A DNA stretch of 59,678 nucleotides. Origin: Fibrobacterota bacterium (GTDB lineage Bacteria > Fibrobacterota > Fibrobacteria > UBA11236). This document shows positions 1-59,678 of the stretch, piece after piece. The stretch lies in NCBI GenBank assembly GCA_028287465.1, contig JAQBPO010000096.1:1-59678 (forward strand), given 5' to 3'. Made by a program: the position numbers and the translations under genes. Positions within the stretch are counted from its first letter, which is position 1; each line of letters starts with the position of its first letter. Under the pieces are notes generated by a model, which worked only from the letters and a program-made list of their open reading frames with translations, was not told the DNA's origin and ran no database searches.

Positions 1-312
1 CGACTAGGTCTCGGAGGTCTTCAGGACCTCCTCTAGCGTGAGGATGGGGCGGGTCTAGTTCTTGCCGGAGGGGTCCCCCACCTGTGCGGTGTAATCCCCC
101 ACGATCAGGAAGACGCGATGGCCCAGATCCTGGAACTGCCGGAGCTTGCGCATGACCACGGTGAAACCCAGGTGGACATCCGGGGAGGTGGGATCGATTC
201 CCAGCTTGATGTTGAGGGGAGTCCCTTTGGAGAGCTTCTTCCGGAGATCATCCTCTTCGATGATTTCCAGTACTCCCCGGGTGATGGTCTTCCAAGCGGC
301 AGTGTCCGACAT
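1..312 (-). pseudogene. tyrS: Tyrosyl-tRNA synthetase, N-terminal part, with two in-frame TAG codons at the window edge
   Basis: The reading frame begins at 312 behind a good AAGGA Shine-Dalgarno site. Its first 85 codons match the start of class I tyrosyl-tRNA synthetase, including the [13 protein letters not shown] nucleotide-binding segment and the VGDPSGKN segment. A TAG at 55-57 then interrupts the frame. Translating on gives TRPILTLEEVLKTSET, which is the normal continuation of the family, and then a second TAG at 4-6. The homology therefore runs through both stops. The enzyme would charge tRNA-Tyr in the cytoplasm. The frame leaves the window, so most of the gene is unseen. TAG is an ordinary stop elsewhere here (genes ending at 13839, 19753 and 45349), so the stops are either real lesions or sequence errors close to a contig end. 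The gene is divergent from hemJ. Confidence 0.8.
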
Positions 313-449
313 TCGTTTTCCTTCCGGCCCATGGGACCTGGTCCCGGGAACCCGGGCCTCGCCCAGGCAGCACCCGGACTCCGTTAAGGCCCCGGGCTTT
401 GATCAGGCAGCTCCGGCTAAAGTTAAAAAAAGTACCTTTAGGGCACGAT

Positions 450-977
450 ATGGGCGCTTATCCGTATATCAAGGCCTTGCACCTCGTGGCCGTGGTGAGC
501 TGGTTCGCCGGCCTGCTCTACATCGTGCGCCTGTTCATCTATCATGTGGAAGCGGCCTCCCGCCCCGAAGCCGAGCGCAAGGTGCTGGAGGCCCAGTTCG
601 GCCTGATGGAGCGCCGGCTCTGGTACGGCATCACCTGGCCCGCCATGGTCGCCACCGCCTGCTTCGGCATCTACATGATGATCCGGATCCGCGCCTGGGA
701 GGCCGGCTGGTTCCAATTGAAGGCCGTCCTGCTGTGCCTGCTCATCGCCTACCACCTGTACTGCGGCAGGATCCGCAAGGACCTGGCCCTGGGACGCTGC
801 CGGTTGACGTCGCTCCAATTGCGCATCTGGAACGAGGTGGCCACCCTTCTCCTGTTCGCCATCGTTTTCACGGCGGTGCTGAAAAGCCCCTTGGCCGCGG
901 GCAAGGGCATGCTCGGGCTCGCGGTGGTCGTCGCCGCGGCCATGGGTATCATGAAGTCGATCCGCCGGAAGCGATGA
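450..977 (+). CDS. hemJ: Protoporphyrinogen IX oxidase, HemJ family
   Basis: This 175-aa integral membrane protein matches the HemJ (UPF0093) family, which oxidises protoporphyrinogen IX to protoporphyrin IX in haem synthesis. The N-terminus carries the family signature around KALHLVAVVSWFAGLLY with its conserved His, followed by LFIYHVEA and a further Leu-rich membrane segment holding the conserved Lys (QLKAVLLCLL). About four hydrophobic helices are visible, and the length is normal for HemJ. I chose the ATG at 450. An upstream TTG at 399 would add 17 unlike residues (RQLRLKLKK...) that are absent from the family. No strong Shine-Dalgarno site is visible. The gene ends 31 nt before glpK on the same strand. 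Confidence 0.85.
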   Translation: MGAYPYIKALHLVAVVSWFAGLLYIVRLFIYHVEAASRPEAERKVLEAQFGLMERRLWYGITWPAMVATACFGIYMMIRIRAWEAGWFQLKAVLLCLLIAYHLYCGRIRKDLALGRCRLTSLQLRIWNEVATLLLFAIVFTAVLKSPLAAGKGMLGLAVVVAAAMGIMKSIRRKR

Positions 978-1008
978 ACGGGTCCACGGTATTCCCGAGG
1001 GGAGCGGC

Positions 1009-2481
1009 ATGGCAAAGGTGATCATCGCTTTGGACCAGGGAACCACGAGTTCGCGCTCCATCCTCTACGATTCCGGCCTCCGTAAAATCGACCAGGTCCA
1101 GAAGGAATTCACCCAGCATTTCCCCCGCCCCGGATGGGTGGAACACGATGCGGACGAGATCTGGGAGACCCAATGGGGCACCCTCAGCCTCCTGCTGGAA
1201 AGGAATAACGTCAAGGCCGGGGACATCGCCGCCATGGGCATCACCAACCAACGCGAAACCGTGGTGGCCTGGGACAACCGGACCGGAAAGCCCCTGGCCC
1301 GCGCCATCGTCTGGCAGGACCGGCGCACGGCGGCCTTCTGCCAGGGACTGAAGCGCAAAGGGGCGGAGGCCGGCGTGCGCCGCAAGACCGGCCTGGTGCT
1401 GGATCCCTATTTCTCCGGCAGCAAGATGCACTGGCTCCTGAAGCATGACCCCGCGGTGCGCAAGGCCGCGGCCGCCGGGAGGCTGGCCTTCGGCACGATC
1501 GACAGCTGGCTGATCTGGAAGCTCACCGGGGGAAACCGGCATGTTACCGAGGTCGGAAACGCGTCCCGCACTTTGCTGATGGATATCGAGTCCCGGGCAT
1601 GGGACAAGCGGCTGCTGAAGCTCTTCGGGGTTCCCGCGGAATCCCTGCCGGAAATCCTGGATTCGGACGCCCTGTTCGGAGAGGCGTCCCTGCCGGGCCT
1701 GGAAGGCGTGAAGATCCATGGGGCGGCGGGAGACCAGCAGGCTTCGCTTTTCGGCCACCGTTGCTTCTCCCCGGGTTCGCTCAAGAACACCTATGGTACG
1801 GGATGCTTCCTCCTGCGCAACGTGGGGAACCGTTACATCGCCCCTCCCAAGGGCCTTCTCGGCACGGTGGCCTGGACCTTGAAGGGCAAGACCACCTACG
1901 CCCATGAAGGCGCGGTGATGATCGGCGGAGCGGTCGTGCAATTCCTGCGGGACGGACTCAAGATCATCGATTCGGCGGCGCAATCCGAGGAGCTGGCGGC
2001 CACTCTCCCCGGGAACGAGGGCGTCTATTTCGTGCCCGCCTTCGCCGGCCTCGGGACGCCCCATTGGGACCCGGACGCGCGGGGATTGATCATCGGCCTG
2101 ACCCGCGGGACCACGCGCGCCCACCTTTGCCGCGCCGCGCTGGAATCGATCGCCTACCAGAGCATGGATCTGTGCCGGGCCTTCGGAGGCGGGATCAAGG
2201 CGCTGAACGTGGACGGCGGCGCCAGCGGCAACCGCCTGTTGATGCAATTCCAGGCCGACGTCACCGGGGCCGAGGTGCGCGTGAACCGGAGCCCGGAGGT
2301 CACCGCCCTGGGCGCGGCCATGCTGGCGGCCCTGGGGTGCGGGTTGATCGCCTCCCAGCGGGATTTGCTGAAGCTCGATCTGCGCCTGGACATTTTCAAG
2401 CCGGCCATGGCGGCCGGGACCCGGAAGGCCTTGGCCGATCGCTGGCATAAGGCCGTTGAGCGGAGCCTGGGCTGGGCGTAA
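1009..2481 (+). CDS. glpK: Glycerol kinase
   Basis: This 490-aa FGGY-family kinase phosphorylates glycerol to sn-glycerol 3-phosphate with ATP in the cytoplasm. The N-terminal phosphate-binding motif DQGTTSSR is at residues 9-16. The sequence also shows TNQRETVVAWD, WQDRRT, a GDQQASLFGH segment near residue 241 and the C-terminal adenosine-binding DGGASGN segment near residue 401. Length and motif order are those of a complete GlpK. The start follows a GAGGGGAG Shine-Dalgarno site. No facilitator (glpF) or glycerol-3-phosphate dehydrogenase lies beside it, so this copy may serve general glycerol salvage. Confidence 0.95.
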   Translation: MAKVIIALDQGTTSSRSILYDSGLRKIDQVQKEFTQHFPRPGWVEHDADEIWETQWGTLSLLLERNNVKAGDIAAMGITNQRETVVAWDNRTGKPLARAIVWQDRRTAAFCQGLKRKGAEAGVRRKTGLVLDPYFSGSKMHWLLKHDPAVRKAAAAGRLAFGTIDSWLIWKLTGGNRHVTEVGNASRTLLMDIESRAWDKRLLKLFGVPAESLPEILDSDALFGEASLPGLEGVKIHGAAGDQQASLFGHRCFSPGSLKNTYGTGCFLLRNVGNRYIAPPKGLLGTVAWTLKGKTTYAHEGAVMIGGAVVQFLRDGLKIIDSAAQSEELAATLPGNEGVYFVPAFAGLGTPHWDPDARGLIIGLTRGTTRAHLCRAALESIAYQSMDLCRAFGGGIKALNVDGGASGNRLLMQFQADVTGAEVRVNRSPEVTALGAAMLAALGCGLIASQRDLLKLDLRLDIFKPAMAAGTRKALADRWHKAVERSLGWA

Positions 2482-2509
2482 TCGCCTCGGTTCGGACGGC
2501 GGCGCGCGG

Positions 2510-2538
2510 GTGAAAATGCGGCCGATAAACGTTATAAT
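2510..2538 (+). promoter_or_regulatory. Promoter predicted to give a leaderless transcript of the glycosyltransferase gene
   Basis: GTGAAA (2510-2515), a 17-nt spacer and a perfect TATAAT (2533-2538). The hexamer ends exactly 6 nt before the ATG at 2545, so transcription should begin at or next to the start codon. No Shine-Dalgarno site lies between. Confidence 0.6.
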
Positions 2539-2544
2539 GGAACC

Positions 2545-3567
2545 ATGATGACGGAACCCGAAGCGGCCCAAGCCGGCAAATGGGTGGTGGTGCTGCCCCC
2601 GGAGGGCGCCGCGCGCAATGTCGGGGAAAAGGCCTGGGAAGCGTTATGCGCCATGCTGCCGGCCGGGAACCGGAAGCTCTTCGATACCAAGTCCTACCTG
2701 GACGCTTTCGATCGCCTGCTCAAGGAACCCAGCGACGACATGGTCGTCGACCTCGCCAACCAGGCGCTCATCGTCCAATGCCTTGATTTCCGGGCCACCC
2801 ATATCCTGGTCATCGCCTTGAGCCCGGTGACCCGTTTCACCGTGGACCTGTTGCGCCGCCAAGGCATGGCCCCGATCCATTGGTTCATCGAGGATTTCCG
2901 GGAAGCGAAGTACTGGAAGGAAGTCATGCCGGCCTACCGCCATTTCCTCGCCATCCAGCGAGGTCCGGTGGAAAAAGCCTGCGCGGATGCGGGCGTCGGA
3001 TACGCGTACATGCCCACCGCGGCCATCCTGAAGCCGCGCCCTTCGGTGAAATCCTGGCGCGAGAGGACGGAAGGCATCGCCTTCATCGGCTTCCCCAGCA
3101 AATACCGGGTGGAGGTCCTGGAAGCCCTGGCCCGCGAAGGCCTTCCCCTTAAGGTGGCGGGCCTGGGTTGGGAAAAATACCGGGGCGTCCTGGAGGCCAA
3201 TCTGACCGGCAGGGGCTGGTTCGGCCCCGAGGAGGCCTTCAAGCTGCTGGAGAACTCCCGCATCGGCCTGCATCTGCCCTCCGAGGATCCGGCCGCCGAT
3301 CGCGGGAACAGCCACGTGAGTCCGAGGGTGTTCGATATCCTGGCGGCTGGGTGCCTGCTGATGACGGAAGAAGCGCCCATGATCCGCGAAACCCTTAAGG
3401 ACTGCTCGATCCGGGAATTCCGTGGGGCTGCGGAAGCCGTCCGGACCGCGAAGGCCATCCTGACGGAGGGCGTCGGGGACGCCATTCTGGCGGCCAACCG
3501 GGAAGTGACCCTGCGGGACCACTCCTTCGCCAAACGCATGTCGGAAATCCTGGCCCTGGCGCCATGA
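2545..3567 (+). CDS. CgeB/YkvP-like glycosyltransferase family protein
   Basis: This 340-aa cytoplasmic protein resembles the CgeB/YkvP group, with a C-terminal Glyco_trans_1_2-type domain. The first half looks like the N-terminal Rossmann half (WVVVLPPEG, then a HILVIALSPVTRFTVDLLRRQG strand-helix segment, then PIHWFIEDFRE). From about residue 230 the text EEAFKLLENSRIGLHLPSED and then SPRVFDILAAGCLLMTEEA (near 258) is the typical nucleotide-sugar-binding end of GT-B enzymes, where the acidic pair contacts the donor sugar. Acceptor and donor cannot be read from sequence. It is a single gene between glpK and a convergent trxB. The start is fixed by the leaderless promoter signature just upstream. 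Confidence 0.75.
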   Translation: MMTEPEAAQAGKWVVVLPPEGAARNVGEKAWEALCAMLPAGNRKLFDTKSYLDAFDRLLKEPSDDMVVDLANQALIVQCLDFRATHILVIALSPVTRFTVDLLRRQGMAPIHWFIEDFREAKYWKEVMPAYRHFLAIQRGPVEKACADAGVGYAYMPTAAILKPRPSVKSWRERTEGIAFIGFPSKYRVEVLEALAREGLPLKVAGLGWEKYRGVLEANLTGRGWFGPEEAFKLLENSRIGLHLPSEDPAADRGNSHVSPRVFDILAAGCLLMTEEAPMIRETLKDCSIREFRGAAEAVRTAKAILTEGVGDAILAANREVTLRDHSFAKRMSEILALAP

Positions 3568-3569
3568 AA

Positions 3570-3595
3570 AAAGCGGCCCTGTAAGGAGCCGCTTT
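3570..3595 (-). terminator. Rho-independent terminator of trxB
   Basis: An inverted repeat AAAGCGGC (3570-3577) / GCCGCTTT (3588-3595) has extra CCT/AGG pairing in the loop. Read on the minus strand it is followed by an uninterrupted T run (the A run at 3567-3572 on the plus strand), so it best fits termination of trxB. It may also slow transcription coming from the convergent glycosyltransferase gene. Confidence 0.8.
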
Positions 3596-3630
3596 GCCTG
3601 TCCGACCGATTCCCCTACCGGAACCCGATC

Positions 3631-4578
3631 CTAATGGTGGGAAGCTTCCTCGGATTGGAGGAAGTGCTCGGCATCCAACGCCGCCATGCAACCCGTGCCC
3701 GCGGACGTCACCGCCTGCCGATAGCGCTTGTCCTGCACGTCCCCGGCCGCGAACACACCGCGTACGCTGGTGCGGGTGCTGCCCGGTTCGGTCACGATAT
3801 ACCCCTGCTCGTCCGTCTTTAGTTGGCCCAAGAGGAAGGACGTATTGGGCGTATGCCCGATGGCGTAGAAAAGGCCCTTGGCGTCCAGGTAGCTTTCCTT
3901 GCCCGTCTTGAGGTTCTCCAGCTTGACGCGCGCCAGGGAATCCGTGCCCTCCGCATCCAGCAGGACCGTGTCCCAGACCATTTCCAGCTTGGGATTGTTG
4001 AAAGCGCGCTGCTGCATGGCCTTGCTCGCGCGCAGGGTGTCCCGGCGATGGACCAGGAAGACCCTGGATCCGAACTTGGTCAGATGGGTGGCCTCTTCGA
4101 CGGCGGTGTCGCCGCCGCCCACCACCACCAGGGGCTGGTTGCGGAAAAGCGGCAGGGCCCCGTCGCATACGGCGCAGGCGGATATGCCGCGCTGCCAGAG
4201 AAGCTCTTCTCCGGGAACATGCATGCGCTTGGCGGTCGCGCCCGTGGCGATGATCACGGTCTTGGCCTCGATCATTTCGTCTTCCGTCCAGACCTTGAAG
4301 GGACGGTGGCTGAAATCAACCTTGACCACGGTCTCCGTGCGGATGCGCGTGCCGCAGTGCAGGGACTGATCGCGCATGCGGGTCATGAGTTCGGATCCGT
4401 CGATGCTCGTGAAGCCGGGAAAGTTCTCCACTTCGGTGGTGGTGGTCAACTGGCCTCCGGCGGCGACGCCCCCGGCCATGAATCCCTCGAACATCAGAGG
4501 GGAAAGGTTCGCGCGGGCGGCGTAGATGGCGGCGGTATGGCCGGCCGGCCCGGACCCGATGATGACGACTTGTTCCAT
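3631..4578 (-). CDS. trxB: Thioredoxin reductase (NADPH)
   Basis: This 315-aa FAD/NADPH flavoenzyme reduces thioredoxin in the cytoplasm. The FAD-binding GSGPAG is at residues 8-13, the redox-active CAVC at 135-138, the NADPH-binding [13 protein letters not shown] at 151-163 and the C-terminal FAD-contacting [12 protein letters not shown] near 270. The length is normal. An AGGAG Shine-Dalgarno site sits 8 nt before the ATG. Downstream is a convincing terminator, so it appears monocistronic. The region to the divergent receiver gene (4579-4763) should hold both promoters. Confidence 0.96.
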
Positions 4579-4763
4579 GGATAAGACTCCTGTTAAGCCC
4601 AGAATTTACAAAAATTCCGCAGGGGAGGAGCGTTTGGAAGGCCCAGATCAGGCCTCTCGCCATTGCCGATCATCCGATTTCGGGCGGATTGCCGTTGGGA
4701 TTTGCTGGGTTCTTAATGGTAAAATGGAAGCCGTCCGCCTTCCGGACGAGGAATCCCTGATCC

Positions 4764-5351
4764 ATGAAAATCATGTTGGTTGAAGACGATCCGGTCACCC
4801 TGGTTCTTTGCGAAACGTTCCTGAAAGGCCTCGGCCACGACGTCACTTCGGTAGCGGACGGGGAAAAGGCCTGGTTGTCCCTCACCACAGGCGAGTACCA
4901 CCTAATCATCAGCGATTGGAACCTGCCGGGAACCTCGGGTACGGACCTGTGCGAGCGGCTGCGCGCCCGCCCGTCCCAGGAATACCCTTATTTCATCCTC
5001 ATCACCACCTACCAGGGACGGGAGAAGGTCGATGAAGCCATGAACGCCGGGGTGGACGACTTCCTCACCAAGCCCGTGGATTTGGCGAACCTGGCCATCC
5101 GCCTCAGGGTGGCGGAGCGGATACGCGACTTCCACCGCCAGATCGGCGTCCTGCACCGGCTGCTGCCGATATGCATGTATTGCAAGAAAATCCGCGGCGA
5201 TAAGGAATATTGGGAGAACGTGGACAGCTTTTTCGCCGCCCATCTCGGCGCGGACTTCACCCATTCCCTTTGCCCGGATTGCTACCTGGAAAAGGTGAAA
5301 CCGGAAATCGACGATCTCCGGGAGGGCGGAATCCAAGGAAGCGGGATGTAA
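4764..5351 (+). CDS. Response regulator receiver with a C-terminal CxxC...CxxC domain
   Basis: This 195-aa protein has a complete receiver domain at about residues 1-120: acidic pocket EDD at 7-9, phospho-acceptor D51 in ISDWNLPG and conserved K103 in FLTKP. A short linker leads to a compact tail, ICMYCKKIR at 136-144 and FTHSLCPDC at 165-173, with an intervening YWENVDSFF. The paired CxxC motifs (C137/C140 and C170/C173) suggest a metal-binding or redox module. Tails of this kind recur at the ends of receiver or PAS proteins in various bacteria, but I know of no assigned function. There is no DNA-binding domain. Only 18 nt separate it from the downstream hybrid kinase, so both are probably one transcription unit, and it is a natural partner for that kinase. 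Confidence 0.85.
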   Translation: MKIMLVEDDPVTLVLCETFLKGLGHDVTSVADGEKAWLSLTTGEYHLIISDWNLPGTSGTDLCERLRARPSQEYPYFILITTYQGREKVDEAMNAGVDDFLTKPVDLANLAIRLRVAERIRDFHRQIGVLHRLLPICMYCKKIRGDKEYWENVDSFFAAHLGADFTHSLCPDCYLEKVKPEIDDLREGGIQGSGM

Positions 5352-5369
5352 CTTTTACTCCGGGGTGAA

Positions 5370-8300
5370 ATGATCGAGAACCAATCCAATCGGAAGTCCC
5401 TCCCGGCCGGAACCCGAGCCTCGGCCGGCGCCGCGGATTGGATCCGATCCGCCATCGCGGCCGGCGCGTACGCTCTGATCTCCTTCATCGGCATCCACTT
5501 CACGAGCGGGATTGCGGGTACCACCGCGTTCTTTCCCGTCAGCGGCGTCCTTCTGGCGATGGCCGTCCTCTGCCCGCCCGGGCGTCGGACGAAATTGTTC
5601 CTGCTGGCCTTCTTAGGGAGCCTGGCGGCCCATGCAATGGGCTCGGCTTTCGGGACCGGAGCCGGCGGATTCGCGCTCGCGCCAGGATTGGCGGCCTCCA
5701 AGATCCTCGAAGTCCTGATTGCCGAGCGGCTGATGCGGCGTATGGGAATCGGCCCGGGATTCCTGAACGATCTACGTAAGACCGTACTCTTCCTTGCGGT
5801 GGCCGGTCCGATCGCCGCGGCGGTTTCGGGATTGGCGGCTGCGGCCATGATCGCCGCTTTGACCGGCGCCCCGATAACCGGGAACTGGCTCTCCTGGTGG
5901 ATGAGCCATACCGTGGGACTCGCGGTCCTGACGCCGGCAATCCTGTCCTGGCGCACCCAGGACCTGACCTGGTCCGGCAACCGGTTCCGGCATGCGGAAG
6001 GCATCGCCGCGGTCGCCGCCGTTTCCGCCGCCGCTTACGCGATTTTCGCCCATTGGCAATCCATCTGGGGGCCGTTCGGTCATCCCATGCCCATGGCCAC
6101 CCTGCCCCTGCTCCTTTGGGGGGCATTGCGGCTCGGCGTGCGCGGCTCGGCGAACCTGCACCTGATCGTATTGGCCATTTCCGCGTATTATACCAGCAAG
6201 GGCATAGGTCCCTTCATCGACCTGAACGAATCCCCGATCGAGATACTAGCGTCCATCCAGATCTTCAACTTCACGATGGCGTTCTGCTCCATATTGCCCG
6301 CGATCATGCTCCATTCCCACCTCCGCCTCCACTCGGAACTGCGGGATCGGATCGGCGACCTGAAAAAGGCCCAGAATGACCTGCGCGAGAGCGAGAACCT
6401 GTTCCGGAGCCTGATGGACTCGAACATCATCGGGGTGGCGATCGTCGGCGCGGATGAAGCCTACGAGGAAGCCAACGATGCCTTCCTGGGAATCACCGGA
6501 TACGGCCGCGCGGACCTCGGCTCGGGCAGGCTCACGGTCCGCATGCTTCAGGTGCCGGAGAACGATGCCGGATACCGCTCGATAATGGAGAGGCTCAGGA
6601 CCGACGGGAAAATCGATCCGCAGGAAGGCAAATACCTCCGCAAGGACGGAAGCGTCGTCCCCATCTACCGGGGGGTGACCCGCCTCGCTGATGGCATCCG
6701 GTTCCTGGTGGTGGCGATGGACCTGACGAGGATGAAAGAAGTGCAAACGGCCCTGCTCCGAAGCGAACGCCTCTTCCGCACCCTTGCCGAGGCATCCCTG
6801 GTTGGCACCCTGCGTTTGGACATGCGGGGGGAATGCGTGTACGCGAACCCGAAATGGCTGTCCATGGCCGGCCTGTCCGAGTCGGGCGTGCTGGGAACCG
6901 GTTGGCGCAAAGCGGTCCATGAGGAGGACAGGGGAAGGTTGCGGGCGGCCTGGGACGCGTTCCTGGCGGGCGGTGCTCCGGTCATCGGGGAATACCGCCT
7001 GCTCAGGCCGGATGGCACGGTGACCTGGGTATCCGGTTGGTCTACCGGCCTGTTCGACGATGACGGTTCCAACCTGGGGTATCTCGAGAAGAGCATCGAT
7101 ATCACCGAGCAAATGCGCGCCAAGGCGGAACTGGAAAGCGCCAAGCAATCCGCCGAGAATGCCAACCAGGCCAAATCCCGGTTCCTGACCCATATGAGCC
7201 ATGAAATCAGGACCCCTCTCAACGGGGTGATGGGGATGGTTTCCATGCTCTCGCGTTCCTCCCTGACCCCGGAACAACGGAGTTATGCGGATGTGGCGAG
7301 ACAGAGCGGGGAGCACCTGCTTTCCCTGATCAACCAGGTCCTGGATTTTTCCAAGATCGAAAGCGGGAACCTGGAATTGCAGGCCGCCGAATTCTCCCTC
7401 GGCATCGTGGTCGAGACCGCTATCGCCGCGGTGACTGAAAATGCCCAGAAAAAGGGCCTGGAGATCCTTACCGAGTGGGATCCCGGGCTTCAGGATCGTT
7501 ACCTGGGGGATTCCCTGAGGTTGCAACAGGTGCTTCTGAACCTGTTGGGGAACGCGGTGAAATTCTCGGACCAGGGGGAAATCCGGCTCTCGATCCGCAA
7601 GCGCTCGGAGGCGGCGGAGGAATCCGAACTGCTTTTCGAAGTGACCGATCAAGGACCGGGGATCCCTGACGGGATCGCCGCGCGCATTTTCCAACCCTTC
7701 AGGCAGGGCGATCCATCCCTGTCCCGGAAGGCCGGCGGAACCGGCCTGGGATTGGCGATCAGCAAGGATCTGGCGACCAGGATGGGCGGGGACCTTTGGC
7801 TGGAGAAGGGAAGGGAAACCGGCAGCCGCTTCCGGTTCACCGTACGCCTGCAATCGGCCACCCCTGCGGCGATGGAACCGCAAGAGGACGGCACGGACAC
7901 CGTAACCGCCTGGATCTCCGATTCCCATCCCGCCTCTTCTCTACAGCTTTCGGAGTGGTTCCTGAAATGGGGCTACCGGGTCGAACAATGCCCCATCGGG
8001 GAAGACCTCCTCGTAAGGCTCGAAACGGCGTACCGCGAAGGAACCAGGCCTTCCGTGATTATCGTATCGATATCCGGGGAATCCGGCGAGGAAATCCCCG
8101 TGCGGCTGCTGGAAGGCTCCCGGCGGATGGGGATTCCCGTCTTCTTTTCCGTGCCCTTCATTTCACAAGCGCAAGGGACCGGCTATCTGCGGGCCGGGGC
8201 GGCCGGTCTTTTAACGAAACCCTTCCGGGCTTCGTCGATCCTGGCCTCCATCCGGGAAGCCGTCCCGGGCCGGGCCAAACCGGGGATTTCCCGGCGCAAC

Positions 8301-9080
8301 CCCGAGGACGATCGCCTCGCCACCGCTCTGAATCCCGATCCGCGCATCCTGGTCGTAGACGATCATCCGACCAACCTGCTCGTTGCCTCGACCATGCTCT
8401 CGAAATTGGGATGCGGCGTCGATAGGGTTTCGAACGGGACCGCCGCCATCAAGGCGATCCAGACGCTACACTACGATGTCGTCCTCATGGATTGCCAAAT
8501 GCCCGGATTGGACGGGTTCGAGACCACGGCCCGCATCCGCGCCCTTCCCGCGCCCATGGGGAGGATCCCCATCGTCGCGCTGACTGCGCATGCGGTGGAC
8601 GGAGTCCGGGAAAAATGCCTGGCCGCGGGCATGGACGACTACCTTGCGAAGCCCTTCAGCCTCGAGGCCCTGCATGGAACCCTCAGGCAATGGATCGGTT
8701 CCCGGAACCATGGCCGCGCGTCCGCCGGCATCGATTGGACCAGGCTCGAAGCCTTCGACGACGGCACGCCTAACGGACGGCTGGCCTTGCGGAAATTGAT
8801 CGCGCTTTTCCTCGACGCCTCACGCAGCGACCTCGCCTCGATCCGCGAACATGTCCTGGCGGAACGTCCCCAGGACCTGGCACGCAGCCTGCACCGGCTG
8901 AAAGGAGGTTGCGGAACCGTGGGCGCCATCGCCATGACGGAGCAACTGAAGCTCATGGAGAGCAGCCTCGCCGAGGCCGATATCGGCGCCTGGGCGGGTC
9001 TGCCGGGGATGCTCGAACGCCTTGAAACGGAATTCGGGGTAACCGGCACATTACTGCAGGCGAAAATGCCCCGGGATTGA
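5370..9080 (+). CDS. MASE1-type hybrid sensor histidine kinase with two receivers and an HPt domain
   Basis: This 1236-aa inner-membrane phosphorelay kinase starts with a multi-helix MASE1-like sensor (about residues 20-310). Two PAS domains follow (about 335-455 and 460-585), then HisKA with phospho-acceptor H611 (MSHEIRTPLNG) and an HATPase_c (about 715-830) showing NAVKF, DQGPGIP and GGTGLGLAIS. The next domain (about 845-965) has a receiver fold pattern but no phosphorylatable Asp. A normal receiver follows (acidic pocket VVDDH near 994, D1041 in LMDCQMPG), then an HPt domain with H1175 in SLHRLKGGCG. Phosphate can pass H611 to D1041 to H1175 inside one chain and then to an external receiver, either the upstream 195-aa protein or the convergent NarL-type regulator. 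A GGGGTG Shine-Dalgarno site precedes the ATG. Confidence 0.93.
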   Translation: MIENQSNRKSLPAGTRASAGAADWIRSAIAAGAYALISFIGIHFTSGIAGTTAFFPVSGVLLAMAVLCPPGRRTKLFLLAFLGSLAAHAMGSAFGTGAGGFALAPGLAASKILEVLIAERLMRRMGIGPGFLNDLRKTVLFLAVAGPIAAAVSGLAAAAMIAALTGAPITGNWLSWWMSHTVGLAVLTPAILSWRTQDLTWSGNRFRHAEGIAAVAAVSAAAYAIFAHWQSIWGPFGHPMPMATLPLLLWGALRLGVRGSANLHLIVLAISAYYTSKGIGPFIDLNESPIEILASIQIFNFTMAFCSILPAIMLHSHLRLHSELRDRIGDLKKAQNDLRESENLFRSLMDSNIIGVAIVGADEAYEEANDAFLGITGYGRADLGSGRLTVRMLQVPENDAGYRSIMERLRTDGKIDPQEGKYLRKDGSVVPIYRGVTRLADGIRFLVVAMDLTRMKEVQTALLRSERLFRTLAEASLVGTLRLDMRGECVYANPKWLSMAGLSESGVLGTGWRKAVHEEDRGRLRAAWDAFLAGGAPVIGEYRLLRPDGTVTWVSGWSTGLFDDDGSNLGYLEKSIDITEQMRAKAELESAKQSAENANQAKSRFLTHMSHEIRTPLNGVMGMVSMLSRSSLTPEQRSYADVARQSGEHLLSLINQVLDFSKIESGNLELQAAEFSLGIVVETAIAAVTENAQKKGLEILTEWDPGLQDRYLGDSLRLQQVLLNLLGNAVKFSDQGEIRLSIRKRSEAAEESELLFEVTDQGPGIPDGIAARIFQPFRQGDPSLSRKAGGTGLGLAISKDLATRMGGDLWLEKGRETGSRFRFTVRLQSATPAAMEPQEDGTDTVTAWISDSHPASSLQLSEWFLKWGYRVEQCPIGEDLLVRLETAYREGTRPSVIIVSISGESGEEIPVRLLEGSRRMGIPVFFSVPFISQAQGTGYLRAGAAGLLTKPFRASSILASIREAVPGRAKPGISRRNPEDDRLATALNPDPRILVVDDHPTNLLVASTMLSKLGCGVDRVSNGTAAIKAIQTLHYDVVLMDCQMPGLDGFETTARIRALPAPMGRIPIVALTAHAVDGVREKCLAAGMDDYLAKPFSLEALHGTLRQWIGSRNHGRASAGIDWTRLEAFDDGTPNGRLALRKLIALFLDASRSDLASIREHVLAERPQDLARSLHRLKGGCGTVGAIAMTEQLKLMESSLAEADIGAWAGLPGMLERLETEFGVTGTLLQAKMPRD

Positions 9081-9104
9081 TCGTGCGGGAGGCCCGTCGA
9101 TCCG

Positions 9105-9824
9105 CTAATCCGGATCCTTGATGGGATCCCTGTTGAGCTGGAAGGCATGGTACTGCAATTCCGCGCCCGAACCGAGGCCGAGCTTCCTCTTGATATGCGC
9201 GGAATGGGCTTCGATGGTTTTCACGCTTACGGAAAGCATTTCGGAAATCCCCCGGATGGTATTCCCCTTCCCGATCAGGCGGTAGACTTCGAGCTCCCGG
9301 TCGGTGAGGCGGTCGAGGGAAAGGCCCTTCCCCCCGTCACGGCCGCCCGCCAGGCCCCCGATGATCTTCGCCTTTATCTTTTCGCTTACGGCTATCTCGC
9401 CCTTCAACACCGAGTGGATGCCGGCGATCAGGCCCTCCGGGCGGACATGCTTCATCATGTAGCCTCGGGCCCCGGCGCGCAAGGCCCTTTCCGCGTACAA
9501 GTCCTCGTCATGCATGGAAAGCACAAGGATGGGAAGTTGGGGATGGGAACGGCGGATTTCCCGGATCAGTTCCAGACCGTTGACGCCGTCCAGGTCCAGA
9601 TCGGCCAGGACGAGATCGGGGCGCGCCCCTTCGAGCGCGGCAAGGGCATCCTTGATCCCCTCGGCCTCGCCGCAGACCATCAGTCCCGGATCGCGGCCCA
9701 GGGCCATCGACAGGCCCTGGCGGACCACGGGATGGTCGTCCACCACGAGAATGCGTGCGGGGGCATGCGATGGGATATCGTTCCGCACGTTCAGGGAGGC
9801 TTCCTCGCCATCGGCTTCAGGCAT
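9105..9824 (-). CDS. NarL/FixJ-family response regulator
   Basis: This 239-aa regulator has an N-terminal receiver (acidic pocket VVDDH at 27-31, phospho-acceptor D75 in LVLADLDLDG) and a C-terminal LuxR-type helix-turn-helix at about 165-225 (LTDRELEVYRLIGKG, then SVKTIEAHSAHIKRKLGL). It should dimerise on phosphorylation and bind DNA. It converges on the hybrid kinase that ends 24 nt away, and that kinase's free HPt domain makes it a plausible phosphodonor. The ATG follows a -10-like TAATAT by exactly 6 nt and has no Shine-Dalgarno site. Confidence 0.92.
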   Translation of the reverse strand: MPEADGEEASLNVRNDIPSHAPARILVVDDHPVVRQGLSMALGRDPGLMVCGEAEGIKDALAALEGARPDLVLADLDLDGVNGLELIREIRRSHPQLPILVLSMHDEDLYAERALRAGARGYMMKHVRPEGLIAGIHSVLKGEIAVSEKIKAKIIGGLAGGRDGGKGLSLDRLTDRELEVYRLIGKGNTIRGISEMLSVSVKTIEAHSAHIKRKLGLGSGAELQYHAFQLNRDPIKDPD

Positions 9825-9830
9825 CGGGGA

Positions 9831-9836
9831 ATATTA
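9831..9836 (-). promoter_or_regulatory. -10-like hexamer at leaderless spacing before the NarL-type regulator
   Basis: TAATAT read on the minus strand, followed by six bases and the ATG at 9824. I see no convincing -35 box at 16-18 nt, so the call rests on spacing and on the same arrangement at other genes in the window. Confidence 0.35.
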
Positions 9837-9875
9837 GCAATCCAAGGGTCCCATCAGGCATCGCGGTTACGGAGA

Positions 9876-10832
9876 TCACCGGTATTTGACCTCTATCTTC
9901 GTCGCGGCGAATTCCCGGTCGAGATCCGGCATCCCGGATACCGCGGCCCCGCCGACGGGGTGGAAGACGTGCAATTCCGGCCCCGGCACGGCGGTTTTCC
10001 CCAGGACGGGGGCATCCTCGCGCATCAGGGCGATGGGATCGTGGGCGGCCTTGGCGCCGCCAGTGGATTCCGCCGCGGGCAGGATCTTCCCGAGGCGGGG
10101 GTGGTATCTCAAAGCGGCCAGTTCGAGCTTGGGGGAATGGACCCTGTTCCGGATCAGGCAGGTGAACCAGGCCTCCATCGCATCCGTTTCGATGGGCTTT
10201 CCTTCGGATTCGAATGCGAGGGGGCGCTTCAGGGAGTAGCGTACCGATATCACGCAATCCCGCTCCGCCTTTTGGATCAGCTTCCGTGATTCGCGGCACA
10301 ACCAATTCCGGATCGGCCGACCGCGGTAGAGGAGGTCCGGCGACCCTTCGTCGAAGGCTCGGCCCTTCGCTTGACCCGGGCCGCACATAAGGGTCAAGGA
10401 CCAGGATTGCACGGTCACATGCCGGACGACCGTTGCGCTCCCGAAATGGGCGAGCAGGTGGGGCGCGCCTTCCGAAGCTTCGACGACGACGATCCCAAAG
10501 GCATTAGCCAGCAGGAGAAGCTCGCCGGTAGCCTTGCCGGAAACGCAAAGGAAGGCGGCTTTAGCCATCAGGCCTTTTTTCTGTTCCACCAGGGTGGTCA
10601 GGCTCTGCCGGGAAGGGGAACCGGCGCCGCTCCAATCCTGGATCAGAACCCGGTTCGGGCTGCCTTGCAGCAGGCCATCGATGACCATCACTTCCGGGTG
10701 GCCCGACTTTCCGGGAACGGATGGGACGAAGTGGATCCGGGTCCCCGTTCCCAAGGAGGACAAAACCATTTCGGCCACTTTTTCGCCGGGGAGGGCCGTT
10801 TTTCCGCAATCGGACTGGGTCGTTTCATTCAA
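9876..10832 (-). CDS. Hypothetical protein with a degenerate restriction-endonuclease-like N-terminal domain
   Basis: I do not recognise this 318-aa protein as a named family. Residues about 15-125 follow the order of Mrr-type restriction-endonuclease-like domains: a helix (EKVAEMVLSSLG), a strand with an acidic residue (EVMVIDGLL), a second strand where the catalytic E-x-K normally sits but here reads LIQDWSG, then VEQKKGLMAKAAFLCVSG and LLANAFGIVVVEA. The missing E-x-K suggests a non-cutting binding domain. The C-terminal two thirds hold a basic stretch (RNWLCRESRKLIQKAERD) and no clear motif. No signal peptide or membrane segment is seen. The start is a TTG. It is divergent from the AAA+ ATPase operon and shares its 200-bp control region. 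Confidence 0.6.
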   Translation of the reverse strand: MNETTQSDCGKTALPGEKVAEMVLSSLGTGTRIHFVPSVPGKSGHPEVMVIDGLLQGSPNRVLIQDWSGAGSPSRQSLTTLVEQKKGLMAKAAFLCVSGKATGELLLLANAFGIVVVEASEGAPHLLAHFGSATVVRHVTVQSWSLTLMCGPGQAKGRAFDEGSPDLLYRGRPIRNWLCRESRKLIQKAERDCVISVRYSLKRPLAFESEGKPIETDAMEAWFTCLIRNRVHSPKLELAALRYHPRLGKILPAAESTGGAKAAHDPIALMREDAPVLGKTAVPGPELHVFHPVGGAAVSGMPDLDREFAATKIEVKYR

Positions 10833-10897
10833 TCGGCAATCCCCAAGGTATGCCCTTTCCGGCGTGGAATAGACTCCGGAATCCCGGTCATCCGATC

Positions 10898-10926
10898 GAG
10901 TGTATCACCTTTGACCTTTATTTGAA
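10898..10926 (-). promoter_or_regulatory. Possible promoter of the endonuclease-like gene
   Basis: On the minus strand, TTCAAA followed by a 16-nt spacer and TACACT, about 65 nt before the TTG start at 10832. The match is moderate. Confidence 0.3.
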
Positions 10927-10948
10927 TCGGGATGCGTCCGCGAAATTA

Positions 10949-10967
10949 TGTAGGGTTTTGCCCTACA
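10949..10967. promoter_or_regulatory. Palindrome between divergent genes, candidate operator
   Basis: TGTAGGG (10949-10955) and CCCTACA (10961-10967) form a perfect 7-bp inverted repeat with a 5-nt centre. It lies about 28 nt upstream of the -35 box of the AAA+ gene, in the region shared with the divergent gene. Position and symmetry suit a dimeric regulator. Confidence 0.45.
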
Positions 10968-10994
10968 TCGGATAAGGGTATTTCCTACGGGATT

Positions 10995-11023
10995 TTGACC
11001 TTTTGCCTTCCGCCGTTTACATT
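10995..11023 (+). promoter_or_regulatory. Promoter with leaderless spacing for the AAA+ ATPase gene
   Basis: TTGACC (10995-11000), a 17-nt spacer and TACATT (11018-11023). The -10 ends 6 nt before a GTG at 11030. This argues that the gene starts at that GTG and not at the TTG at 11003, which lies inside the promoter. Confidence 0.6.
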
Positions 11024-11029
11024 GATTCG

Positions 11030-11944
11030 GTGAGAAAAACGCAAATCGAAAACGTGGAAGTCCACCTGGCCAACCCGGTGGACCTGAATGTCGAATGGAT
11101 TGGCCAGGAAGAACCCCTGACCCAACTCCTTGCCTGCTGGCTTTCCGTGAATCCCGGAGACCAACCCCTATGCCCGCGCCTGGTCGGACATCCGGGTCTG
11201 GGCAAAACCACTTTGGGAATGGCCGCGGCCAGAAGACGCGGTCAGGAAGTCTATGTGCTCCAATGCACGGCGGACACCAGGCCCGAGGACCTCATCATCA
11301 CCCCGGTGCTGGGTGAAAAGGGGAACATCAAATACCAGGCCTCGGCCCTGGTCACGGCCATGATCACCGGCGGCGCCGTAATCCTCGACGAAGGCAACCG
11401 CATGTCCGAAAAATCCTGGGCCTCCCTGGCGCCCCTGCTCGATGACCGCAGGTCCGTGGACTCGCTGGTTGCAGGCATCAACATCAAGGCCCACAAGGAT
11501 TTCCGCTGCGTGGTCACCATGAATGAGGACGATTCGACCTTCGAGATCCCCGATTACATCATGTCGCGCATCCAGCCCGCGATCGAACTCCCCTTCCCAA
11601 AGGCCGAGGAGGAGCTGCGCATCCTGCGCTACAACCTGCCTTCCGCCCCCGAAGAGCTCCTTCGCATCTGCGTGGGATTCCTCCAACAGGCCCATGGCCT
11701 GGACCTGCCTTATTCGATCCGCGACGGACTGAACGCCATCCGCTTTTCCCAGAAGATGAACGAGCTGCGTCCGGACGGTTGGGATGCCCTCTTCACCAAG
11801 GCGATCCGCCAGATCCTGGGCGACGAGGCCCTGGACATGGAATCCCTGGCGGAAAGGCGCAGGCGCGAAGGCAGGCTTCCCAACATGCAACTGGGCGATT
11901 TCTTCTTCGACGAGGACAACCCGTTGAACCCCGACAGGGACTGA
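11030..11944 (+). CDS. MoxR-type AAA+ ATPase
   Basis: This 304-aa AAA+ protein belongs to the MoxR/AAA_5 branch. Walker A GHPGLGKT is at residues 53-60, Walker [11 protein letters not shown] near 115-124 and sensor 1 VVTMNED near 161-167. An SRI arginine-finger candidate is near 180, and a C-terminal helical lid follows. MoxR proteins usually act as remodelling chaperones for a partner encoded next door, often a VWA protein. Here the partner is the 621-aa protein 29 nt downstream. The start was taken as GTG 11030 because a canonical promoter with leaderless spacing sits just upstream; a TTG at 11003 would add nine residues. Confidence 0.85.
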
Positions 11945-11973
11945 GCCTTGCGACATCGTCACGGCGGACTCCC

Positions 11974-13839
11974 ATGAGCATCCGACTCTCACCCAAGGTC
12001 TCCGCCTTCCCGGTCCGCCACGGCCGGGCGCCTTTCGCCATGGAGTTGCGCAAGCTGCTCTGGAACGGCAGCGGCTCGCCCGAGGCGCGCTTCGACGCTT
12101 TCGCCTTCGCGCTGCCCGCGGCCCTCCGCGACGACGCTCTGGAGGGAGCGGATGCGCTGCCTGCCATCCGGGCCCTGGTCATCCGCGTGGACGGGGCCGT
12201 GCGCGCCTACCTTCCCTTCGATCCTTGCGACGCCTACGTGGAAGCGCTGCGCCAGGCCCGCCAACGCCGCCTGCCGGTGGAATTCCTGGAGGACAACTCC
12301 CTCCTGGAAGGCCCGCTCATCCAATCCCTGCCCGATGCCTACCTGGCCAAGGGGATCGGGATGCAACGCTACCAGGAAGTAGCCAGGGAGATCCTCTCCC
12401 GCCAGGAGACCGACGATCGGTTGGAACATCGCGGTTACCTCGCCTATACCGGGTTGCGCCGCATGGAGAAGCGCTTCGGCAGGATCCTGTTCCTGTGCGA
12501 CTTCCCCCTGCTGTCCCGGCTGCAGGATATGTTCCAGGATGGATCGATCTCCGGCATGCTTGCCGAATCGGAGGACCGCGCGGCATCCCCGGCGGAAACC
12601 GTGGAAGCGCGCTCCCACCCGGTCAAACCGGGGCTCTTGTATTTCGCCATGGGCGAGATACCCTTCTATGCGGGCGAAATGGAAAAGGAGCGCCAGAATC
12701 CCCTAGCCGATCCCATGGACTACCTGGACCTTGTGAAGAAGATCTTCGTCGAAACCCGCAACCAGTTCATCAGCGAACCCGGGGAGGCGGGAGCCGTATC
12801 CATCAAGAAGATCCAGTCGGCCCTCGTTTTCCTGCGTAACATGGCCGTGCAACAGGGCCGCCTGACCCCGGACCTGTTGGACGTGGTAACGGCCGCCAAA
12901 GGGGTCTTCGGCAATGCTTTCGCGGCCAAGGTGCTGGAGGCCGCGCGTTATTACCCATTCTTCGATCCGACCGAACCGGAAGGCGGGCTCCTGGAGATCG
13001 GCAGGGACCATGTCCGCGAACCGGATTCGGACGAGCCGGCTGCCGCCTTCAACCTTTTGGAGGACGAACCCAAGGTCTGGAAGACCATAAGCCTCAAGAA
13101 GGAACCGGGAAAGGAGAAACAGCGGCGTTACCGTTACGCCTGGGACCCGCAGGGGATGTGCTCCCATACCCCCGAGGACGAGCGCATCGAGGGATTCAAC
13201 CGGGCCGTCCGCCGCCGCTCCCAGGACCTGGACCTGCAGGGCTTCGCCCGAACGGAGAAACTCACCTCGTCCCTGAAGGACGGCATCGACATCCGCGAGA
13301 CCTTGCGGAACTGGACCACGGGCGGCATCTACGTCAAGGAGATCCCGCCCGCCAAGGGCCGCGTCGATACCGTGGTCATCATCTTCGACGAGGACAACGA
13401 CGAACGGTATCCCTCCCGGACCACATGGTACGCCGAACATGACGAGGAATCCACCCTCACCTTCTACGCGACCGATCCGTTGGCCAAGCTGATCGGGCCA
13501 GGCATCGCCGAGTCGGAGTACGGCGGCCTCAGCCTCCTGTTCCCGCCGCGGCCCGTGAGGAACGTCTTCGATCTGGCTCCGGAGGAATTCGGCTTCCGCA
13601 GCCTGGCGGAACAGCTCCTGTACGGGGGGCTGGCGAACAGCAATGAACGATCCGTGGCCTATGTCAGCCAGCGCAAGCCGGGACTGCGCATGAAGCGCAT
13701 GGCTGCGGGATTCAAGAAGCGCCTGGTCTGGGTGCCCACAGCCTCCTTCAGCGCGGAAACCCTGCGCCATCTCCGCAAATTCCACATCCTGAACGGCAAG
13801 CACGTCCGCGCCTGGGCGGCCCGCTTCATCCCCGAATAG
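11974..13839 (+). CDS. Large partner of the MoxR ATPase, TraB/DUF5682-like N-terminus, unknown C-terminal domain
   Basis: This 621-aa cytoplasmic protein has no signal peptide or membrane helix. The first ~200 residues read like the TraB/DUF5682 superfamily: an RHG near 15-17, YLPFDPCDAYVEALRQARQ near 77-95 followed by PVEFLEDN, SLPDAY with GIGMQRYQE, and a late strand RILFLCDFPLL. A middle helical region follows. The C-terminal 160 residues form a distinct block with VDTVVIIFDEDNDE (from about 463), TTWYAEHDEESTLTFYATD and LSLLFPPRP, ending in a basic RHLRKFHILNGKHVRAW. I cannot name this block, and no VWA MIDAS motif (DxSxS) is visible. MoxR plus DUF5682 pairs are known as operon neighbours, which supports a working complex here. 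The upstream Shine-Dalgarno site is weak. Confidence 0.7.
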   Translation: MSIRLSPKVSAFPVRHGRAPFAMELRKLLWNGSGSPEARFDAFAFALPAALRDDALEGADALPAIRALVIRVDGAVRAYLPFDPCDAYVEALRQARQRRLPVEFLEDNSLLEGPLIQSLPDAYLAKGIGMQRYQEVAREILSRQETDDRLEHRGYLAYTGLRRMEKRFGRILFLCDFPLLSRLQDMFQDGSISGMLAESEDRAASPAETVEARSHPVKPGLLYFAMGEIPFYAGEMEKERQNPLADPMDYLDLVKKIFVETRNQFISEPGEAGAVSIKKIQSALVFLRNMAVQQGRLTPDLLDVVTAAKGVFGNAFAAKVLEAARYYPFFDPTEPEGGLLEIGRDHVREPDSDEPAAAFNLLEDEPKVWKTISLKKEPGKEKQRRYRYAWDPQGMCSHTPEDERIEGFNRAVRRRSQDLDLQGFARTEKLTSSLKDGIDIRETLRNWTTGGIYVKEIPPAKGRVDTVVIIFDEDNDERYPSRTTWYAEHDEESTLTFYATDPLAKLIGPGIAESEYGGLSLLFPPRPVRNVFDLAPEEFGFRSLAEQLLYGGLANSNERSVAYVSQRKPGLRMKRMAAGFKKRLVWVPTASFSAETLRHLRKFHILNGKHVRAWAARFIPE

Positions 13840-13945
13840 GGGAATCCGCGCGGAATCGCGCTTTGGCTGCGACCTGAGGGATTACTTCAGGTTCTACTTC
13901 AAGTTCACGGCCCCCACGACCGATAATGGGACGGAGGGGGATTCC

Positions 13946-14257
13946 ATGGGAATCGAAGGGGTTGGTCCGGGAACATCGCCGACCGGAGAGCGTTCGGCCG
14001 GGAAAACGGCGGGAACCTTCCGTCAAATCCGGAACCGCACGGATCAATCCCTGCTTTCCCTGCTTCCTTCCCACTCCAGGAACGGAGTCGGATCCAACCT
14101 CGATTTGTACGCGGCCGTGGGGATGCAAACCCAGGGGCTTCTCTCCCGCGGGCTTACGGCCTTCCAATCCGCGAATGCCTCCCTGGGCATAAACATGTCG
14201 GAAAGATTCGGGGATTCCCATCCCCTCCAGGGCGGCCAACTCGATACGTCCGGCTAA
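13946..14257 (+). CDS. Possible small protein of unknown function
   Basis: In the 435-nt gap between the 621-aa gene and thiD, an ATG at 13946 follows a strong GGAGGGGG Shine-Dalgarno site at good spacing and opens a 103-codon frame. The second half (SNLDLYAAVGMQTQGLLSRG and ANASLGINMSERFG) looks like an amphipathic, Ala/Ser/Gly-rich protein segment; the first half is basic and low in structure. I recognise no family. The frame ends within the predicted thiD promoter. The remainder of the gap shows nothing else I can support. It may be spurious, since long open frames are common at this GC content. Confidence 0.4.
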   Translation: MGIEGVGPGTSPTGERSAGKTAGTFRQIRNRTDQSLLSLLPSHSRNGVGSNLDLYAAVGMQTQGLLSRGLTAFQSANASLGINMSERFGDSHPLQGGQLDTSG

Positions 14258-14268
14258 TTAAGTATTTT
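14241..14268 (+). promoter_or_regulatory. Promoter with leaderless spacing for thiD
   Basis: TCGATA (14241-14246), a 16-nt spacer and TATTTT (14263-14268). The -10 ends exactly 6 nt before the TTG at 14275, leaving no room for a 5' leader or a TPP riboswitch. Confidence 0.5.
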
Positions 14269-14274
14269 CTGGGC

Positions 14275-15087
14275 TTGGAAAAGCCGATCCTCTCCCCCGT
14301 CTCCCAGCCCATAGTCCTGTGCCTTTCCGGCTCCGATCCCAGCGGCGGCGCGGGGCTGGAAGCCGACCTGAAGACCTTGCAGCGCCACGGAGTCTACGGC
14401 ATGGCGGTTCCCACCCTGCTCACGGTGCAGAACACCACCGGAGTGCGCAAGGTGAAGACCATGGAACCGGACTTCTTCGAGGAACAGGTGGCCTTCCTCC
14501 TGGAGGACCTGTTCCCATCGGTAATCAAGATCGGCGCCATCGGCGATCGCCGCATGTTACAGGCCCTCATCCGGATCCTTTCCCAGAAACGCCTGGAAGG
14601 CGTGACGGTGGTGATTGATACCGTGCTGAACTCCACCTCGGGATCAAGCCTGTTCGATATGAGGGGACTTTCCGAGTTCATCGAAAGGTTGCTGCCCCGC
14701 GCTTACGTGATCACGCCAAACGTCATCGAATTCGACCTGCTCACCGGCAAGGTCACCACCGAGGCCAATGCCGCGGCGCACCTGTTGGCCTTCGGCCGGG
14801 ACAAGCCCTACTCCATTCTCCTCAAGGGCGGGCATTTCCAGGGGGATCCGATCGATTTCCTCTATCACCGCCATACGGTCAGGAATTTCCCGGGCCGCCG
14901 CATCGATACGCCGCATACCCACGGAACCGGGTGCGTGCTCGCATCCGCCATCGCGGCCAACCTGGCCTTGGGATCGGATTTGACTGACGCGGTGACCAAG
15001 GCGCGCGCCTACCTGCGCGAAGCCATCCTCACCAATCCGGGACTGGGGAGCGGGCGGGGCCCGCTAAACCTCAACGCGGTTGTTTGA
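14275..15087 (+). CDS. thiD: Hydroxymethylpyrimidine/phosphomethylpyrimidine kinase
   Basis: This 270-aa ribokinase-fold enzyme phosphorylates HMP and HMP-P in the pyrimidine branch of thiamine synthesis. The N-terminal substrate motif SGSDPSGGAGLEAD is near residues 19-32. QNTTGVR is near 59, and the anion-hole/catalytic segment THGTGCVLASAIAANLALG begins near 217, with the catalytic Cys. Length is normal. No other thiamine gene is adjacent. The start is a TTG supported by a promoter that puts transcription initiation on it. The last codons overlap the convergent gene by 17 nt. Confidence 0.92.
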   Translation: MEKPILSPVSQPIVLCLSGSDPSGGAGLEADLKTLQRHGVYGMAVPTLLTVQNTTGVRKVKTMEPDFFEEQVAFLLEDLFPSVIKIGAIGDRRMLQALIRILSQKRLEGVTVVIDTVLNSTSGSSLFDMRGLSEFIERLLPRAYVITPNVIEFDLLTGKVTTEANAAAHLLAFGRDKPYSILLKGGHFQGDPIDFLYHRHTVRNFPGRRIDTPHTHGTGCVLASAIAANLALGSDLTDAVTKARAYLREAILTNPGLGSGRGPLNLNAVV

Positions 15088-15568
15088 CGGCCTGCTCGTA
15101 GAGGCGCAGATGCCAGGAATCCTTCATCGGCTTGGAGAAGATCCCGGGCCTTAAATCCGCCAGGCTGGTGAGGGTCGTGTCGAAGACTTCCGTATCGGGA
15201 GCGACCTTTCCTGCGGCCGCCAAGGCCTTGAACTCCAGGCGGTTCACGGATTCCACCGCGCCATCGGCCGCCCGGTAGAAGATGCGGCTGGAATCGAGGA
15301 GCCGGGAATCCAGCTCCCGTTCCAATTGCTTCACCTCGCCCACCATGGAATCGATGCTGCACCCGGAAACCTCCGCGCCTTCGGGCTCGCGAAGCACGAC
15401 AAGGAAGCGATCGTCCAGGATCCTCCAACGTCCGGATACGGCCTCCCCATGGGATTGCCATTGGGAGAAGAACCGGTCAAGCCTTCCCCTGAGGACCGGA
15501 TCACTCTCCGACAGGGGCTTGGAACTCCCGAAAACCCAGCATCTCACATCCCCGTTTTGCGAATCCAT
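15071..15568 (-). CDS. Small conserved protein, ABC transporter ATPase-like family of the Bacteroidetes group
   Basis: This 165-aa protein matches a small family seen in Bacteroidetes and relatives that is often annotated as an ABC transporter ATPase although it has no Walker motifs. The family pattern is visible: an opening RCWVFGSSKPLSE, a FFSQWQSHG segment, a RFLVVL strand and the hallmark SGCSIDSMVGEVKQLE followed by RIFYR. Its function is unknown and it is presumably cytoplasmic. I chose the ATG at 15568, which has an AAGGA Shine-Dalgarno site at proper spacing. The frame is open to 15676, but the added 36 residues are Arg-rich and unlike the family. The 3' end overlaps convergent thiD by 17 nt. 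Confidence 0.7.
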   Translation of the reverse strand: MDSQNGDVRCWVFGSSKPLSESDPVLRGRLDRFFSQWQSHGEAVSGRWRILDDRFLVVLREPEGAEVSGCSIDSMVGEVKQLERELDSRLLDSSRIFYRAADGAVESVNRLEFKALAAAGKVAPDTEVFDTTLTSLADLRPGIFSKPMKDSWHLRLYEQAVKQPR

Positions 15569-15874
15569 ATCGTTCCTTGCTGAAGATCTTCCGCCCCGTC
15601 GCCGGTCGAGCTCAACGATGGCGTTCCATCGGCGACCTTTGAGGGGCGTTTGAAGGAAAATAGCAAACTGGGGCAACCGTTACCTTGAGGTCACTCTTAC
15701 GCCACTCCCCCATCGGCCCAGGCCACCCCGCTCCCAAATCTCCCAATTCCGGATGTGAAAACCCAAAGGCGCGGATAGATTGTCCCCATAGCCCGCCCGA
15801 AAAATCCGCCGGTATGGCGCATTTCTGCCTATTTTTTGGCCAGGGTTGGCAGGGTATTTTTCCGGAGAGGAAAA
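15569..15874. other. Intergenic control region between divergent genes
   Basis: This 306-nt gap should carry promoters for the small minus-strand gene and for the large secreted protein. It has an AT-rich stretch near 15826-15838 and a GGAGAGG Shine-Dalgarno site at its right edge. I see no clear -35/-10 pair, terminator, riboswitch or repeat. Confidence 0.5.
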
Positions 15875-18800
15875 ATGGTGTCCGGATTTTCCATTTCGCC
15901 GCGGGTTTGCTCCGCGTTATCGATCCGTATGAAGCGCGCCTTCCGCGACGCCGCCTTGCCGCGTTTGCTCGCCATGCTGGCGATCGCGGCCGCGACGGCT
16001 CCCGCAGAACCGATGATCAATCCTCCGGAAATGATCCCGAACGGGGCTACCGGATGGGTGGGCACGACCCAGTTCGGTTTCAAAAAGGTCTCCGTCGGCA
16101 GGATCTTCTATACCACCGACGGAAGCGCCCCCACCAATAAGAGCACGGAATACGCCGAAGGCGAAGCCGTGACCATCAACCGGACGCTCACGGTCAAGGC
16201 CGTCCATTACACCGCCCTCAGCTACAGTTCGGTCATTTCCGCCGATTTCATCCGCGCCAAGCTGCCCGCGCCGATCGCCAGGTACGGCGGCAATACCAAC
16301 TTCTACCCGGCCGTTACCTGCACCCTGTCCGTGCCGAGGGACGGGGCCGCCCCTCTCATCCACTACACCCTTGACGGTTCCGCTCCCACTCCCTCCAGCA
16401 CCATCTATTCAGGTCCGCTTACCTTCCGCGCCACCACGACCCTGAGGGCTTATGCCGTGCAAGCCGGCTTGGACGACAGCGATCCGATCCAGGTCTCCTT
16501 TACCATGCCGCCTCCGCCTTCGCCGCCCCAGGCCACGCCTCCCGGCCAGCCCTTTTCGACCAATACCCAGACCATCAAGCTGAAGAGCGCCTCCACGGGC
16601 ATTTTCTACCGCTATACCCTGGACACCTCCCTCAAGGTCTGGGACAATGCGCCCATCGTAGCGGGGGATTCGATTTCCATCGTCGGCAAGACCGTGGGCG
16701 AGGTCATCACGGTGCGGATCCAGACCTGCAAGACCGGCTATCCCCCCAGCGCCATCGTCACCGAGAAGTATACCTACCTCCCCGCGGTCGCCACGCCCAC
16801 CGCATCCAGGCCGGCAGGATACTTCTATGATACCGCCACGGTCATCCTTTCCAGCGGGACCTCCGGGGCGGATATCAGGTACGTACTGGACAGCCAGCCC
16901 TTGGGACCGAATTCTCCGGACGGGTCCAAACCCATCTTCCTGGAAAGCTCGGCGTACCTCAAGGCCACGGCATTCAAATCCCCGCAACCCGCGAGCGGGA
17001 TCCTGACCGTCCAATACAACCTGAGGCTCACGGCGCCCATCCTGGGCAGGCAATCCCAGCAATTCAAGGACGTACTCTACGTGCGCATTTCCGCCAAGGC
17101 TCCCAATGCCGGCATCTATTACACCTTGGACGGGACGGATCCCACGGTGACCACCGGGACCCTGATCCGGAACGGGGACAGCGTGGCCATCGGCGCGCCG
17201 ATCACCGAACTGAGGGCGTTCGCGGTCAAGGACGGGATCGCCAGCGCAATCGTTTCCGCGACCTACACCAGGACCAATGAGATCAAGAAGCTCTCGGCGC
17301 CCATCATAGAGCCGGCCGGCCGGGATTTCGTGGACAGCCAATCCGTGGAGCTCAGGTCCGCCGAGGGCGCCGGCGCGCAAATCCATTACACCGTGGACGG
17401 CTCCGTTCCGACCCGGGCCAGCCCGGTATACCTGGACGGCCATCCTCTCCGTTTCGATTCGACCACCATGCTCCGGGCGCAGGCGTTTCCCGTCAGCGGC
17501 AGCCTCGAATCGAGCGATATCAGCGAAGCGCGCTACACCCTCACCCCTTCCCAGCCGTATGCCACGCCTACCCCGACCGAGCCCTATGCGAACAGCGTAG
17601 CCGTAACGCTCGAGACCCGCACCCGGAACGGGTCCATCCGTTACCTCCTGGGCGATGCGCCCCTGGCCCTGGAATTCGGCACCCTTTACGAGAAGGGAAA
17701 GCCCATCGTGATCAATTCGACCACCCGCCTCAGGGCCGTGACCGTGATCGGCACGGGCACCGATGTCAAGTTCAGCGCCGCATTGGACGTTGTCTATGAG
17801 ATCTATACCAGCAACCCTTCCGATACCCTCGCCGCTGGAGCGTCGCGCTCCTTGACCGGCGGATTCGTGTTCGTGAACAATTCCGGTTTCCCCATCATCG
17901 CCAAGACGCACTCCCTGGCCGGTTTTCCCGTCACGGGCTTCCGGGACCCTTCCCTGGGCATCCTGCTCCAAGCCATCCCCACCGACAATTCCGTCAAGGT
18001 CATCTATACCAGACAGGCGAACCAGGCGGGTTCCCTGTATCGCATCGTGAACGGTTCCGTGGAATACCTTTCCAGCGATAGCCGGGTCGACCTCAATCAG
18101 GGCGGCGAGTATTTCATCGGCGTGGACACCCTGCCCCCGATCCTGACCCTGCTCTCCCAGACCCCGAAATCCGGGGACTCCACAGTCGTCCGGCTTTCCG
18201 TGACGGACAACATCATCAACCCCACCTGCAGGATCACCAGCCCGGGATTGCCGGGCGGCGAGGCGGCGCGCAAGCCCGGAGCGGACGGGTCGGTCACGGC
18301 CATGATCAAATCCCCCGGCCCCGACGTGGATCCCAAGGCTCTTTGGTTCCGCGCCGCGGCAGGAGACTTCTACAATACCGGCCGCCTGCCCAAGGATGCG
18401 ACCGGAAGGATTTACGTCTCCCAGATCTGGGGCAAGGTGAAAACGCCCGATGTCCTGCCCATGGGCCAGGCGGTTTCGCCTTGGACCATGGCCGGTTTTC
18501 CGGTCAGCGCTTCCGCGCCCGTCATTTGGGGCCAGGTAAAGCAGGACAATCCCGACGCAGGGTTGAAGGCGGCGGTCTGGAGCATCGCCGAAGGGGCCAA
18601 TGTGTTCCTGGACGATAGCAGCGCCATCACTCCGGGAATGGCCATCTGGTTGGGCTCCCCATCGGCCCGGAACTCGATATCCCTTTCCCGTTTCCGTGCC
18701 GGGGAGTCCGGGAGCGACGGGTCCTATCGCATGCTCCTCCATACCGGCTGGAACCAGGTGACCAGCCCCTCCCTGGACAAGGTGTATTGGCCGACGACCA

Positions 18801-19753
18801 AAACGACGACCAAGAACGGGCAGGTACTGCTGAAGGCTCCTTATCAGTACTTTCCCGCAAGTGACGGATATATCCAGGTGGATTCCCTCGATCCTTGGAT
18901 AGGGTATTTCGTCTATTACTACGGGACTCGGGATACGGTCATCCAGGTCTATACCGATCCTTCCCGGCGAGGCTCGGCCAAATCCGGCGCGGGCGAAGGC
19001 GCGGAGAACCCGACAACCATGAGCGCGACGGTATCGGAAGGGGTGGGTATTTCCCTGGACTTCGGCAAATCCACGCCCCTTTTCCTCGGGGCCATGGCCT
19101 GGGCCCAGGATGGAGTGGGAAGCGAAGACGAACCGGAACTTCCGGCCTGGGGCCGGTCCATGGCCGCCTGGTCGCAACGCGAGGGACGCCATCTCGTTTC
19201 CGATCAGGTCCGGTTCCATTCCGGCGGGATTTCGCAATGGAAGGTCGTGCTTGAGGATGCAGCCAAAGAGACGGGCGGGACCGCAGGTCCCGGAAAAATC
19301 AAGGTCGTTGAAGGGGTCCTTCCCCTCGGTTACCAAGCCTGGGCGGTTTCCGGATCGCGAGGCATGAAATTCCGCCTGGAACCAGGAATGGAAGTGCCCC
19401 TTTCCGGATTGGCCAGGGATACCCTAACGGTCTATGCGGGACCATTGGCCAAACTCGATGCAATCCCGGAATTGTCCACGGCGGTCGCATCCGTGGAACG
19501 CTTCGCCTACGATTTGGAAAAAGGCCCCAATGGCACCGTATTGCGCGTGGCACTGCCCTGGAATTCCGGTTTGGAGGCTGAAATCTGGTCCGCCTCCGGC
19601 CGCCTGCTCGCCGCATCCAGTCCCGGCCGCCTGACCCCGGGCATCTATCGTTTCCCCCTCTCCCGCGGCACGGGATCCCAGGCCGGATTCCTCAAAATCC
19701 GTCTGAGGGGCGAAAGCGGGCAAAGGGAATTTTCCCGCAAAGTCCGCTTCTAG
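15875..19753 (+). CDS. Large secreted protein with chitobiase/HEX_C-type repeats and a type IX-like C-terminal tail
   Basis: This is a 1292-aa exported protein. The N-terminus has a long basic region and then a hydrophobic segment (LPRLLAMLAIAAATAPAEP), so a signal peptide is likely. The body consists of about seven ~90-residue repeats of the CHB_HEX_C type: a core such as IHYTLDGSAPT or IYYTLDGTDPT, then TTTLRAYAVQAG and a closing Y-T-x strand. Four cores are intact and three degenerate (for example RYVLDSQPL and RYLLGDAPL). From about residue 760 a non-repeat region follows that is shared with the next gene, including a WNQVTSPSLDKVYWP segment. The last ~90 residues (IWSASGRLLA, LTPGIYRFPL, ending REFSRKVRF) resemble a Por/FlgD-like sorting tail. 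A surface or matrix role is inferred. The start at 15875 has a Shine-Dalgarno site; ATG 15929 is an alternative. Confidence 0.82.
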   Translation: MVSGFSISPRVCSALSIRMKRAFRDAALPRLLAMLAIAAATAPAEPMINPPEMIPNGATGWVGTTQFGFKKVSVGRIFYTTDGSAPTNKSTEYAEGEAVTINRTLTVKAVHYTALSYSSVISADFIRAKLPAPIARYGGNTNFYPAVTCTLSVPRDGAAPLIHYTLDGSAPTPSSTIYSGPLTFRATTTLRAYAVQAGLDDSDPIQVSFTMPPPPSPPQATPPGQPFSTNTQTIKLKSASTGIFYRYTLDTSLKVWDNAPIVAGDSISIVGKTVGEVITVRIQTCKTGYPPSAIVTEKYTYLPAVATPTASRPAGYFYDTATVILSSGTSGADIRYVLDSQPLGPNSPDGSKPIFLESSAYLKATAFKSPQPASGILTVQYNLRLTAPILGRQSQQFKDVLYVRISAKAPNAGIYYTLDGTDPTVTTGTLIRNGDSVAIGAPITELRAFAVKDGIASAIVSATYTRTNEIKKLSAPIIEPAGRDFVDSQSVELRSAEGAGAQIHYTVDGSVPTRASPVYLDGHPLRFDSTTMLRAQAFPVSGSLESSDISEARYTLTPSQPYATPTPTEPYANSVAVTLETRTRNGSIRYLLGDAPLALEFGTLYEKGKPIVINSTTRLRAVTVIGTGTDVKFSAALDVVYEIYTSNPSDTLAAGASRSLTGGFVFVNNSGFPIIAKTHSLAGFPVTGFRDPSLGILLQAIPTDNSVKVIYTRQANQAGSLYRIVNGSVEYLSSDSRVDLNQGGEYFIGVDTLPPILTLLSQTPKSGDSTVVRLSVTDNIINPTCRITSPGLPGGEAARKPGADGSVTAMIKSPGPDVDPKALWFRAAAGDFYNTGRLPKDATGRIYVSQIWGKVKTPDVLPMGQAVSPWTMAGFPVSASAPVIWGQVKQDNPDAGLKAAVWSIAEGANVFLDDSSAITPGMAIWLGSPSARNSISLSRFRAGESGSDGSYRMLLHTGWNQVTSPSLDKVYWPTTKTTTKNGQVLLKAPYQYFPASDGYIQVDSLDPWIGYFVYYYGTRDTVIQVYTDPSRRGSAKSGAGEGAENPTTMSATVSEGVGISLDFGKSTPLFLGAMAWAQDGVGSEDEPELPAWGRSMAAWSQREGRHLVSDQVRFHSGGISQWKVVLEDAAKETGGTAGPGKIKVVEGVLPLGYQAWAVSGSRGMKFRLEPGMEVPLSGLARDTLTVYAGPLAKLDAIPELSTAVASVERFAYDLEKGPNGTVLRVALPWNSGLEAEIWSASGRLLAASSPGRLTPGIYRFPLSRGTGSQAGFLKIRLRGESGQREFSRKVRF

Positions 19754-19992
19754 CCCAAAAAAGACACGCCAAGTTCCGCATTCCCCCGCACGCCGAACTA
19801 ACTCCCCTCAGGGTGAAAAGCCTAGTTTGACGGGCATGCGCGGGCCTCGCCACGCATGTGAAAGAGCCGTACATTCAGCTATATTTTGACCGCAATTTCA
19901 CGCGCTTCCTTGGGTTGGAAAAAGACGGTACCCCGTCATGCATTGGAACGTCTAATGCATGCGTGAAAGTCCGGGATATTGGGAAATCCTTA

Positions 19993-22900
19993 ATGGAAAA
20001 ACGAACCTTGAAAAAACTATTCCTAACCGGCTTCGCTGTGTTTTCCCTGGGGAGCACCTTCGCCTACGGCCAAACCAGCCTTCCTCCTCCCTATACCCTC
20101 GGAGATCAACCCCCTCCCACTTCGGATCGGGATCCCGTCACGGTCAATCCCTTCCTTGATACCCTTTACGTCCGACTAAGCGCGCAGAACCAGACCAACC
20201 TGGGCGCCCAGGACACCTTCAAAAAAGAACCGATCATCTATTACGACCTGAACAATGCGCAGCCCTTCGATCCCGCCACGGCTAGCGTATATTCCGGAGA
20301 CCCTATCCTCCTTTCCGCGACCACGACCCTCAGGGCGGCGGCCTACGCTCCCGGCAGCGCCTATAGCGAGATCGTACAGTGGGTCTACCAAAAGGAAGTG
20401 AAGAACGCCAACCCTGTCGTTTCCGTGACATCCCCGGCGAACAATTCCTCCATCACGCCCGGATCCGTCGTTTCCCTTACCGCCTCCGCCAGCGATCCGG
20501 ATGGTCCCACGCCGCTTTCGGTGACCTATTCCCGCGCGCCTGCCGGCGGATCCATCTGGACCGCCCTGGGAACCGGGAGCGGATCGGATTACCAATACAA
20601 TTGGACGGTGAACGCGGGCATCGCTCCCGGAACCTATACCCTCAGGGCGACGGCTACGGACGGCAAGGGAGGGACGGGTACCTCGGACGTCACGGTCACG
20701 GTGCCCATGCCCGAAAACCAACCGCCGGTCGTAAGCCTGGACAAGCCGGCTCCCGGGACCTATACCCTGCCCGCGACCATCACCCTGACCGCAAGCGCGA
20801 GCGACCCCGATGACGCGAGCGCTTCCGCCATCCAGAAGGTGGTGTTCTACCAGAGCGGATCCGCCACGCCCCTGGCCACCTTGACCGCGCCCCAGTCCCA
20901 ATGGACCTATGCTTGGGTCAATCCGCCCCCGGGAGACTATACCCTGAAGGCTGTGGCCTACGATAACGGCTCCCCGCAAGGCGTGACCACCTCGGCCCCG
21001 GTGGCCATCTCGGTCAAGGCGGCCGCGAACAAAATCCCCAAGGTCTCGATCACCTTTCCGGAAAAGGGCAAAACCTATTACGCGCCTTTCATCGACAGCG
21101 TGCGGGCGACGGCGTCGGACAGCGACGGCAACGTGGTCAAGGTGGTATTCTTCAACGGCGCGAGCCCGCAGGACAGCGACTTCACTCCCACCACGTGGGC
21201 GTACCTGAAAAGCTATCCCGTCGGCATTTACAAATTCGTCGCCCGGGCCACGGACAACCAGAACGGCGTCGGCATCTCGGATACCGTTACCTTCACCGTG
21301 GCCGCGAACCAGGCGCCGATCGCCAATGCCGGAAAGGATCAAACCATCATCTGGCCGGCCAACAGCGCCCTGCTCAATGGATCCGCCTCGAGCGACCCGG
21401 AAGGGACGGCGCTCAAATACGAGTGGACCGGCCCGACGGGGGTCACCTTTTCAGGCGGGAACACCGCGACTCCCACGGCCACCCTTCCTGGCCCGGGACC
21501 TTACACCGTTACCCTCAAGGTCACCGACCTGGGCACGCCTCCAGCCTCGGCTACCAACAAGATGGTCATAACCGTCAACAGCAAGGCCGCCATCACAAGC
21601 GCTACGACCGCCTCGGGAACCGCGGCCATGCCCTTCTCGTATACCCTGACCGCTTCGGGTTACCCGCTCCCCGCCCTGGATGCCACCGGCGGACCCGCCT
21701 GGCTCAGCTTCAACGCCTCCAATGGCCTGCTCTCGGGAACGCCCCCGGCGGTCGGGACCTTCTCCGTTACCCTTACCGCCAACAACGGCGTGGTCGGCCC
21801 GGATTCCAAGACCCTGACCATTTCGATTTCCGACTCCCTGACCAAACCCGGAATCACGAGCCCGCTTTCCGCAACGGCCAAGTCCGGAACCGCCTTCCAA
21901 TACAACATTACCGCCAAGGGAAATCCCGCCCCCACTTTCACTGCCGCGCCGCTGCCGGCCGGACTCACCCTGTCGGGGTCGCTCATCAGCGGTTCCCCCA
22001 CCGTTACGGGCACCTATTCCATCGGACTGACGGCCACCAATTCCCAGGGAACGGACTCCAAGGCACTGTCCCTTTCCGTTACTTCGGACCCCAAGATAAC
22101 CGCCAATCTCGACTCCTTGATGGTCGTCGACGACAAGGGCAAGGCCGTCTTCCAGGTCTCCGCATCCGGATTTCCCGCGGTAGGCTACCAGTGGCAATAT
22201 GCCGCCACCCGCGAGGGCACTTACGGTAACGTCGGTTCCAATGCCGCGTCCTACGCCATCGACCCCGTTTCCAGCGCATCAGCGGGATTCTACCGGGTCA
22301 TCGTGAAGAACGGAGCGGGGCCGGACGCGGTGAGCCAGGTCTGCCGCCTGAAAGTCAACCCCCTGCCCGTGCCCATCAAGATCGTGACCAATCCCGTGGC
22401 GGTCAATGCCGTCCATGGCGACAGGGTGCAATTCATGGTCCGGGCCACCGGCGAGCCGGTACTGCTCTACCAATGGTTCCGCGGGAACACGGCGCTCAAC
22501 ACTCCCTCGAACAAGGATTCCATCTGGGTCCTGGCCTCGGCGAATACCAATACCGACGGCGGCATCTATAAGGCCCGGGTGACCAACAAATTCTCGGACA
22601 CCACCAAACCCGCCACCTACGCTTGGAGCGATACGGCCCGCCTAGTGGTCCAGGAGCCCAAGCTTCCGAAGCCCGCGGCCAAACCCGCCGGCACCTCCTT
22701 CCCCGTATCGATCAAAGTGACGCTCGCGTATGACTCCACCCAGACCTCGGTGTATTGGACCACCAACGGGAACGATCCGGTCCAGACCAGCGCGCGCTAC
22801 AATTACGGCGACACCTTGCTTTTCACGGGAACCGCCACCTTGAAGGCCCGGGCGTACCGGACAGGTTACCGCGCCAGCGACGTCATGGCCGAAACCTATA

Positions 22901-25900
22901 CCTATACGCCTGCCGACAAGGTGATCAAACCGTCCATCAAGCCCCCTGCGCCCACCTTCAAGGTGTCCATGATATGCACCCTGTCCACAACGACGCCCGG
23001 CGCTACCCTTGTATATACCCTCGACGGCTCCAATCCCTTGGCCGGGAACCCGCTGACGGCACTCAGTCCCCTGGCCATCCCCTTGAAGGCGACCACCACC
23101 ATCACCGCCTTCGCCAAGAAGGCCGGCATGGTCGACAGCGATACCATGAAGACGACCTATACCTTGGAGGTCCCGCCCAGCAAGGTCCAGGCGCCCATCA
23201 TCACCCCGGGCGGCGGAACCTTCAGCGGGACCCTGGAAGCCACGATCACCTGCGCCACGGATGGGGCCCTGATCTGGTACACTCTCGACGGCAGCTCGCC
23301 CGATACCTCATCGACGCATTTCACCTATGCACCGAACGTCCCGGTGAAAATCACCAAGACGACCACGCTGAAAGCCGTGGCCACGAAAAACGGGTTCCTC
23401 ACAAGCGATATCGCGCTCCAGACGTATAAGCCCATCCCCGGCCCTATTACCGCGCAACCCCAAGCGGACATCATCTTCGATGCGGACTTCGTCGTCAAGC
23501 TTTCCGTCCCCCAAGGCGGCGCGGAAATCCGCTACACCCTGGACGGAACCAAACCGTCCTTCGACTCCCCCAGGTTCCCGTCGACCGGTCTTCCCATCGC
23601 CTCGACCACCACCGTCTCAGCCATCGCCATCCTGGACAGCGTCCCGAGCCTGGTCTATTCCTTCAGCTACACCAAAAAAGGCGGCCAATTGGCCACCCCG
23701 ACGCCCACTACGGCGAACAATCTTTCCACCTTCAGGGATACCCTGCATATCTCCCTCTATTCCACGCCCGGATCGGACATCTACTATACCCTCAATGGGG
23801 AGATCCCCACCGCCTCCAGCGACAAATACTCGTCCCCGATCTTCATCGACAACACCGTGACCCTGCAGGCCGTCGCCATGCAAAAGGGATTCGGGAACAG
23901 CAAAATCCTCGTGGCCACCTATACCCTGGTTCCCGAAAAGCCCACCGCCTCGCCTCCCGGAGGCAGTTCGCCGACGGCGATCAAGGTGAAACTGTCCTGC
24001 ACTTCAAAGACCGCGTTGATTTACTACACCGTCGATGGGAGCGAACCCACTCCGGCCACCGGCACCAAATACATCGCCAATCAGGAAATCCTGATTTCCG
24101 GATCAACGAACCTCAAGGCCGTGGCCGTGGCCGGAAACGTGGCGAGCCCGGTGATGGAGGAGAGCTACACCATATTCGGAATCCGGGAGTTTTCCCTTGT
24201 CCCCGGCCAGACGGCCAACCTGGAAGGCAGCTATTCCCTACGCAATCCGGAAGACCAGGCCGCCTCGGTCCAGGGCCGGATCGCCGGCACCGGAACCTTC
24301 AACCTGACCGGATTCGACGGAGTGCAATATGTGCTCACCCTGGCCTTAGCCGATAAGGACGCCTTTACCGGCGTCGAGTTCCCCAAGCTCGTTTTCACCA
24401 GCCCATCGTCGGACAAGCGCTCGATGTACAAGATCGATCCGTCCGGGAAGGTCTATTTCATCTCCGCCGCCGATACGGTGACCCTGTCCCAGGCGGGAAC
24501 CTACTTCATGGGAATCGACATCGCGCCGCCGGTCATCCGATACGTGGGCGAATCCTTCGACGGGAGCGATTCGACCCGGGTCTCCTTCCAAATCGATGAC
24601 AACGTCTCCAACCTCTCTTACGACCTGAAGCGGAACGACGACCCGACCAGGAATCTCTCCCAGCAATTCGTGTTCAGCGGCCAGGACCTGTCCTTCAAGT
24701 TGAAGAATCCCCCGGGATCCCTGAAACCGCTCTACGTGCAGCTCATCGTCACGGATTACCAATTGGCATCCTTCTATCCCCGGGATCCCGGGACCATGCT
24801 GTCCCTGTCCCAGAAGATGGGTCCGCTCAAGGGTCCGAACGCATGGAACCTGGGGTCCTCCACCTCTCTCTACGATTTCATAAGCGTTCCCCTGGCCTTG
24901 GATCCGCCTCTCACCCTGGAAGCCATCCGCAGCGCGAACCCGGGTACGGTCATCGAAGGGGCGGCCTGGAGCGAGGCCATAGGCAATTACGTCGCCATCG
25001 ACGGTCATGAGACCATCCGGCCCGGCCAGGCCTATTGGCTGGGATCGCGTTCGCGCGTCTCCTCCCTTTCCCTGCCTTCGGCCACCACCTTGCCGCAGGG
25101 GACGGGGACCTTCTCCGTCTTCCTTAAACATGGATGGAACCAGATCGCCAACCCTCACCTGGAGGAACTCTGGTGGCCTTATTCGCGCAACCTGGTTGAA
25201 GCGTACAAGGGCTTCCCCATCAAGGGACTTTGGGAATACAGCACCGCCATCGGCGATTACCTTGAAACCGAATCCCTCAAGCCCTGGCGCGGGTATTACG
25301 TCTACAACTACCTGGAAGAGACAACCGTGAACCTGTCCCCGCGCCCCGTCACCGTCTGGGCGATGAAGAAGCCGGGAGCCGGGCGGGGCATCAGCCTTTC
25401 CCTGGGCTGGGGCGCGACGCGTACCTTGAGCCTGGGAGCGGATTACGCCTCCGCGGACGCGCTGGGGTTGGAGGATGAATACGCCCTGCCGCGCCGGAAC
25501 AACGGCCCGTCCATGCGCGCCATCCGCGGCGGCCGTGGCCTGGTTTCCGATTGGATCCGCCTGAGCCAGGACGGGATCCAGGAATGGAAGATCGCCATGA
25601 GCGGTTCAGGCGACTCCTTGCCGCCCCTGCGCATCCTGGGACAGGATGTGCCGGAAGGGTACGAAACCTGGGCGGTCTCCCCTTCACGGTCCCTGAAGTT
25701 CCGGGTCACCGCGGGCAGGGAAATCCCTTCCTCGGGACTTGCCCAGGATACCCTGTTGGTCTTTTCGGGCCCCAAGGAAAAGATGGCCGCCTTCAGCCTG
25801 TTGCGGGACATGGCCTTGGCGGCCCCAACCCTGGACTTGAACGTCTCCGCCGTCCCAGGCGGCTTCCTGATGCGCATGGCCCTGCCTTCCAAGGCCCGCA

Positions 25901-26109
25901 TCCGGGCTACAGTATGGGGATTGGACGGGACCCGCAAGGGCGAGCTGGCCCTCGGGCCCCTATCGGAAGGAAGCTACGGATTCAGCTTCGCCGGGGATTT
26001 CCGCAATCGCCCGGGCCGGCTGCCCCCGGGGATGTATTTCCTGAGCCTGGAAGTCCAGGGACAGGGCCTGCATTCCCGCCTGACCCGGAAAATCATCCTC
26101 CAGGATTGA
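19993..26109 (+). CDS. Giant secreted multi-domain protein (Ig-like, PKD, He_PIG, HEX_C repeats) with a type IX-like tail
   Basis: This 2038-aa exported protein has a clear signal peptide (MEKRTLKKLF, a hydrophobic core, then AYG/Q). Next come one degenerate HEX_C-like repeat, two or three Ig/cadherin-like modules (VSVTSPANNSSITPGS, VVSLDKPAPGTYTLP and VSITFPEKGKTYYAP) and a PKD module (PIANAGKDQTI...). He_PIG-type modules (PLPALDATGGPAWLSFNAS and similar) and Ig-like modules with GYQWQYA and LYQWFRG follow. Six HEX_C repeats (VYTLDGSNPL, WYTLDGSSPD, RYTLDGTKPS, YYTLNGEIPT, YYTVDGSEPT and a variant YWTTNGNDPV) precede a C-terminal part homologous to the upstream protein, ending in GMYFLSLEVQGQ...RKIIL. 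It looks like an adhesin or matrix protein. I took the ATG at 19993 because the signal peptide begins there; the frame is open 45 codons further upstream. Confidence 0.85.
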   Translation: MEKRTLKKLFLTGFAVFSLGSTFAYGQTSLPPPYTLGDQPPPTSDRDPVTVNPFLDTLYVRLSAQNQTNLGAQDTFKKEPIIYYDLNNAQPFDPATASVYSGDPILLSATTTLRAAAYAPGSAYSEIVQWVYQKEVKNANPVVSVTSPANNSSITPGSVVSLTASASDPDGPTPLSVTYSRAPAGGSIWTALGTGSGSDYQYNWTVNAGIAPGTYTLRATATDGKGGTGTSDVTVTVPMPENQPPVVSLDKPAPGTYTLPATITLTASASDPDDASASAIQKVVFYQSGSATPLATLTAPQSQWTYAWVNPPPGDYTLKAVAYDNGSPQGVTTSAPVAISVKAAANKIPKVSITFPEKGKTYYAPFIDSVRATASDSDGNVVKVVFFNGASPQDSDFTPTTWAYLKSYPVGIYKFVARATDNQNGVGISDTVTFTVAANQAPIANAGKDQTIIWPANSALLNGSASSDPEGTALKYEWTGPTGVTFSGGNTATPTATLPGPGPYTVTLKVTDLGTPPASATNKMVITVNSKAAITSATTASGTAAMPFSYTLTASGYPLPALDATGGPAWLSFNASNGLLSGTPPAVGTFSVTLTANNGVVGPDSKTLTISISDSLTKPGITSPLSATAKSGTAFQYNITAKGNPAPTFTAAPLPAGLTLSGSLISGSPTVTGTYSIGLTATNSQGTDSKALSLSVTSDPKITANLDSLMVVDDKGKAVFQVSASGFPAVGYQWQYAATREGTYGNVGSNAASYAIDPVSSASAGFYRVIVKNGAGPDAVSQVCRLKVNPLPVPIKIVTNPVAVNAVHGDRVQFMVRATGEPVLLYQWFRGNTALNTPSNKDSIWVLASANTNTDGGIYKARVTNKFSDTTKPATYAWSDTARLVVQEPKLPKPAAKPAGTSFPVSIKVTLAYDSTQTSVYWTTNGNDPVQTSARYNYGDTLLFTGTATLKARAYRTGYRASDVMAETYTYTPADKVIKPSIKPPAPTFKVSMICTLSTTTPGATLVYTLDGSNPLAGNPLTALSPLAIPLKATTTITAFAKKAGMVDSDTMKTTYTLEVPPSKVQAPIITPGGGTFSGTLEATITCATDGALIWYTLDGSSPDTSSTHFTYAPNVPVKITKTTTLKAVATKNGFLTSDIALQTYKPIPGPITAQPQADIIFDADFVVKLSVPQGGAEIRYTLDGTKPSFDSPRFPSTGLPIASTTTVSAIAILDSVPSLVYSFSYTKKGGQLATPTPTTANNLSTFRDTLHISLYSTPGSDIYYTLNGEIPTASSDKYSSPIFIDNTVTLQAVAMQKGFGNSKILVATYTLVPEKPTASPPGGSSPTAIKVKLSCTSKTALIYYTVDGSEPTPATGTKYIANQEILISGSTNLKAVAVAGNVASPVMEESYTIFGIREFSLVPGQTANLEGSYSLRNPEDQAASVQGRIAGTGTFNLTGFDGVQYVLTLALADKDAFTGVEFPKLVFTSPSSDKRSMYKIDPSGKVYFISAADTVTLSQAGTYFMGIDIAPPVIRYVGESFDGSDSTRVSFQIDDNVSNLSYDLKRNDDPTRNLSQQFVFSGQDLSFKLKNPPGSLKPLYVQLIVTDYQLASFYPRDPGTMLSLSQKMGPLKGPNAWNLGSSTSLYDFISVPLALDPPLTLEAIRSANPGTVIEGAAWSEAIGNYVAIDGHETIRPGQAYWLGSRSRVSSLSLPSATTLPQGTGTFSVFLKHGWNQIANPHLEELWWPYSRNLVEAYKGFPIKGLWEYSTAIGDYLETESLKPWRGYYVYNYLEETTVNLSPRPVTVWAMKKPGAGRGISLSLGWGATRTLSLGADYASADALGLEDEYALPRRNNGPSMRAIRGGRGLVSDWIRLSQDGIQEWKIAMSGSGDSLPPLRILGQDVPEGYETWAVSPSRSLKFRVTAGREIPSSGLAQDTLLVFSGPKEKMAAFSLLRDMALAAPTLDLNVSAVPGGFLMRMALPSKARIRATVWGLDGTRKGELALGPLSEGSYGFSFAGDFRNRPGRLPPGMYFLSLEVQGQGLHSRLTRKIILQD

Positions 26110-26131
26110 CCCTCCTTCGGCCGGGGTCAAT
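26105..26131 (+). terminator. Hairpin at the end of the giant protein gene
   Basis: ATTGACCC (26105-26112) and GGGTCAAT (26124-26131) form a perfect 8-bp stem overlapping the TGA stop. No T run follows, so it may be a weak terminator or an mRNA 3'-end stabiliser. Confidence 0.4.
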
Positions 26132-26289
26132 CCGCCCGGCCACCGCTCCCACTTTCTCAATAATCATCAGTATTCACGGCCCTTCGGTGGTACATTTGCC
26201 CCCGGGCCATCGGGCTCCGCGTCATTTGGGACGGGTCGGCCTGGGTCGATCCGGATGCGTTTTTAGGACAGAATCAGAGTTCCAATCCG

Positions 26290-28107
26290 ATGAGAATACC
26301 CATCTTCAAGGCCCTTGCCATGGGCCTCCTATTGACCTTCGCTCCCGCGAAAGCCGGGAGTACCGAGGAGGATTTGGCCCAGGCCAAGACCTATCTCAAG
26401 GACTATCTGAAGCAGGTCAACAAGCGCTATCCCTTCGCGGATTGGGAGAAGCAGGCGTCCAAATGCCGGAGCAACCTGGATCGGATGCGCTCCAAGCCCG
26501 CCTTCTCGGGCGAGAAATTCGACAAGGGGGCCTATTCCCAACTCGAGCCCATGGCCAAGGAAGTCGAGGAACTGCTCAAGCATCGGGCGGATACCGATAA
26601 GCTGATGAAGGAGCTTTACGTCGCGACCATTGTCTCCCGTATCGAAGGGTCGTTCTTCCAGGACGGCAAGCGCTGGGATCCGGAAGCCAAGCTGGCCTTC
26701 CAGCGCGCCCTGATGCCGTACGAAGGCGGAAGCCTAAGGCCCAAGACCTCGTTCCAGGCGAACGTCGCCGCCATCGATCGCGACTTCCGGCAAATCCAGA
26801 CGGCCTGGCTCTACGCTTTCGCCCAGGACTTCCTTGGCCGCCGCGTGGAGGACCACTTGCGCGCGAACGACCTCGCCAAGATCGAGGCGCTTTACGACGA
26901 CTATTCCCTGCAGCTGGATTACTGGACCCGGCAGATAGACGCCAATGCCGGGCAGGCCCAGGAGCAGCTGCAGCAATTGGCGAAGAAGTTCGAGGACAAT
27001 CGGCAATGGCTTAAGCAGAACCTGGAAAACCTACTCGAGGCCCTCAATACGGATTTCCTCTTCAGCGACCTGTTGGAATACGCCCATAAGCAGAAGGTGG
27101 AATTCACCCTCGAGGTCGAGGACAAGATAGAGGCCTCCCTGAAGGAGAGGAACCAATCCACCCTCGCGCCCATCCAGGCGCGCCTCGCGCAATGGAAGAA
27201 CTTCTCGGTCCAGCTCAAGGAAAGGACCGCCACCGCCGCTTCCCTGGCCCGCACCCAGCAGAGGCAGGCGCTCGCCAGGGCGGACGACGAACGGAAGGAG
27301 CGCGATCGGATGGAAGCGCTCAAGGAAGAGCAGCGGCGGATGGAACAGGATCAGAAGGAGAAATTCAAGCAGACGCTGTCCTCCCTCAAGACCTTCACCT
27401 TCAAGAGCGAGACCGCGGTCGAACTCGACGACGATTCGAAGAAGGCCCTCTCGACCAAATCGGGATTCCTCAAGACCAGCTACGTCCGCTCGGGCGTAGT
27501 CAAGCTGAAGGTCGACAAGTCCCGATTCAACGACACCCTCGCCTTGGTGCAGAAATTCTCCGTGGAACAGGGGCAGGTGGACTTCTCCAAGATGTCCCTG
27601 CAGGAACGCTCCAACCAGAGCGCCTACACCTACAACTCGCCGGCAGGGCGGACGAGCCAGGGTGATCTGGAGAATTTCGTCGCGGAGGTGGCGCTGGGCT
27701 CCTTCAGCACCTATTACAACTTCCTGTCCTATGTCACCCCCTCACGCTGGAGTCCGGGGCGGATATCCTGGAACGCCGATAGGAACGGGGAGAAGGTCAA
27801 CAAGGATCGGGAGTTCAGCTACGTGGACATGGTGGTCGACGCGCACCGCAAGCGTTCGGGCGGGAACAACAAACCCGAGTCCGTCCAGAACCTGCCCGCG
27901 AACATGATCGTGATCTTCAATCCCCAGGGCTCGATCATCCGGTTCCAGTCCTTCGCCGACGTGGACCAGGTGTCCATCCATGCCGGGGATATCGTGGAAG
28001 GGAAGCTCTACTACAAGTTCCTCAACTACTCCACGGACCGGCAACACATCTACCTGAACGGTATCGATCCGGAGATGAAGGTCGCCAGCCCGGCCGGGAA
28101 ATCCTGA
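26290..28107 (+). CDS. Secreted or periplasmic coiled-coil protein of unknown function
   Basis: This 605-aa protein begins with a short signal peptide (MRIPIFKALAMGLLLTFAPAKA). Residues ~25-390 are highly charged and helical, with long coiled-coil stretches, especially ~310-365 (RADDERKERDRMEALKEEQ and neighbours). The C-terminal ~200 residues become beta-rich (GVVKLKVDKSRFNDTL, YTYNSPAGRTSQGD, NMIVIFNPQGSIIRFQSF). I recognise no family, enzyme motif or C-terminal sorting tail. It follows the giant repeat protein by 180 nt in the same orientation and is convergent with the ABC operon 39 nt away. It could assist export or anchoring of the giant proteins, but that rests on position alone. Confidence 0.65.
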   Translation: MRIPIFKALAMGLLLTFAPAKAGSTEEDLAQAKTYLKDYLKQVNKRYPFADWEKQASKCRSNLDRMRSKPAFSGEKFDKGAYSQLEPMAKEVEELLKHRADTDKLMKELYVATIVSRIEGSFFQDGKRWDPEAKLAFQRALMPYEGGSLRPKTSFQANVAAIDRDFRQIQTAWLYAFAQDFLGRRVEDHLRANDLAKIEALYDDYSLQLDYWTRQIDANAGQAQEQLQQLAKKFEDNRQWLKQNLENLLEALNTDFLFSDLLEYAHKQKVEFTLEVEDKIEASLKERNQSTLAPIQARLAQWKNFSVQLKERTATAASLARTQQRQALARADDERKERDRMEALKEEQRRMEQDQKEKFKQTLSSLKTFTFKSETAVELDDDSKKALSTKSGFLKTSYVRSGVVKLKVDKSRFNDTLALVQKFSVEQGQVDFSKMSLQERSNQSAYTYNSPAGRTSQGDLENFVAEVALGSFSTYYNFLSYVTPSRWSPGRISWNADRNGEKVNKDREFSYVDMVVDAHRKRSGGNNKPESVQNLPANMIVIFNPQGSIIRFQSFADVDQVSIHAGDIVEGKLYYKFLNYSTDRQHIYLNGIDPEMKVASPAGKS

Positions 28108-28146
28108 TCGCCTGAGCCGACCGGGCGCGGGCGGCAGGGGAACCGG

Positions 28147-28944
28147 TCATAACCGCTTCTTCGAGAACAAGAACAGCCCCGTCACCACCGCGATCACGGA
28201 CCATAACGCACCGTTCGCCAAGGCATGCCATGATTCCTCGCGCAGGAAGAAATCGCTGACCTTGCCCAGGGACCAGGCATGGATGCCGCCGAACTGGGGC
28301 AGCATGTTGACGGTATTGGTGAAGAGCCCGCCTTCGCGCAGGAACCCTCCGTAATACCGCCACAGGTTGACCACGTAGATGACGGGCAGCAACAGGAGCC
28401 AAAGGAAGAAGATCATGAAATTGCCCATGAAATTCCGGAGCAGGAAGTAAAGGCTCACCAGGCAGAAGGTGGTCAACCCCAGTGGGATGACCAGGATGAA
28501 CAGGTTGGACAGGTTCACGCCCGCGACCCGGTAAAGCTCTTCCCAGAACAGGGCCACCGCGACCATGCCGTATGCGAGGGCGGGCAGGAAGACGGAAGCG
28601 ATCTTGGCCAGGTAAAGGGCCGGCCGCCCCACGTTGCGCGAGAGGATGAGGAGATCGTTGTTGCGCAGGTAATGGGTTCCGGTGCGGTCCAGGCAGAAGC
28701 ATAACGCGAACAAGGTGGTCAGGAAGACGATGGTGGAATAGCCGATCGCAACCACGTAGTTGAGCCGCAGGGCCTGGCCGACGAGCTCGCCGTTGAACTT
28801 GATGTCCCCCACCATGATATACCGGATAGGCACGACCAAGACTATAAGGCTGGCCAGAGCGGCCCACAAAAGCGGTCCCTTGACCACCGGAGCCAGTTCG
28901 AAAAGCAAAATGGCGCGCAGGCGCATGGACGGACCGGCGCTCAT
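28147..28944 (-). CDS. ABC transporter permease
   Basis: This 265-aa inner-membrane protein has about six hydrophobic helices, including WAALASLIVLVVPIRYIMVG, TIVFLTTLFALCFCL, MIFFLWLLLLPVIYVV and a last one ending in FLFSKKRL. It has the size and layout of ABC-2-type permeases. Its start overlaps the stop of the upstream ATPase by 4 nt, so the two are translationally coupled and form one transporter. The substrate is unknown. The lipoprotein at the head of the operon could be a helper. Confidence 0.8.
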   Translation of the reverse strand: MSAGPSMRLRAILLFELAPVVKGPLLWAALASLIVLVVPIRYIMVGDIKFNGELVGQALRLNYVVAIGYSTIVFLTTLFALCFCLDRTGTHYLRNNDLLILSRNVGRPALYLAKIASVFLPALAYGMVAVALFWEELYRVAGVNLSNLFILVIPLGLTTFCLVSLYFLLRNFMGNFMIFFLWLLLLPVIYVVNLWRYYGGFLREGGLFTNTVNMLPQFGGIHAWSLGKVSDFFLREESWHALANGALWSVIAVVTGLFLFSKKRL

Positions 28945-29648
28945 CGTACCCGCTCCAGGAAATATTTTTCGAACGCGTTGAAGTCCTGGAAATCCGACAT
29001 GGGGCTGGATCCCGCGACCTTGCCCTTGTGGAGCACAAGCACCTGATCCGCGAGATGCATGACCTCGGCGAGGCGGTGGGTGGAGATGAGCAAGGTGGTC
29101 CCGGAGGCTTTGAGGGCGTCCAACTTGCCCCGCAACATGGCGATGCCGACCGGATCCAACCCGCTGTTGGGCTCATCCAGGATCAACAGCCTGCCGCAAT
29201 CCAGCATCGCGATGGCCAGGGCCAGGCGCTGTTTCATCCCTTTCGAATACGCACGGATGGGCTTGCCGGTCAGCTCCAGCCCGAATCCGTCCAGGTAGGC
29301 TTCCAGCCCCTGGGCGGCTTCGCGCCTGTCCAGGCCGGTCAATCGGGAATGCAAGGCGATCAGATCATGGGCGCGCGCGCGCTCGGGAAAATCCACGGAT
29401 TCCTGCAGGTAGCCAATGCCGCGCCGGGCCGCCGGTTGGCTGGTCGATTCCCCGAAGAGGGCGGCGGAGCCGCGGGAAGGCGGCCGCAAGCCCAGGATCA
29501 TATGGATGAAGGAACTCTTGCCGGCTCCGTTCTCGCCCACCAGGGCCACGCAGGCCCCCGCGGGGATGTCCAGGGTGATGGGGCCGATGACGGACCCGCG
29601 CCCATAATCCAGTTCCAGGCCCTTGCATGAGATGGATGGCGCGTCCAT
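28941..29648 (-). CDS. ABC transporter ATP-binding protein
   Basis: This 235-aa ABC ATPase energises the adjacent permease. Walker A GENGAGKSS is near residues 38-46, a Q-loop-like YLQESVDF near 80 and a signature reading YSKGMKQRLALA near 138, an SKGM variant of LSGGQ seen in ABC-2 exporters. Walker B is LLILDEPNSGLDP near 155, with an H-loop STHRL near 190. The fold resembles CcmA/NatA-type exporters. Its 5' end is 3 nt from the stop of the lipoprotein gene and its 3' end overlaps the permease start by 4 nt. Confidence 0.9.
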   Translation of the reverse strand: MDAPSISCKGLELDYGRGSVIGPITLDIPAGACVALVGENGAGKSSFIHMILGLRPPSRGSAALFGESTSQPAARRGIGYLQESVDFPERARAHDLIALHSRLTGLDRREAAQGLEAYLDGFGLELTGKPIRAYSKGMKQRLALAIAMLDCGRLLILDEPNSGLDPVGIAMLRGKLDALKASGTTLLISTHRLAEVMHLADQVLVLHKGKVAGSSPMSDFQDFNAFEKYFLERVR

Positions 29649-29651
29649 GGA

Positions 29652-30437
29652 TCAGAGTCTTTCCAGGGTCCGGAGCAATTCCATCTCGACCGGGATGGCG
29701 CCGGACTGGGATGGGTTGGTGCCGTTTTCGCTGCGCCAGCCGAAATCATCCCAGACCTGTTCGGCCTTGAGCAAACCGGACGCGCCGTACCGGAAGGTCC
29801 CGTTGGCGATAGGCTTTTCCCCGTCCGCGACGGTCTCCTCGATGACCCAGGACTCCTCCAGGCGGCCCTGGTAGGCGATGGTGTCGATGGAGGTCTGCTT
29901 GCGGCGCAGGCGAAGGATCCCCATCGCTTGGGACTCGTTCCACCCTTCGACGAACAGGGACGGAATGGCGAGTATGGAGGCGCTGTCCGCCCCGATGGCT
30001 GCGGATGCGTCCTTGCCGGCCGCCGCTCCCGCCGCGACCTTGAGAGGGAAGAATCGGGCCCCGCCTCCGGTTGCCGCGCCCTCCAGGACCACGCCTTGAG
30101 TGGAAAACCGCACCACCCGTTCGGCCTGCTCCAGGAGGATTCCCGAAGAATCGTCGGTGATCCGGAGGGAAAGGATTTTAAGGCCTTCCGGACCTTCAAG
30201 CGAGTCCCGCAAAAGCTTGAAAACAAGGTGGCGGCGGGAAAGGATCTTTTCCGGGGAAGCCGCGGCCGGCCTCCGGACGGACTCCGTTACGCGGAAGACA
30301 ACGGAATCCCCGGGAACGGTCAAGCCGTTCAGGGTGCGTATGTCCGAAGGCTTGGAGCGGAATTCGCGCGTGGTGAAGAGGTCGCAGCCCCAGAGGAGAA
30401 CGGCCGCCATGCAAATAAGGCCGGATTTCCGCAGCAT
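29652..30437 (-). CDS. Lipoprotein of unknown function heading the ABC operon
   Basis: This 261-aa protein starts MLRKSGLICMAAVLLWGC, a lipoprotein signal peptide with lipobox LLWGC. The mature part is beta-rich (VVFRVTESVRRPA, GLKILSLRITDDSSG, SWVIEETVADGEKPI, GTFRYGASGLLKAEQVW). I recognise no family. The frame is open upstream, but the ATG at 30437 is favoured by the lipobox and by a strong promoter just before it. It is the first gene of a tight lipoprotein/ATPase/permease operon, so it is probably an envelope component linked to that transporter. Confidence 0.72.
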   Translation of the reverse strand: MLRKSGLICMAAVLLWGCDLFTTREFRSKPSDIRTLNGLTVPGDSVVFRVTESVRRPAAASPEKILSRRHLVFKLLRDSLEGPEGLKILSLRITDDSSGILLEQAERVVRFSTQGVVLEGAATGGGARFFPLKVAAGAAAGKDASAAIGADSASILAIPSLFVEGWNESQAMGILRLRRKQTSIDTIAYQGRLEESWVIEETVADGEKPIANGTFRYGASGLLKAEQVWDDFGWRSENGTNPSQSGAIPVEMELLRTLERL

Positions 30438-30447
30438 TTGCCTAGGC

Positions 30448-30476
30448 AATATACTTGCAAAAGGGGGACACGCCAA
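30448..30476 (-). promoter_or_regulatory. Promoter of the lipoprotein-ABC operon
   Basis: Read on the minus strand: TTGGCG, a 17-nt spacer and TATATT. The -10 ends 10 nt before the ATG at 30437, giving a predicted 5' leader of about 4 nt and no Shine-Dalgarno site. Confidence 0.6.
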
Positions 30477-30516
30477 CCTGCCCCGGAATCCCCGCAACAA
30501 TTGGTAGGTTTTGCCC

Positions 30517-31332
30517 ATGCCGGATACCTCGGATTCAAAGGGCCAGGACCGCCCCAGGTCCCTGCAAATCGATCTGCAGACGCGGTTCGGCCGCGTGAAA
30601 GGTAACCTGTCCGTTCCGCCGGGATCGGTCCGTCTCGCCGAACTGGCCTGGAATTCCATGGCCATCGACGAAAGGCTGATCGCCATGGCGACCGCCTCCG
30701 AGGCCAGGCAAGGGCGTCAGGTTTCGTGCAAGCAAGGCTGCGGGGCATGCTGCCGCCAGGCCGTCCCGCTTTCCCCGGCCGAAGCCTGGATGATCGCGGA
30801 CGTGGTGGCGTCCCTGCCGGAAGCCCGCAAGGCCGAAACCCTGGCGCGCTTCACGGCCGCCAAGGAACGCCTTGGCAGCGAAGGCTTCGGCGAACGCTCC
30901 CTCCATGGCGCGAGCGAGGCGGAAATCACCCGGCTCGGGCTGGATTATTTCAAGTTGGGCATCGCCTGCCCATTCCTGGTCGACGAATCCTGCTCCATCC
31001 ATCCCAACCGGCCCTCCGCCTGCCGGGAATTCCTGGTCACCTCCCCGGCCGAGAATTGCTCCGACCCCGCCGGGAAGCCCATCCAGGGCGTGCCGACCGC
31101 GGGCAGCCTGACCGACGCCTTGTCCAAGCTCTCCGCCATGGTGATGGGCGGGGAACCGCAGGCCATTCCCATGACCCTGGCCCTGGAATGGGCCGCCGCC
31201 AACCTCGAGGCCGGCAGCGTACGCTACGATGCCGCCATGCTGTTGGCCGGGTTGGTGCAGTTCCTCGGACCAGGCCCGGCGGCAACCCAGGCTCAGTCTG
31301 AGACCTCCCCGGCGACCCCTCCGGTTTCCTGA
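30517..31332 (+). CDS. YkgJ-type cysteine-cluster protein
   Basis: This 271-aa protein carries the YkgJ (CxxCxxCC zinc/iron-chelating) pattern: CKQGCGACCRQAVPLS near residues 70-85, then CPFLVDESCSIHPNRPSACREF near 152-173, a split set of eight or so Cys. Such proteins bind metal through the cysteines; no reaction is established. The N-terminal 60 residues and the Ala/Pro-rich C-terminus are outside the domain. The ATG at 30517 follows TAGGTT by exactly 6 nt, which can be read as a leaderless -10; a GGTAGG Shine-Dalgarno reading is also possible. It is divergent from the lipoprotein gene and lies 24 nt before the HK-RR pair. Confidence 0.8.
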   Translation: MPDTSDSKGQDRPRSLQIDLQTRFGRVKGNLSVPPGSVRLAELAWNSMAIDERLIAMATASEARQGRQVSCKQGCGACCRQAVPLSPAEAWMIADVVASLPEARKAETLARFTAAKERLGSEGFGERSLHGASEAEITRLGLDYFKLGIACPFLVDESCSIHPNRPSACREFLVTSPAENCSDPAGKPIQGVPTAGSLTDALSKLSAMVMGGEPQAIPMTLALEWAAANLEAGSVRYDAAMLLAGLVQFLGPGPAATQAQSETSPATPPVS

Positions 31333-31356
31333 ACCGTTCTTGCTAATTTTAACCGC

Positions 31357-32286
31357 ATGAGTTTCAAGACCGCGCTCTCCATCGTGGTTTTCGTTGTGGC
31401 GGCGGGCATGGTCGTCACCCTGCTGGTCCTATGGAACGTGTACATCATTTCCGATTACCATACCATCCGGGAATTGTACATGTCCGCCCATGGCACGCCC
31501 GAAGTCCCGGCCTCCGGCCGGTGGGCCGTGCTGGCGCTGGGCATCACCTTCCTGTCCATCGTGCTCGTCGTGCTCTCCTTCTACTTCGTCACCTTCCTGC
31601 GCGGCTCCCGCTTCAAGCAACAGCAGAAGGATTTCGTGAACATGATGACCCATGAGCTCAAGCTGCCCATGTCCTCCATCCAGATGTTCGCCCAGACCTT
31701 GAGGCAGAAGGAGCTGGTCCCGGAGGAACGCGAACGGTTCCTGGACGCCATCCTGAACGATTGCGCCCGGCTCAACCTGCTCGTGGACCATCTCCTCAAA
31801 TCCCAGCAGATCGAACAGGGCAAGCTGCCCGTGAGCCTGCGCCGCACGGACCTCCGCGCCTTCATCGAGGATTTCGCCCGCAAATGGCCCCGCCCCCTGG
31901 TGGTGCGCATGGATGGCGATGCCGTAGCCCAGGTCGACCACGTGCTCCTGGATTTGGCCCTTACGAACCTCATCAACAATGCCGAGAAATACGGCAAGGG
32001 TTCCGTTCCCGAATTGTCCCTGGATCCGGATCCGGCCCATGCCCTCATCAGCGTGCGGGACGGCGGCGCTCCAATCCCGAAGCGATACGCGAAGAAAATC
32101 TTCAAGCGCTTCTTCCGAATGCCCAACCGCGACACCCGGAGGCAGAATGGGGTGGGCCTGGGGTTGTATATCGTCAAGACCATCGCGCGCCAGCATGACG
32201 GTTCCATCCACCTCGTAAGCGGGAGCGCAGAGACGGACGGATGGAAGGGGAACCGCTTCACCTTGAGCATCCCGAGGGCGAAATGA
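31357..32286 (+). CDS. Membrane sensor histidine kinase
   Basis: This 309-aa kinase has two membrane helices (about 8-28 and 57-80) flanking a short ~28-residue periplasmic loop, so it may sense a membrane or intramembrane signal. HisKA carries phospho-acceptor H99 in MMTHELKLPM, and HATPase_c shows NLINNAEKYGKG, VRDGGAPIP and GVGLGLYIVK. There is no HAMP domain. The ATG follows a -10-like TAATTT at near-leaderless spacing (7 nt). Its stop overlaps the start of the response regulator by 4 nt, giving a coupled two-component system. Confidence 0.92.
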   Translation: MSFKTALSIVVFVVAAGMVVTLLVLWNVYIISDYHTIRELYMSAHGTPEVPASGRWAVLALGITFLSIVLVVLSFYFVTFLRGSRFKQQQKDFVNMMTHELKLPMSSIQMFAQTLRQKELVPEERERFLDAILNDCARLNLLVDHLLKSQQIEQGKLPVSLRRTDLRAFIEDFARKWPRPLVVRMDGDAVAQVDHVLLDLALTNLINNAEKYGKGSVPELSLDPDPAHALISVRDGGAPIPKRYAKKIFKRFFRMPNRDTRRQNGVGLGLYIVKTIARQHDGSIHLVSGSAETDGWKGNRFTLSIPRAK

Positions 32287-32972
32287 ACCGCATCCTCCTA
32301 ATAGAAGACGATCGAAACATGGCCATGGGCCTGGTCTTCAACCTCAAGTCGGAAGGCTTCGAGGTCACCCATTGCGTGGACGGCGAATCCGGGATGGCGG
32401 CGATGGCGGAAAGGGATTTCGACCTGCTGGTGCTCGACTGGATGCTTCCGGGCATGGACGGCCTGGAAGTCCTGCGCCAGCTCCGCAAGAAGAACGTATC
32501 CGTTCCGGTACTCCTTCTGACGGCGCGCGACTCCAAGGACGATATCGTGGAGGGTCTGGACAGCGGCGCGGACGACTACCTGGCCAAGCCCTTCGACATC
32601 AACATCCTCATGGCCCGCATCCGCTCGCTTCTGCGCAGCCGCGCCTGGCTGACCCAGAAGGAGACCGTCAAGGACGCCCGCTTCGGAAGCATCTACATCA
32701 ACTTCGAGACCTTCGAGGCCTCCGTGGCCGAGCGGCAGGTGCGGCTCAGCTACAAGGAGGCCATGATCATGAAGCTTTTCTGGGAAAAGCGCAACCAGGT
32801 CATCACCCGGGAGGAATTGCTCCAGAAGGTATGGGGGATCGAGGGCTATATCCAGAGCCGCACGGTGGACAACCATATCGTGCAATTGCGGAAAATCTTC
32901 GAGGAGAACCCCAAGAATCCGAAACTGATCCTGTCCATCCACGGATCGGGCTACAAATTCGTGGGCGGATGA
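32283..32972 (+). CDS. OmpR/PhoB-family response regulator
   Basis: This 229-aa regulator has a receiver domain (acidic pocket IEDD at 7-10, phospho-acceptor D52 in LVLDWMLPG, conserved Lys in YLAKPF) and a C-terminal winged helix (about 130-229) with LSYKEAMIMKLFWEKR, ITREELLQKVWG and RTVDNHIVQLRKIFEENPKNP. It is the cognate partner of the kinase whose stop it overlaps by 4 nt. The promoter it binds cannot be read from the sequence; the metalloprotease-like gene 37 nt downstream is one possible target. Confidence 0.95.
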   Translation: MNRILLIEDDRNMAMGLVFNLKSEGFEVTHCVDGESGMAAMAERDFDLLVLDWMLPGMDGLEVLRQLRKKNVSVPVLLLTARDSKDDIVEGLDSGADDYLAKPFDINILMARIRSLLRSRAWLTQKETVKDARFGSIYINFETFEASVAERQVRLSYKEAMIMKLFWEKRNQVITREELLQKVWGIEGYIQSRTVDNHIVQLRKIFEENPKNPKLILSIHGSGYKFVGG

Positions 32973-33009
32973 CCCCGGGACTTGGATATTGCAGTCTGGG
33001 TGGAGTACC

Positions 33010-34815
33010 ATGGATAATCCGCCGGGAGGCCCTTTGATCCGTTCTCGACCGTCCATTTTCCGCCGCTGCCTTATTTCCGCCGCCCTTTCCCTTTCCGCCA
33101 TCGCGTCCATGCCCTTGGAAGCCGACGCCGCCCGGTGCGGCACGGCCATGCTCTTCGAACCGGGAAGGGGCCTCCATCCCGCCTTCAAGACCGGCGCCTT
33201 GGCGGCCAGGGTGGCCGCGGTGGACAACCGGGCCCGCACCCTGGAATCGGACAACTTCCTCATCCACTATTCCCTGCGGGCCTGGCACCGCGTGCATACG
33301 GAACCCGGGGACTCCGCCCTCGTGCGCGCCGCCGATTCCCTGTTCACCCTGCTCGCATCCCTTCCGGACGGCCCGCGCGACTCCGCCGTCTATGCGCGGT
33401 TGGATTCCGCCCACTATCCCCATCCGGCCTACATCCTCAAGACCCGGGATTATTTCGAATCGGCGCGGGCCTATTATGTCGGCACCCTGGGAATGTTGCC
33501 GCCTTCTTCGAGCGCCCTCTCCGTGCAATACAACGTATCCCCCTCGCTCAACCGGAAATTCCCCGTCGACGTCGTGGACGTGGGGACGGTGGACAGCTTT
33601 TTCGCCGGGGAGACCTATGCCGTCACCTATCCCCCGCCGGATCTCTCCATCGCTTTCGAAAACGACTTCATCTGCCGCACCAGCCTGGACGCGAACGGCC
33701 GCATCCGGGGAGACAGCATCAAGAGCCGCCTTTCAGGCGAGGTCATCCACAATTACGCGGCGGAGTGGGAGCTCGGCATCAAGGTGACGGCCTTCCACGA
33801 ATTCTACCACGCCGTCCAGTTCACCTACATCCCCAGGGTGACCACCTATCATGCCTGGTACGAAATCTCGGCGACCGGCATGGAGGAACGCAATGCCGGC
33901 GAGGTCAACGATTACCTGCAGTACCTTCCCTGCGTCCTCTATAACCATGAACGCATCCCGCTCACGTCCACCTTGCAAGGCCCCTGCACCCACTATCCCA
34001 TGTACGGCCAAGCCATCTTCCATCAATACCTGAGCAAGGCCCTGGATTCCGCCTTCGACGTTCGCGTTTGGGATCAGCTCAGGCGAAATGGGGACGCCCT
34101 CAAGGACGGGCTGGAAACCGCCTTCGCCAAATACGGGCAATCCATGGCCACGCTTTATCCCGACTATGCTTCCCAGGTTTTCTTCGCGGGCAAACGCTTC
34201 CGCCCGCCCGGTCCCTCGTTCACGTCCGATATCCCGCTCTGGCCCAACATCTCCATGGATTCCGTGGATCTGTCCAGCGCCGCGGCCGACCGGGTCATCA
34301 CCCTTCCCGTCCTGACCTTCGGAGTGCTCAAGGTGAAATGGGGCCCGAAGGCCTACGCCCGGACCTTGCAGGCCAAGGTGGCCTCCGGCATCACCCGAAT
34401 CCACGCTTCCGCCGACACGTCCATCGTGGAACACCTCCTGGAAACCAGGATTGCCTTGGGCCCTCCGCGCGATGGGTTCGACGCGTATTACCTGGTCCTC
34501 CCCAATCCGTCCTATACGGAAAAGGCCACGGTGGAGATCAAGGAGTCGGACGCGCAGTTCTACGCCTACCCCAATCCCGTGCGGACCCTGGCCCCCGCGA
34601 CCCTCTATTTCTCCCAAGGTCGGGACATGGCCTTTCCCTCGCAGGTGCGCATCTACGGGGAAAACGGCCGCCTGGTGCGGACCTTGGAATTCACGTCCCC
34701 GGATCAGTCCATGACCTGGGATTTGCATGATGCGGGGAACCAGACGGTGAAACCCGGGCTGTATTATTACCGCCTGGCCCAGGAATCCCTGAAAGTCCTG
34801 GTAGTCCTCCGCTGA
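33010..34815 (+). CDS. Secreted metalloprotease-like protein with a type IX-like C-terminal tail
   Basis: This 601-aa exported protein has an N-terminal signal (basic IRSRPSIFRRC, then LISAALSLSAIASM, cleavage near ADAA). A zinc-protease motif HEFYH is at residues 263-267 in TAFHEFYHAVQF. Downstream acidic residues in YEISATGMEERNAGE could supply the third ligand, as in gluzincin-like enzymes. No pro-domain is obvious. The C-terminal ~90 residues (YAYPNPVRTLAPATLYF, then VRIYGENGRLVRTLEF, WDLHD, KPGLYYYRL) match the FlgD-like/Por secretion sorting pattern well. A GGTGGAG Shine-Dalgarno site supports ATG 33010. A strong terminator follows. Confidence 0.8.
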   Translation: MDNPPGGPLIRSRPSIFRRCLISAALSLSAIASMPLEADAARCGTAMLFEPGRGLHPAFKTGALAARVAAVDNRARTLESDNFLIHYSLRAWHRVHTEPGDSALVRAADSLFTLLASLPDGPRDSAVYARLDSAHYPHPAYILKTRDYFESARAYYVGTLGMLPPSSSALSVQYNVSPSLNRKFPVDVVDVGTVDSFFAGETYAVTYPPPDLSIAFENDFICRTSLDANGRIRGDSIKSRLSGEVIHNYAAEWELGIKVTAFHEFYHAVQFTYIPRVTTYHAWYEISATGMEERNAGEVNDYLQYLPCVLYNHERIPLTSTLQGPCTHYPMYGQAIFHQYLSKALDSAFDVRVWDQLRRNGDALKDGLETAFAKYGQSMATLYPDYASQVFFAGKRFRPPGPSFTSDIPLWPNISMDSVDLSSAAADRVITLPVLTFGVLKVKWGPKAYARTLQAKVASGITRIHASADTSIVEHLLETRIALGPPRDGFDAYYLVLPNPSYTEKATVEIKESDAQFYAYPNPVRTLAPATLYFSQGRDMAFPSQVRIYGENGRLVRTLEFTSPDQSMTWDLHDAGNQTVKPGLYYYRLAQESLKVLVVLR

Positions 34816-34824
34816 ACAAAAAGA

Positions 34825-34850
34825 AAAGCCCCTCCGTTGGGAGGGGCTTT
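34825..34850 (+). terminator. Rho-independent terminator after the metalloprotease-like gene
   Basis: A perfect 11-bp stem, AAAGCCCCTCC (34825-34835) with GGAGGGGCTTT (34840-34850), and a 4-nt GTTG loop. The T run is partly inside the stem. It ends the plus-strand unit and could also act on the convergent minus-strand gene. Confidence 0.85.
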
Positions 34851-34899
34851 ATCCTATTCGAGATCGGAAGGCGGACGGACGTTCAATCCGGGTCCTTGC

Positions 34900-35664
34900 T
34901 TAATCCTCGTCCTTGACCTTTTCCGGGTTGCCTGAAGCCGGAGCGCCTTCCAGGATGGCCTTCAGCTTCTCAAGTTGCTGCTTGCGGAGTTCTTCCTGCC
35001 GCTTCAGTTGCGCCTGGTAGGCCTCAATCTGCTTGGCGCGGATTTCCGCCGCTTCCTTCATCTTTTCCGCGTCCTTGTCGACGGCTTTTGCTTCCACGGC
35101 GGCCTGTTTGTCGGCGCTCACCCGGGCGGCGGCGGTAACGGCGGTCTCCGCCCCGGGATCCTTTTCCAGGATGAGGCTGTGGAGTTCGCGGGCCAAGGCG
35201 GCGCGTTCTTCAGGCTTGGCGTCCCGCAAGGCTTTGCGCTTTTCCTTGATGACCGCGATCATCCCTTCCATCTTTTCCTTGCGTTCCCGGAACGCCTGCT
35301 TCTGGGCATCGGTGAGGCCGCGGGCATGGTTCTTCTGCCAGGCCTTGGACTCCCGGGCGGATCCCATGGGGGCCGAGGCTTTCGGCTCTTCCACCTGCAT
35401 GCGGCCCGGGCCGGGGGCGGCCTTTACGTTGGTCTCTTTTTTGGCGGAACCCTTGGCCGGCTTGACGGACTTTTTGGAGCCGACCACGGCTTTGGAATGG
35501 ATGATCCCGGCTCTGTCGGTTCCAGAGGCCGCGGCGGACGCATAGCCGATGCCACAGGCCAAAGCCAATCCGAAGGCAAGCATGCCTCCCGCAAAGGTGA
35601 TTCGTACGCTAGCCATTGGTTTACTGTTTCTGCTTCCGTTGGTAATGTCGAGTTTCCGTGCCAT
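34900..35664 (-). CDS. Exported Lys/Ala/Glu-rich coiled-coil protein
   Basis: This 254-aa protein has a hydrophobic signal-like segment (FAGGMLAFGLALACGIGYASA), a Lys/Pro/Ala-rich linker and a long helical, highly charged C-terminal half (for example KEAAEIRAKQIEAYQAQ and KRQEELRKQQLEKLKAIL). No family or enzyme motif is recognised. The start is uncertain. ATG 35664 has an AT-rich upstream region with a possible TTAGGC-N17-TTTATT promoter; ATG 35616 (MASVRITFAGG) gives a more typical signal peptide. Neither has a clear Shine-Dalgarno site. It is on the same strand as the kinase operon but separated by 280 nt and a palindromic repeat. Confidence 0.6.
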   Translation of the reverse strand: MARKLDITNGSRNSKPMASVRITFAGGMLAFGLALACGIGYASAAASGTDRAGIIHSKAVVGSKKSVKPAKGSAKKETNVKAAPGPGRMQVEEPKASAPMGSARESKAWQKNHARGLTDAQKQAFRERKEKMEGMIAVIKEKRKALRDAKPEERAALARELHSLILEKDPGAETAVTAAARVSADKQAAVEAKAVDKDAEKMKEAAEIRAKQIEAYQAQLKRQEELRKQQLEKLKAILEGAPASGNPEKVKDED

Positions 35665-35907
35665 TTAAAATAAAAACCACGCAAGATTTGCGCCTAAGAT
35701 TATGGCCTCCAAAAGGGCTGAAATCGCCATTCCGCCGATCACAAATCCAACTGAAATCGACACCTTTCGTTCCAAACCTACGACCCCGTCCCTAAAGCCA
35801 GCCTCTAAGTGTCATGGGGCGAGGGACTTAGGACCTCGATCCAAGCCAGGAACGTTTTAACCCGAAATAACCCAAGTACACCGTTTATCCCGATGGAGTC
35901 GACTTAT

Positions 35908-35964
35908 GCTTCGCGTGAGCGTGGCTCACGCTTCGCGTGAGCGTGGCTCACGCTTCGCGTGAGC
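35908..35964. repeat. 22-bp palindromic tandem repeat, about 2.6 copies
   Basis: Units start at 35908, 35930 and 35952 (the last partial, 13 bp). The copies are identical. Each junction contains the perfect palindrome GCTCACGC-TTC-GCGTGAGC, and each unit also contains GTGAGC-GTG-GCTCAC, so two alternative hairpin registers exist. The repeat reaches into the sigma-54 activator gene, encoding its last residues and stop codon. It could be a REP-like element or a compound terminator/mRNA stabiliser. The rest of 35665-35907 shows nothing clear. Confidence 0.85.
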
Positions 35965-37327
35965 CTTTGAAGTCCTCTTTCTTGATTCCGAGACGCTCCA
36001 TGATATCGCGAAGCACCTTGCGATCGATGCCCAGGAAGGAGGCGGCCAAGGTCAGGTTGCCGCGCGCCTTGCTCAGGGCCAGGTTGATGGCTTGGGCTTC
36101 CGCCTGTTCGCGTGCCGCCTTCAGGGACAGCAATTCTCGATCGGGATCTTCGGGAAGATCGAGACTTTCCACATCTATGACCCGGGAGCTCGAATTCAGC
36201 AAGGCCTTCTGGATTTTGTTCTCCAGTTCCCGCACGTTTCCGGGCCAGGTGTATTTCAGCAAGGCCTTTTCAGCGGCGCGGGTGAGCGCCGCCGCGTTCA
36301 TGTTGAAGGAGGCACATGCCTTCTTGAGGATGTGGGTGGCCAGGACCAGGGTATCGCCTTCGCGATCCCGCAAGGGAGGCAAACGCAATTGGACCAGGTT
36401 GAGGCGGTAATACAGGTCTTCGCGGAACCGGCCTTCGCGGATTTCAGCGGTGAGATCCCGGTTGGTGGCGGCGACGATGCGGACGTCCACCGGCACCTCC
36501 TCGTTTCCGCCCACGCGGCGGATGCGGCCGGTCTGGAGGACCCGCAGGAACTTGACCTGCATCAATACGGGCAGCTCCCCCACTTCGTCCAGGAAGAGGG
36601 TGCCGCCGTTGGCCTGTTCGAACAGGCCTCGCTGGAGGGCGGTAGCGCCGGTGAAAGCGCCCTTTTCGTGGCCGAACAGCTCGCTTTCGATGAGGTTCTC
36701 GGGGATCGCCCCGCAGTTGACCGCGATGAAGGATTTTCCCTGGCGCGTCGAATGCGCATGGATGAAATTCGCGAGGACATCCTTGCCGGTCCCGGTCTCG
36801 CCGGTGATGAGAACGGGCACGTTGCTGGCCGCGGCGCGTTTGCCGGCCTCGACGACCTTGCCCATTTCCGGCGAGGAATAGACGAGGTCCCCGCTTCCCT
36901 TGATCTCCTTCAGGGTTTCGATGCGCTCGGCCTGTTCGATCTGGGTCTGGTTGGTGCCGAGCACGCCGCCCAGCAATTGGCTGATCTGGGCGAAGAGCTT
37001 GCGCTGGGCCTCGTTGAAGGGCGAATCCGGACGCTTGCGGTGCAGGTACAGAAGCCCGATGACCTGGCCGCTCATGCGGTTCAGGAGCGGGGACACCAGG
37101 ATGGAGTGGATGTTCTTGTGCGCGATGGATTGGGCGCTGACCTCATTGGCCGCGCCGCCCGCGGTACCGTCCACGGCCGACCAGATGAGGGTCTCGCGGT
37201 TCTTGAGGGCCGCGTTCACGGCGGAATGGGAATAGCTCTCGTTGTCTTCGGGAACGGAACCAATCAGGTCCAGCCCGCCGCCTTCAACGCTGAACAGGTA
37301 ACCCCCGTCGGCTTCCATCAATTCCAT
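35948..37327 (-). CDS. Sigma-54-dependent transcriptional activator (partial GAF, AAA+, Fis HTH)
   Basis: This 459-aa protein has an N-terminal partial GAF domain (about 1-130, ADGGYLFSVEG to GQVIGLLYLHRK). The sigma-54 AAA+ core carries Walker A GETGTGKD at 176-183, the sigma-54-contacting GAFTGA at 223-228 and Walker B TLFLDEVG at 243-250. A C-terminal Fis-type helix-turn-helix (about 405-450, GNLTLAASFLGIDRKVLRDIMERLG) follows. It should activate RpoN promoters. Its first ATG lies inside the end of the upstream FHA-like gene, and the GAF domain lacks its first helix, which is encoded in the other frame. The two genes are probably one protein split by a frameshift. The last codons come from a palindromic repeat. 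Confidence 0.9.
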   Translation of the reverse strand: MELMEADGGYLFSVEGGGLDLIGSVPEDNESYSHSAVNAALKNRETLIWSAVDGTAGGAANEVSAQSIAHKNIHSILVSPLLNRMSGQVIGLLYLHRKRPDSPFNEAQRKLFAQISQLLGGVLGTNQTQIEQAERIETLKEIKGSGDLVYSSPEMGKVVEAGKRAAASNVPVLITGETGTGKDVLANFIHAHSTRQGKSFIAVNCGAIPENLIESELFGHEKGAFTGATALQRGLFEQANGGTLFLDEVGELPVLMQVKFLRVLQTGRIRRVGGNEEVPVDVRIVAATNRDLTAEIREGRFREDLYYRLNLVQLRLPPLRDREGDTLVLATHILKKACASFNMNAAALTRAAEKALLKYTWPGNVRELENKIQKALLNSSSRVIDVESLDLPEDPDRELLSLKAAREQAEAQAINLALSKARGNLTLAASFLGIDRKVLRDIMERLGIKKEDFKGSREA

Positions 37328-37734
37328 CCCCAGGAGAGGATCTCCTCCGAAGAGCGCCGCTTGTCGGGATTCTCGAGGAGGCGGATGACGCCCTCCAGGA
37401 GGCGCTCGTAGGGATTGCCCGTCTCCGCGCCGTTGGCGGAGGTTTCCGCCGCCGCGGCCGAGGCCTGGGGGAACTCGGCGACGTAGATTTCGCTCCCGGC
37501 CTTGATTTCATCGCCTTGGGCGAGGACGTGCTCGGCCAGGAGATTGCCGTTGATTTCCACGGTCCCGTTCATGGCCATCAGCTTGAACTGGGTCCCCTGC
37601 TTGAGGATTTGGAAGTGGATTTTACGGACATGGTCGCCCGAAAGCATCAGGTTGTTCACGGCGCCGCTTCCGGCGGTGAACACGTTGTGCGCCATGACAT
37701 GGGTTTCGCCCGAGGTTTTGTTCTTCAGGATCAC
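37318..37734 (-). CDS. FHA-like domain protein, probably the N-terminal part of a split FHA-GAF-sigma54 activator
   Basis: This 138-aa protein has an FHA-like beta-sandwich pattern at about 1-92: an N-terminal LKNKTSGETHVM, AGSGAVNNLMLSGDHVRKIHFQI in place of the usual GR...S..H block, then NGTVEINGNLL and GDEIKAGSEIYV. An Ala-rich linker and a helix, NPYERLLEGVIRLLENPD, follow and look like the first helix of a GAF domain. It then stops after SEEILSWGWN. The overlapping next gene resumes the GAF domain in the -1 frame (MELMEADGGYLF). FHA domains bind phosphothreonine, which fits the upstream Ser/Thr kinase. The start overlaps that kinase's stop by 4 nt. Confidence 0.75.
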   Translation of the reverse strand: MILKNKTSGETHVMAHNVFTAGSGAVNNLMLSGDHVRKIHFQILKQGTQFKLMAMNGTVEINGNLLAEHVLAQGDEIKAGSEIYVAEFPQASAAAAETSANGAETGNPYERLLEGVIRLLENPDKRRSSEEILSWGWN

Positions 37735-39359
37735 GGCTTTCCGGCCCTCCTTGAGAAATCGTAAACGGTTGGCTCTCCCCCGCCGATGGCCACGGAATCC
37801 CGAAGCACCGGTCGGTTCCCTGCGTCCTGGACCTCGAGGAGGTGCCGGCTGGCGGGAAGGTGGATTTCCCCGCCCGCCGGATAGCGGACGCGGTTCACGA
37901 GAACTCGATAGTCCTTGGGAATCCCCGTGACGATGAGGACGCCGTAAGGCAGCAGGGCGGGTCGGCGGGCGTCCGCCGGGACCGGTTTGTCCCCCGCTTC
38001 GTTCTCCTTGGACAAAAGGCTCATCTCCCTTTGCATCAGGTCACGGCCCAGATCATCGAAATCCGGGCGCCCTTGAAGATAAAAAAAGGAACCCGTGATC
38101 GCGATGAATAACACGGAAGCCGAGATCGCCATGAACCTCATCCGGGCGTTGGCGAACGCGCTACCGGGGCGTCCGACCCGCCGGCGTGGGGCCTTTTCGG
38201 GCGCGGCCTCGGCTGATGGCGCGGTTTCATGGGCCACATTCATGCGCTCGCCCAGTTCCTGGAATTTGGCCTGCACATCCGCGTTTTCCGGGTCGGACTC
38301 CAGGAGTTCGCGCAATCGGGCGAAGGCTTCCTCTATTTTGCCCGTGCTTTCCGAGGCATTGACCATGGCCCAAAGCCAGGCTTTCTGTTCCCGCCGTATG
38401 ACGGCCTCCAGGGCCTCGCGCCCCCCGGCAAGGGCGAGGCTGTTGCTTTGCATCCCCTTGAGGCCCTTCAACAGCGGCTCAAGGGTCTTGGGGCGCTTGG
38501 CGGGATCCGGATTCAGGTAAGGCGAGAGCAAGGCCTTGACGGAAGAGGGCACGCCGGCGATTTCCGTTATGGATATGCCGGACTGGATCAGGGAAACCAC
38601 CTCGTCAGCGGACTTCCCCCTGTAATAGCGCGCCCCGGAGAAAATCTCCAGGAGCACCAGGGCCAGGGAATAGTATTCGGAAACCGTTTCCATGGGGCCA
38701 TGGCCGCGCAGGATTTCCGGAGGGATATAGGCCAGGGTTCCCTTGAGCGCACCGCCGTGGTGATCGGCCTGGGGGAATCCCTGGGTGCGAAGGCGGGCCA
38801 TGCCAAGGTCCAGCAGCTTGATGCGGCCGGTATAATCGGCCATGAAATTCTCGGGCTTCAGATCCCGGTGGAGGATGCCTTTCTGATGGATGAAATCCAC
38901 CACCTCCACCATCTGGCGGGCAAGGTGGATCTTCAGGGATTCCGGCAATCCCTGTCCCGAGGAGGGATCCGCGGTCCCGCCGTTCCCGGGAAAGGCCGGC
39001 AGGCCCAGCATGGCCATGTTTCCAGTAACATTGACGTTACCGGAGGAGACGTAGGCGGATCCGAGCTCGGCCATCTTGCCTAGATCCACCCCCTGGACGT
39101 ATTCCATCACCAGGTAATAGAAACTGCCGTCGCTCCCGTAGTCGTTCACCTGCACCAGGGAAGGATGGGAAAGTGAGGCGCACAGCTTGGCCTCCCGTTC
39201 GAAGCGCTTGACCTCGTCCTCATTGCCGATGCTGGAAAGCTTAAGCCGTTTGATGGCGACCATGCGATCCAGGCTGACCTGGCGGGCGCGGAAAATCTGG
39301 GCCTCGCCGCCCTCGCCAAGCAGGGACCAGTCGGAGAAGTCTCCGGTCGCGAAGGACAT
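37731..39359 (-). CDS. Membrane-anchored Ser/Thr protein kinase with a PEGA-like C-terminus
   Basis: This 542-aa Hanks-type kinase has a Gly loop GEGGEAQ at 15-21 and the ATP-binding K37 in VAIKRL. The catalytic HRDLKPEN is at 164-171 (D166), and DLG replaces DFG at 184-186. An unusual Gly/Asn/Ser-rich insert sits at about 98-136 between the hinge and helix E. After the kinase domain come a helical linker, a single membrane helix at about 409-427 and an outside domain of PEGA type (VLIVTGIPKDYRVLVNRVRYPAG). It should phosphorylate Ser/Thr on partners; the FHA-like protein translated next is the obvious reader. It starts 1 nt after the TPR lipoprotein stop and overlaps the FHA gene by 4 nt. 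Confidence 0.92.
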   Translation of the reverse strand: MSFATGDFSDWSLLGEGGEAQIFRARQVSLDRMVAIKRLKLSSIGNEDEVKRFEREAKLCASLSHPSLVQVNDYGSDGSFYYLVMEYVQGVDLGKMAELGSAYVSSGNVNVTGNMAMLGLPAFPGNGGTADPSSGQGLPESLKIHLARQMVEVVDFIHQKGILHRDLKPENFMADYTGRIKLLDLGMARLRTQGFPQADHHGGALKGTLAYIPPEILRGHGPMETVSEYYSLALVLLEIFSGARYYRGKSADEVVSLIQSGISITEIAGVPSSVKALLSPYLNPDPAKRPKTLEPLLKGLKGMQSNSLALAGGREALEAVIRREQKAWLWAMVNASESTGKIEEAFARLRELLESDPENADVQAKFQELGERMNVAHETAPSAEAAPEKAPRRRVGRPGSAFANARMRFMAISASVLFIAITGSFFYLQGRPDFDDLGRDLMQREMSLLSKENEAGDKPVPADARRPALLPYGVLIVTGIPKDYRVLVNRVRYPAGGEIHLPASRHLLEVQDAGNRPVLRDSVAIGGGEPTVYDFSRRAGKP

Positions 39360-39360
39360 C

Positions 39361-40050
39361 TCAGGAGCCTGCGATTTTCTGAAGGGCGGATTCGATGCGC
39401 TTGATGATGGCCTGATTGTCGGGACTGACCGTCAGGGCCTGTTTCCAGGTGACGAGGGCGGCGTCCTCGCTGCCCGACTCCCAAAGCACGTTCCCGAGAT
39501 TGAGGTAGGCGCTGACGAATCCCGGGTCCTCGGCGATGAGGTATTCGAAGGTTTCCTGCGCCTCCTGGTACCGCCCCAGGCTGTACTGGACGATGCCCGC
39601 CAGGTTCAGGACGTACTTGTTCTTGGGATCGATGCGCCTGGCCGTCTCCAGGTATTCCAGGGAGGGTTCGTACTTCTCCCTGAGGTAGAGCTTGTTGGCG
39701 AGGTGGAAAAGCGAGATGGCGTAGTTCTCGGCTATGGTTCCGCTGTCCCCGCCGAGACGGGAGCAAATCTCGTAGGACCGGACCACTTCGGCCCAATCCT
39801 CCTCCTCGTCGTCGCCCAGGGCCTTTTTCTTGAGGCTCAGTTCCTGCAGCACGACGGCGTACCCGTAACGCGCCTCGAAGGAACCGGGATGCCGGTCCAG
39901 TTCCGATTCGAACAAGCGCAAGGCCCGGGGATAATCCCCCAACCGGTAGCTTTCGCGCGCGCGTTTCAGATCGCCCCCGCAAGCGCACAGGAGCGTAAGC
40001 GCGGCGAATGCCGGCGCGCATTTGAGGAAGCTTGCGCTATTCATACCCAT
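39361..40050 (-). CDS. TPR-repeat lipoprotein
   Basis: This 229-aa protein has a lipoprotein signal peptide (FLKCAPAFAALTLLCAC, lipobox LCAC) followed by about five TPR units. Examples are RARESYRLGDYPRALRLFE, NLAGIVQYSLGRYQEAQETF and LNLGNVLWESGSEDAALVTW. TPRs mediate protein contacts; being lipidated, it sits in the envelope facing the periplasm. Within the operon it precedes a kinase whose PEGA-like domain also faces the periplasm, so the two may meet there. The ATG at 40050 (or 40044) is chosen for the signal peptide; upstream codons are Arg/Pro-rich and unlike a signal. Confidence 0.82.
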   Translation of the reverse strand: MGMNSASFLKCAPAFAALTLLCACGGDLKRARESYRLGDYPRALRLFESELDRHPGSFEARYGYAVVLQELSLKKKALGDDEEEDWAEVVRSYEICSRLGGDSGTIAENYAISLFHLANKLYLREKYEPSLEYLETARRIDPKNKYVLNLAGIVQYSLGRYQEAQETFEYLIAEDPGFVSAYLNLGNVLWESGSEDAALVTWKQALTVSPDNQAIIKRIESALQKIAGS

Positions 40051-40091
40051 CTTCGGAAAGGATGTCCAAGGCCGCCGCGTCGGGTCCGGAT

Positions 40092-42653
40092 TCACTCCAG
40101 AATGCGTTCGACCCGTTCCCGGGTCAGCCGCAATTTCTCGCCTTCCAGGATCTCGCACGCGTTGTCGATATCTATTTGGATGCCCATCAGCAATTCAAGG
40201 AGCCGGTTCTCGAGGGCGGAAGCCTCGGTGCCCTCGTACAAGGCTTCAACTTCCGCCATGAACCCGCGCTCGAAGCCGCGGCGCCAGCCCTCGCGGACCT
40301 TGGTGCCGCCCAATCCTGGCACGAGGGGGGCCGGCCGGTTGCCCGTTCCGATCCATTCCCCGTATTTCCTCTTCATGGCCTGGCGCTCGTCCGCGGAGAG
40401 CCGGATCAAAAGCATGAGGCTGTTTTCCAGATCCCCCTCGGCCGCGGATCCCTGGGATTTCCTGCCCGCCCACAAAAGGGTGCAATAGGCCAGGAAGGGA
40501 TCGCTGTCGCCCAGGCACGAAAGCCCGGAGGCTTCCGGAAAGCGCAGTTTGCCGTCGGACTGGAATTGCGGGACCGATTTGCTCCCGCTGGATCCATTGA
40601 GGCCACCGGCCATCTCCAGGCCCAGGAGTATGCAGCCCATCAGAAGGCGCAAGGCCACTTCGTCGGGCTCCGCGGCATCCGCCCACATGGTGGTCTCGCG
40701 GCCGTCCATCCGGTTTTCCGGGGTTCCGTTGGCCTTGGCGATCACCCGCCCCATGTCCACCAGCCCAGGGCGGACGCTGGGCATGCGATCGCGCAACCGG
40801 TACTGGATGTTCTGCAGGCCCGGGCGGAAATCGTACATCGCGCCGATAAGGGATTCCAGGGACGCCAGGAATCCGGGAAAGTCCATGCTGAAAGCGTCTT
40901 CCATGGCTTCGGCGATATCGGCCGGCACCCCCAGCCGGGCCCGCAGCTCCTCGCTCTGGATCAGTTTGGCCAGGCGGCTCGTCGCTCGGCTGCCCGCGGG
41001 CGTAAGGCCGTAGGCGAGGCTCGCGTCAAGGGCGCGCACCTTCGCCAACTGGGAAGCCAGGGATTTGAAGGTCGGCGATTTGGTGGTGAGCTTCTTGCGA
41101 AGGCGGCCCAAGAGCACGTCCCACGTACCCAATAGGGTTTCGTACTCGGCATTAGTGATGCCGCCCACCACGGCCGCGGCCGGAAGCGGCGGCAGCGGGA
41201 GCAGCGCGGCGTCGGCGGCGCGGGGTTCGTGCATGGGACCGCGCAGGGGGAGTTCCCGTTTAGGGACCGCGGGAGCCGGGACGCCCGGAGCGGATGCGGC
41301 AGTGGCGGCCGCAGCGGAAATCGCGGCCACGGCCTCGGCTGGCGGAAGGACGCGGCCTTGCGCATCCGGCAACTGGACTGAGGCCCTGGGGGCCATGATC
41401 GGGCGCGCCACCACGTCGCCGGATTGCATGGACATGAACTCGCCGGTCTGCATGCCCTTGGCCAGCTGGCCGGCCTTCTGGATGGCCGTCATGTAGTCGA
41501 AACGGGCCTGCTGGCGATCCTCGGTGACCCGGGCCGCCGAACGCCGTTCGCCCTGCAACAGGCGGTTGAAATGCGAAAGGATATTCTGGATCTGCTTGTC
41601 CTTATGGCCGTCCTGCAACTGCACCTTGTGCACGATCGCATCCGCCAAGGTCGTCATGGCACGCTCCACCGGGCCCTGGCCCTTGGCCAGCTTGACTCCC
41701 GCGGCCATCACCAACTCGACGGCGGAATAGGTGCCGCCCTGCAGGGCGAAGCCTTCCTCGGTCAGGCTTTCGGGCATGAGCAAGGTGAGCTCGGATCCGA
41801 AAACTCCCACGTTCTGGAGGAGGCCGATCAGATCATCGTGGTACAGTCCGGTCTCGTCCAGCACCAGTTCCTTGACGATGGACAGGGTGGGATTGGCCAC
41901 GCTCCGGTTGAAGAGGACGGTGCGGGCCCCGAGGAAGACGTCCATGGGACCGACCTGCAGTTCCTGATTGCCTTGGCTGCGCTGATTGAAGCGCGTGGAA
42001 AGGTCCACCACCTGGAGAAGCACGGACACGGAGAGGGTGGGCGCCTCGCGCAGGCTCCCGATCAAGGGCAGTCTCGCGGCACGCGAGATGAGCCGGAAAA
42101 GATCGGCCAACCCCCGGTTGGTGGTGGGATGGTTGGTCTCCAAAAGCTCCCGGTAACGCTTGACCATGCCCGGATCGAAAGCCTCCCCGGTCTTGCGGCC
42201 GTCCGTGATGCGGCGGGCGAAGGCGTGGAAGGCGCTTTTCTCGGAGGCCGTCACGTAGGTATGGCGGGTCTGGTCGAGATCGGCCGCCTGGCGCATCAAC
42301 CCCAGGTAGGACCCCAATTCGTAATCGGGATCCACACTCTTGAACTGCGATTCCATCTCCGCGATGAATTGCTGGGAAGGCGGAGTGACCATGCGGCCGA
42401 ACTGGTCCTTGCGCATCTGCAGGAACTTGTAGATGTCATCGTCCAGTTTCTGCCAGGCATCGGGGGCGGAATCGGACGGATTGAGGTAATCGGGAGCGGG
42501 TACGGAACGGAGCAAGGCCCGTTTGCGGTGGCGGGGTCCCGTGGCCATGCCCACTTCCTGGGGGTCCAATTTAGCGGGAACCGCCGGCTCGTTGCGGGAG
42601 AGGACCGCGGCCTGCCGGATGATTTCTTGTGTTTCCTTAACGCCGATGGCCAC
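40092..42653 (-). CDS. Large hypothetical protein heading the Ser/Thr kinase operon
   Basis: I do not recognise this 853-aa protein. It has no signal peptide or membrane helix and is mostly alpha-helical. An N-terminal half (~50-400) contains segments such as AEMESQFKSVDPDYELGSYLGL and HDDLIGLLQNVGVFGSELTLLMPESL. An Ala/Pro-rich linker at about 420-500 (rich in AAATAAS and PAPAVPK) follows, then a C-terminal helical half (~505-853) with WDVLLGRLRKKL, DIAEAMEDAFSMDFPGFLASLE and a final KLRLTRERVERILE. The start is a GTG. It lies 41 nt before the TPR lipoprotein, so it is the first gene of the kinase/FHA/sigma-54 unit and a candidate kinase substrate or scaffold. Confidence 0.7.
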   Translation of the reverse strand: MAIGVKETQEIIRQAAVLSRNEPAVPAKLDPQEVGMATGPRHRKRALLRSVPAPDYLNPSDSAPDAWQKLDDDIYKFLQMRKDQFGRMVTPPSQQFIAEMESQFKSVDPDYELGSYLGLMRQAADLDQTRHTYVTASEKSAFHAFARRITDGRKTGEAFDPGMVKRYRELLETNHPTTNRGLADLFRLISRAARLPLIGSLREAPTLSVSVLLQVVDLSTRFNQRSQGNQELQVGPMDVFLGARTVLFNRSVANPTLSIVKELVLDETGLYHDDLIGLLQNVGVFGSELTLLMPESLTEEGFALQGGTYSAVELVMAAGVKLAKGQGPVERAMTTLADAIVHKVQLQDGHKDKQIQNILSHFNRLLQGERRSAARVTEDRQQARFDYMTAIQKAGQLAKGMQTGEFMSMQSGDVVARPIMAPRASVQLPDAQGRVLPPAEAVAAISAAAATAASAPGVPAPAVPKRELPLRGPMHEPRAADAALLPLPPLPAAAVVGGITNAEYETLLGTWDVLLGRLRKKLTTKSPTFKSLASQLAKVRALDASLAYGLTPAGSRATSRLAKLIQSEELRARLGVPADIAEAMEDAFSMDFPGFLASLESLIGAMYDFRPGLQNIQYRLRDRMPSVRPGLVDMGRVIAKANGTPENRMDGRETTMWADAAEPDEVALRLLMGCILLGLEMAGGLNGSSGSKSVPQFQSDGKLRFPEASGLSCLGDSDPFLAYCTLLWAGRKSQGSAAEGDLENSLMLLIRLSADERQAMKRKYGEWIGTGNRPAPLVPGLGGTKVREGWRRGFERGFMAEVEALYEGTEASALENRLLELLMGIQIDIDNACEILEGEKLRLTRERVERILE

Positions 42654-42968
42654 CCGAAATTCTCCGATCTGAGCGGTTCGCTACGGAGTCCGCCTTAGCG
42701 AACATCCCGCGCCCCGCGTAAAATAGCTCCACTATAAGACTCGCTCGCCCGTAATCACCTGTCCGGCCGTCAAACCCAGGTGCGGGCGGGACAGGGTCCA
42801 AAGCCTGTAAATATAGCTTCCCATAACTTATACCTGGTTCGCAAAACCCGTTCTAAGAACCCGCGCGAACCTCAAAAAAGTCTTGCGGCCCGGCGGTTTC
42901 GACGGTCGGAATGCCGGCCCGCATCCGGTTGGAAATCCTTGGCCTTTTGCTATTTTACCCCCTTTCCA
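42654..42968. other. Intergenic region between the kinase operon and aroF
   Basis: This 315-nt divergent region should carry promoters for both units. A TATAAG lies at 42733-42738 without a clear -35. Interlocking inverted repeats lie at 42756-42795 (CCTGTCC/GGACAGG and CACCTG/CAGGTG). The only well-formed promoter is the one just upstream of aroF. Confidence 0.45.
42929..42956 (+). promoter_or_regulatory. Promoter of aroF with a very short leader
   Basis: TTGGAA (42929-42934), a 16-nt spacer and TATTTT (42951-42956). Predicted initiation is near 42963, about 6 nt before the ATG. No Shine-Dalgarno site is present. Confidence 0.5.
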
Positions 42969-44030
42969 ATGATAATCCCACTGCATCCCAGACTGACCGA
43001 CGCCGAGCTCCGCGAACTCGAGGAAATCACCTCCGAATTCGGGGTCCGGATCCAGCCGATCCACGGCAACGAGCGCTCCATCTACGCCATTTTGGGGGAC
43101 GAGACTTCCCAGGACCTGATCAACCGGATCGAGGGGCTGGCCTTCGTGGAACGGGTCGACCGGATCCAGGCCCCATACAAGCTGATGGCCCGCGAGAGCA
43201 AGCTCAACAGCCATCGCCTCAAGGTAGGGACCAAGACCCTGCCGGGCGACTTCTGCGTCATCGCAGGCCATTGCACCATCGATCCCAAACAGAAGGCCAT
43301 GTTCCTGGAAACCGCCTTCGCGGTCAAGGAAGCCGGAGCAGACATGCTTCGCGGCGGCGTATGGAAGCCACGCACCTCCCCCCACTCCTTCCAGGGCGAC
43401 GCCAAGAGCCTGGAGATCCTCGTGGAGGCCCGGGAACGCACCGGCATGCAGATCAACACCGAGGTGATGGACTTCGATCAGCTCAAGCTATGCGTGGAGG
43501 CCAAGGTGGACTGCCTCCAGATCGGAGCGCGCAGCGCCCTCAATTACCGCCTGCTGCAACAAGTCGGCGAAATGACCAAGGACACCCCCATCCGCGTCCT
43601 GCTCAAGCGCAGCATGCACATGGGCCCGGTCTCCGAGTTCATCCTGGCCGCGGAATACATCGTCGCCCAGGGCAATCCCAATGTGATGCTGTGCCCCCGC
43701 GGCACCGTGCCCACCATCGAAGGCTTCCGCAACGCCCCCGACGAAAGCATCACTCTGCTCTTGAAGGAACGGACCTGGGCCCCGGTCGTGGTGGATCCCT
43801 CCCATAGCGTGGGCAAGGCCATCTACGTGCCGAGCGCCTGCCTGGCCGCGGCCGGATACGGCGCGGACGGCATCCTCGTCGAGACCCATTGCCAACCCAA
43901 AAAGGGGATGGGCGACGATCCCAAGCAGGCCGTCACCCCGGAAGTCCTGGCCCAAATCGTCAAGGATACCCGGGAAATCCATAAGTTCGCGGCCCATTAC
44001 GCCCCGGCTCCCAAGGCCACCGCATCGTGA
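42969..44030 (+). CDS. aroF: 3-deoxy-7-phosphoheptulonate (DAHP) synthase, AroF/type I-beta
   Basis: This 353-aa enzyme condenses phosphoenolpyruvate and erythrose 4-phosphate at the entry of the shikimate pathway. The first ~65 residues (MIIPLHPRLTDAELREL, then FVERVDRIQAPYKL) form the ferredoxin-like N-terminal extension typical of the I-beta class and of bacterial AroF. The TIM-barrel part shows IAGHCTIDP, MLRGGVWKPRTSPHSFQG, LQIGARS, LLKRSMHMGP, LCPRGTVPT and VVVDPSHSVGK, which carry substrate- and metal-binding residues. The ATG at 42969 is supported by a promoter just upstream; the frame is open 63 codons further but reads unlike protein. It is coupled to the helicase gene by a 4-nt overlap. 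Confidence 0.93.
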   Translation: MIIPLHPRLTDAELRELEEITSEFGVRIQPIHGNERSIYAILGDETSQDLINRIEGLAFVERVDRIQAPYKLMARESKLNSHRLKVGTKTLPGDFCVIAGHCTIDPKQKAMFLETAFAVKEAGADMLRGGVWKPRTSPHSFQGDAKSLEILVEARERTGMQINTEVMDFDQLKLCVEAKVDCLQIGARSALNYRLLQQVGEMTKDTPIRVLLKRSMHMGPVSEFILAAEYIVAQGNPNVMLCPRGTVPTIEGFRNAPDESITLLLKERTWAPVVVDPSHSVGKAIYVPSACLAAAGYGADGILVETHCQPKKGMGDDPKQAVTPEVLAQIVKDTREIHKFAAHYAPAPKATAS

Positions 44031-45349
44031 CCGGCGGAGGCCCCTGGGCCTTCTTGCCCCCGACCTTCCGAAAATCCCTGGAGCGACTCGGCTTCGCCAA
44101 GCCGACCCCGGTGCAATCCGCCTGCCTACCCAGGGCCCTGGCCGGGGAAAGCTTCCGCGCCGTTGCCCCTACCGGTACGGGCAAGACCCTGGTCTATATG
44201 CTCCCGGCCTGGCAATTGACCATCAAGGGGAACGCCTCGGCCCTGATCCTCCTGCCCACGCGTGAACTCGCCTACCAGGTATCCCAGATGTTACAGGCGC
44301 TCGAACCGGCCCTCCGCGACGAAGTCGCGCTGGCCATCGGGGGCCATCCCAAGGAATCCCAATTGCGACGCATCCATGCGGGATGGCGCATCCTGGTCGC
44401 CACCCCGGGCCGTCTGCTGGAAATGCTGGACGAGAAATCCGTCTCCCTGAAGACGGTGACCTTGACCGTCCTCGACGAATTCGACAAGTTGATCGGAATG
44501 GGTTTCGAGGACCAGATCGCCGCCATCCTGAAGCGCGTGCCCGCGGGAGGCCAGCGCCTGCTGCTCTCCGCCACGGACCAGGACGCCCCCGCCGCGGAAG
44601 GAATCGATCCCGACGGCGAAACCGCCGTGGACGCAGTCGAACCCGCTCCGGCCGGGCCACCGGCCGGAAAGCCCGCAAAGCGCACGGCCACGGAGAAGAT
44701 CATCGGCGCGGCGGAAGCCATGGGACTTTCGAACCTGCCCATGGTCCCGATCGAACGCGAAGCGGGGAGCCGCAGCATGGAAGAGTCGTTCCTCTTCCTC
44801 AAGAGCAACAAGAAAAAGGGCGACCTGCTCCTGTTCGAGTTGGCGCGCACCAAAGGCCAGGCCATCGTCTTCGTGTCCAACCGCGAGAAGGCGAATCACC
44901 TCAATGGCCTGCTCCGCCTCAGGGGGATCGATGTCCGCGTCCTGCACGGGCACCTTCCCCAGGAAGAACGGGCCAATGCCTACCAGGATTTCCGCGGAGG
45001 CGGTTTCCGGGTCCTGGTCGCCACGGATCTGGCTTCGCGCGGACTGGACATGCCGGAAGTGGACCTGATCGTCAATTACGATCTGCCCAAGCATTACAAG
45101 GATTACGTCCATCGTACGGGCAGGACCGCGCGGCAGGGCCGGGCCGGACGCTGCGTCAGTTTCGCCGGTCCGGACGATTATCTGCCGATGCGGAATCTGG
45201 AAAAGGAATTCCCGGGCCCACTCCCCGTCGATCCGGCGTTCTCCCAGAGGGATCGGTGGTTCATCGACGCCAAACGCAACCATGACGCCTTGGTCAAATT
45301 GGAAGACCGCAAGGCCCATATCCGTCGCGAACAGGGTTTGACCGACTAG
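44027..45349 (+). CDS. DEAD-box RNA helicase family protein with DEFD motif II
   Basis: This 440-aa ATP-dependent RNA helicase shows all core motifs: Q-motif region GFAKPTPVQ, motif I APTGTGKT (near 46-53), Ia LPTRELA, Ib TPGRLL, II DEFD in place of DEAD (near 150), III SAT, V ATDLASRGLD and VI HRTGRTARQG. An Ala/Pro-rich insert of ~50 residues separates the two RecA-like domains, and the C-terminal extension is short. The GTG start overlaps the aroF stop by 4 nt, so translation is coupled to an amino-acid biosynthesis gene, an unusual pairing. The gene is followed by a hairpin and T run that look like a terminator. Confidence 0.88.
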   Translation: MTGGGPWAFLPPTFRKSLERLGFAKPTPVQSACLPRALAGESFRAVAPTGTGKTLVYMLPAWQLTIKGNASALILLPTRELAYQVSQMLQALEPALRDEVALAIGGHPKESQLRRIHAGWRILVATPGRLLEMLDEKSVSLKTVTLTVLDEFDKLIGMGFEDQIAAILKRVPAGGQRLLLSATDQDAPAAEGIDPDGETAVDAVEPAPAGPPAGKPAKRTATEKIIGAAEAMGLSNLPMVPIEREAGSRSMEESFLFLKSNKKKGDLLLFELARTKGQAIVFVSNREKANHLNGLLRLRGIDVRVLHGHLPQEERANAYQDFRGGGFRVLVATDLASRGLDMPEVDLIVNYDLPKHYKDYVHRTGRTARQGRAGRCVSFAGPDDYLPMRNLEKEFPGPLPVDPAFSQRDRWFIDAKRNHDALVKLEDRKAHIRREQGLTD

Positions 45350-45506
45350 ACTTCCCAAGGGTGCGCCTCGGCCCACTCCTTACGCGGACAGTACGGATCC
45401 CGGGCTTTCATAGGGCCGACGCGAAAGTGCTGAAAAGGCCGCGGAAATCGCCGGTTCCAGGGTCATCAAATAGGAACGATCCGTTCCGTCATAGAGCGGT
45501 TTCCGA

Positions 45507-45539
45507 GGCAAAATAGCGGATTTTTTTTTTGCCTTTTTT
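45507..45539 (+). terminator. Terminator after the helicase gene
   Basis: GGCAAAA (45507-45513) pairs with TTTTGCC (45527-45533) across a T-rich loop and is followed by six T (45534-45539). A run of ten T lies at 45521-45530. The stem is AT-rich but the arrangement fits intrinsic termination. Confidence 0.55.
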
Positions 45540-45556
45540 CGGCTCTCGACTATATT
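45529..45556 (+). promoter_or_regulatory. Promoter of a candidate small RNA
   Basis: TTGCCT (45529-45534), a 16-nt spacer and TATATT (45551-45556), overlapping the terminator. Predicted initiation is near 45563. No open frame follows on this strand. Confidence 0.5.
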
Positions 45557-45562
45557 TACCGC

Positions 45563-45645
45563 ATATCCCTCGATTAGTGTCCGTTGCGCGGGTAATAACG
45601 GCCTAATCACTAACGGCGGCTCCGTAAGGAGCCGCCGTCCTCGTT
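45563..45645 (+). ncRNA. Candidate small structured RNA
   Basis: Downstream of a good promoter, a nested stem forms: GATTAG (45572-45577) with CTAATC (45603-45608), enclosing CCGTT (45581-45585) with AACGG (45597-45601). It is followed directly by a perfect 11-bp GC-rich hairpin, ACGGCGGCTCC (45613-45623) with GGAGCCGCCGT (45628-45638), GTAA loop, then CCTCGTTT as a weak T tract. No coding frame covers it. I match it to no known RNA family. The remainder of 45350-45727 shows no gene. It could alternatively be a leader or a bare terminator. Confidence 0.45.
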
Positions 45646-45727
45646 TAAGGGCAAATTTCAGGGTTTTTCAGATCGGCGGCTTACGTAAAAGCAAAATTCC
45701 ATATCGCATGAGCAATCGCACCGACCT

Positions 45728-46675
45728 TCATGCAGGGTGGTATTCGCGCTTTTCGGCCCGTCGGATCTCCTCTTTCACGCAATCGATTACGTCGTAAATG
45801 TTACGGAAGGATTGCGCCCGGCAATGGGTGACCGCTTCATGCAAATCGATGGAAACGGTCTTCACCCGGAAGGCGGTTCCGGGAGCCAGTTTCGCCAGGA
45901 CGTCCTCTTGGGTAGCGGGAAAAACCACGGCCTTGAATTTTTCAGCGACCTGGAGGTTCTCCTCCGAACCGGGGGATCCGCCTCCCAGCTTCCCCAGAAC
46001 GGCGGCCCAATCCGAATTCTGGCGTTGCGCCGAACGTTTGATGATGGCCCTCGCTTCATCGCTATCTTCGAGGCCGTGCAGCCCCGAGGCGCCTACATCG
46101 CGGCCGAAGGCCTGGGATGCGGTGGCTTGCTGGCGGGGACCGAGATCCCGGCCCTGGTCCCTCAAATCGCCGGTAATCCCTTCCCTGGATTTTTCCGCGG
46201 GGGAGAGTCCACCGTCGGGGTCCCCTCCTTCCTCATTCTCCTTGGCGATCGTATCGAGGGTGCGTCTTTGCTTCTCGGAAGGGTCGAAGCCCTTGGGAGC
46301 GGCCCCTTCCGGAGGGGTGTTTTCCGTGGAAGACAGATCCAGGGCTTCTTCGCCCCAGAGCTTTCCGCCCAACCACCCCGAGCCCCTGGAAAAATCCGCG
46401 TGCGTGGGGAGCCTGGCTTCATTGCCCTGGAAATCCTCGTTGGTATTGAAGTTCAGGGCCCTGGTCCTGGACGTCTGGTCGTCATCCGCGGCCTCATCGA
46501 TGGGATCGCCGGTATTGGCGAGGCGACGGACGGATTCCTCTTTCAAATCCTTGACCTTCTCGACAGAAATCCGGCTCTGATCGGGAGCCAGTTCAGGATG
46601 ATCCCCCAGCAATTCGTCGGTATCCTGATCGGATCCTTCGGCTTCCGGGTTCTGCATCGAATTCTCGTTTGCCAT
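45728..46675 (-). CDS. Hydrophilic hypothetical protein
   Basis: This 315-aa protein starts behind a textbook GGAGG Shine-Dalgarno site, so it is probably well translated. Residues 1-~240 are rich in Asp, Glu, Gly, Ser and Asn and look disordered (EAEGSDQDTDELLGDHPEL, EENEEGGDPDGG-like stretches), with no signal peptide or membrane helix. The last ~70 residues look folded: KFKAVVFPATQEDVLAKLAP, FRVKTVSIDLHEAVTHCRAQ, IYDVIDCVKEEIRRAEKREY. The FPATQEDV opening faintly recalls DUF2795-type domains, but I would not assign it. It stands alone between the candidate small RNA and the DsbA-like gene. Confidence 0.65.
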   Translation of the reverse strand: MANENSMQNPEAEGSDQDTDELLGDHPELAPDQSRISVEKVKDLKEESVRRLANTGDPIDEAADDDQTSRTRALNFNTNEDFQGNEARLPTHADFSRGSGWLGGKLWGEEALDLSSTENTPPEGAAPKGFDPSEKQRRTLDTIAKENEEGGDPDGGLSPAEKSREGITGDLRDQGRDLGPRQQATASQAFGRDVGASGLHGLEDSDEARAIIKRSAQRQNSDWAAVLGKLGGGSPGSEENLQVAEKFKAVVFPATQEDVLAKLAPGTAFRVKTVSIDLHEAVTHCRAQSFRNIYDVIDCVKEEIRRAEKREYHPA

Positions 46676-46969
46676 CTTTCCTCCGGTTCCGGCAAACCCG
46701 GACCGATGCGCCCTTAGACGCGCCTGTCCGCGCTGCCGTTTTTATTGCAAATCCGCGAAGCGGAAGTCCTTACGGGACCGTTCCCAATGGGTTACGGCTC
46801 TAGACAGAAAATAGATTTGGAAACCGCGGAAGCAAGCGAGATGCCAGCGACCGGTTGACGGAGGGATTTACGGTTCGGTAGGGGATCTTGGGAGAGGGAA
46901 TTGAGCCGGATGATGGGGAGAACGGCCCGGCGCCGGTCCGGGAGGACGGGTGCGCGGGCGTCGAAGAGG
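46676..46969. other. Intergenic region without a supported feature
   Basis: This 294-nt stretch lies upstream of the hydrophilic protein gene and downstream of the DsbA-like gene, both on the minus strand. A short TCCGC-GAA-GCGGA hairpin lies near 46756-46768. I see no promoter pair, RNA gene or coding frame I can support. Confidence 0.4.
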
Positions 46970-47680
46970 TCAGTTCGATTTGGCCTGCTGGATCAACTTC
47001 TGGAAATACTCGAAGGACCGATCCTGGGCCAAGCGGCCGTTGACGAATATGGTGGGCGTGCCCTCGACGCCGATCTTGCGGCCGAGCTGCATGTCTTCGT
47101 CCAGGATGGCGCCGACCTCGGGGGAAAGCGTCATGTCCTTTTTGAACTTGTCCATATTGAGGCCGATCTCCTTGGCCACCGCCAGGTAGACGGAATCCTT
47201 GAGATCCCGGAAGTGGGGCGCGACCTTGTAGCGGAACTCGAAAAACTTCCCTTGCTTGCCCGCCGCGATCGCGGCTGCCGCGGCTGCCTTGGCCTGGGGA
47301 TGGAAGCTCAAGGGGAAATGCTTGAACACCACCTTCACGTCATTGGGATAGCTGCGCGCGATGGAATCCAGCACCGGAGCGGTCTGGGCGCAATACGGGC
47401 ATTGCAGATCCGAGAATTCCACGATGGTGACGGCCGCTTTCTCCGACCCCTGGCTGAACGAAGTCCCTTGCGGGATGCTCTTGGGGGTCGTATCCGCCGG
47501 CGGACGCCAGCCCATGCGCATGGCCATGAACTCATGCTTTTCCTGCATGGCGCCGAGCACCTTAAGGATGGAGTCCTGCTTGGCCTCCATCTTACTCAAA
47601 CGATTCTCCATGCTCGGGGTGGTGCATTGCGCCAGCAGCAGCGCAAAGGGCACGGCCAGCAGCGACCAAAGTCTTCTCAT
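46970..47680 (-). CDS. DsbA-like thiol-disulfide lipoprotein
   Basis: This 236-aa protein has a lipoprotein signal (LLAVPFALLLAQC, lipid-attached C19), a short coiled segment (ENRLSKMEAKQDSILKVLGAMQEK) and a thioredoxin-fold DsbA/Thioredoxin_4 domain from about residue 80. The active site CPYC is at 94-97, helical insertions follow, and the cis-Pro loop reads VEGTPTIFVNG. It should oxidise or isomerise protein disulfides in the periplasm while anchored to a membrane. No dsbB-like gene is adjacent. An AAGGAGC Shine-Dalgarno site precedes the ATG. It is divergent from the four-gene operon, with a shared TATAAT-containing region. Confidence 0.92.
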   Translation of the reverse strand: MRRLWSLLAVPFALLLAQCTTPSMENRLSKMEAKQDSILKVLGAMQEKHEFMAMRMGWRPPADTTPKSIPQGTSFSQGSEKAAVTIVEFSDLQCPYCAQTAPVLDSIARSYPNDVKVVFKHFPLSFHPQAKAAAAAAIAAGKQGKFFEFRYKVAPHFRDLKDSVYLAVAKEIGLNMDKFKKDMTLSPEVGAILDEDMQLGRKIGVEGTPTIFVNGRLAQDRSFEYFQKLIQQAKSN

Positions 47681-47745
47681 GAAAAGCTCCTTAGGGGGAA
47701 TTGACCAGACCGTAAATTATAATCTTTCCGGATTCCGGGCTGCAC

Positions 47746-47769
47746 GGGCCAAAATTCTACTTTTGGCCC
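47746..47769 (+). promoter_or_regulatory. Perfect inverted repeat abutting the start codon of the four-gene operon
   Basis: GGGCCAAAA (47746-47754) and TTTTGGCCC (47761-47769) form a 9-bp stem with a 6-nt loop that ends directly before the ATG at 47770. A TATAAT at 47718-47723 would start transcription near 47730, so the hairpin fills most of the short leader. It could act as an operator in DNA or as a translation-blocking hairpin in RNA. Confidence 0.6.
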
Positions 47770-48102
47770 ATGCTGCGGTTCATGATCAGCTGCATTTCCA
47801 CCCTTTCCCTCCTGGCCAGCGGCCTCCTGCTCTGGCGATCCGATTTCTTCCCGGAAAAGCTGCCGCATGGGATTGGATCCTGGATTGCCGCGTTTTTCGG
47901 CCTGTTCCATGACCCATTCATGTCCATGTTCCTGTACGGGCTGACCCTTTTGGTGGTTTTGGGAAGCTGGTTCATTACGGAAATCGTCCTGAGCCTTCTC
48001 TATTCCGTCATCGCGGCGGGACTTTCCTTTTTGTGCCTATTGGGGTTCCTGTCGGTGCATTATCCGCCCATCTACCAATACATCCAGGCCTTGGCCAAAT
48101 GA
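47770..48102 (+). CDS. Small integral membrane protein of unknown function
   Basis: This 110-aa, very hydrophobic protein has three predicted membrane helices: MLRFMISCISTLSLLASGLL, SMFLYGLTLLVVLGSWFI and LSLLYSVIAAGLSFLCLLGFL. No conserved functional motif is recognised. It is the first gene of a four-gene unit in which each start overlaps the previous stop. Translation would begin at the foot of a 9-bp hairpin with no separate Shine-Dalgarno site. Confidence 0.65.
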   Translation: MLRFMISCISTLSLLASGLLLWRSDFFPEKLPHGIGSWIAAFFGLFHDPFMSMFLYGLTLLVVLGSWFITEIVLSLLYSVIAAGLSFLCLLGFLSVHYPPIYQYIQALAK

Positions 48103-48434
48103 ACATCCAGATTTTCGGGAAACGCAGTTGCAGCGAAAGCCGCAAGGCGGAACGGTATTTCAAGGAGCGGCGCATCCCGTTCCAGTTCATCGATCTGAAG
48201 GAAAAGGGATTCAGCCCCAAGGAACTGGAAAGCGTGGCGCGTCCCATCGGTTATGAGAATCTGTTGGACAAGGAGTCCAAGCGGTTCAAGGAGAAAGGGC
48301 TGGCGTTCATGTCGCCATCGCGCATACCGAAGGTGCTTTTGGAGGATGCCGAACTGGTGAAGACCCCGGTGGTGCGGAACGGATCCCAAGCGACCCTGGG
48401 ATTTCGGCCCGAGGTCTGGAAGTCCTGGGCATGA
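48099..48434 (+). CDS. ArsC/Spx-family thioredoxin-fold protein
   Basis: This 111-aa protein matches the ArsC/Spx/YffB family: an N-terminal strand and active-site loop IFGKRSCSESRKAERYF with Cys at residue 10 and the following RKA, a middle helical part (FSPKELESVARPIGYENLL), and the C-terminal LLEDAELVKTPVVRNG followed by a W near the end. Only one Cys is present in the active-site loop, so it is not a CxxC Spx. True arsenate reductase activity is possible but no ars operon is present. The start overlaps the upstream stop by 4 nt, and its stop overlaps the next start by 4 nt. Confidence 0.82.
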   Translation: MNIQIFGKRSCSESRKAERYFKERRIPFQFIDLKEKGFSPKELESVARPIGYENLLDKESKRFKEKGLAFMSPSRIPKVLLEDAELVKTPVVRNGSQATLGFRPEVWKSWA

Positions 48435-48970
48435 ACCCGCGGGGCAATCCCGGAGGTCCGCCCGACGCTCCCGGAAGCCAGGATCACGCGCAGGCCGCTT
48501 CGCGTGGATCCATGCCTTGCCCCGTCGACGGGACGGAATTGAAGCGTTCCTTCAACCAGTCCGCCACCCATGCCTGCGGCGATTGCAAGGGCGTGCTCTT
48601 TTCCAACGATCATCTGGCGCGCATCATCCGGAACAACGGCTTCGATCTCCTGAAGCTCAAGCCCGGACACGACCGTACCGTGCCGTGCCCGGGTTGCGGG
48701 TTGATCATGAAGGTGTTCATCATCGACGGGATTGAAATCGATTTGTGCGGCAAATGCGAGTTCGTCTGGATGGACGAGGGCGAGTTCGTCAAGATTAAGG
48801 CCTTCCTGGAAAAAGGGCGCGAGGCGCGCGCTTCGGAAATGGCGAAGACCTCGGACTTCGATTTCGGAACCATCGATTTGCTGTGGCCGTCCTCGGAAAT
48901 AGACGATTGGGATCGGGCCAATATCATCGGCGCCATGCTTGAATACCTTTTCGACGGGCTCCTGCGTTGA
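48431..48970 (+). CDS. TFIIB-type zinc-finger domain protein
   Basis: This 179-aa protein carries a zf-TFIIB-like module: CPVDG and HACGDCKGVLFSNDHL in the first half, then the canonical CPGCGLIMKVF, DLCGKCEFVWMDEGEF at about 86-120. The Cys pairs should bind zinc. The N-terminal 28 residues are Pro/Gly/Gln-rich and probably flexible, and the C-terminal part (FDFGTIDLLWPSSEIDDWD) is acidic. No enzymatic motif is seen. It overlaps both neighbours by 4 nt, so it is co-translated with the ArsC-like protein and a lipoprotein. Confidence 0.8.
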   Translation: MNPRGNPGGPPDAPGSQDHAQAASRGSMPCPVDGTELKRSFNQSATHACGDCKGVLFSNDHLARIIRNNGFDLLKLKPGHDRTVPCPGCGLIMKVFIIDGIEIDLCGKCEFVWMDEGEFVKIKAFLEKGREARASEMAKTSDFDFGTIDLLWPSSEIDDWDRANIIGAMLEYLFDGLLR

Positions 48971-49383
48971 AATGGGGTCTCCCCCTGCTTCTGATCGCCG
49001 CCTGCGGGCATCAGGACCCGCCGCCACCCCTCGGGGACAGGCTGCAAGGCAATTGGCGCTGCGAGAGGGAATACCCGGAAGGGGAATTCCAACGCGCGGA
49101 CACGGTCGCGCTCGAGATCAATTCGACCTCGATCCGGTATTCCTATCGCGTCAGGCGGGAATGCCGGATCTTCCGGACCGAACCGGACGGGTCGCGGATC
49201 CCATCCTGCCTTGAACCGCGTCCCGAAGATCGTGCCGGCTATTTCGAAGGCGTGTTCCGGCCGGTGGGCGACTCCCTGGTGATACCGGAGTCGCCGGACA
49301 CCCTGGCCTTCCGCGACGTTTCGGGGGATGCTTTCGTATTGGGCGTGGGAGGCCTGGCCTTCCCCATGACCCGGAACCGATAG
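48967..49383 (+). CDS. Small lipoprotein of unknown function
   Basis: This 138-aa protein starts with a TTG (MKWGLPLLLIAAC), giving a lipoprotein signal with lipobox LIAAC. The mature part is beta-rich with three further Cys (NWRCERE, RRECRIFR, PSCLEPR) and lines such as VALEINSTSIRYSYRV, which suggest a small barrel or lipocalin-like fold; that is only a guess. It closes the four-gene overlapping operon. Confidence 0.68.
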   Translation: MKWGLPLLLIAACGHQDPPPPLGDRLQGNWRCEREYPEGEFQRADTVALEINSTSIRYSYRVRRECRIFRTEPDGSRIPSCLEPRPEDRAGYFEGVFRPVGDSLVIPESPDTLAFRDVSGDAFVLGVGGLAFPMTRNR

Positions 49384-49429
49384 CCCTTCCGGGCAGCCCG
49401 CCCTGTCCTCGCAAGACTCCGGCCCGGGC

Positions 49430-51244
49430 TCAGAACATGGCCTTGCGCGTGAAGGTCTCGGCTCCGGTGCGCGCCTCGAGGAGATACAGGCCGCAAGCGT
49501 CGGTTCCCGCGGAAAGCAGGTGCGTTCCCGATCCGTAGCCATCCAACCGGGCCACGAGGCGCCCGTCCATGGACCGCAACGCCAGGGACCAGGCCCCGGG
49601 CATGGACACGGCCACCTTGATCCGGCCGGGCCCGGCCGCGGAAACCTGAAGGCGTACGTCCAGGGAATTGGATCGCGCTTGGCGGGCCGCCAGGCCGATG
49701 GGATCCCAGGCCCGATCGGAAACGGCATTGAGGGTGTACCAGGCTTCATTGTCCCAGGGCGCTTTTCCTCCCGCCGCCGATTTGATTCCCGCGAGTTTGA
49801 AGGCGACGACATAGTCCATGGCCTTGAGACCCGGGATCTGGACATAGACGCGCTTGCCGTCCGAGGAGACGTCGGTCCTGGCCACGGTACGCGGTTCATC
49901 GGCATCCTTGCCCCCGAAATAGGTGTTCTGGCGGGTGTAATGCCATTGCTTCACGGAGATGGCCGCCGTACTGACCGAGGCGCGGTCCACCGGTTCCGTG
50001 AACACGATTTCGAATCCGTCTTTGAGGGACTGGATGGTGTACATCTCGAAGGCGGAAGCTCCGGGCTTCGGGATCAGCTTGTACAGGGGCATCAGGCCGC
50101 TCCCGGGCCAGTTGCCGAAATGTTCGAGCGATCCCAGGTAGTATGTCCCGTCCGGGGCCCGGACCATCCGGTTGATGGCCGCGTTCTGCATCCCGTTGGT
50201 GAACCGGAAGACGGTACCTTGATAGTCGCCCTTAACGAGTTCCAAGGCATAGCGGGTCAGCCCCGGCCCGTTGGCGTCGCCCGCCAGCCATTGCCCGGCA
50301 TAAGCCCCTTTGTCGATGTAGACGGGTTGGGACGTGGCGGATCCGGCCGCGGAAGCGGAGGGATAGGGGATCCAGACCGCGGGAGGCTGGTACGGCAGCT
50401 TTTCGGCCCAGTTCGGGGCCTGCGGCGGCGATTGCCGGTGCCCGTAAAACCGGTCCGCCTTCATATGCATGAAGGCGCAGCCGGGGACCCAGCTCCCCTG
50501 GTTGTCCATCACGAACATCTCCCCCGCATCGTTCATGTTGGCGCCGTTCGGCGAGCGGAGGCCTCCCGCGAACCTCTCGAAGGTCTTGCCGGCCGGGTCG
50601 AACTTGATCAAGGCCCCGGCGTATTCGCTTGTGGCCGGAACGTCGGACCAGCCGCCCTGCTTGATGCTTCCCGAATAGGGCGCGTAGAAATACCCGTTCC
50701 GGTACATGGGCGTGAAGACCCAATGATGCCAATTGCCTCCCATGGGCCAGGCCGCGATCTTGACCCGGTTCGCCGCAGGGTCGCTGACGTTCCCGTTGCT
50801 CGGGATGGAGTAGAACGCATCGCGATCGGAAACGAAGATCTTGTCGTCCACCACGTTGACGCCCGAGGGCTGCCGGAACATGCTGGCGATTTTCACCGCG
50901 CTCGGGGAAGCGGATGCGATGTCGCTGATGAGATAGACGGCCGATTCCGGATCCGGCTCCGGGATTTCCCCGCCCCCGATCTTGCCCGCGGTCAGCAGCA
51001 CCATGCGGCCGTCCGGAAGGAAGGCCATGCCCATGGCCCGGTACTTGGCGGGCAAAGGGACCGCGGCGAGTTCGAAGGCCGGGTGGACGGCGTCCATGCC
51101 CAAGGCCGCCTGCACCGGTCCCAGCGCGATGCCCCCCACGAGCCCCGCGAGGACCATCCATGCCTTATCCCCCGTGCATCGGGTGCGCCCCATCCGTCTC
51201 CCGCCGCCGATACGCCCTTTTCCTTCCAGGTCTCCGTCCATCAT
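49430..51244 (-). CDS. Secreted beta-propeller protein with a type IX-like C-terminal tail
   Basis: This 604-aa protein has an N-terminal signal (Arg/Gly-rich region, then WMVLAGLVGGIALGPVQA). The body resembles six-bladed propeller sugar dehydrogenase/NHL-type proteins (PAKYRAMGMAFLPDGRMVL, GNWHHWVFTPMYRNGYFYAPYSG, GGLRSPNGANMNDAGEMFV, MVRAPDGTYYLG). An Ig-like segment follows (FEIVFTEPVDRASVSTAAI...), then a short sorting-like tail (LALRSMDGRLVARL, CGLYLLEARTG, TFTRKAMF). It lacks a haem-binding CxxCH. The function is probably carbohydrate or quinone-linked but unproven. ATG 51244 is backed by an AAGGAGGGG Shine-Dalgarno site; the frame is open further upstream. Confidence 0.78.
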   Translation of the reverse strand: MMDGDLEGKGRIGGGRRMGRTRCTGDKAWMVLAGLVGGIALGPVQAALGMDAVHPAFELAAVPLPAKYRAMGMAFLPDGRMVLLTAGKIGGGEIPEPDPESAVYLISDIASASPSAVKIASMFRQPSGVNVVDDKIFVSDRDAFYSIPSNGNVSDPAANRVKIAAWPMGGNWHHWVFTPMYRNGYFYAPYSGSIKQGGWSDVPATSEYAGALIKFDPAGKTFERFAGGLRSPNGANMNDAGEMFVMDNQGSWVPGCAFMHMKADRFYGHRQSPPQAPNWAEKLPYQPPAVWIPYPSASAAGSATSQPVYIDKGAYAGQWLAGDANGPGLTRYALELVKGDYQGTVFRFTNGMQNAAINRMVRAPDGTYYLGSLEHFGNWPGSGLMPLYKLIPKPGASAFEMYTIQSLKDGFEIVFTEPVDRASVSTAAISVKQWHYTRQNTYFGGKDADEPRTVARTDVSSDGKRVYVQIPGLKAMDYVVAFKLAGIKSAAGGKAPWDNEAWYTLNAVSDRAWDPIGLAARQARSNSLDVRLQVSAAGPGRIKVAVSMPGAWSLALRSMDGRLVARLDGYGSGTHLLSAGTDACGLYLLEARTGAETFTRKAMF

Positions 51245-51407
51245 CTTCCCCTCCTTGTCCGGCATCCGCCGCGTCCCCTCGGGCCACCTTGTTCCGAGAA
51301 TGTGGGGAAGATCGCGCCGGGCGGGGATTCCCGCCATCCGATCCGGGCGGAGGGAATCCTTTCCGTGTCCAGGTTGTGTACGAAGGGAGCCGATAGGCCG
51401 GAGGCGG

Positions 51408-53246
51408 CTAGGCCGAAGGCGGCCCGGCCGGATCGGCAGCCAGGCTTTTTTCCAAAGCGTCCGCCAGGCCGGCCTTGTCCAGGGGCTTGTCGAGGAAAAA
51501 GGCCGGTCCCGGCAGCTTGAATCGATGGTCTCCCGCTACGATGCTCACGATGATGACCGGGACGCCCTTGAGTATGGGCTCGGATACGAAGGAAGCCAAG
51601 GTCGCCGGCCCATCCATCTCGGGCATGAGCAGATCAAGGACGACGGCGAGCGGACGCACCGCCTTCGCGATGGCGATCCCTTCGGCGCCGCCGGTGGCGG
51701 GAACGGATCGATAACCGGCTTCCTCGAGCAGCTGCCCGGTCAACGTTCGCGAATCCGCGTCATCATCGATGACCAGGACATACCCGGGGCGCTCCCTGCC
51801 CGGCATGGAAACCGGATTGGAGGCCCGCCTCAGGCCCGCCGGAGAGGATCCCGCTCGAAGCGGTTCAAGGGGAATCGAGGTATTCAGGGAGAGGGTGAAG
51901 ACGGAACCCTTTCCAGGGGAGCTCCTCACTTCGAAACCGAAACCCATCAGGTCCGCGAGCCCGCGGGAAATGGCGAGGCCGAGACCGGTTCCGCCGTAAC
52001 GCCTGGTGATGCTGTTATCGGCCTGTTGGAAGGATTCGAAGATGGCGGCCTGGCGATCGGGGGGAATGCCCGGTCCCGTATCCTCCACCTGGATCCGTTC
52101 GGGCAGTCCGGTCCCCGGATGGACGGCCACCCTGAGCACGACGGATCCGGTCTCGGTGAACTTGATCGCGTTGCCGATCAGGTTGATCAGGACCTGCTTC
52201 AGCTTTCCCCGATCCGCTGGAATGGCGGACATCCCATCAGGCGCATCGACGATAAGCTCCAACTTCCGATCCGCGGCCAGGGTTTCGAATTGGGAGGCCA
52301 CTTCCACGGCCAGGTCCGCCAAATCCACCTGGACCCGTTCCACCGTCATCTTGCCGGCCTCGATCTTGGATAGATCGAGGATGGAATTGATGAGCTCCAA
52401 CAGATGGCGACCGTTCGCACGGACCTTATCGAGGTAGGAAAGGTCCTTCGCGCTGAGGTTGGCATCCTTGTTCTTCAGGAGGACCTGGGCGAACCCGATG
52501 ATGGAATTGAGCGGGGTGCGCAATTCATGGCTCATATTGGCCAGGAACTCGCTTTTCGCTTTGCTTCCCGCTTCCGCCTCGTCCTTCGCCCTGAGCAAGT
52601 CGAGGGAAGCACGCCTCCGGTCTTCGATGCCGCGGAAATTGAGCCTCATGGCCATGATGATGGTGATGGTGGAGAACAGCATGCCCAGGATGATGACCAT
52701 ATGGGCGAAAAAAGCGGTCTTCCTGGCATTGGCCGTGCGCATGAGGAGTAGCCCGCGTTCCTCGTCTTCCATTTCCCGCGCGATGGAGTCGATGGAACCG
52801 AACAGGGATTTCTGATCGGATACGCCTGCTTCCAGGGTCGCCCTCCTCCACGCGGGTCCGCTCAGGTTGACCGTATTATCGAGCCGGCCGATCCACTTGT
52901 TGACCAGGCTGTCCAACCTTACGGCGCGGAGCTCTTGTCCGGGGTTGTCGCGAACGAGCATTCCCAGGCTGCGCACGGAAGACCGCGCGATATCGGATTC
53001 CGCCATGAATTCGGCCAGAAAGGAGGCCTCCCCGATCAGGAGGTATCCCCGTTGTTCCGACTCCGCCGCATGGGCCCGGCTCAGGACGCGTTCCACCGTC
53101 AGCAGGACCTCTTGGGTATGTGAAACCCATCCGGAGGATTCCACCAACCTTCCCACCGCCAGATACGCGACCGCGCTCACCGCCAGGGTGACGCCCATTC
53201 CGGCCCGGAAGGCCGCCTTTACTTTTCCATCCAATGAAGTCTTCAT
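51408..53246 (-). CDS. CHASE3 hybrid sensor histidine kinase
   Basis: This 612-aa inner-membrane kinase has two membrane helices (about 15-33 and 180-200) bounding a helical CHASE3-like periplasmic sensor (VLSRAHAAESEQRGYLLIG and DEERGLLLMRTANARKT). HisKA has H240 in NMSHELRTPLNSIIGF. HATPase_c shows NLIGNAIKF, VEDTGPGIP and GGTGLGLAIS, and a C-terminal receiver shows VIDDDADS and Asp near 541 in VVLDLLMPEMDG. The kinase core is strikingly similar to that of the 556-aa kinase in the divergent operon, so the two are paralogues that may share the free HPt and receivers encoded there. There is no output domain. Confidence 0.93.
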   Translation of the reverse strand: MKTSLDGKVKAAFRAGMGVTLAVSAVAYLAVGRLVESSGWVSHTQEVLLTVERVLSRAHAAESEQRGYLLIGEASFLAEFMAESDIARSSVRSLGMLVRDNPGQELRAVRLDSLVNKWIGRLDNTVNLSGPAWRRATLEAGVSDQKSLFGSIDSIAREMEDEERGLLLMRTANARKTAFFAHMVIILGMLFSTITIIMAMRLNFRGIEDRRRASLDLLRAKDEAEAGSKAKSEFLANMSHELRTPLNSIIGFAQVLLKNKDANLSAKDLSYLDKVRANGRHLLELINSILDLSKIEAGKMTVERVQVDLADLAVEVASQFETLAADRKLELIVDAPDGMSAIPADRGKLKQVLINLIGNAIKFTETGSVVLRVAVHPGTGLPERIQVEDTGPGIPPDRQAAIFESFQQADNSITRRYGGTGLGLAISRGLADLMGFGFEVRSSPGKGSVFTLSLNTSIPLEPLRAGSSPAGLRRASNPVSMPGRERPGYVLVIDDDADSRTLTGQLLEEAGYRSVPATGGAEGIAIAKAVRPLAVVLDLLMPEMDGPATLASFVSEPILKGVPVIIVSIVAGDHRFKLPGPAFFLDKPLDKAGLADALEKSLAADPAGPPSA

Positions 53247-53264
53247 CCGGTTTCCGCTGATTGG

Positions 53265-53294
53265 ATTCTAGGTCCTGGATCGCCATGACGCCAA
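53265..53294 (-). promoter_or_regulatory. Promoter of the CHASE3 kinase gene
   Basis: On the minus strand, TTGGCG, an 18-nt spacer and TAGAAT, with the -10 ending 18 nt before the ATG at 53246. Predicted leader about 12 nt. Confidence 0.5.
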
Positions 53295-53383
53295 AGGCCC
53301 GGAAAAAATCGGGAAGGCGCGGGAAAACGGGATCCCGGTCTTGGAAGAGTAAAGCTGAAAGCCGCGGGACGCGGGGCCGGAAG

Positions 53384-53412
53384 TTGCGGATAGGGACGCC
53401 CAGGAATATACT
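53384..53412 (+). promoter_or_regulatory. Promoter with leaderless spacing for the HPt-REC-REC-HK operon
   Basis: TTGCGG (53384-53389), a 17-nt spacer and TATACT (53407-53412). The -10 ends 6 nt before the ATG at 53419. A GGAGGG lies directly against the ATG, too close for a normal Shine-Dalgarno interaction. Confidence 0.6.
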
Positions 53413-53418
53413 GGAGGG

Positions 53419-53784
53419 ATGCGCAAACGCATGCTCTTCAACCGGAACATGATCCTCCAAGTCGAGGAAATCAAGGCTGGACTGGCCGGCCGGCTCCTGG
53501 AGGCATTCTTGGGCCATGCGCCCGGAAGGTACCAGGCCTACCGGGAGGGCCTGAGGATCGGCGATTGGAAGGCCGTTGAAGACGCGGCCCACAGCCTGAA
53601 ATCCAGCGCGGGCCAATTGGGCGCGGAACGGCTCCTGGACGTTTGCGCGAGCCTGGAAGCCAAGGCGGAAGCGGCGGATGCGGAAGGCGTCTCCGGCTTG
53701 ACGGGGGAATTCGACACAATCTACGCGGGCACCTTGGCCGCGCTTGAAGAAGAAAGACGGGTATGGATCAACGGAAAAAGGTAG
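53419..53784 (+). CDS. Stand-alone HPt phosphotransfer protein
   Basis: This 121-aa cytoplasmic protein has the HPt four-helix pattern with phospho-acceptor H58 in AAHSLKSSAGQLGA, preceded by FLGHAPGRYQAYREGL and followed by ASLEAKAEA. It should shuttle phosphate between receivers and kinases of this cluster. It is the first gene of a tight four-gene operon and its 3' end overlaps the next gene by 22 nt. Transcription is predicted to start at its ATG. Confidence 0.88.
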   Translation: MRKRMLFNRNMILQVEEIKAGLAGRLLEAFLGHAPGRYQAYREGLRIGDWKAVEDAAHSLKSSAGQLGAERLLDVCASLEAKAEAADAEGVSGLTGEFDTIYAGTLAALEEERRVWINGKR

Positions 53785-54134
53785 CCGTGGTAGAAGACAA
53801 TCCCGACAACCGGCTGCTCGTGCGCGCCATGTTGGAGGATTCCTACGATATAACAGAATACGAGAACGGTCCGGACGCCCTGGCCGGGCTCCGCGCCGAA
53901 AAAGCCGACCTGGTACTGCTCGACATTTCCCTTCCCGTAATGGACGGGACCGCCATCCTCATGGAAATCCGCAGGGACGAAGCCTTGCGCCTCCTTCCCG
54001 TGATCGCGGTGACGGCCCATGCCATGTCCGGGGATCGCGAACGTTACCTTTCCGCCGGCTTCGACGATTACCTCTCGAAGCCGCTGGTGGACGAAAACCT
54101 CCTTTTCAACGCGATACGCGCCTGCCTCGGATGA
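53763..54134 (+). CDS. Single-domain response regulator
   Basis: This 123-aa protein is a receiver domain alone: acidic residues VVEDN at 9-13, phospho-acceptor D54 in LVLLDISLPVMDG, Thr in VTAHA and conserved Lys in YLSKPL. With no output domain it acts as a phosphate carrier, sink or protein-interaction switch. It overlaps the HPt gene by 22 nt and the next receiver gene by 4 nt. Confidence 0.93.
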   Translation: MDQRKKVAVVEDNPDNRLLVRAMLEDSYDITEYENGPDALAGLRAEKADLVLLDISLPVMDGTAILMEIRRDEALRLLPVIAVTAHAMSGDRERYLSAGFDDYLSKPLVDENLLFNAIRACLG

Positions 54135-54541
54135 ACCGGACCGCGGGCTCGGGAAGGATCGGCATCCTCCTCGCCGAGGACGACGAGGTGGTCGCCACAA
54201 TCGTGGTGCAGAAACTGGAACGGGAAGGTTACAAGGTCGAGCACGTTACGGACGGAGAGGCGGCTTTGACGGCGGCCAGGACCGGAACCTTCGCAATATT
54301 CATATTCGACGTCAAGATGCCCGGCCTGGACGGATTCGATCTGCTTGAGCGGATCAAAGAAGAACCCGGGATCCGGAAAACGCCCGTCCTGATGTTGACC
54401 GGCAAGAAGACCGACACGGACGTGCTCAAGGGCATCAAGCTCGGCGCGGACGATTACATGGTGAAGCCGTTCATGCCATTCGAACTGGCCCTGCGCGTGC
54501 GGAAGTTGTTGAGCCGGTCCGCATCCGGAAACCCGGGATGA
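54131..54541 (+). CDS. Single-domain response regulator
   Basis: This 136-aa receiver has AEDDE at 15-19, phospho-acceptor D60 in FIFDVKMPGLDGFD and conserved Lys in YMVKPF. The sequence is closer to OmpR-type receivers than to its neighbour and again lacks an output domain; the C-terminus ends just after the receiver (LRVRKLLSRSASGNPG). It overlaps both neighbours by 4 nt, which fixes the ATG at 54131 although the frame is open upstream. Confidence 0.92.
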   Translation: MNRTAGSGRIGILLAEDDEVVATIVVQKLEREGYKVEHVTDGEAALTAARTGTFAIFIFDVKMPGLDGFDLLERIKEEPGIRKTPVLMLTGKKTDTDVLKGIKLGADDYMVKPFMPFELALRVRKLLSRSASGNPG

Positions 54542-56208
54542 TCGCCCTCCGTCCGAAGGTCCCGGATCTGCTCGCGGCCTTGATAGGGTCGATCGCGGCC
54601 ATGGTCATGGTGGGATGGACCTTCGACATCCGGGTTTTCAAGACCGTGATCCCCGGTCTGGTCTGCATGAATCCGATGACCGCCGTCGCCTTCCTCGGAT
54701 TCGCCGCGGCAATCGGCCTGCGCCGGTGCCGGGGCGGTCTGCTGCGCCATCTCCCGCCGGCGCTTTCCCTCGGGGGGGCGTTCCTCGGAGTATCGAAACT
54801 GGCGGATCTCTTTTCCGGCTCGCATTTCGATTTCGACCAGCTCCTGTTCCGGGACCAGTTGGGCTTGATCGCGGGCATGCCTCCCAATCGGATGGCCCCC
54901 AATACGGCCCTGAACTTCTTCCTGCTGGGAGCAGCCCTCTTCCTGTCGCGGGACCGCGATGCCCATCGCAAGGTCTACGCCCTGGTCATCCCGTCCTTCC
55001 TCCTGGCCTTCCTCGCCATGATGGGGTATATCTTCGGCGTCAAGCCTTTGTACGGCCTGCTCCACTACATTCCCATGGCCCTCCACGCCGCCGCATGCTT
55101 CCTTTTCACGTGCGTGGCCATCATTTATACCTACCCGGATCGCGGGATGGCCGGACTGATCGCAAGCGACGGTCCCGGCGGCCTCCTGGCGCGCCGCCTG
55201 CTGCCGGCCATGGTCATCTTCCCAACCGTCCTCGGGTGGCTGAAGATCCAGGGCCAGAAGCACGGGCTTTACGATGCCGAAATGGGTCTGGCCCTCCTGA
55301 TGCTGTCCATCATGACGGGCCTGATCGGCCTGGTTGCCTGGACCGGGGCGACATTGAACCGTTTGGAGCGGTCACGCCGGCGCGTCATCGACGCCCTGAA
55401 CGTCGCGAAGGAATCTGCCGAAGAGGCGAGCAAGGCGAAGAGCCGCTTCCTGGCGACCATGAGCCATGAACTCCGCACGCCCCTCAATTCCATCATAGGG
55501 TTCACCCAAATCCTACTCAAGAACAAGGGCGGCCGGTCGAATGCCGCGGATCTCAATTTCCTGGGACGCGTGGCCGAGAACGGAAAGCACCTCCTGGGGC
55601 TTATCAACGACATCCTCGATCTTTCCAAGGTGGAGGCGGGCAAACTGGAGGCTTTCCTGGCCCCTTGCAGGCTCGATGATCTGGTCAGGAAGGTCCTGTC
55701 GCAACTCGAAGGCCAGGTGGGCGGAAAGCCGATCCTGTTGCGGCACGTGCTCCCGCCCGGGCCCGCGATATTCCGCACCGACGAGGAGAAGTTCAAGCAA
55801 ATCCTGATCAACCTGGTGGGCAATGCGATCAAATTCACCGAGAAAGGCGAAGTCACGGTCGCGCTGGAAATGGGCGCAACCGGGAAGGAACCCATGAGGT
55901 TGACGGTATCCGATACCGGAATCGGCATTCCGGCCGACCGCCTGGAAGGCATCTTCGAGGCCTTCCAACAGGCCGACAATGGCCTGAACCGCTCCTTCGA
56001 GGGCACCGGTCTGGGCCTTACCATCAGCCGCGCCCTCTGCCAACTGCTCGGATACGGCCTGGAAGTGCGCAGCACGCGCGGAAAGGGCTCAACCTTCACC
56101 ATTACCCTGGGACGCCAACCCTCAGGCGCCGCGGCCCTCCGGCCCGGGAACCCTTCCTCCCGGCCTCAACCGAAGGGCCTGCCGGCCAACCCGGTTTCTC
56201 CGCGGTAA
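54538..56208 (+). CDS. Membrane sensor histidine kinase without receiver
   Basis: This 556-aa kinase begins with a sensor of about seven to eight membrane helices (residues 8-275), with an outside loop around FSGSHFDFDQLLFRDQLG. HisKA follows with H310 in TMSHELRTPLNSIIGF, then HATPase_c with NLVGNAIKF, VSDTGIGIP and EGTGLGLTIS, and a Pro-rich tail. The membrane part is not MASE1, and I do not recognise its ligand. Its core is a close paralogue of the divergent CHASE3 kinase. As last gene of the HPt-REC-REC-HK operon, it probably phosphorylates one of the single-domain receivers. Confidence 0.92.
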   Translation: MIALRPKVPDLLAALIGSIAAMVMVGWTFDIRVFKTVIPGLVCMNPMTAVAFLGFAAAIGLRRCRGGLLRHLPPALSLGGAFLGVSKLADLFSGSHFDFDQLLFRDQLGLIAGMPPNRMAPNTALNFFLLGAALFLSRDRDAHRKVYALVIPSFLLAFLAMMGYIFGVKPLYGLLHYIPMALHAAACFLFTCVAIIYTYPDRGMAGLIASDGPGGLLARRLLPAMVIFPTVLGWLKIQGQKHGLYDAEMGLALLMLSIMTGLIGLVAWTGATLNRLERSRRRVIDALNVAKESAEEASKAKSRFLATMSHELRTPLNSIIGFTQILLKNKGGRSNAADLNFLGRVAENGKHLLGLINDILDLSKVEAGKLEAFLAPCRLDDLVRKVLSQLEGQVGGKPILLRHVLPPGPAIFRTDEEKFKQILINLVGNAIKFTEKGEVTVALEMGATGKEPMRLTVSDTGIGIPADRLEGIFEAFQQADNGLNRSFEGTGLGLTISRALCQLLGYGLEVRSTRGKGSTFTITLGRQPSGAAALRPGNPSSRPQPKGLPANPVSPR

Positions 56209-56239
56209 CCCTTCCGGCCCTGCCGGATTCACGAAACTT

Positions 56240-56269
56240 TTGACCGACCTCCCGGTCAATTTGTAAATT
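56240..56269 (+). promoter_or_regulatory. htpG promoter with an overlapping palindrome
   Basis: TTGACC (56240-56245), an 18-nt spacer and TAAATT (56264-56269). A perfect 7-bp inverted repeat, TTGACCG (56240-56246) with CGGTCAA (56253-56259), covers the -35 box and most of the spacer, where a bound repressor would block RNA polymerase. It is unlike the CIRCE element of HrcA. Confidence 0.6.
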
Positions 56270-56337
56270 CCGCCCACATCAAAGGGCGTCCGGATCCAGG
56301 TCCGGGCCCCGTATCCATTGGTTTTCAAGGAGATCCC

Positions 56338-58218
56338 ATGACCGCAGCCACCCAGGAAAAAATGGAATTCCAGGCCGAGGTGAAGCAACTGCTCAACCTC
56401 ATGATCCATTCCCTGTACAGCAACAAGGAGATTTTCCTCCGCGAGCTGGTATCCAATTCCTCCGACGCAATCGACAAGGCCCGCTACGAATCCCTCACCA
56501 GCATCGAATCCCTGGGCGAGGACAAGACCTTCCGGATCAAGGTCTCGGCGGACAAGGACAAGAGCATCCTGCGCATCAGCGACAACGGCGTGGGCATGAC
56601 ACGCCAGGAAATCATCCAGAACATCGGCACCATCGCCAGCTCCGGGACCAAGAAGTTCGTGGAGCAGCTTTCCGGCGATCAGAAAAAGGACATGAGCCTG
56701 ATCGGCCAATTCGGCGTGGGCTTCTATTCCGTCTTCATGGTCGCGGACAAGGTCATCCTGACCACCAAGCGCCTGGGCGCCGCCGAACCGGCCATGCGCT
56801 GGGAATCCACCGGGGATGGTTCCTATACCCTCGAGGAAGCGGACAAGCAGGATCGCGGCACCGAGCTGGAGATCCACATCAAGGAGGACGAGAAGGAGTT
56901 CCTGGAGGACTACCGCATCCGCTCCATCATCCGCAAGTACAGCGAATACATCACCCATCCCATCTACCTGGCCGACAAGGACGGGAAGGAAGAGGTCCTC
57001 AACGACAAGGCCCCGATCTGGCGCCGCTCCAAGTCCGACGTCACCAAGGAGCAGTACGGGGAGTTCTACAAGCACATCTCCTTCGACGAGGAAGAGCCCC
57101 TTGCCTGGACCCACAACCAGGTGGAAGGCGCCCTGGAGTACACCACCCTGCTGTACATTCCCGGCAAGGCGCCGTTCGACCTCTATAACCCCGAAAAGAG
57201 CAACGGGCTCAGCCTCTACGTCAAGCGCATCTTCATCATGAACGACGCCAAGGAGCTGCTGCCCGGCTACCTGCGCTTCGTCCGCGGCGTGGTGGATTCC
57301 GAGGACCTGCCCCTCAACGTATCCCGCGAAATCCTCCAGAAGAACGCCGTGATCCAGAAGATCAACAAGGCGGCCACCAAGAAGGTGCTGCAGCTCCTGG
57401 AGACCATGGCCAAGGAGGAGAAGGACAAGTACCAGAAGTTCTGGAAGGAATTCGGCAACGTCATGAAGGAAGGCTTCCATATGAATTGGGAGAACCTGGA
57501 CGAGCTGAAGCGCCTTATCCGCTTCGAGTCCAACAAGACCGCCGCCGGGGAATACGTGGGCCTCGAGGACTACGTGATCCGCATGAAGGCGGAGCAGAAG
57601 GACATCTATTACATCAGCGGCGAGAGCCGCGCGGCCGTGGAGCATAGCCCCCACCTGGAAGTGTTCAAGGCCAAGGAGATCGAGGTCCTCTACCTGATCG
57701 ACCCCATCGACGAATGGGTGGTGCAGAGCCTGGCCGACTTCGACGGCAAGAAACTCCTGAACGTGGCCAAGGGCGATCTGGACCTGGGCGAGCTCACCAA
57801 GGAAGAGAAGAAGTCCCAGAAGCAGGCCGAAGGCAAGTATAAGGACTTCATGAAGGACTTCGAGGAGAAGACCGGTGACCTGCTGAAGGAAGTGCGCGTG
57901 ACCACGCGCCTCAAGGAAAGCCCCTGCTGCCTGGTGGCGGACGAGTCGGACATGGGCGCCAACATGGAACGCATCCTCAAGATGGCCAACCAGAAGGTGA
58001 CCGCCAGCAAGCGCATCCTGGAGATCAATCCCGACCATGCCATCATGCAGGGCCTCCAGAAGATGTACGCCGCTGATCCGGCGAACCCGAGGCTGAAGGA
58101 CTGGTACCAGCTGATGGTGGACCAGGCCCTGTTGGCCGAAGGTTCGGAAATCAAGGATCCGGCCGGTTACGTCGCCAAGGTCAATACCTTCCTGACGGAC
58201 ATGCTGGCCAAGGCCTGA
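56338..58218 (+). CDS. htpG: Molecular chaperone HtpG (Hsp90)
   Basis: This 626-aa cytoplasmic ATP-dependent chaperone is full length. The N-terminal GHKL ATPase shows FLRELVSNSSDAIDK, DNGVGM, IGTIASSGTK and QFGVGFYSVFMVAD. The middle domain shows PLNVSREILQ, and the C-terminal dimerisation domain is present. As usual in bacteria there is no MEEVD end. An AAGGAGA Shine-Dalgarno site sits at ideal distance. The upstream palindrome within the promoter suggests repressor control. A GC-rich hairpin follows the stop. Codon use is strongly biased, as expected for a highly expressed gene. Confidence 0.97.
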   Translation: MTAATQEKMEFQAEVKQLLNLMIHSLYSNKEIFLRELVSNSSDAIDKARYESLTSIESLGEDKTFRIKVSADKDKSILRISDNGVGMTRQEIIQNIGTIASSGTKKFVEQLSGDQKKDMSLIGQFGVGFYSVFMVADKVILTTKRLGAAEPAMRWESTGDGSYTLEEADKQDRGTELEIHIKEDEKEFLEDYRIRSIIRKYSEYITHPIYLADKDGKEEVLNDKAPIWRRSKSDVTKEQYGEFYKHISFDEEEPLAWTHNQVEGALEYTTLLYIPGKAPFDLYNPEKSNGLSLYVKRIFIMNDAKELLPGYLRFVRGVVDSEDLPLNVSREILQKNAVIQKINKAATKKVLQLLETMAKEEKDKYQKFWKEFGNVMKEGFHMNWENLDELKRLIRFESNKTAAGEYVGLEDYVIRMKAEQKDIYYISGESRAAVEHSPHLEVFKAKEIEVLYLIDPIDEWVVQSLADFDGKKLLNVAKGDLDLGELTKEEKKSQKQAEGKYKDFMKDFEEKTGDLLKEVRVTTRLKESPCCLVADESDMGANMERILKMANQKVTASKRILEINPDHAIMQGLQKMYAADPANPRLKDWYQLMVDQALLAEGSEIKDPAGYVAKVNTFLTDMLAKA

Positions 58219-58241
58219 TCCCTGAACGCAATCCCCGATGA

Positions 58242-58271
58242 CCCCGGGCGCCCTTCCGAGAGCGCCCGGGG
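58242..58271 (+). terminator. Hairpin after htpG
   Basis: CCCCGGGCGC (58242-58251) pairs with GCGCCCGGGG (58262-58271) in a perfect 10-bp stem with a 10-nt loop. Only a short T tract follows within a C-rich run, so termination may be partial. Confidence 0.55.
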
Positions 58272-58283
58272 CCCCTTTCCCCC

Positions 58284-59279
58284 ATGACCGAGTCTCGCGG
58301 CCTCCTGCTCGCCTTGGCGGCCCTGGTCCTGTGGTCGATCTCGCCCTTCTTTTTCACCAATATGGGGAAACGCGTCGGGCCGTTCTCCACCAACCTGTTA
58401 CGCCTGGCCCTGGCCTTCGCCCTGCTTCTCTTGCTCCTCCTTTTCCGGAGCCTCCTGGGAACGGATCTCCGGTTGCCGGTGGCGGCCGCGTGGTTCTGGC
58501 TCGGGACTTCGGGAGTGGTGGGCCTCGCGATAGGCGATGCCTTCCTGTACCGGGCCTTCGTCACCGTAGGTCCCGAACGGACCAGCCAGATCCAGACCCT
58601 GGCCCCAGCGGCCACCGCCGCCGTCGCGTGGATTTGCCTGAAGGAATACCTGACCGTGGGGCAACTGGCCGGCATGGGCCTGATCCTGGCCGGGGTCTTC
58701 CTGGCCACCTCCGGCGCGGCCCGCGGAAGGAAGACCGCCCTCCTTTCCGCCGAAGCCCGATCCGAAGCGGCCGACCTTCCCGATGAGGCCGCTGCCGGAA
58801 ACGGAAGCCCCGGGGGCGGAGGGAAACCCGGAGGTTACCTGTGGAACGGGGCCATGGCCGCGGTCTGGTCCGCGCTTTTCCAGGGCCTGGGCACGGTACT
58901 GGCCCGGGAGGCCTTCCTCGCCCATCCGGACCTGGATCCCATCGTGGCCACCACCATCCGCATCGGGGCCGGAGCGGTGGTCCTATGGGCCTATGCCAGG
59001 GCGACCGGCCCCTTGGGCCCCATCCTGGGCGGCTGGACCCATCCCAAGATCCTCCGCCTGCTCCTGGCCGGGACCTTCTTCGGCCCGCTTTTGGGCATGA
59101 TCTGCTATGTCTCCGCCCTGAAATCCGCTCCCGCAGGCATCGTCACCACCATAACCTTCATGGCGCCCCTCATCATCATTCCGGTCGGCGCCAGGCTTTA
59201 CGGGACCCGCATCACCGCCGCGGCGGTGTGGGGAACCGCACTTTCCCTGGGGGGAGTCGCCCTTCTGGGCCTGGGCTGA
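58284..59279 (+). CDS. EamA/DMT-family transporter
   Basis: This 331-aa inner-membrane protein has two EamA repeats, about ten helices in all (first half ~5-145, second half ~185-331). A Gly/Pro/Ala-rich hydrophilic linker of ~35 residues separates them (AGNGSPGGGGKPGG region). Typical signatures are LYRAFVTVGPERTSQIQTLAP in the first repeat and CYVSALKSAPAGIVTTITFMAPL in the second. It probably exports or exchanges small metabolites; the substrate is unknown. No Shine-Dalgarno site is seen before the ATG, which lies just past the htpG hairpin, so it may depend on read-through. Confidence 0.88.
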   Translation: MTESRGLLLALAALVLWSISPFFFTNMGKRVGPFSTNLLRLALAFALLLLLLLFRSLLGTDLRLPVAAAWFWLGTSGVVGLAIGDAFLYRAFVTVGPERTSQIQTLAPAATAAVAWICLKEYLTVGQLAGMGLILAGVFLATSGAARGRKTALLSAEARSEAADLPDEAAAGNGSPGGGGKPGGYLWNGAMAAVWSALFQGLGTVLAREAFLAHPDLDPIVATTIRIGAGAVVLWAYARATGPLGPILGGWTHPKILRLLLAGTFFGPLLGMICYVSALKSAPAGIVTTITFMAPLIIIPVGARLYGTRITAAAVWGTALSLGGVALLGLG

Positions 59280-59343
59280 ACCATCCCGGATTTATATTTA
59301 ACTGGGGTCCCCTTTGAATCGGGACCGGACCACCCGAGGGAAA

Positions 59344-59678
59344 ATGCCGGAACAATCCACGAGCGCGAGAGCGGCCCCCGGCGCCGCGGATGATTCCGAC
59401 CGGAGCGTCTCCGTATCGGTCCCCATTTCCGAACCCCTGCTCCTCACCGCCCTCAGCCGCACCTTCGGCTATTCCTCCTTCCGCCCCCATCAGCAGGAAA
59501 TCGTCGAGCATATCCTGGCCGGCAGGGACGTGCTGGCCATCATGCCCACGGGAGGGGGCAAGTCCCTATGTTACCAGCTTCCGGCGCGCATGGCGGCGGG
59601 CACGGCCGTGGTCATCAGCCCGCTCATCTCCCTGATGAAGGATCAGGTGGATTCCGCGCGCGAGAACAACATGGCCGC
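59344..59678 (+). CDS. recQ: ATP-dependent DNA helicase RecQ, N-terminal part cut by the window end
   Basis: The frame opens at an ATG behind a GAGGG Shine-Dalgarno site and runs off the right edge after 111 codons. After a ~28-residue low-complexity start come the RecQ motifs: FGYSSFRPHQQEIV (motif 0), GRDVLAIMPTGGGKSLCYQLPA (Walker A) and VVISPLISLMKDQV (motif Ia). RecQ unwinds DNA 3' to 5' in recombination and repair. The acidic Ser-rich N-terminal extension is longer than in E. coli RecQ. Confidence 0.92.
   Translation, partial: MPEQSTSARAAPGAADDSDRSVSVSVPISEPLLLTALSRTFGYSSFRPHQQEIVEHILAGRDVLAIMPTGGGKSLCYQLPARMAAGTAVVISPLISLMKDQVDSARENNMA

Follow-up and report, generated by a model that had tools for sequence, protein, structure and literature searches.

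A MoxR ATPase and an Unnamed TraB-Like Protein as a Probable Dedicated Pair Lacking a VWA Component

Overview of the Locus

Within the window (the whole stretch of Fibrobacterota DNA analyzed here, 59,678 nucleotides long), two neighboring plus-strand genes probably constitute one functional unit, a dedicated two-protein MoxR chaperone/maturation (remodeling) pair. The place usually taken by a VWA protein would be occupied here by a TraB-derived protein that carries a new C-terminal domain. The upstream gene encodes a MoxR-type AAA+ ATPase of 304 aa (11030..11944), and the downstream gene, which begins with ATG, encodes a 621-aa partner from an unnamed family (11974..13839). The genes are real, the 29 nt separating the end of the MoxR ORF (11944) from the 621-aa ORF are exact, and no VWA gene lies beside them, just as a prior sequence-only reading had it. 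Its assignment of the upstream gene to the MoxR class was likewise borne out by Pfam (AAA_5, 2.7e-18; 66.8 bits vs. a cut-off of 22). Walker A (GxPGxGKT), Walker B (LDE), sensor-1 (TMN), and the SRxxP arginine are invariant across 32 MoxR orthologues, and the nearest solved relatives in the PDB include CbbQ and NorQ. The tail of the ATPase carries the motif DFFFxxDDPLNPD.

Few AAA+ proteins are as poorly understood as the MoxR ATPases, and accounts of how they act usually invoke VWA partners. More tentatively, and leaning somewhat to the doubtful side, we suggest that the locus represents a VWA-free MoxR system. In hundreds of species from several phyla, this MoxR subfamily would have a single obligate partner, a TraB-derived protein whose new C-terminal domain (possibly catalytic and of new fold) is strictly conserved. 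Such an obligate partner family, spread over ∼500 species and unnamed in the family libraries searched, would provide a clean two-protein system for examining how a MoxR ring depends on its partner.

Distribution and Pairing of the Two Genes

The partner family has 501 relatives in GTDB genomes, from Fibrobacterota, Planctomycetota, Nitrospinota, and others. A survey of 317 genomes from two phyla found the partner in 64 and the MoxR orthologue in 67, with both present in 64 (Fisher 5e-64). Fibrobacterota contributed 42 partners and 43 MoxR orthologues in 168 genomes (all 42 shared), and Planctomycetota 22 and 24, respectively, in 149 genomes (all 22 shared). Each of these 64 genomes with a partner holds an orthologous MoxR, linked or unlinked, and the conserved pairing anticipated from the sequence holds. 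When adjacent, the MoxR gene lies upstream on the same strand, frequently with a 4-nt overlap. An adjacent MoxR was missing for 26 of ∼75 informative homologues, so the concern that homologues would occur mostly without a MoxR neighbor is not realized in substance: among 20 planctomycete genomes with unlinked genes that were searched, 19 encode exactly one MoxR orthologue elsewhere (E < 1e-100), and a second MoxR match never reached 1e-20. No neighbor common to these unlinked planctomycete MoxR genes was found. The existence of both linked and unlinked arrangements makes the partnership testable beyond operon guesswork. In three genomes (G088, G218, and G253) the MoxR orthologue occurs without a detectable partner, and the ATPase may therefore do something by itself.

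The partner family is essentially single-copy per genome and descends vertically, phylum by phylum; eight label changes account for eight phyla, where the minimum is seven and the mean of shuffled labels is 28. Given their co-occurrence in hundreds of bacterial genomes and their vertical descent, the two genes look like a dedicated pair of the chaperone type and not like a defense system.

Genomic Neighborhood and the Question of Defense

The pair had initially been proposed to be a conflict or phage-defense module, comparable to the vWA-MoxR ternary systems. That idea draws on the presence of MoxR-vWA modules in described conflict systems, planctomycetes included (Kaur et al., 2020; PMC7159879), and on some plasmid DUF5682 loci that lie near restriction-type genes. 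The pair resembles the ternary systems in its MoxR core and its occurrence in planctomycetes, but it has no vWA, effector, or variable module; neither TraB nor YehM is mentioned in that work. Its neighbors include ordinary housekeeping genes, for phosphomethylpyrimidine kinase, heptaprenyl diphosphate synthase component I, and class II tRNA synthetases, and PADLOC analysis of 105 neighbors returned scattered, mostly generic matches. The MoxR AAA domain itself gave a weak generic match to TRIP13 and to no other PADLOC family. No phage or viral relatives were found, and a search of 72,556 plasmid records yielded a single match, a pair on a Neochlamydia plasmid. Taken with the single-copy, vertical inheritance described above, these observations run against a defense role, which we disfavor and regard as the least probable of the explanations considered, indeed as very improbable.

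Synteny at the class level was seen in Chitinispirillia only, where a DUF2225 gene lies upstream of the pair and genes for a ∼297-aa secreted-looking protein, a NusG_II protein, and heptaprenyl diphosphate synthase I lie downstream. Beyond this class-level arrangement, no conserved third gene was found that would hint at a client.

The TraB/DUF5682-Like N-Terminus of the Partner

The 621-aa protein has no sequence match in Pfam, NCBIfam, PADLOC, PHROGs, or the PDB, and its family is unnamed. Mean column identity over the whole protein is 40%, and its AlphaFold2 model has a pLDDT of 88.8. An ordinary metabolic enzyme, which a structure prediction might have revealed, did not appear in the fold search, and the best structural match in a viral library was a TraB protein (E 0.077, prob 0.82).

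As first noted, the protein contains RHG, FDPCDAYVEALRQARQ, and PVEFLEDN, and the TraB/DUF5682-like character ascribed to the N-terminus was upheld by hhalign against eight DUF5682 proteins (Prob 94.3, E 9.5e-8, 100 columns). Residues 1–260 scored 66.2 against DUF5682, compared with a maximum of 19.6 over 30 column shuffles, and a reversed template gave a Prob of 0.1. By these profile comparisons, the first ∼120–125 residues are distant homologues of DUF5682/YehM (TraB-like). Because the middle segment (residues 205–345) was not significant against DUF5682 on its own, we claim homology for residues ∼1–125 only (11974..12348, plus strand). The Pfam family PF18934 (DUF5682/YehM) gave no match to the 621-aa protein even with the E limit set to 1; with a limit of 0.1, it matched 2 of 64 partner-family members (best E 0.0082). 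The N-terminus shares the P-x-x-H-G motif and layout of the TraB/Tiki/ChaN superfamily, and the first histidine is present in 62 of 63 sequences; unlike in that superfamily, the family conserves neither the E-G-P glutamate nor the second histidine motif that DUF5682 has. Judged from the alignment, the domain is without most TraB active-site motifs.

DUF5682 is itself a MoxR-operon protein, seen in Escherichia coli yehLMPQ and in plasmid loci. The E. coli YehL-YehM-YehP(-YehQ) locus comprises MoxR, DUF5682, VWA, and SWIM components, often with DUF4132/DUF5691. As there, the MoxR gene in the window lies directly upstream of a gene for a protein with a homologous TraB-like N-terminus. Unlike there, no VWA, SWIM, DUF4132, or DUF5691 gene adjoins the pair, the host genome encodes no DUF5682 protein, and the similarity of the partner to DUF5682 is detectable in the N-terminus only, the partner carrying an unrelated conserved block besides. 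The YehL-type MoxR and the MoxR described here are only distantly related. A literature search returned no mention of DUF5682 and no description of YehM function.

The C-Terminal Block and the Proposed Function

The best conserved part of the partner is its C-terminal ∼245 residues (376–621; 13099..13836, plus strand), with a mean column identity of 60% over 63 sequences and the motifs CSxxPED, DGxDxRET, WYAEHxEEST, GPGI, FPP, and HxLNGxxVR. Thirty-five of the 246 columns are invariant in the same set, among them C396, S397, D402, E406, D436, D439, R441, E442, E488, E492, S493, H604, and R612. Sequence searches with the block found no relative, and modeling it separately gave a pLDDT of 88.1. 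It is an undescribed domain that is likely to hold an active site or a binding site.

For NorQD it is established, and for RavA-ViaA proposed, that a MoxR ATPase works with a VWA partner as chaperone or cofactor inserter (PMC9976466, PMC3893208). The present pair resembles NorQ-NorD, RavA-ViaA, and CbbQ-CbbO in coupling one gene for a MoxR ATPase with one for its dedicated partner, and it differs from them in that profile comparison detects no VWA domain in the partner. No VWA with a MIDAS (DxSxS) was recovered, hhalign against YehP-type VWA giving Prob 0.2 for the whole protein and 0.3–0.4 for its C-terminal part. The sequence IRETLRNW preceding a strand resembled at first sight the stretch ahead of a VWA, but a degenerate VWA in the C-terminal block was rejected at these values (0.2–0.4). 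It is possible that the block stands in for the VWA role.

Foldseek searches of the PDB with the isolated C-terminal model placed PIWI-bearing short Argonaute systems at the top (8j7s, E 0.033, then SPARSA/SPARDA), followed by RuvC, RNase HII, and integrase, such that the RNase H/PIWI fold class made up most of the top 50; the whole protein showed the same tendency. This raises the alternative that the block is RNase H/PIWI-like and that nucleic acid, or a complex containing it, is what the pair remodels or acts on. However, no match reached E 0.001, probabilities were ≤0.25 and TM-scores ∼0.2, profile comparison with four prokaryotic Argonautes gave Prob 0.1, and DEDD-type catalytic residues are not evident. 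A PIWI/RNase H identity has no backing from the profile result, and we consider this alternative quite unlikely.

The invariant polar residues might just as well make up the active site of an enzyme, with MoxR as the activase of its partner. The block would then be an enzyme, of new fold or from an unrecognized superfamily, and there would be no separate client; CbbQ, which acts on rubisco, is the model for such an arrangement. The density of polar invariant positions is typical of catalytic sites, and conservation is higher in the block than elsewhere in the protein. Against this, no enzyme family was matched by sequence or structure, the invariant residues may instead build a binding interface, and no metabolic neighborhood is common to different phyla. 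We hold this explanation to be unlikely.

Under the preferred reading, that of a chaperone/maturation pair, MoxR probably assembles into an ATP-driven ring, and the 621-aa protein would be its obligate adaptor or co-chaperone in a physical complex. The TraB/DUF5682-derived N-terminal domain, having lost most of its catalytic motifs, may have become a binding or scaffold module, and the highly conserved C-terminal block would engage the client, by binding it or by acting on it chemically. ATP hydrolysis would then drive the remodeling or maturation of a single specific client, be it a protein or a complex. NorQ-NorD, RavA-ViaA, and E. coli YehL-YehM-YehP are the analogues from which we infer this function.

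The Region Upstream of the Pair

Upstream of the pair lies a divergent ORF of 318 aa (9876..10832, minus strand), whose start at 10832 was confirmed. The restriction-endonuclease-like fold first ascribed to its product gained no support from sequence searches, in which Pfam, NCBIfam, PADLOC, and PHROGs gave no family match. The ORF is present in three of six genus genomes, in one of which (G003) it lies on a different contig from the pair; we rejected it as a third component and regard it as a bystander outside the module.

The palindrome reported in this region is present (10948..10968) as the inverted repeat ATGTAGGG-TTTTG-CCCTACAT, with arms of 8 bp and not the 7 bp originally given. The 5.8-Mb genome contains its core a single time, and none of the five congeners examined has the palindrome upstream of the MoxR gene, so a role as a conserved operator is without support; the repeat is not counted in the module.

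The sole promoter-like site found was a probable sigma-70 promoter of the pair, TTGACC-17-TACATT (10995..11023, plus strand), and similar elements precede the MoxR gene in several congeners. The longest MoxR ORF begins at TTG 11003, inside this element, which is kept in congeners, and the likely MoxR start is consequently GTG 11030. With that start, the predicted transcript would be nearly leaderless.

Gene Layout and the MoxR ATPase

In this Fibrobacterota metagenome-assembled genome, ORF reading upheld the earlier description of two genes 29 nt apart: MoxR, whose longest (+)-strand frame runs from TTG 11003 to a stop at 11944, and its 621-aa partner (11974–13839, (+), ATG start). A promoter-like element, TTGACC-17-TACATT (10995–11023, (+)), appears in similar form before orthologues in several congeners. 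TTG 11003 falls within this element, and comparison of six genomes showed that four of them have a GTG start 6 nt after the end of the −10 element (window 10995–11030). MoxR therefore probably begins at GTG 11030, and its transcript is probably near-leaderless.

Assignment to the MoxR-type AAA+ ATPases was borne out by a Pfam AAA_5 score of 66.8 bits and by Walker A, Walker B, sensor 1, and the SRxxP arginine, all invariant across 32 orthologues. Searched against the PDB, the MoxR profile picked up midasin, CbbQ, and NorQ; its kinship to YehL-type MoxR is only distant. Most orthologues end in an acidic-aromatic tail, DFFFxxDDPLNPD. The tail is missing from the Neochlamydia orthologue, which belongs to a divergent copy of the pair on plasmid pS13 (L106, 4898–7611), annotated as an “AAA family ATPase” adjoining a “hypothetical protein.”

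Association of the Partner With MoxR

One scan of GTDB genomes returned 501 partner relatives, of which the best-scoring 80 loci were read; these came from Fibrobacterota, Planctomycetota, Nitrospinota, Nitrospirota, Omnitrophota, Latescibacterota, Gemmatimonadota, and Tectomicrobia. A strict rule placed MoxR immediately upstream of the partner, with both genes on one strand, at 46 of these 80 loci, a count in which relatives near the query are over-represented; three more loci (L078, L100, L103) share this arrangement, which an over-long ORF call had hidden. Twelve of the gaps at adjacent loci are 4-nt overlaps. At one Fibrobacterota locus (L019, 2272–5488, genome G010) three genes separate MoxR from the partner, including those for DNA-alkylation-repair-like and citrate synthase-like proteins. 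The remaining 25 loci with sufficient upstream sequence, in which MoxR is not adjacent, are planctomycete or group with planctomycetes. A search of 20 genomes of this kind showed that 19 carried exactly one orthologous MoxR elsewhere (E < 1e-100) and nothing further at 1e-20.

Two genome sets were chosen without regard to the gene. Among 168 Fibrobacterota, 42 had the partner and 43 had the MoxR orthologue; among 149 Planctomycetota, the corresponding counts were 22 and 24. Every genome with the partner has the MoxR orthologue (combined Fisher p 5e-64, overstated because genomes share ancestry). As far as seen, the partner depends on MoxR and not the reverse, since one single-contig genome (G218) has MoxR and no detectable partner. 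The genomes are mostly metagenome bins, which makes absences soft. The genomes examined from genus g4, which are Fibrobacter-like, lack the partner.

Two Regions of the Partner

The full-length partner matched nothing in Pfam, NCBIfam, PADLOC, PHROGs, or PDB sequences, and Pfam's own criterion does not place it in DUF5682. Its profile (64 members) aligned with eight DUF5682 proteins, including Escherichia coli YehM (Prob 93.4, E 2.5e-7), and residues 1–125 alone gave Prob 94.3 and E 9.5e-8, each E-value being for a single pairwise hhalign comparison; the remainder gave nothing significant. Over residues 1–260 the score was 66.2, against 14.5 for a reversed template and at most 19.6 for 30 column-shuffled queries. 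A structural search of a viral library, with a TraB-family protein as top match (E 0.077, prob 0.82), weakly backs this TraB/DUF5682 likeness, which the sequence-only reading had recognized. The first histidine is conserved in 62 of 63 partner sequences; the DUF5682 E-G-P glutamate and second histidine motif are not kept among them. We take the N-terminal region as a TraB-like domain that has probably lost the usual catalytic set.

The C-terminal block (residues 376–621) is the better conserved part, with 60% mean column identity vs. 40% over the whole partner and with C396, S397, P400, D402, E406, D436, D439, R441, E442, E488, E492, S493, H604, and R612 invariant. It was found in 42 of the 168 Fibrobacterota genomes, nearly always within ORFs of ~600 aa or longer; the shorter ORFs comprised a single decayed fragment and genes interrupted by a contig break, with their halves on two contigs. 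The block still has no name: searches found no sequence relatives, and its AlphaFold model (pLDDT 88.1) matched no PDB structure at E 0.001. By profile comparison it is not a VWA domain; it may fill the role of the VWA protein, as the sequence-only reading had suggested. The top-ranked structure matches, all non-significant, were PIWI-bearing short Argonautes and other RNase H folds, and Argonaute profiles did not match the sequence; the modeled RNase H/PIWI likeness is a lead only. The main rival reading is that the block is itself an enzyme activated by MoxR.

We read the pair instead as a dedicated MoxR remodeling machine with an obligate adaptor, in which MoxR would assemble as a ring, form a complex with the partner, and act on a client. 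On this reading the pair resembles NorQ-NorD and RavA-ViaA in kind (PMC9976466, PMC3893208), and it shares ancestry with YehL-YehM through the partner's N-terminus. Unlike these three, the window's pair has no VWA protein beside it, which by definition excludes a MoxR-VWA pair; a third, unlinked VWA component may be encoded elsewhere in the genome.

Genomic Neighborhood

The proposal of a conflict module found no support: a defense module is made unlikely by a partner tree in which each phylum largely holds together (8 changes across 8 groups, where 7 is the minimum and shuffled labels average 28), by single copy number, by mostly ordinary neighboring genes, with few and mainly generic PADLOC matches among 105 neighbors, and by searches that found no phage or viral relative. 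Only one plasmid match was found. The sole exception to single copy is a decayed second fragment in G001 (L024, contig C48, 7632–8498), which covers residues ~404–611 with an internal TGA; the intact copy lies elsewhere in that genome.

Two further elements of the proposed arrangement also fell away. The divergent gene (9876–10832, (−)) is a bystander: three of six congeners carry it, it is the faster-evolving gene (44 and 37% identity, where the partner in those genomes has 82–85%), and in G003 it and the pair are on different contigs. The inverted repeat (10948–10968) occurs once in the genome and is not conserved in the five congeners examined.

Chitinispirillia loci (L035–L041, L050, L066) share a conserved order of DUF2225 protein, MoxR, partner, a ~297-aa secreted-looking protein, a NusG_II protein, and heptaprenyl diphosphate synthase I. 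At 5370–9824 the window encodes a large hybrid sensor kinase whose N-terminal membrane region is MASE1-like; a LuxR-type response regulator comes next, convergent on the (−) strand. A 1305-aa ORF in the window (15836–19753) with many Y-T-x-D-G-x-x-P-T type repeats (chitobiase/FN3-like) probably encodes a surface or secreted protein.
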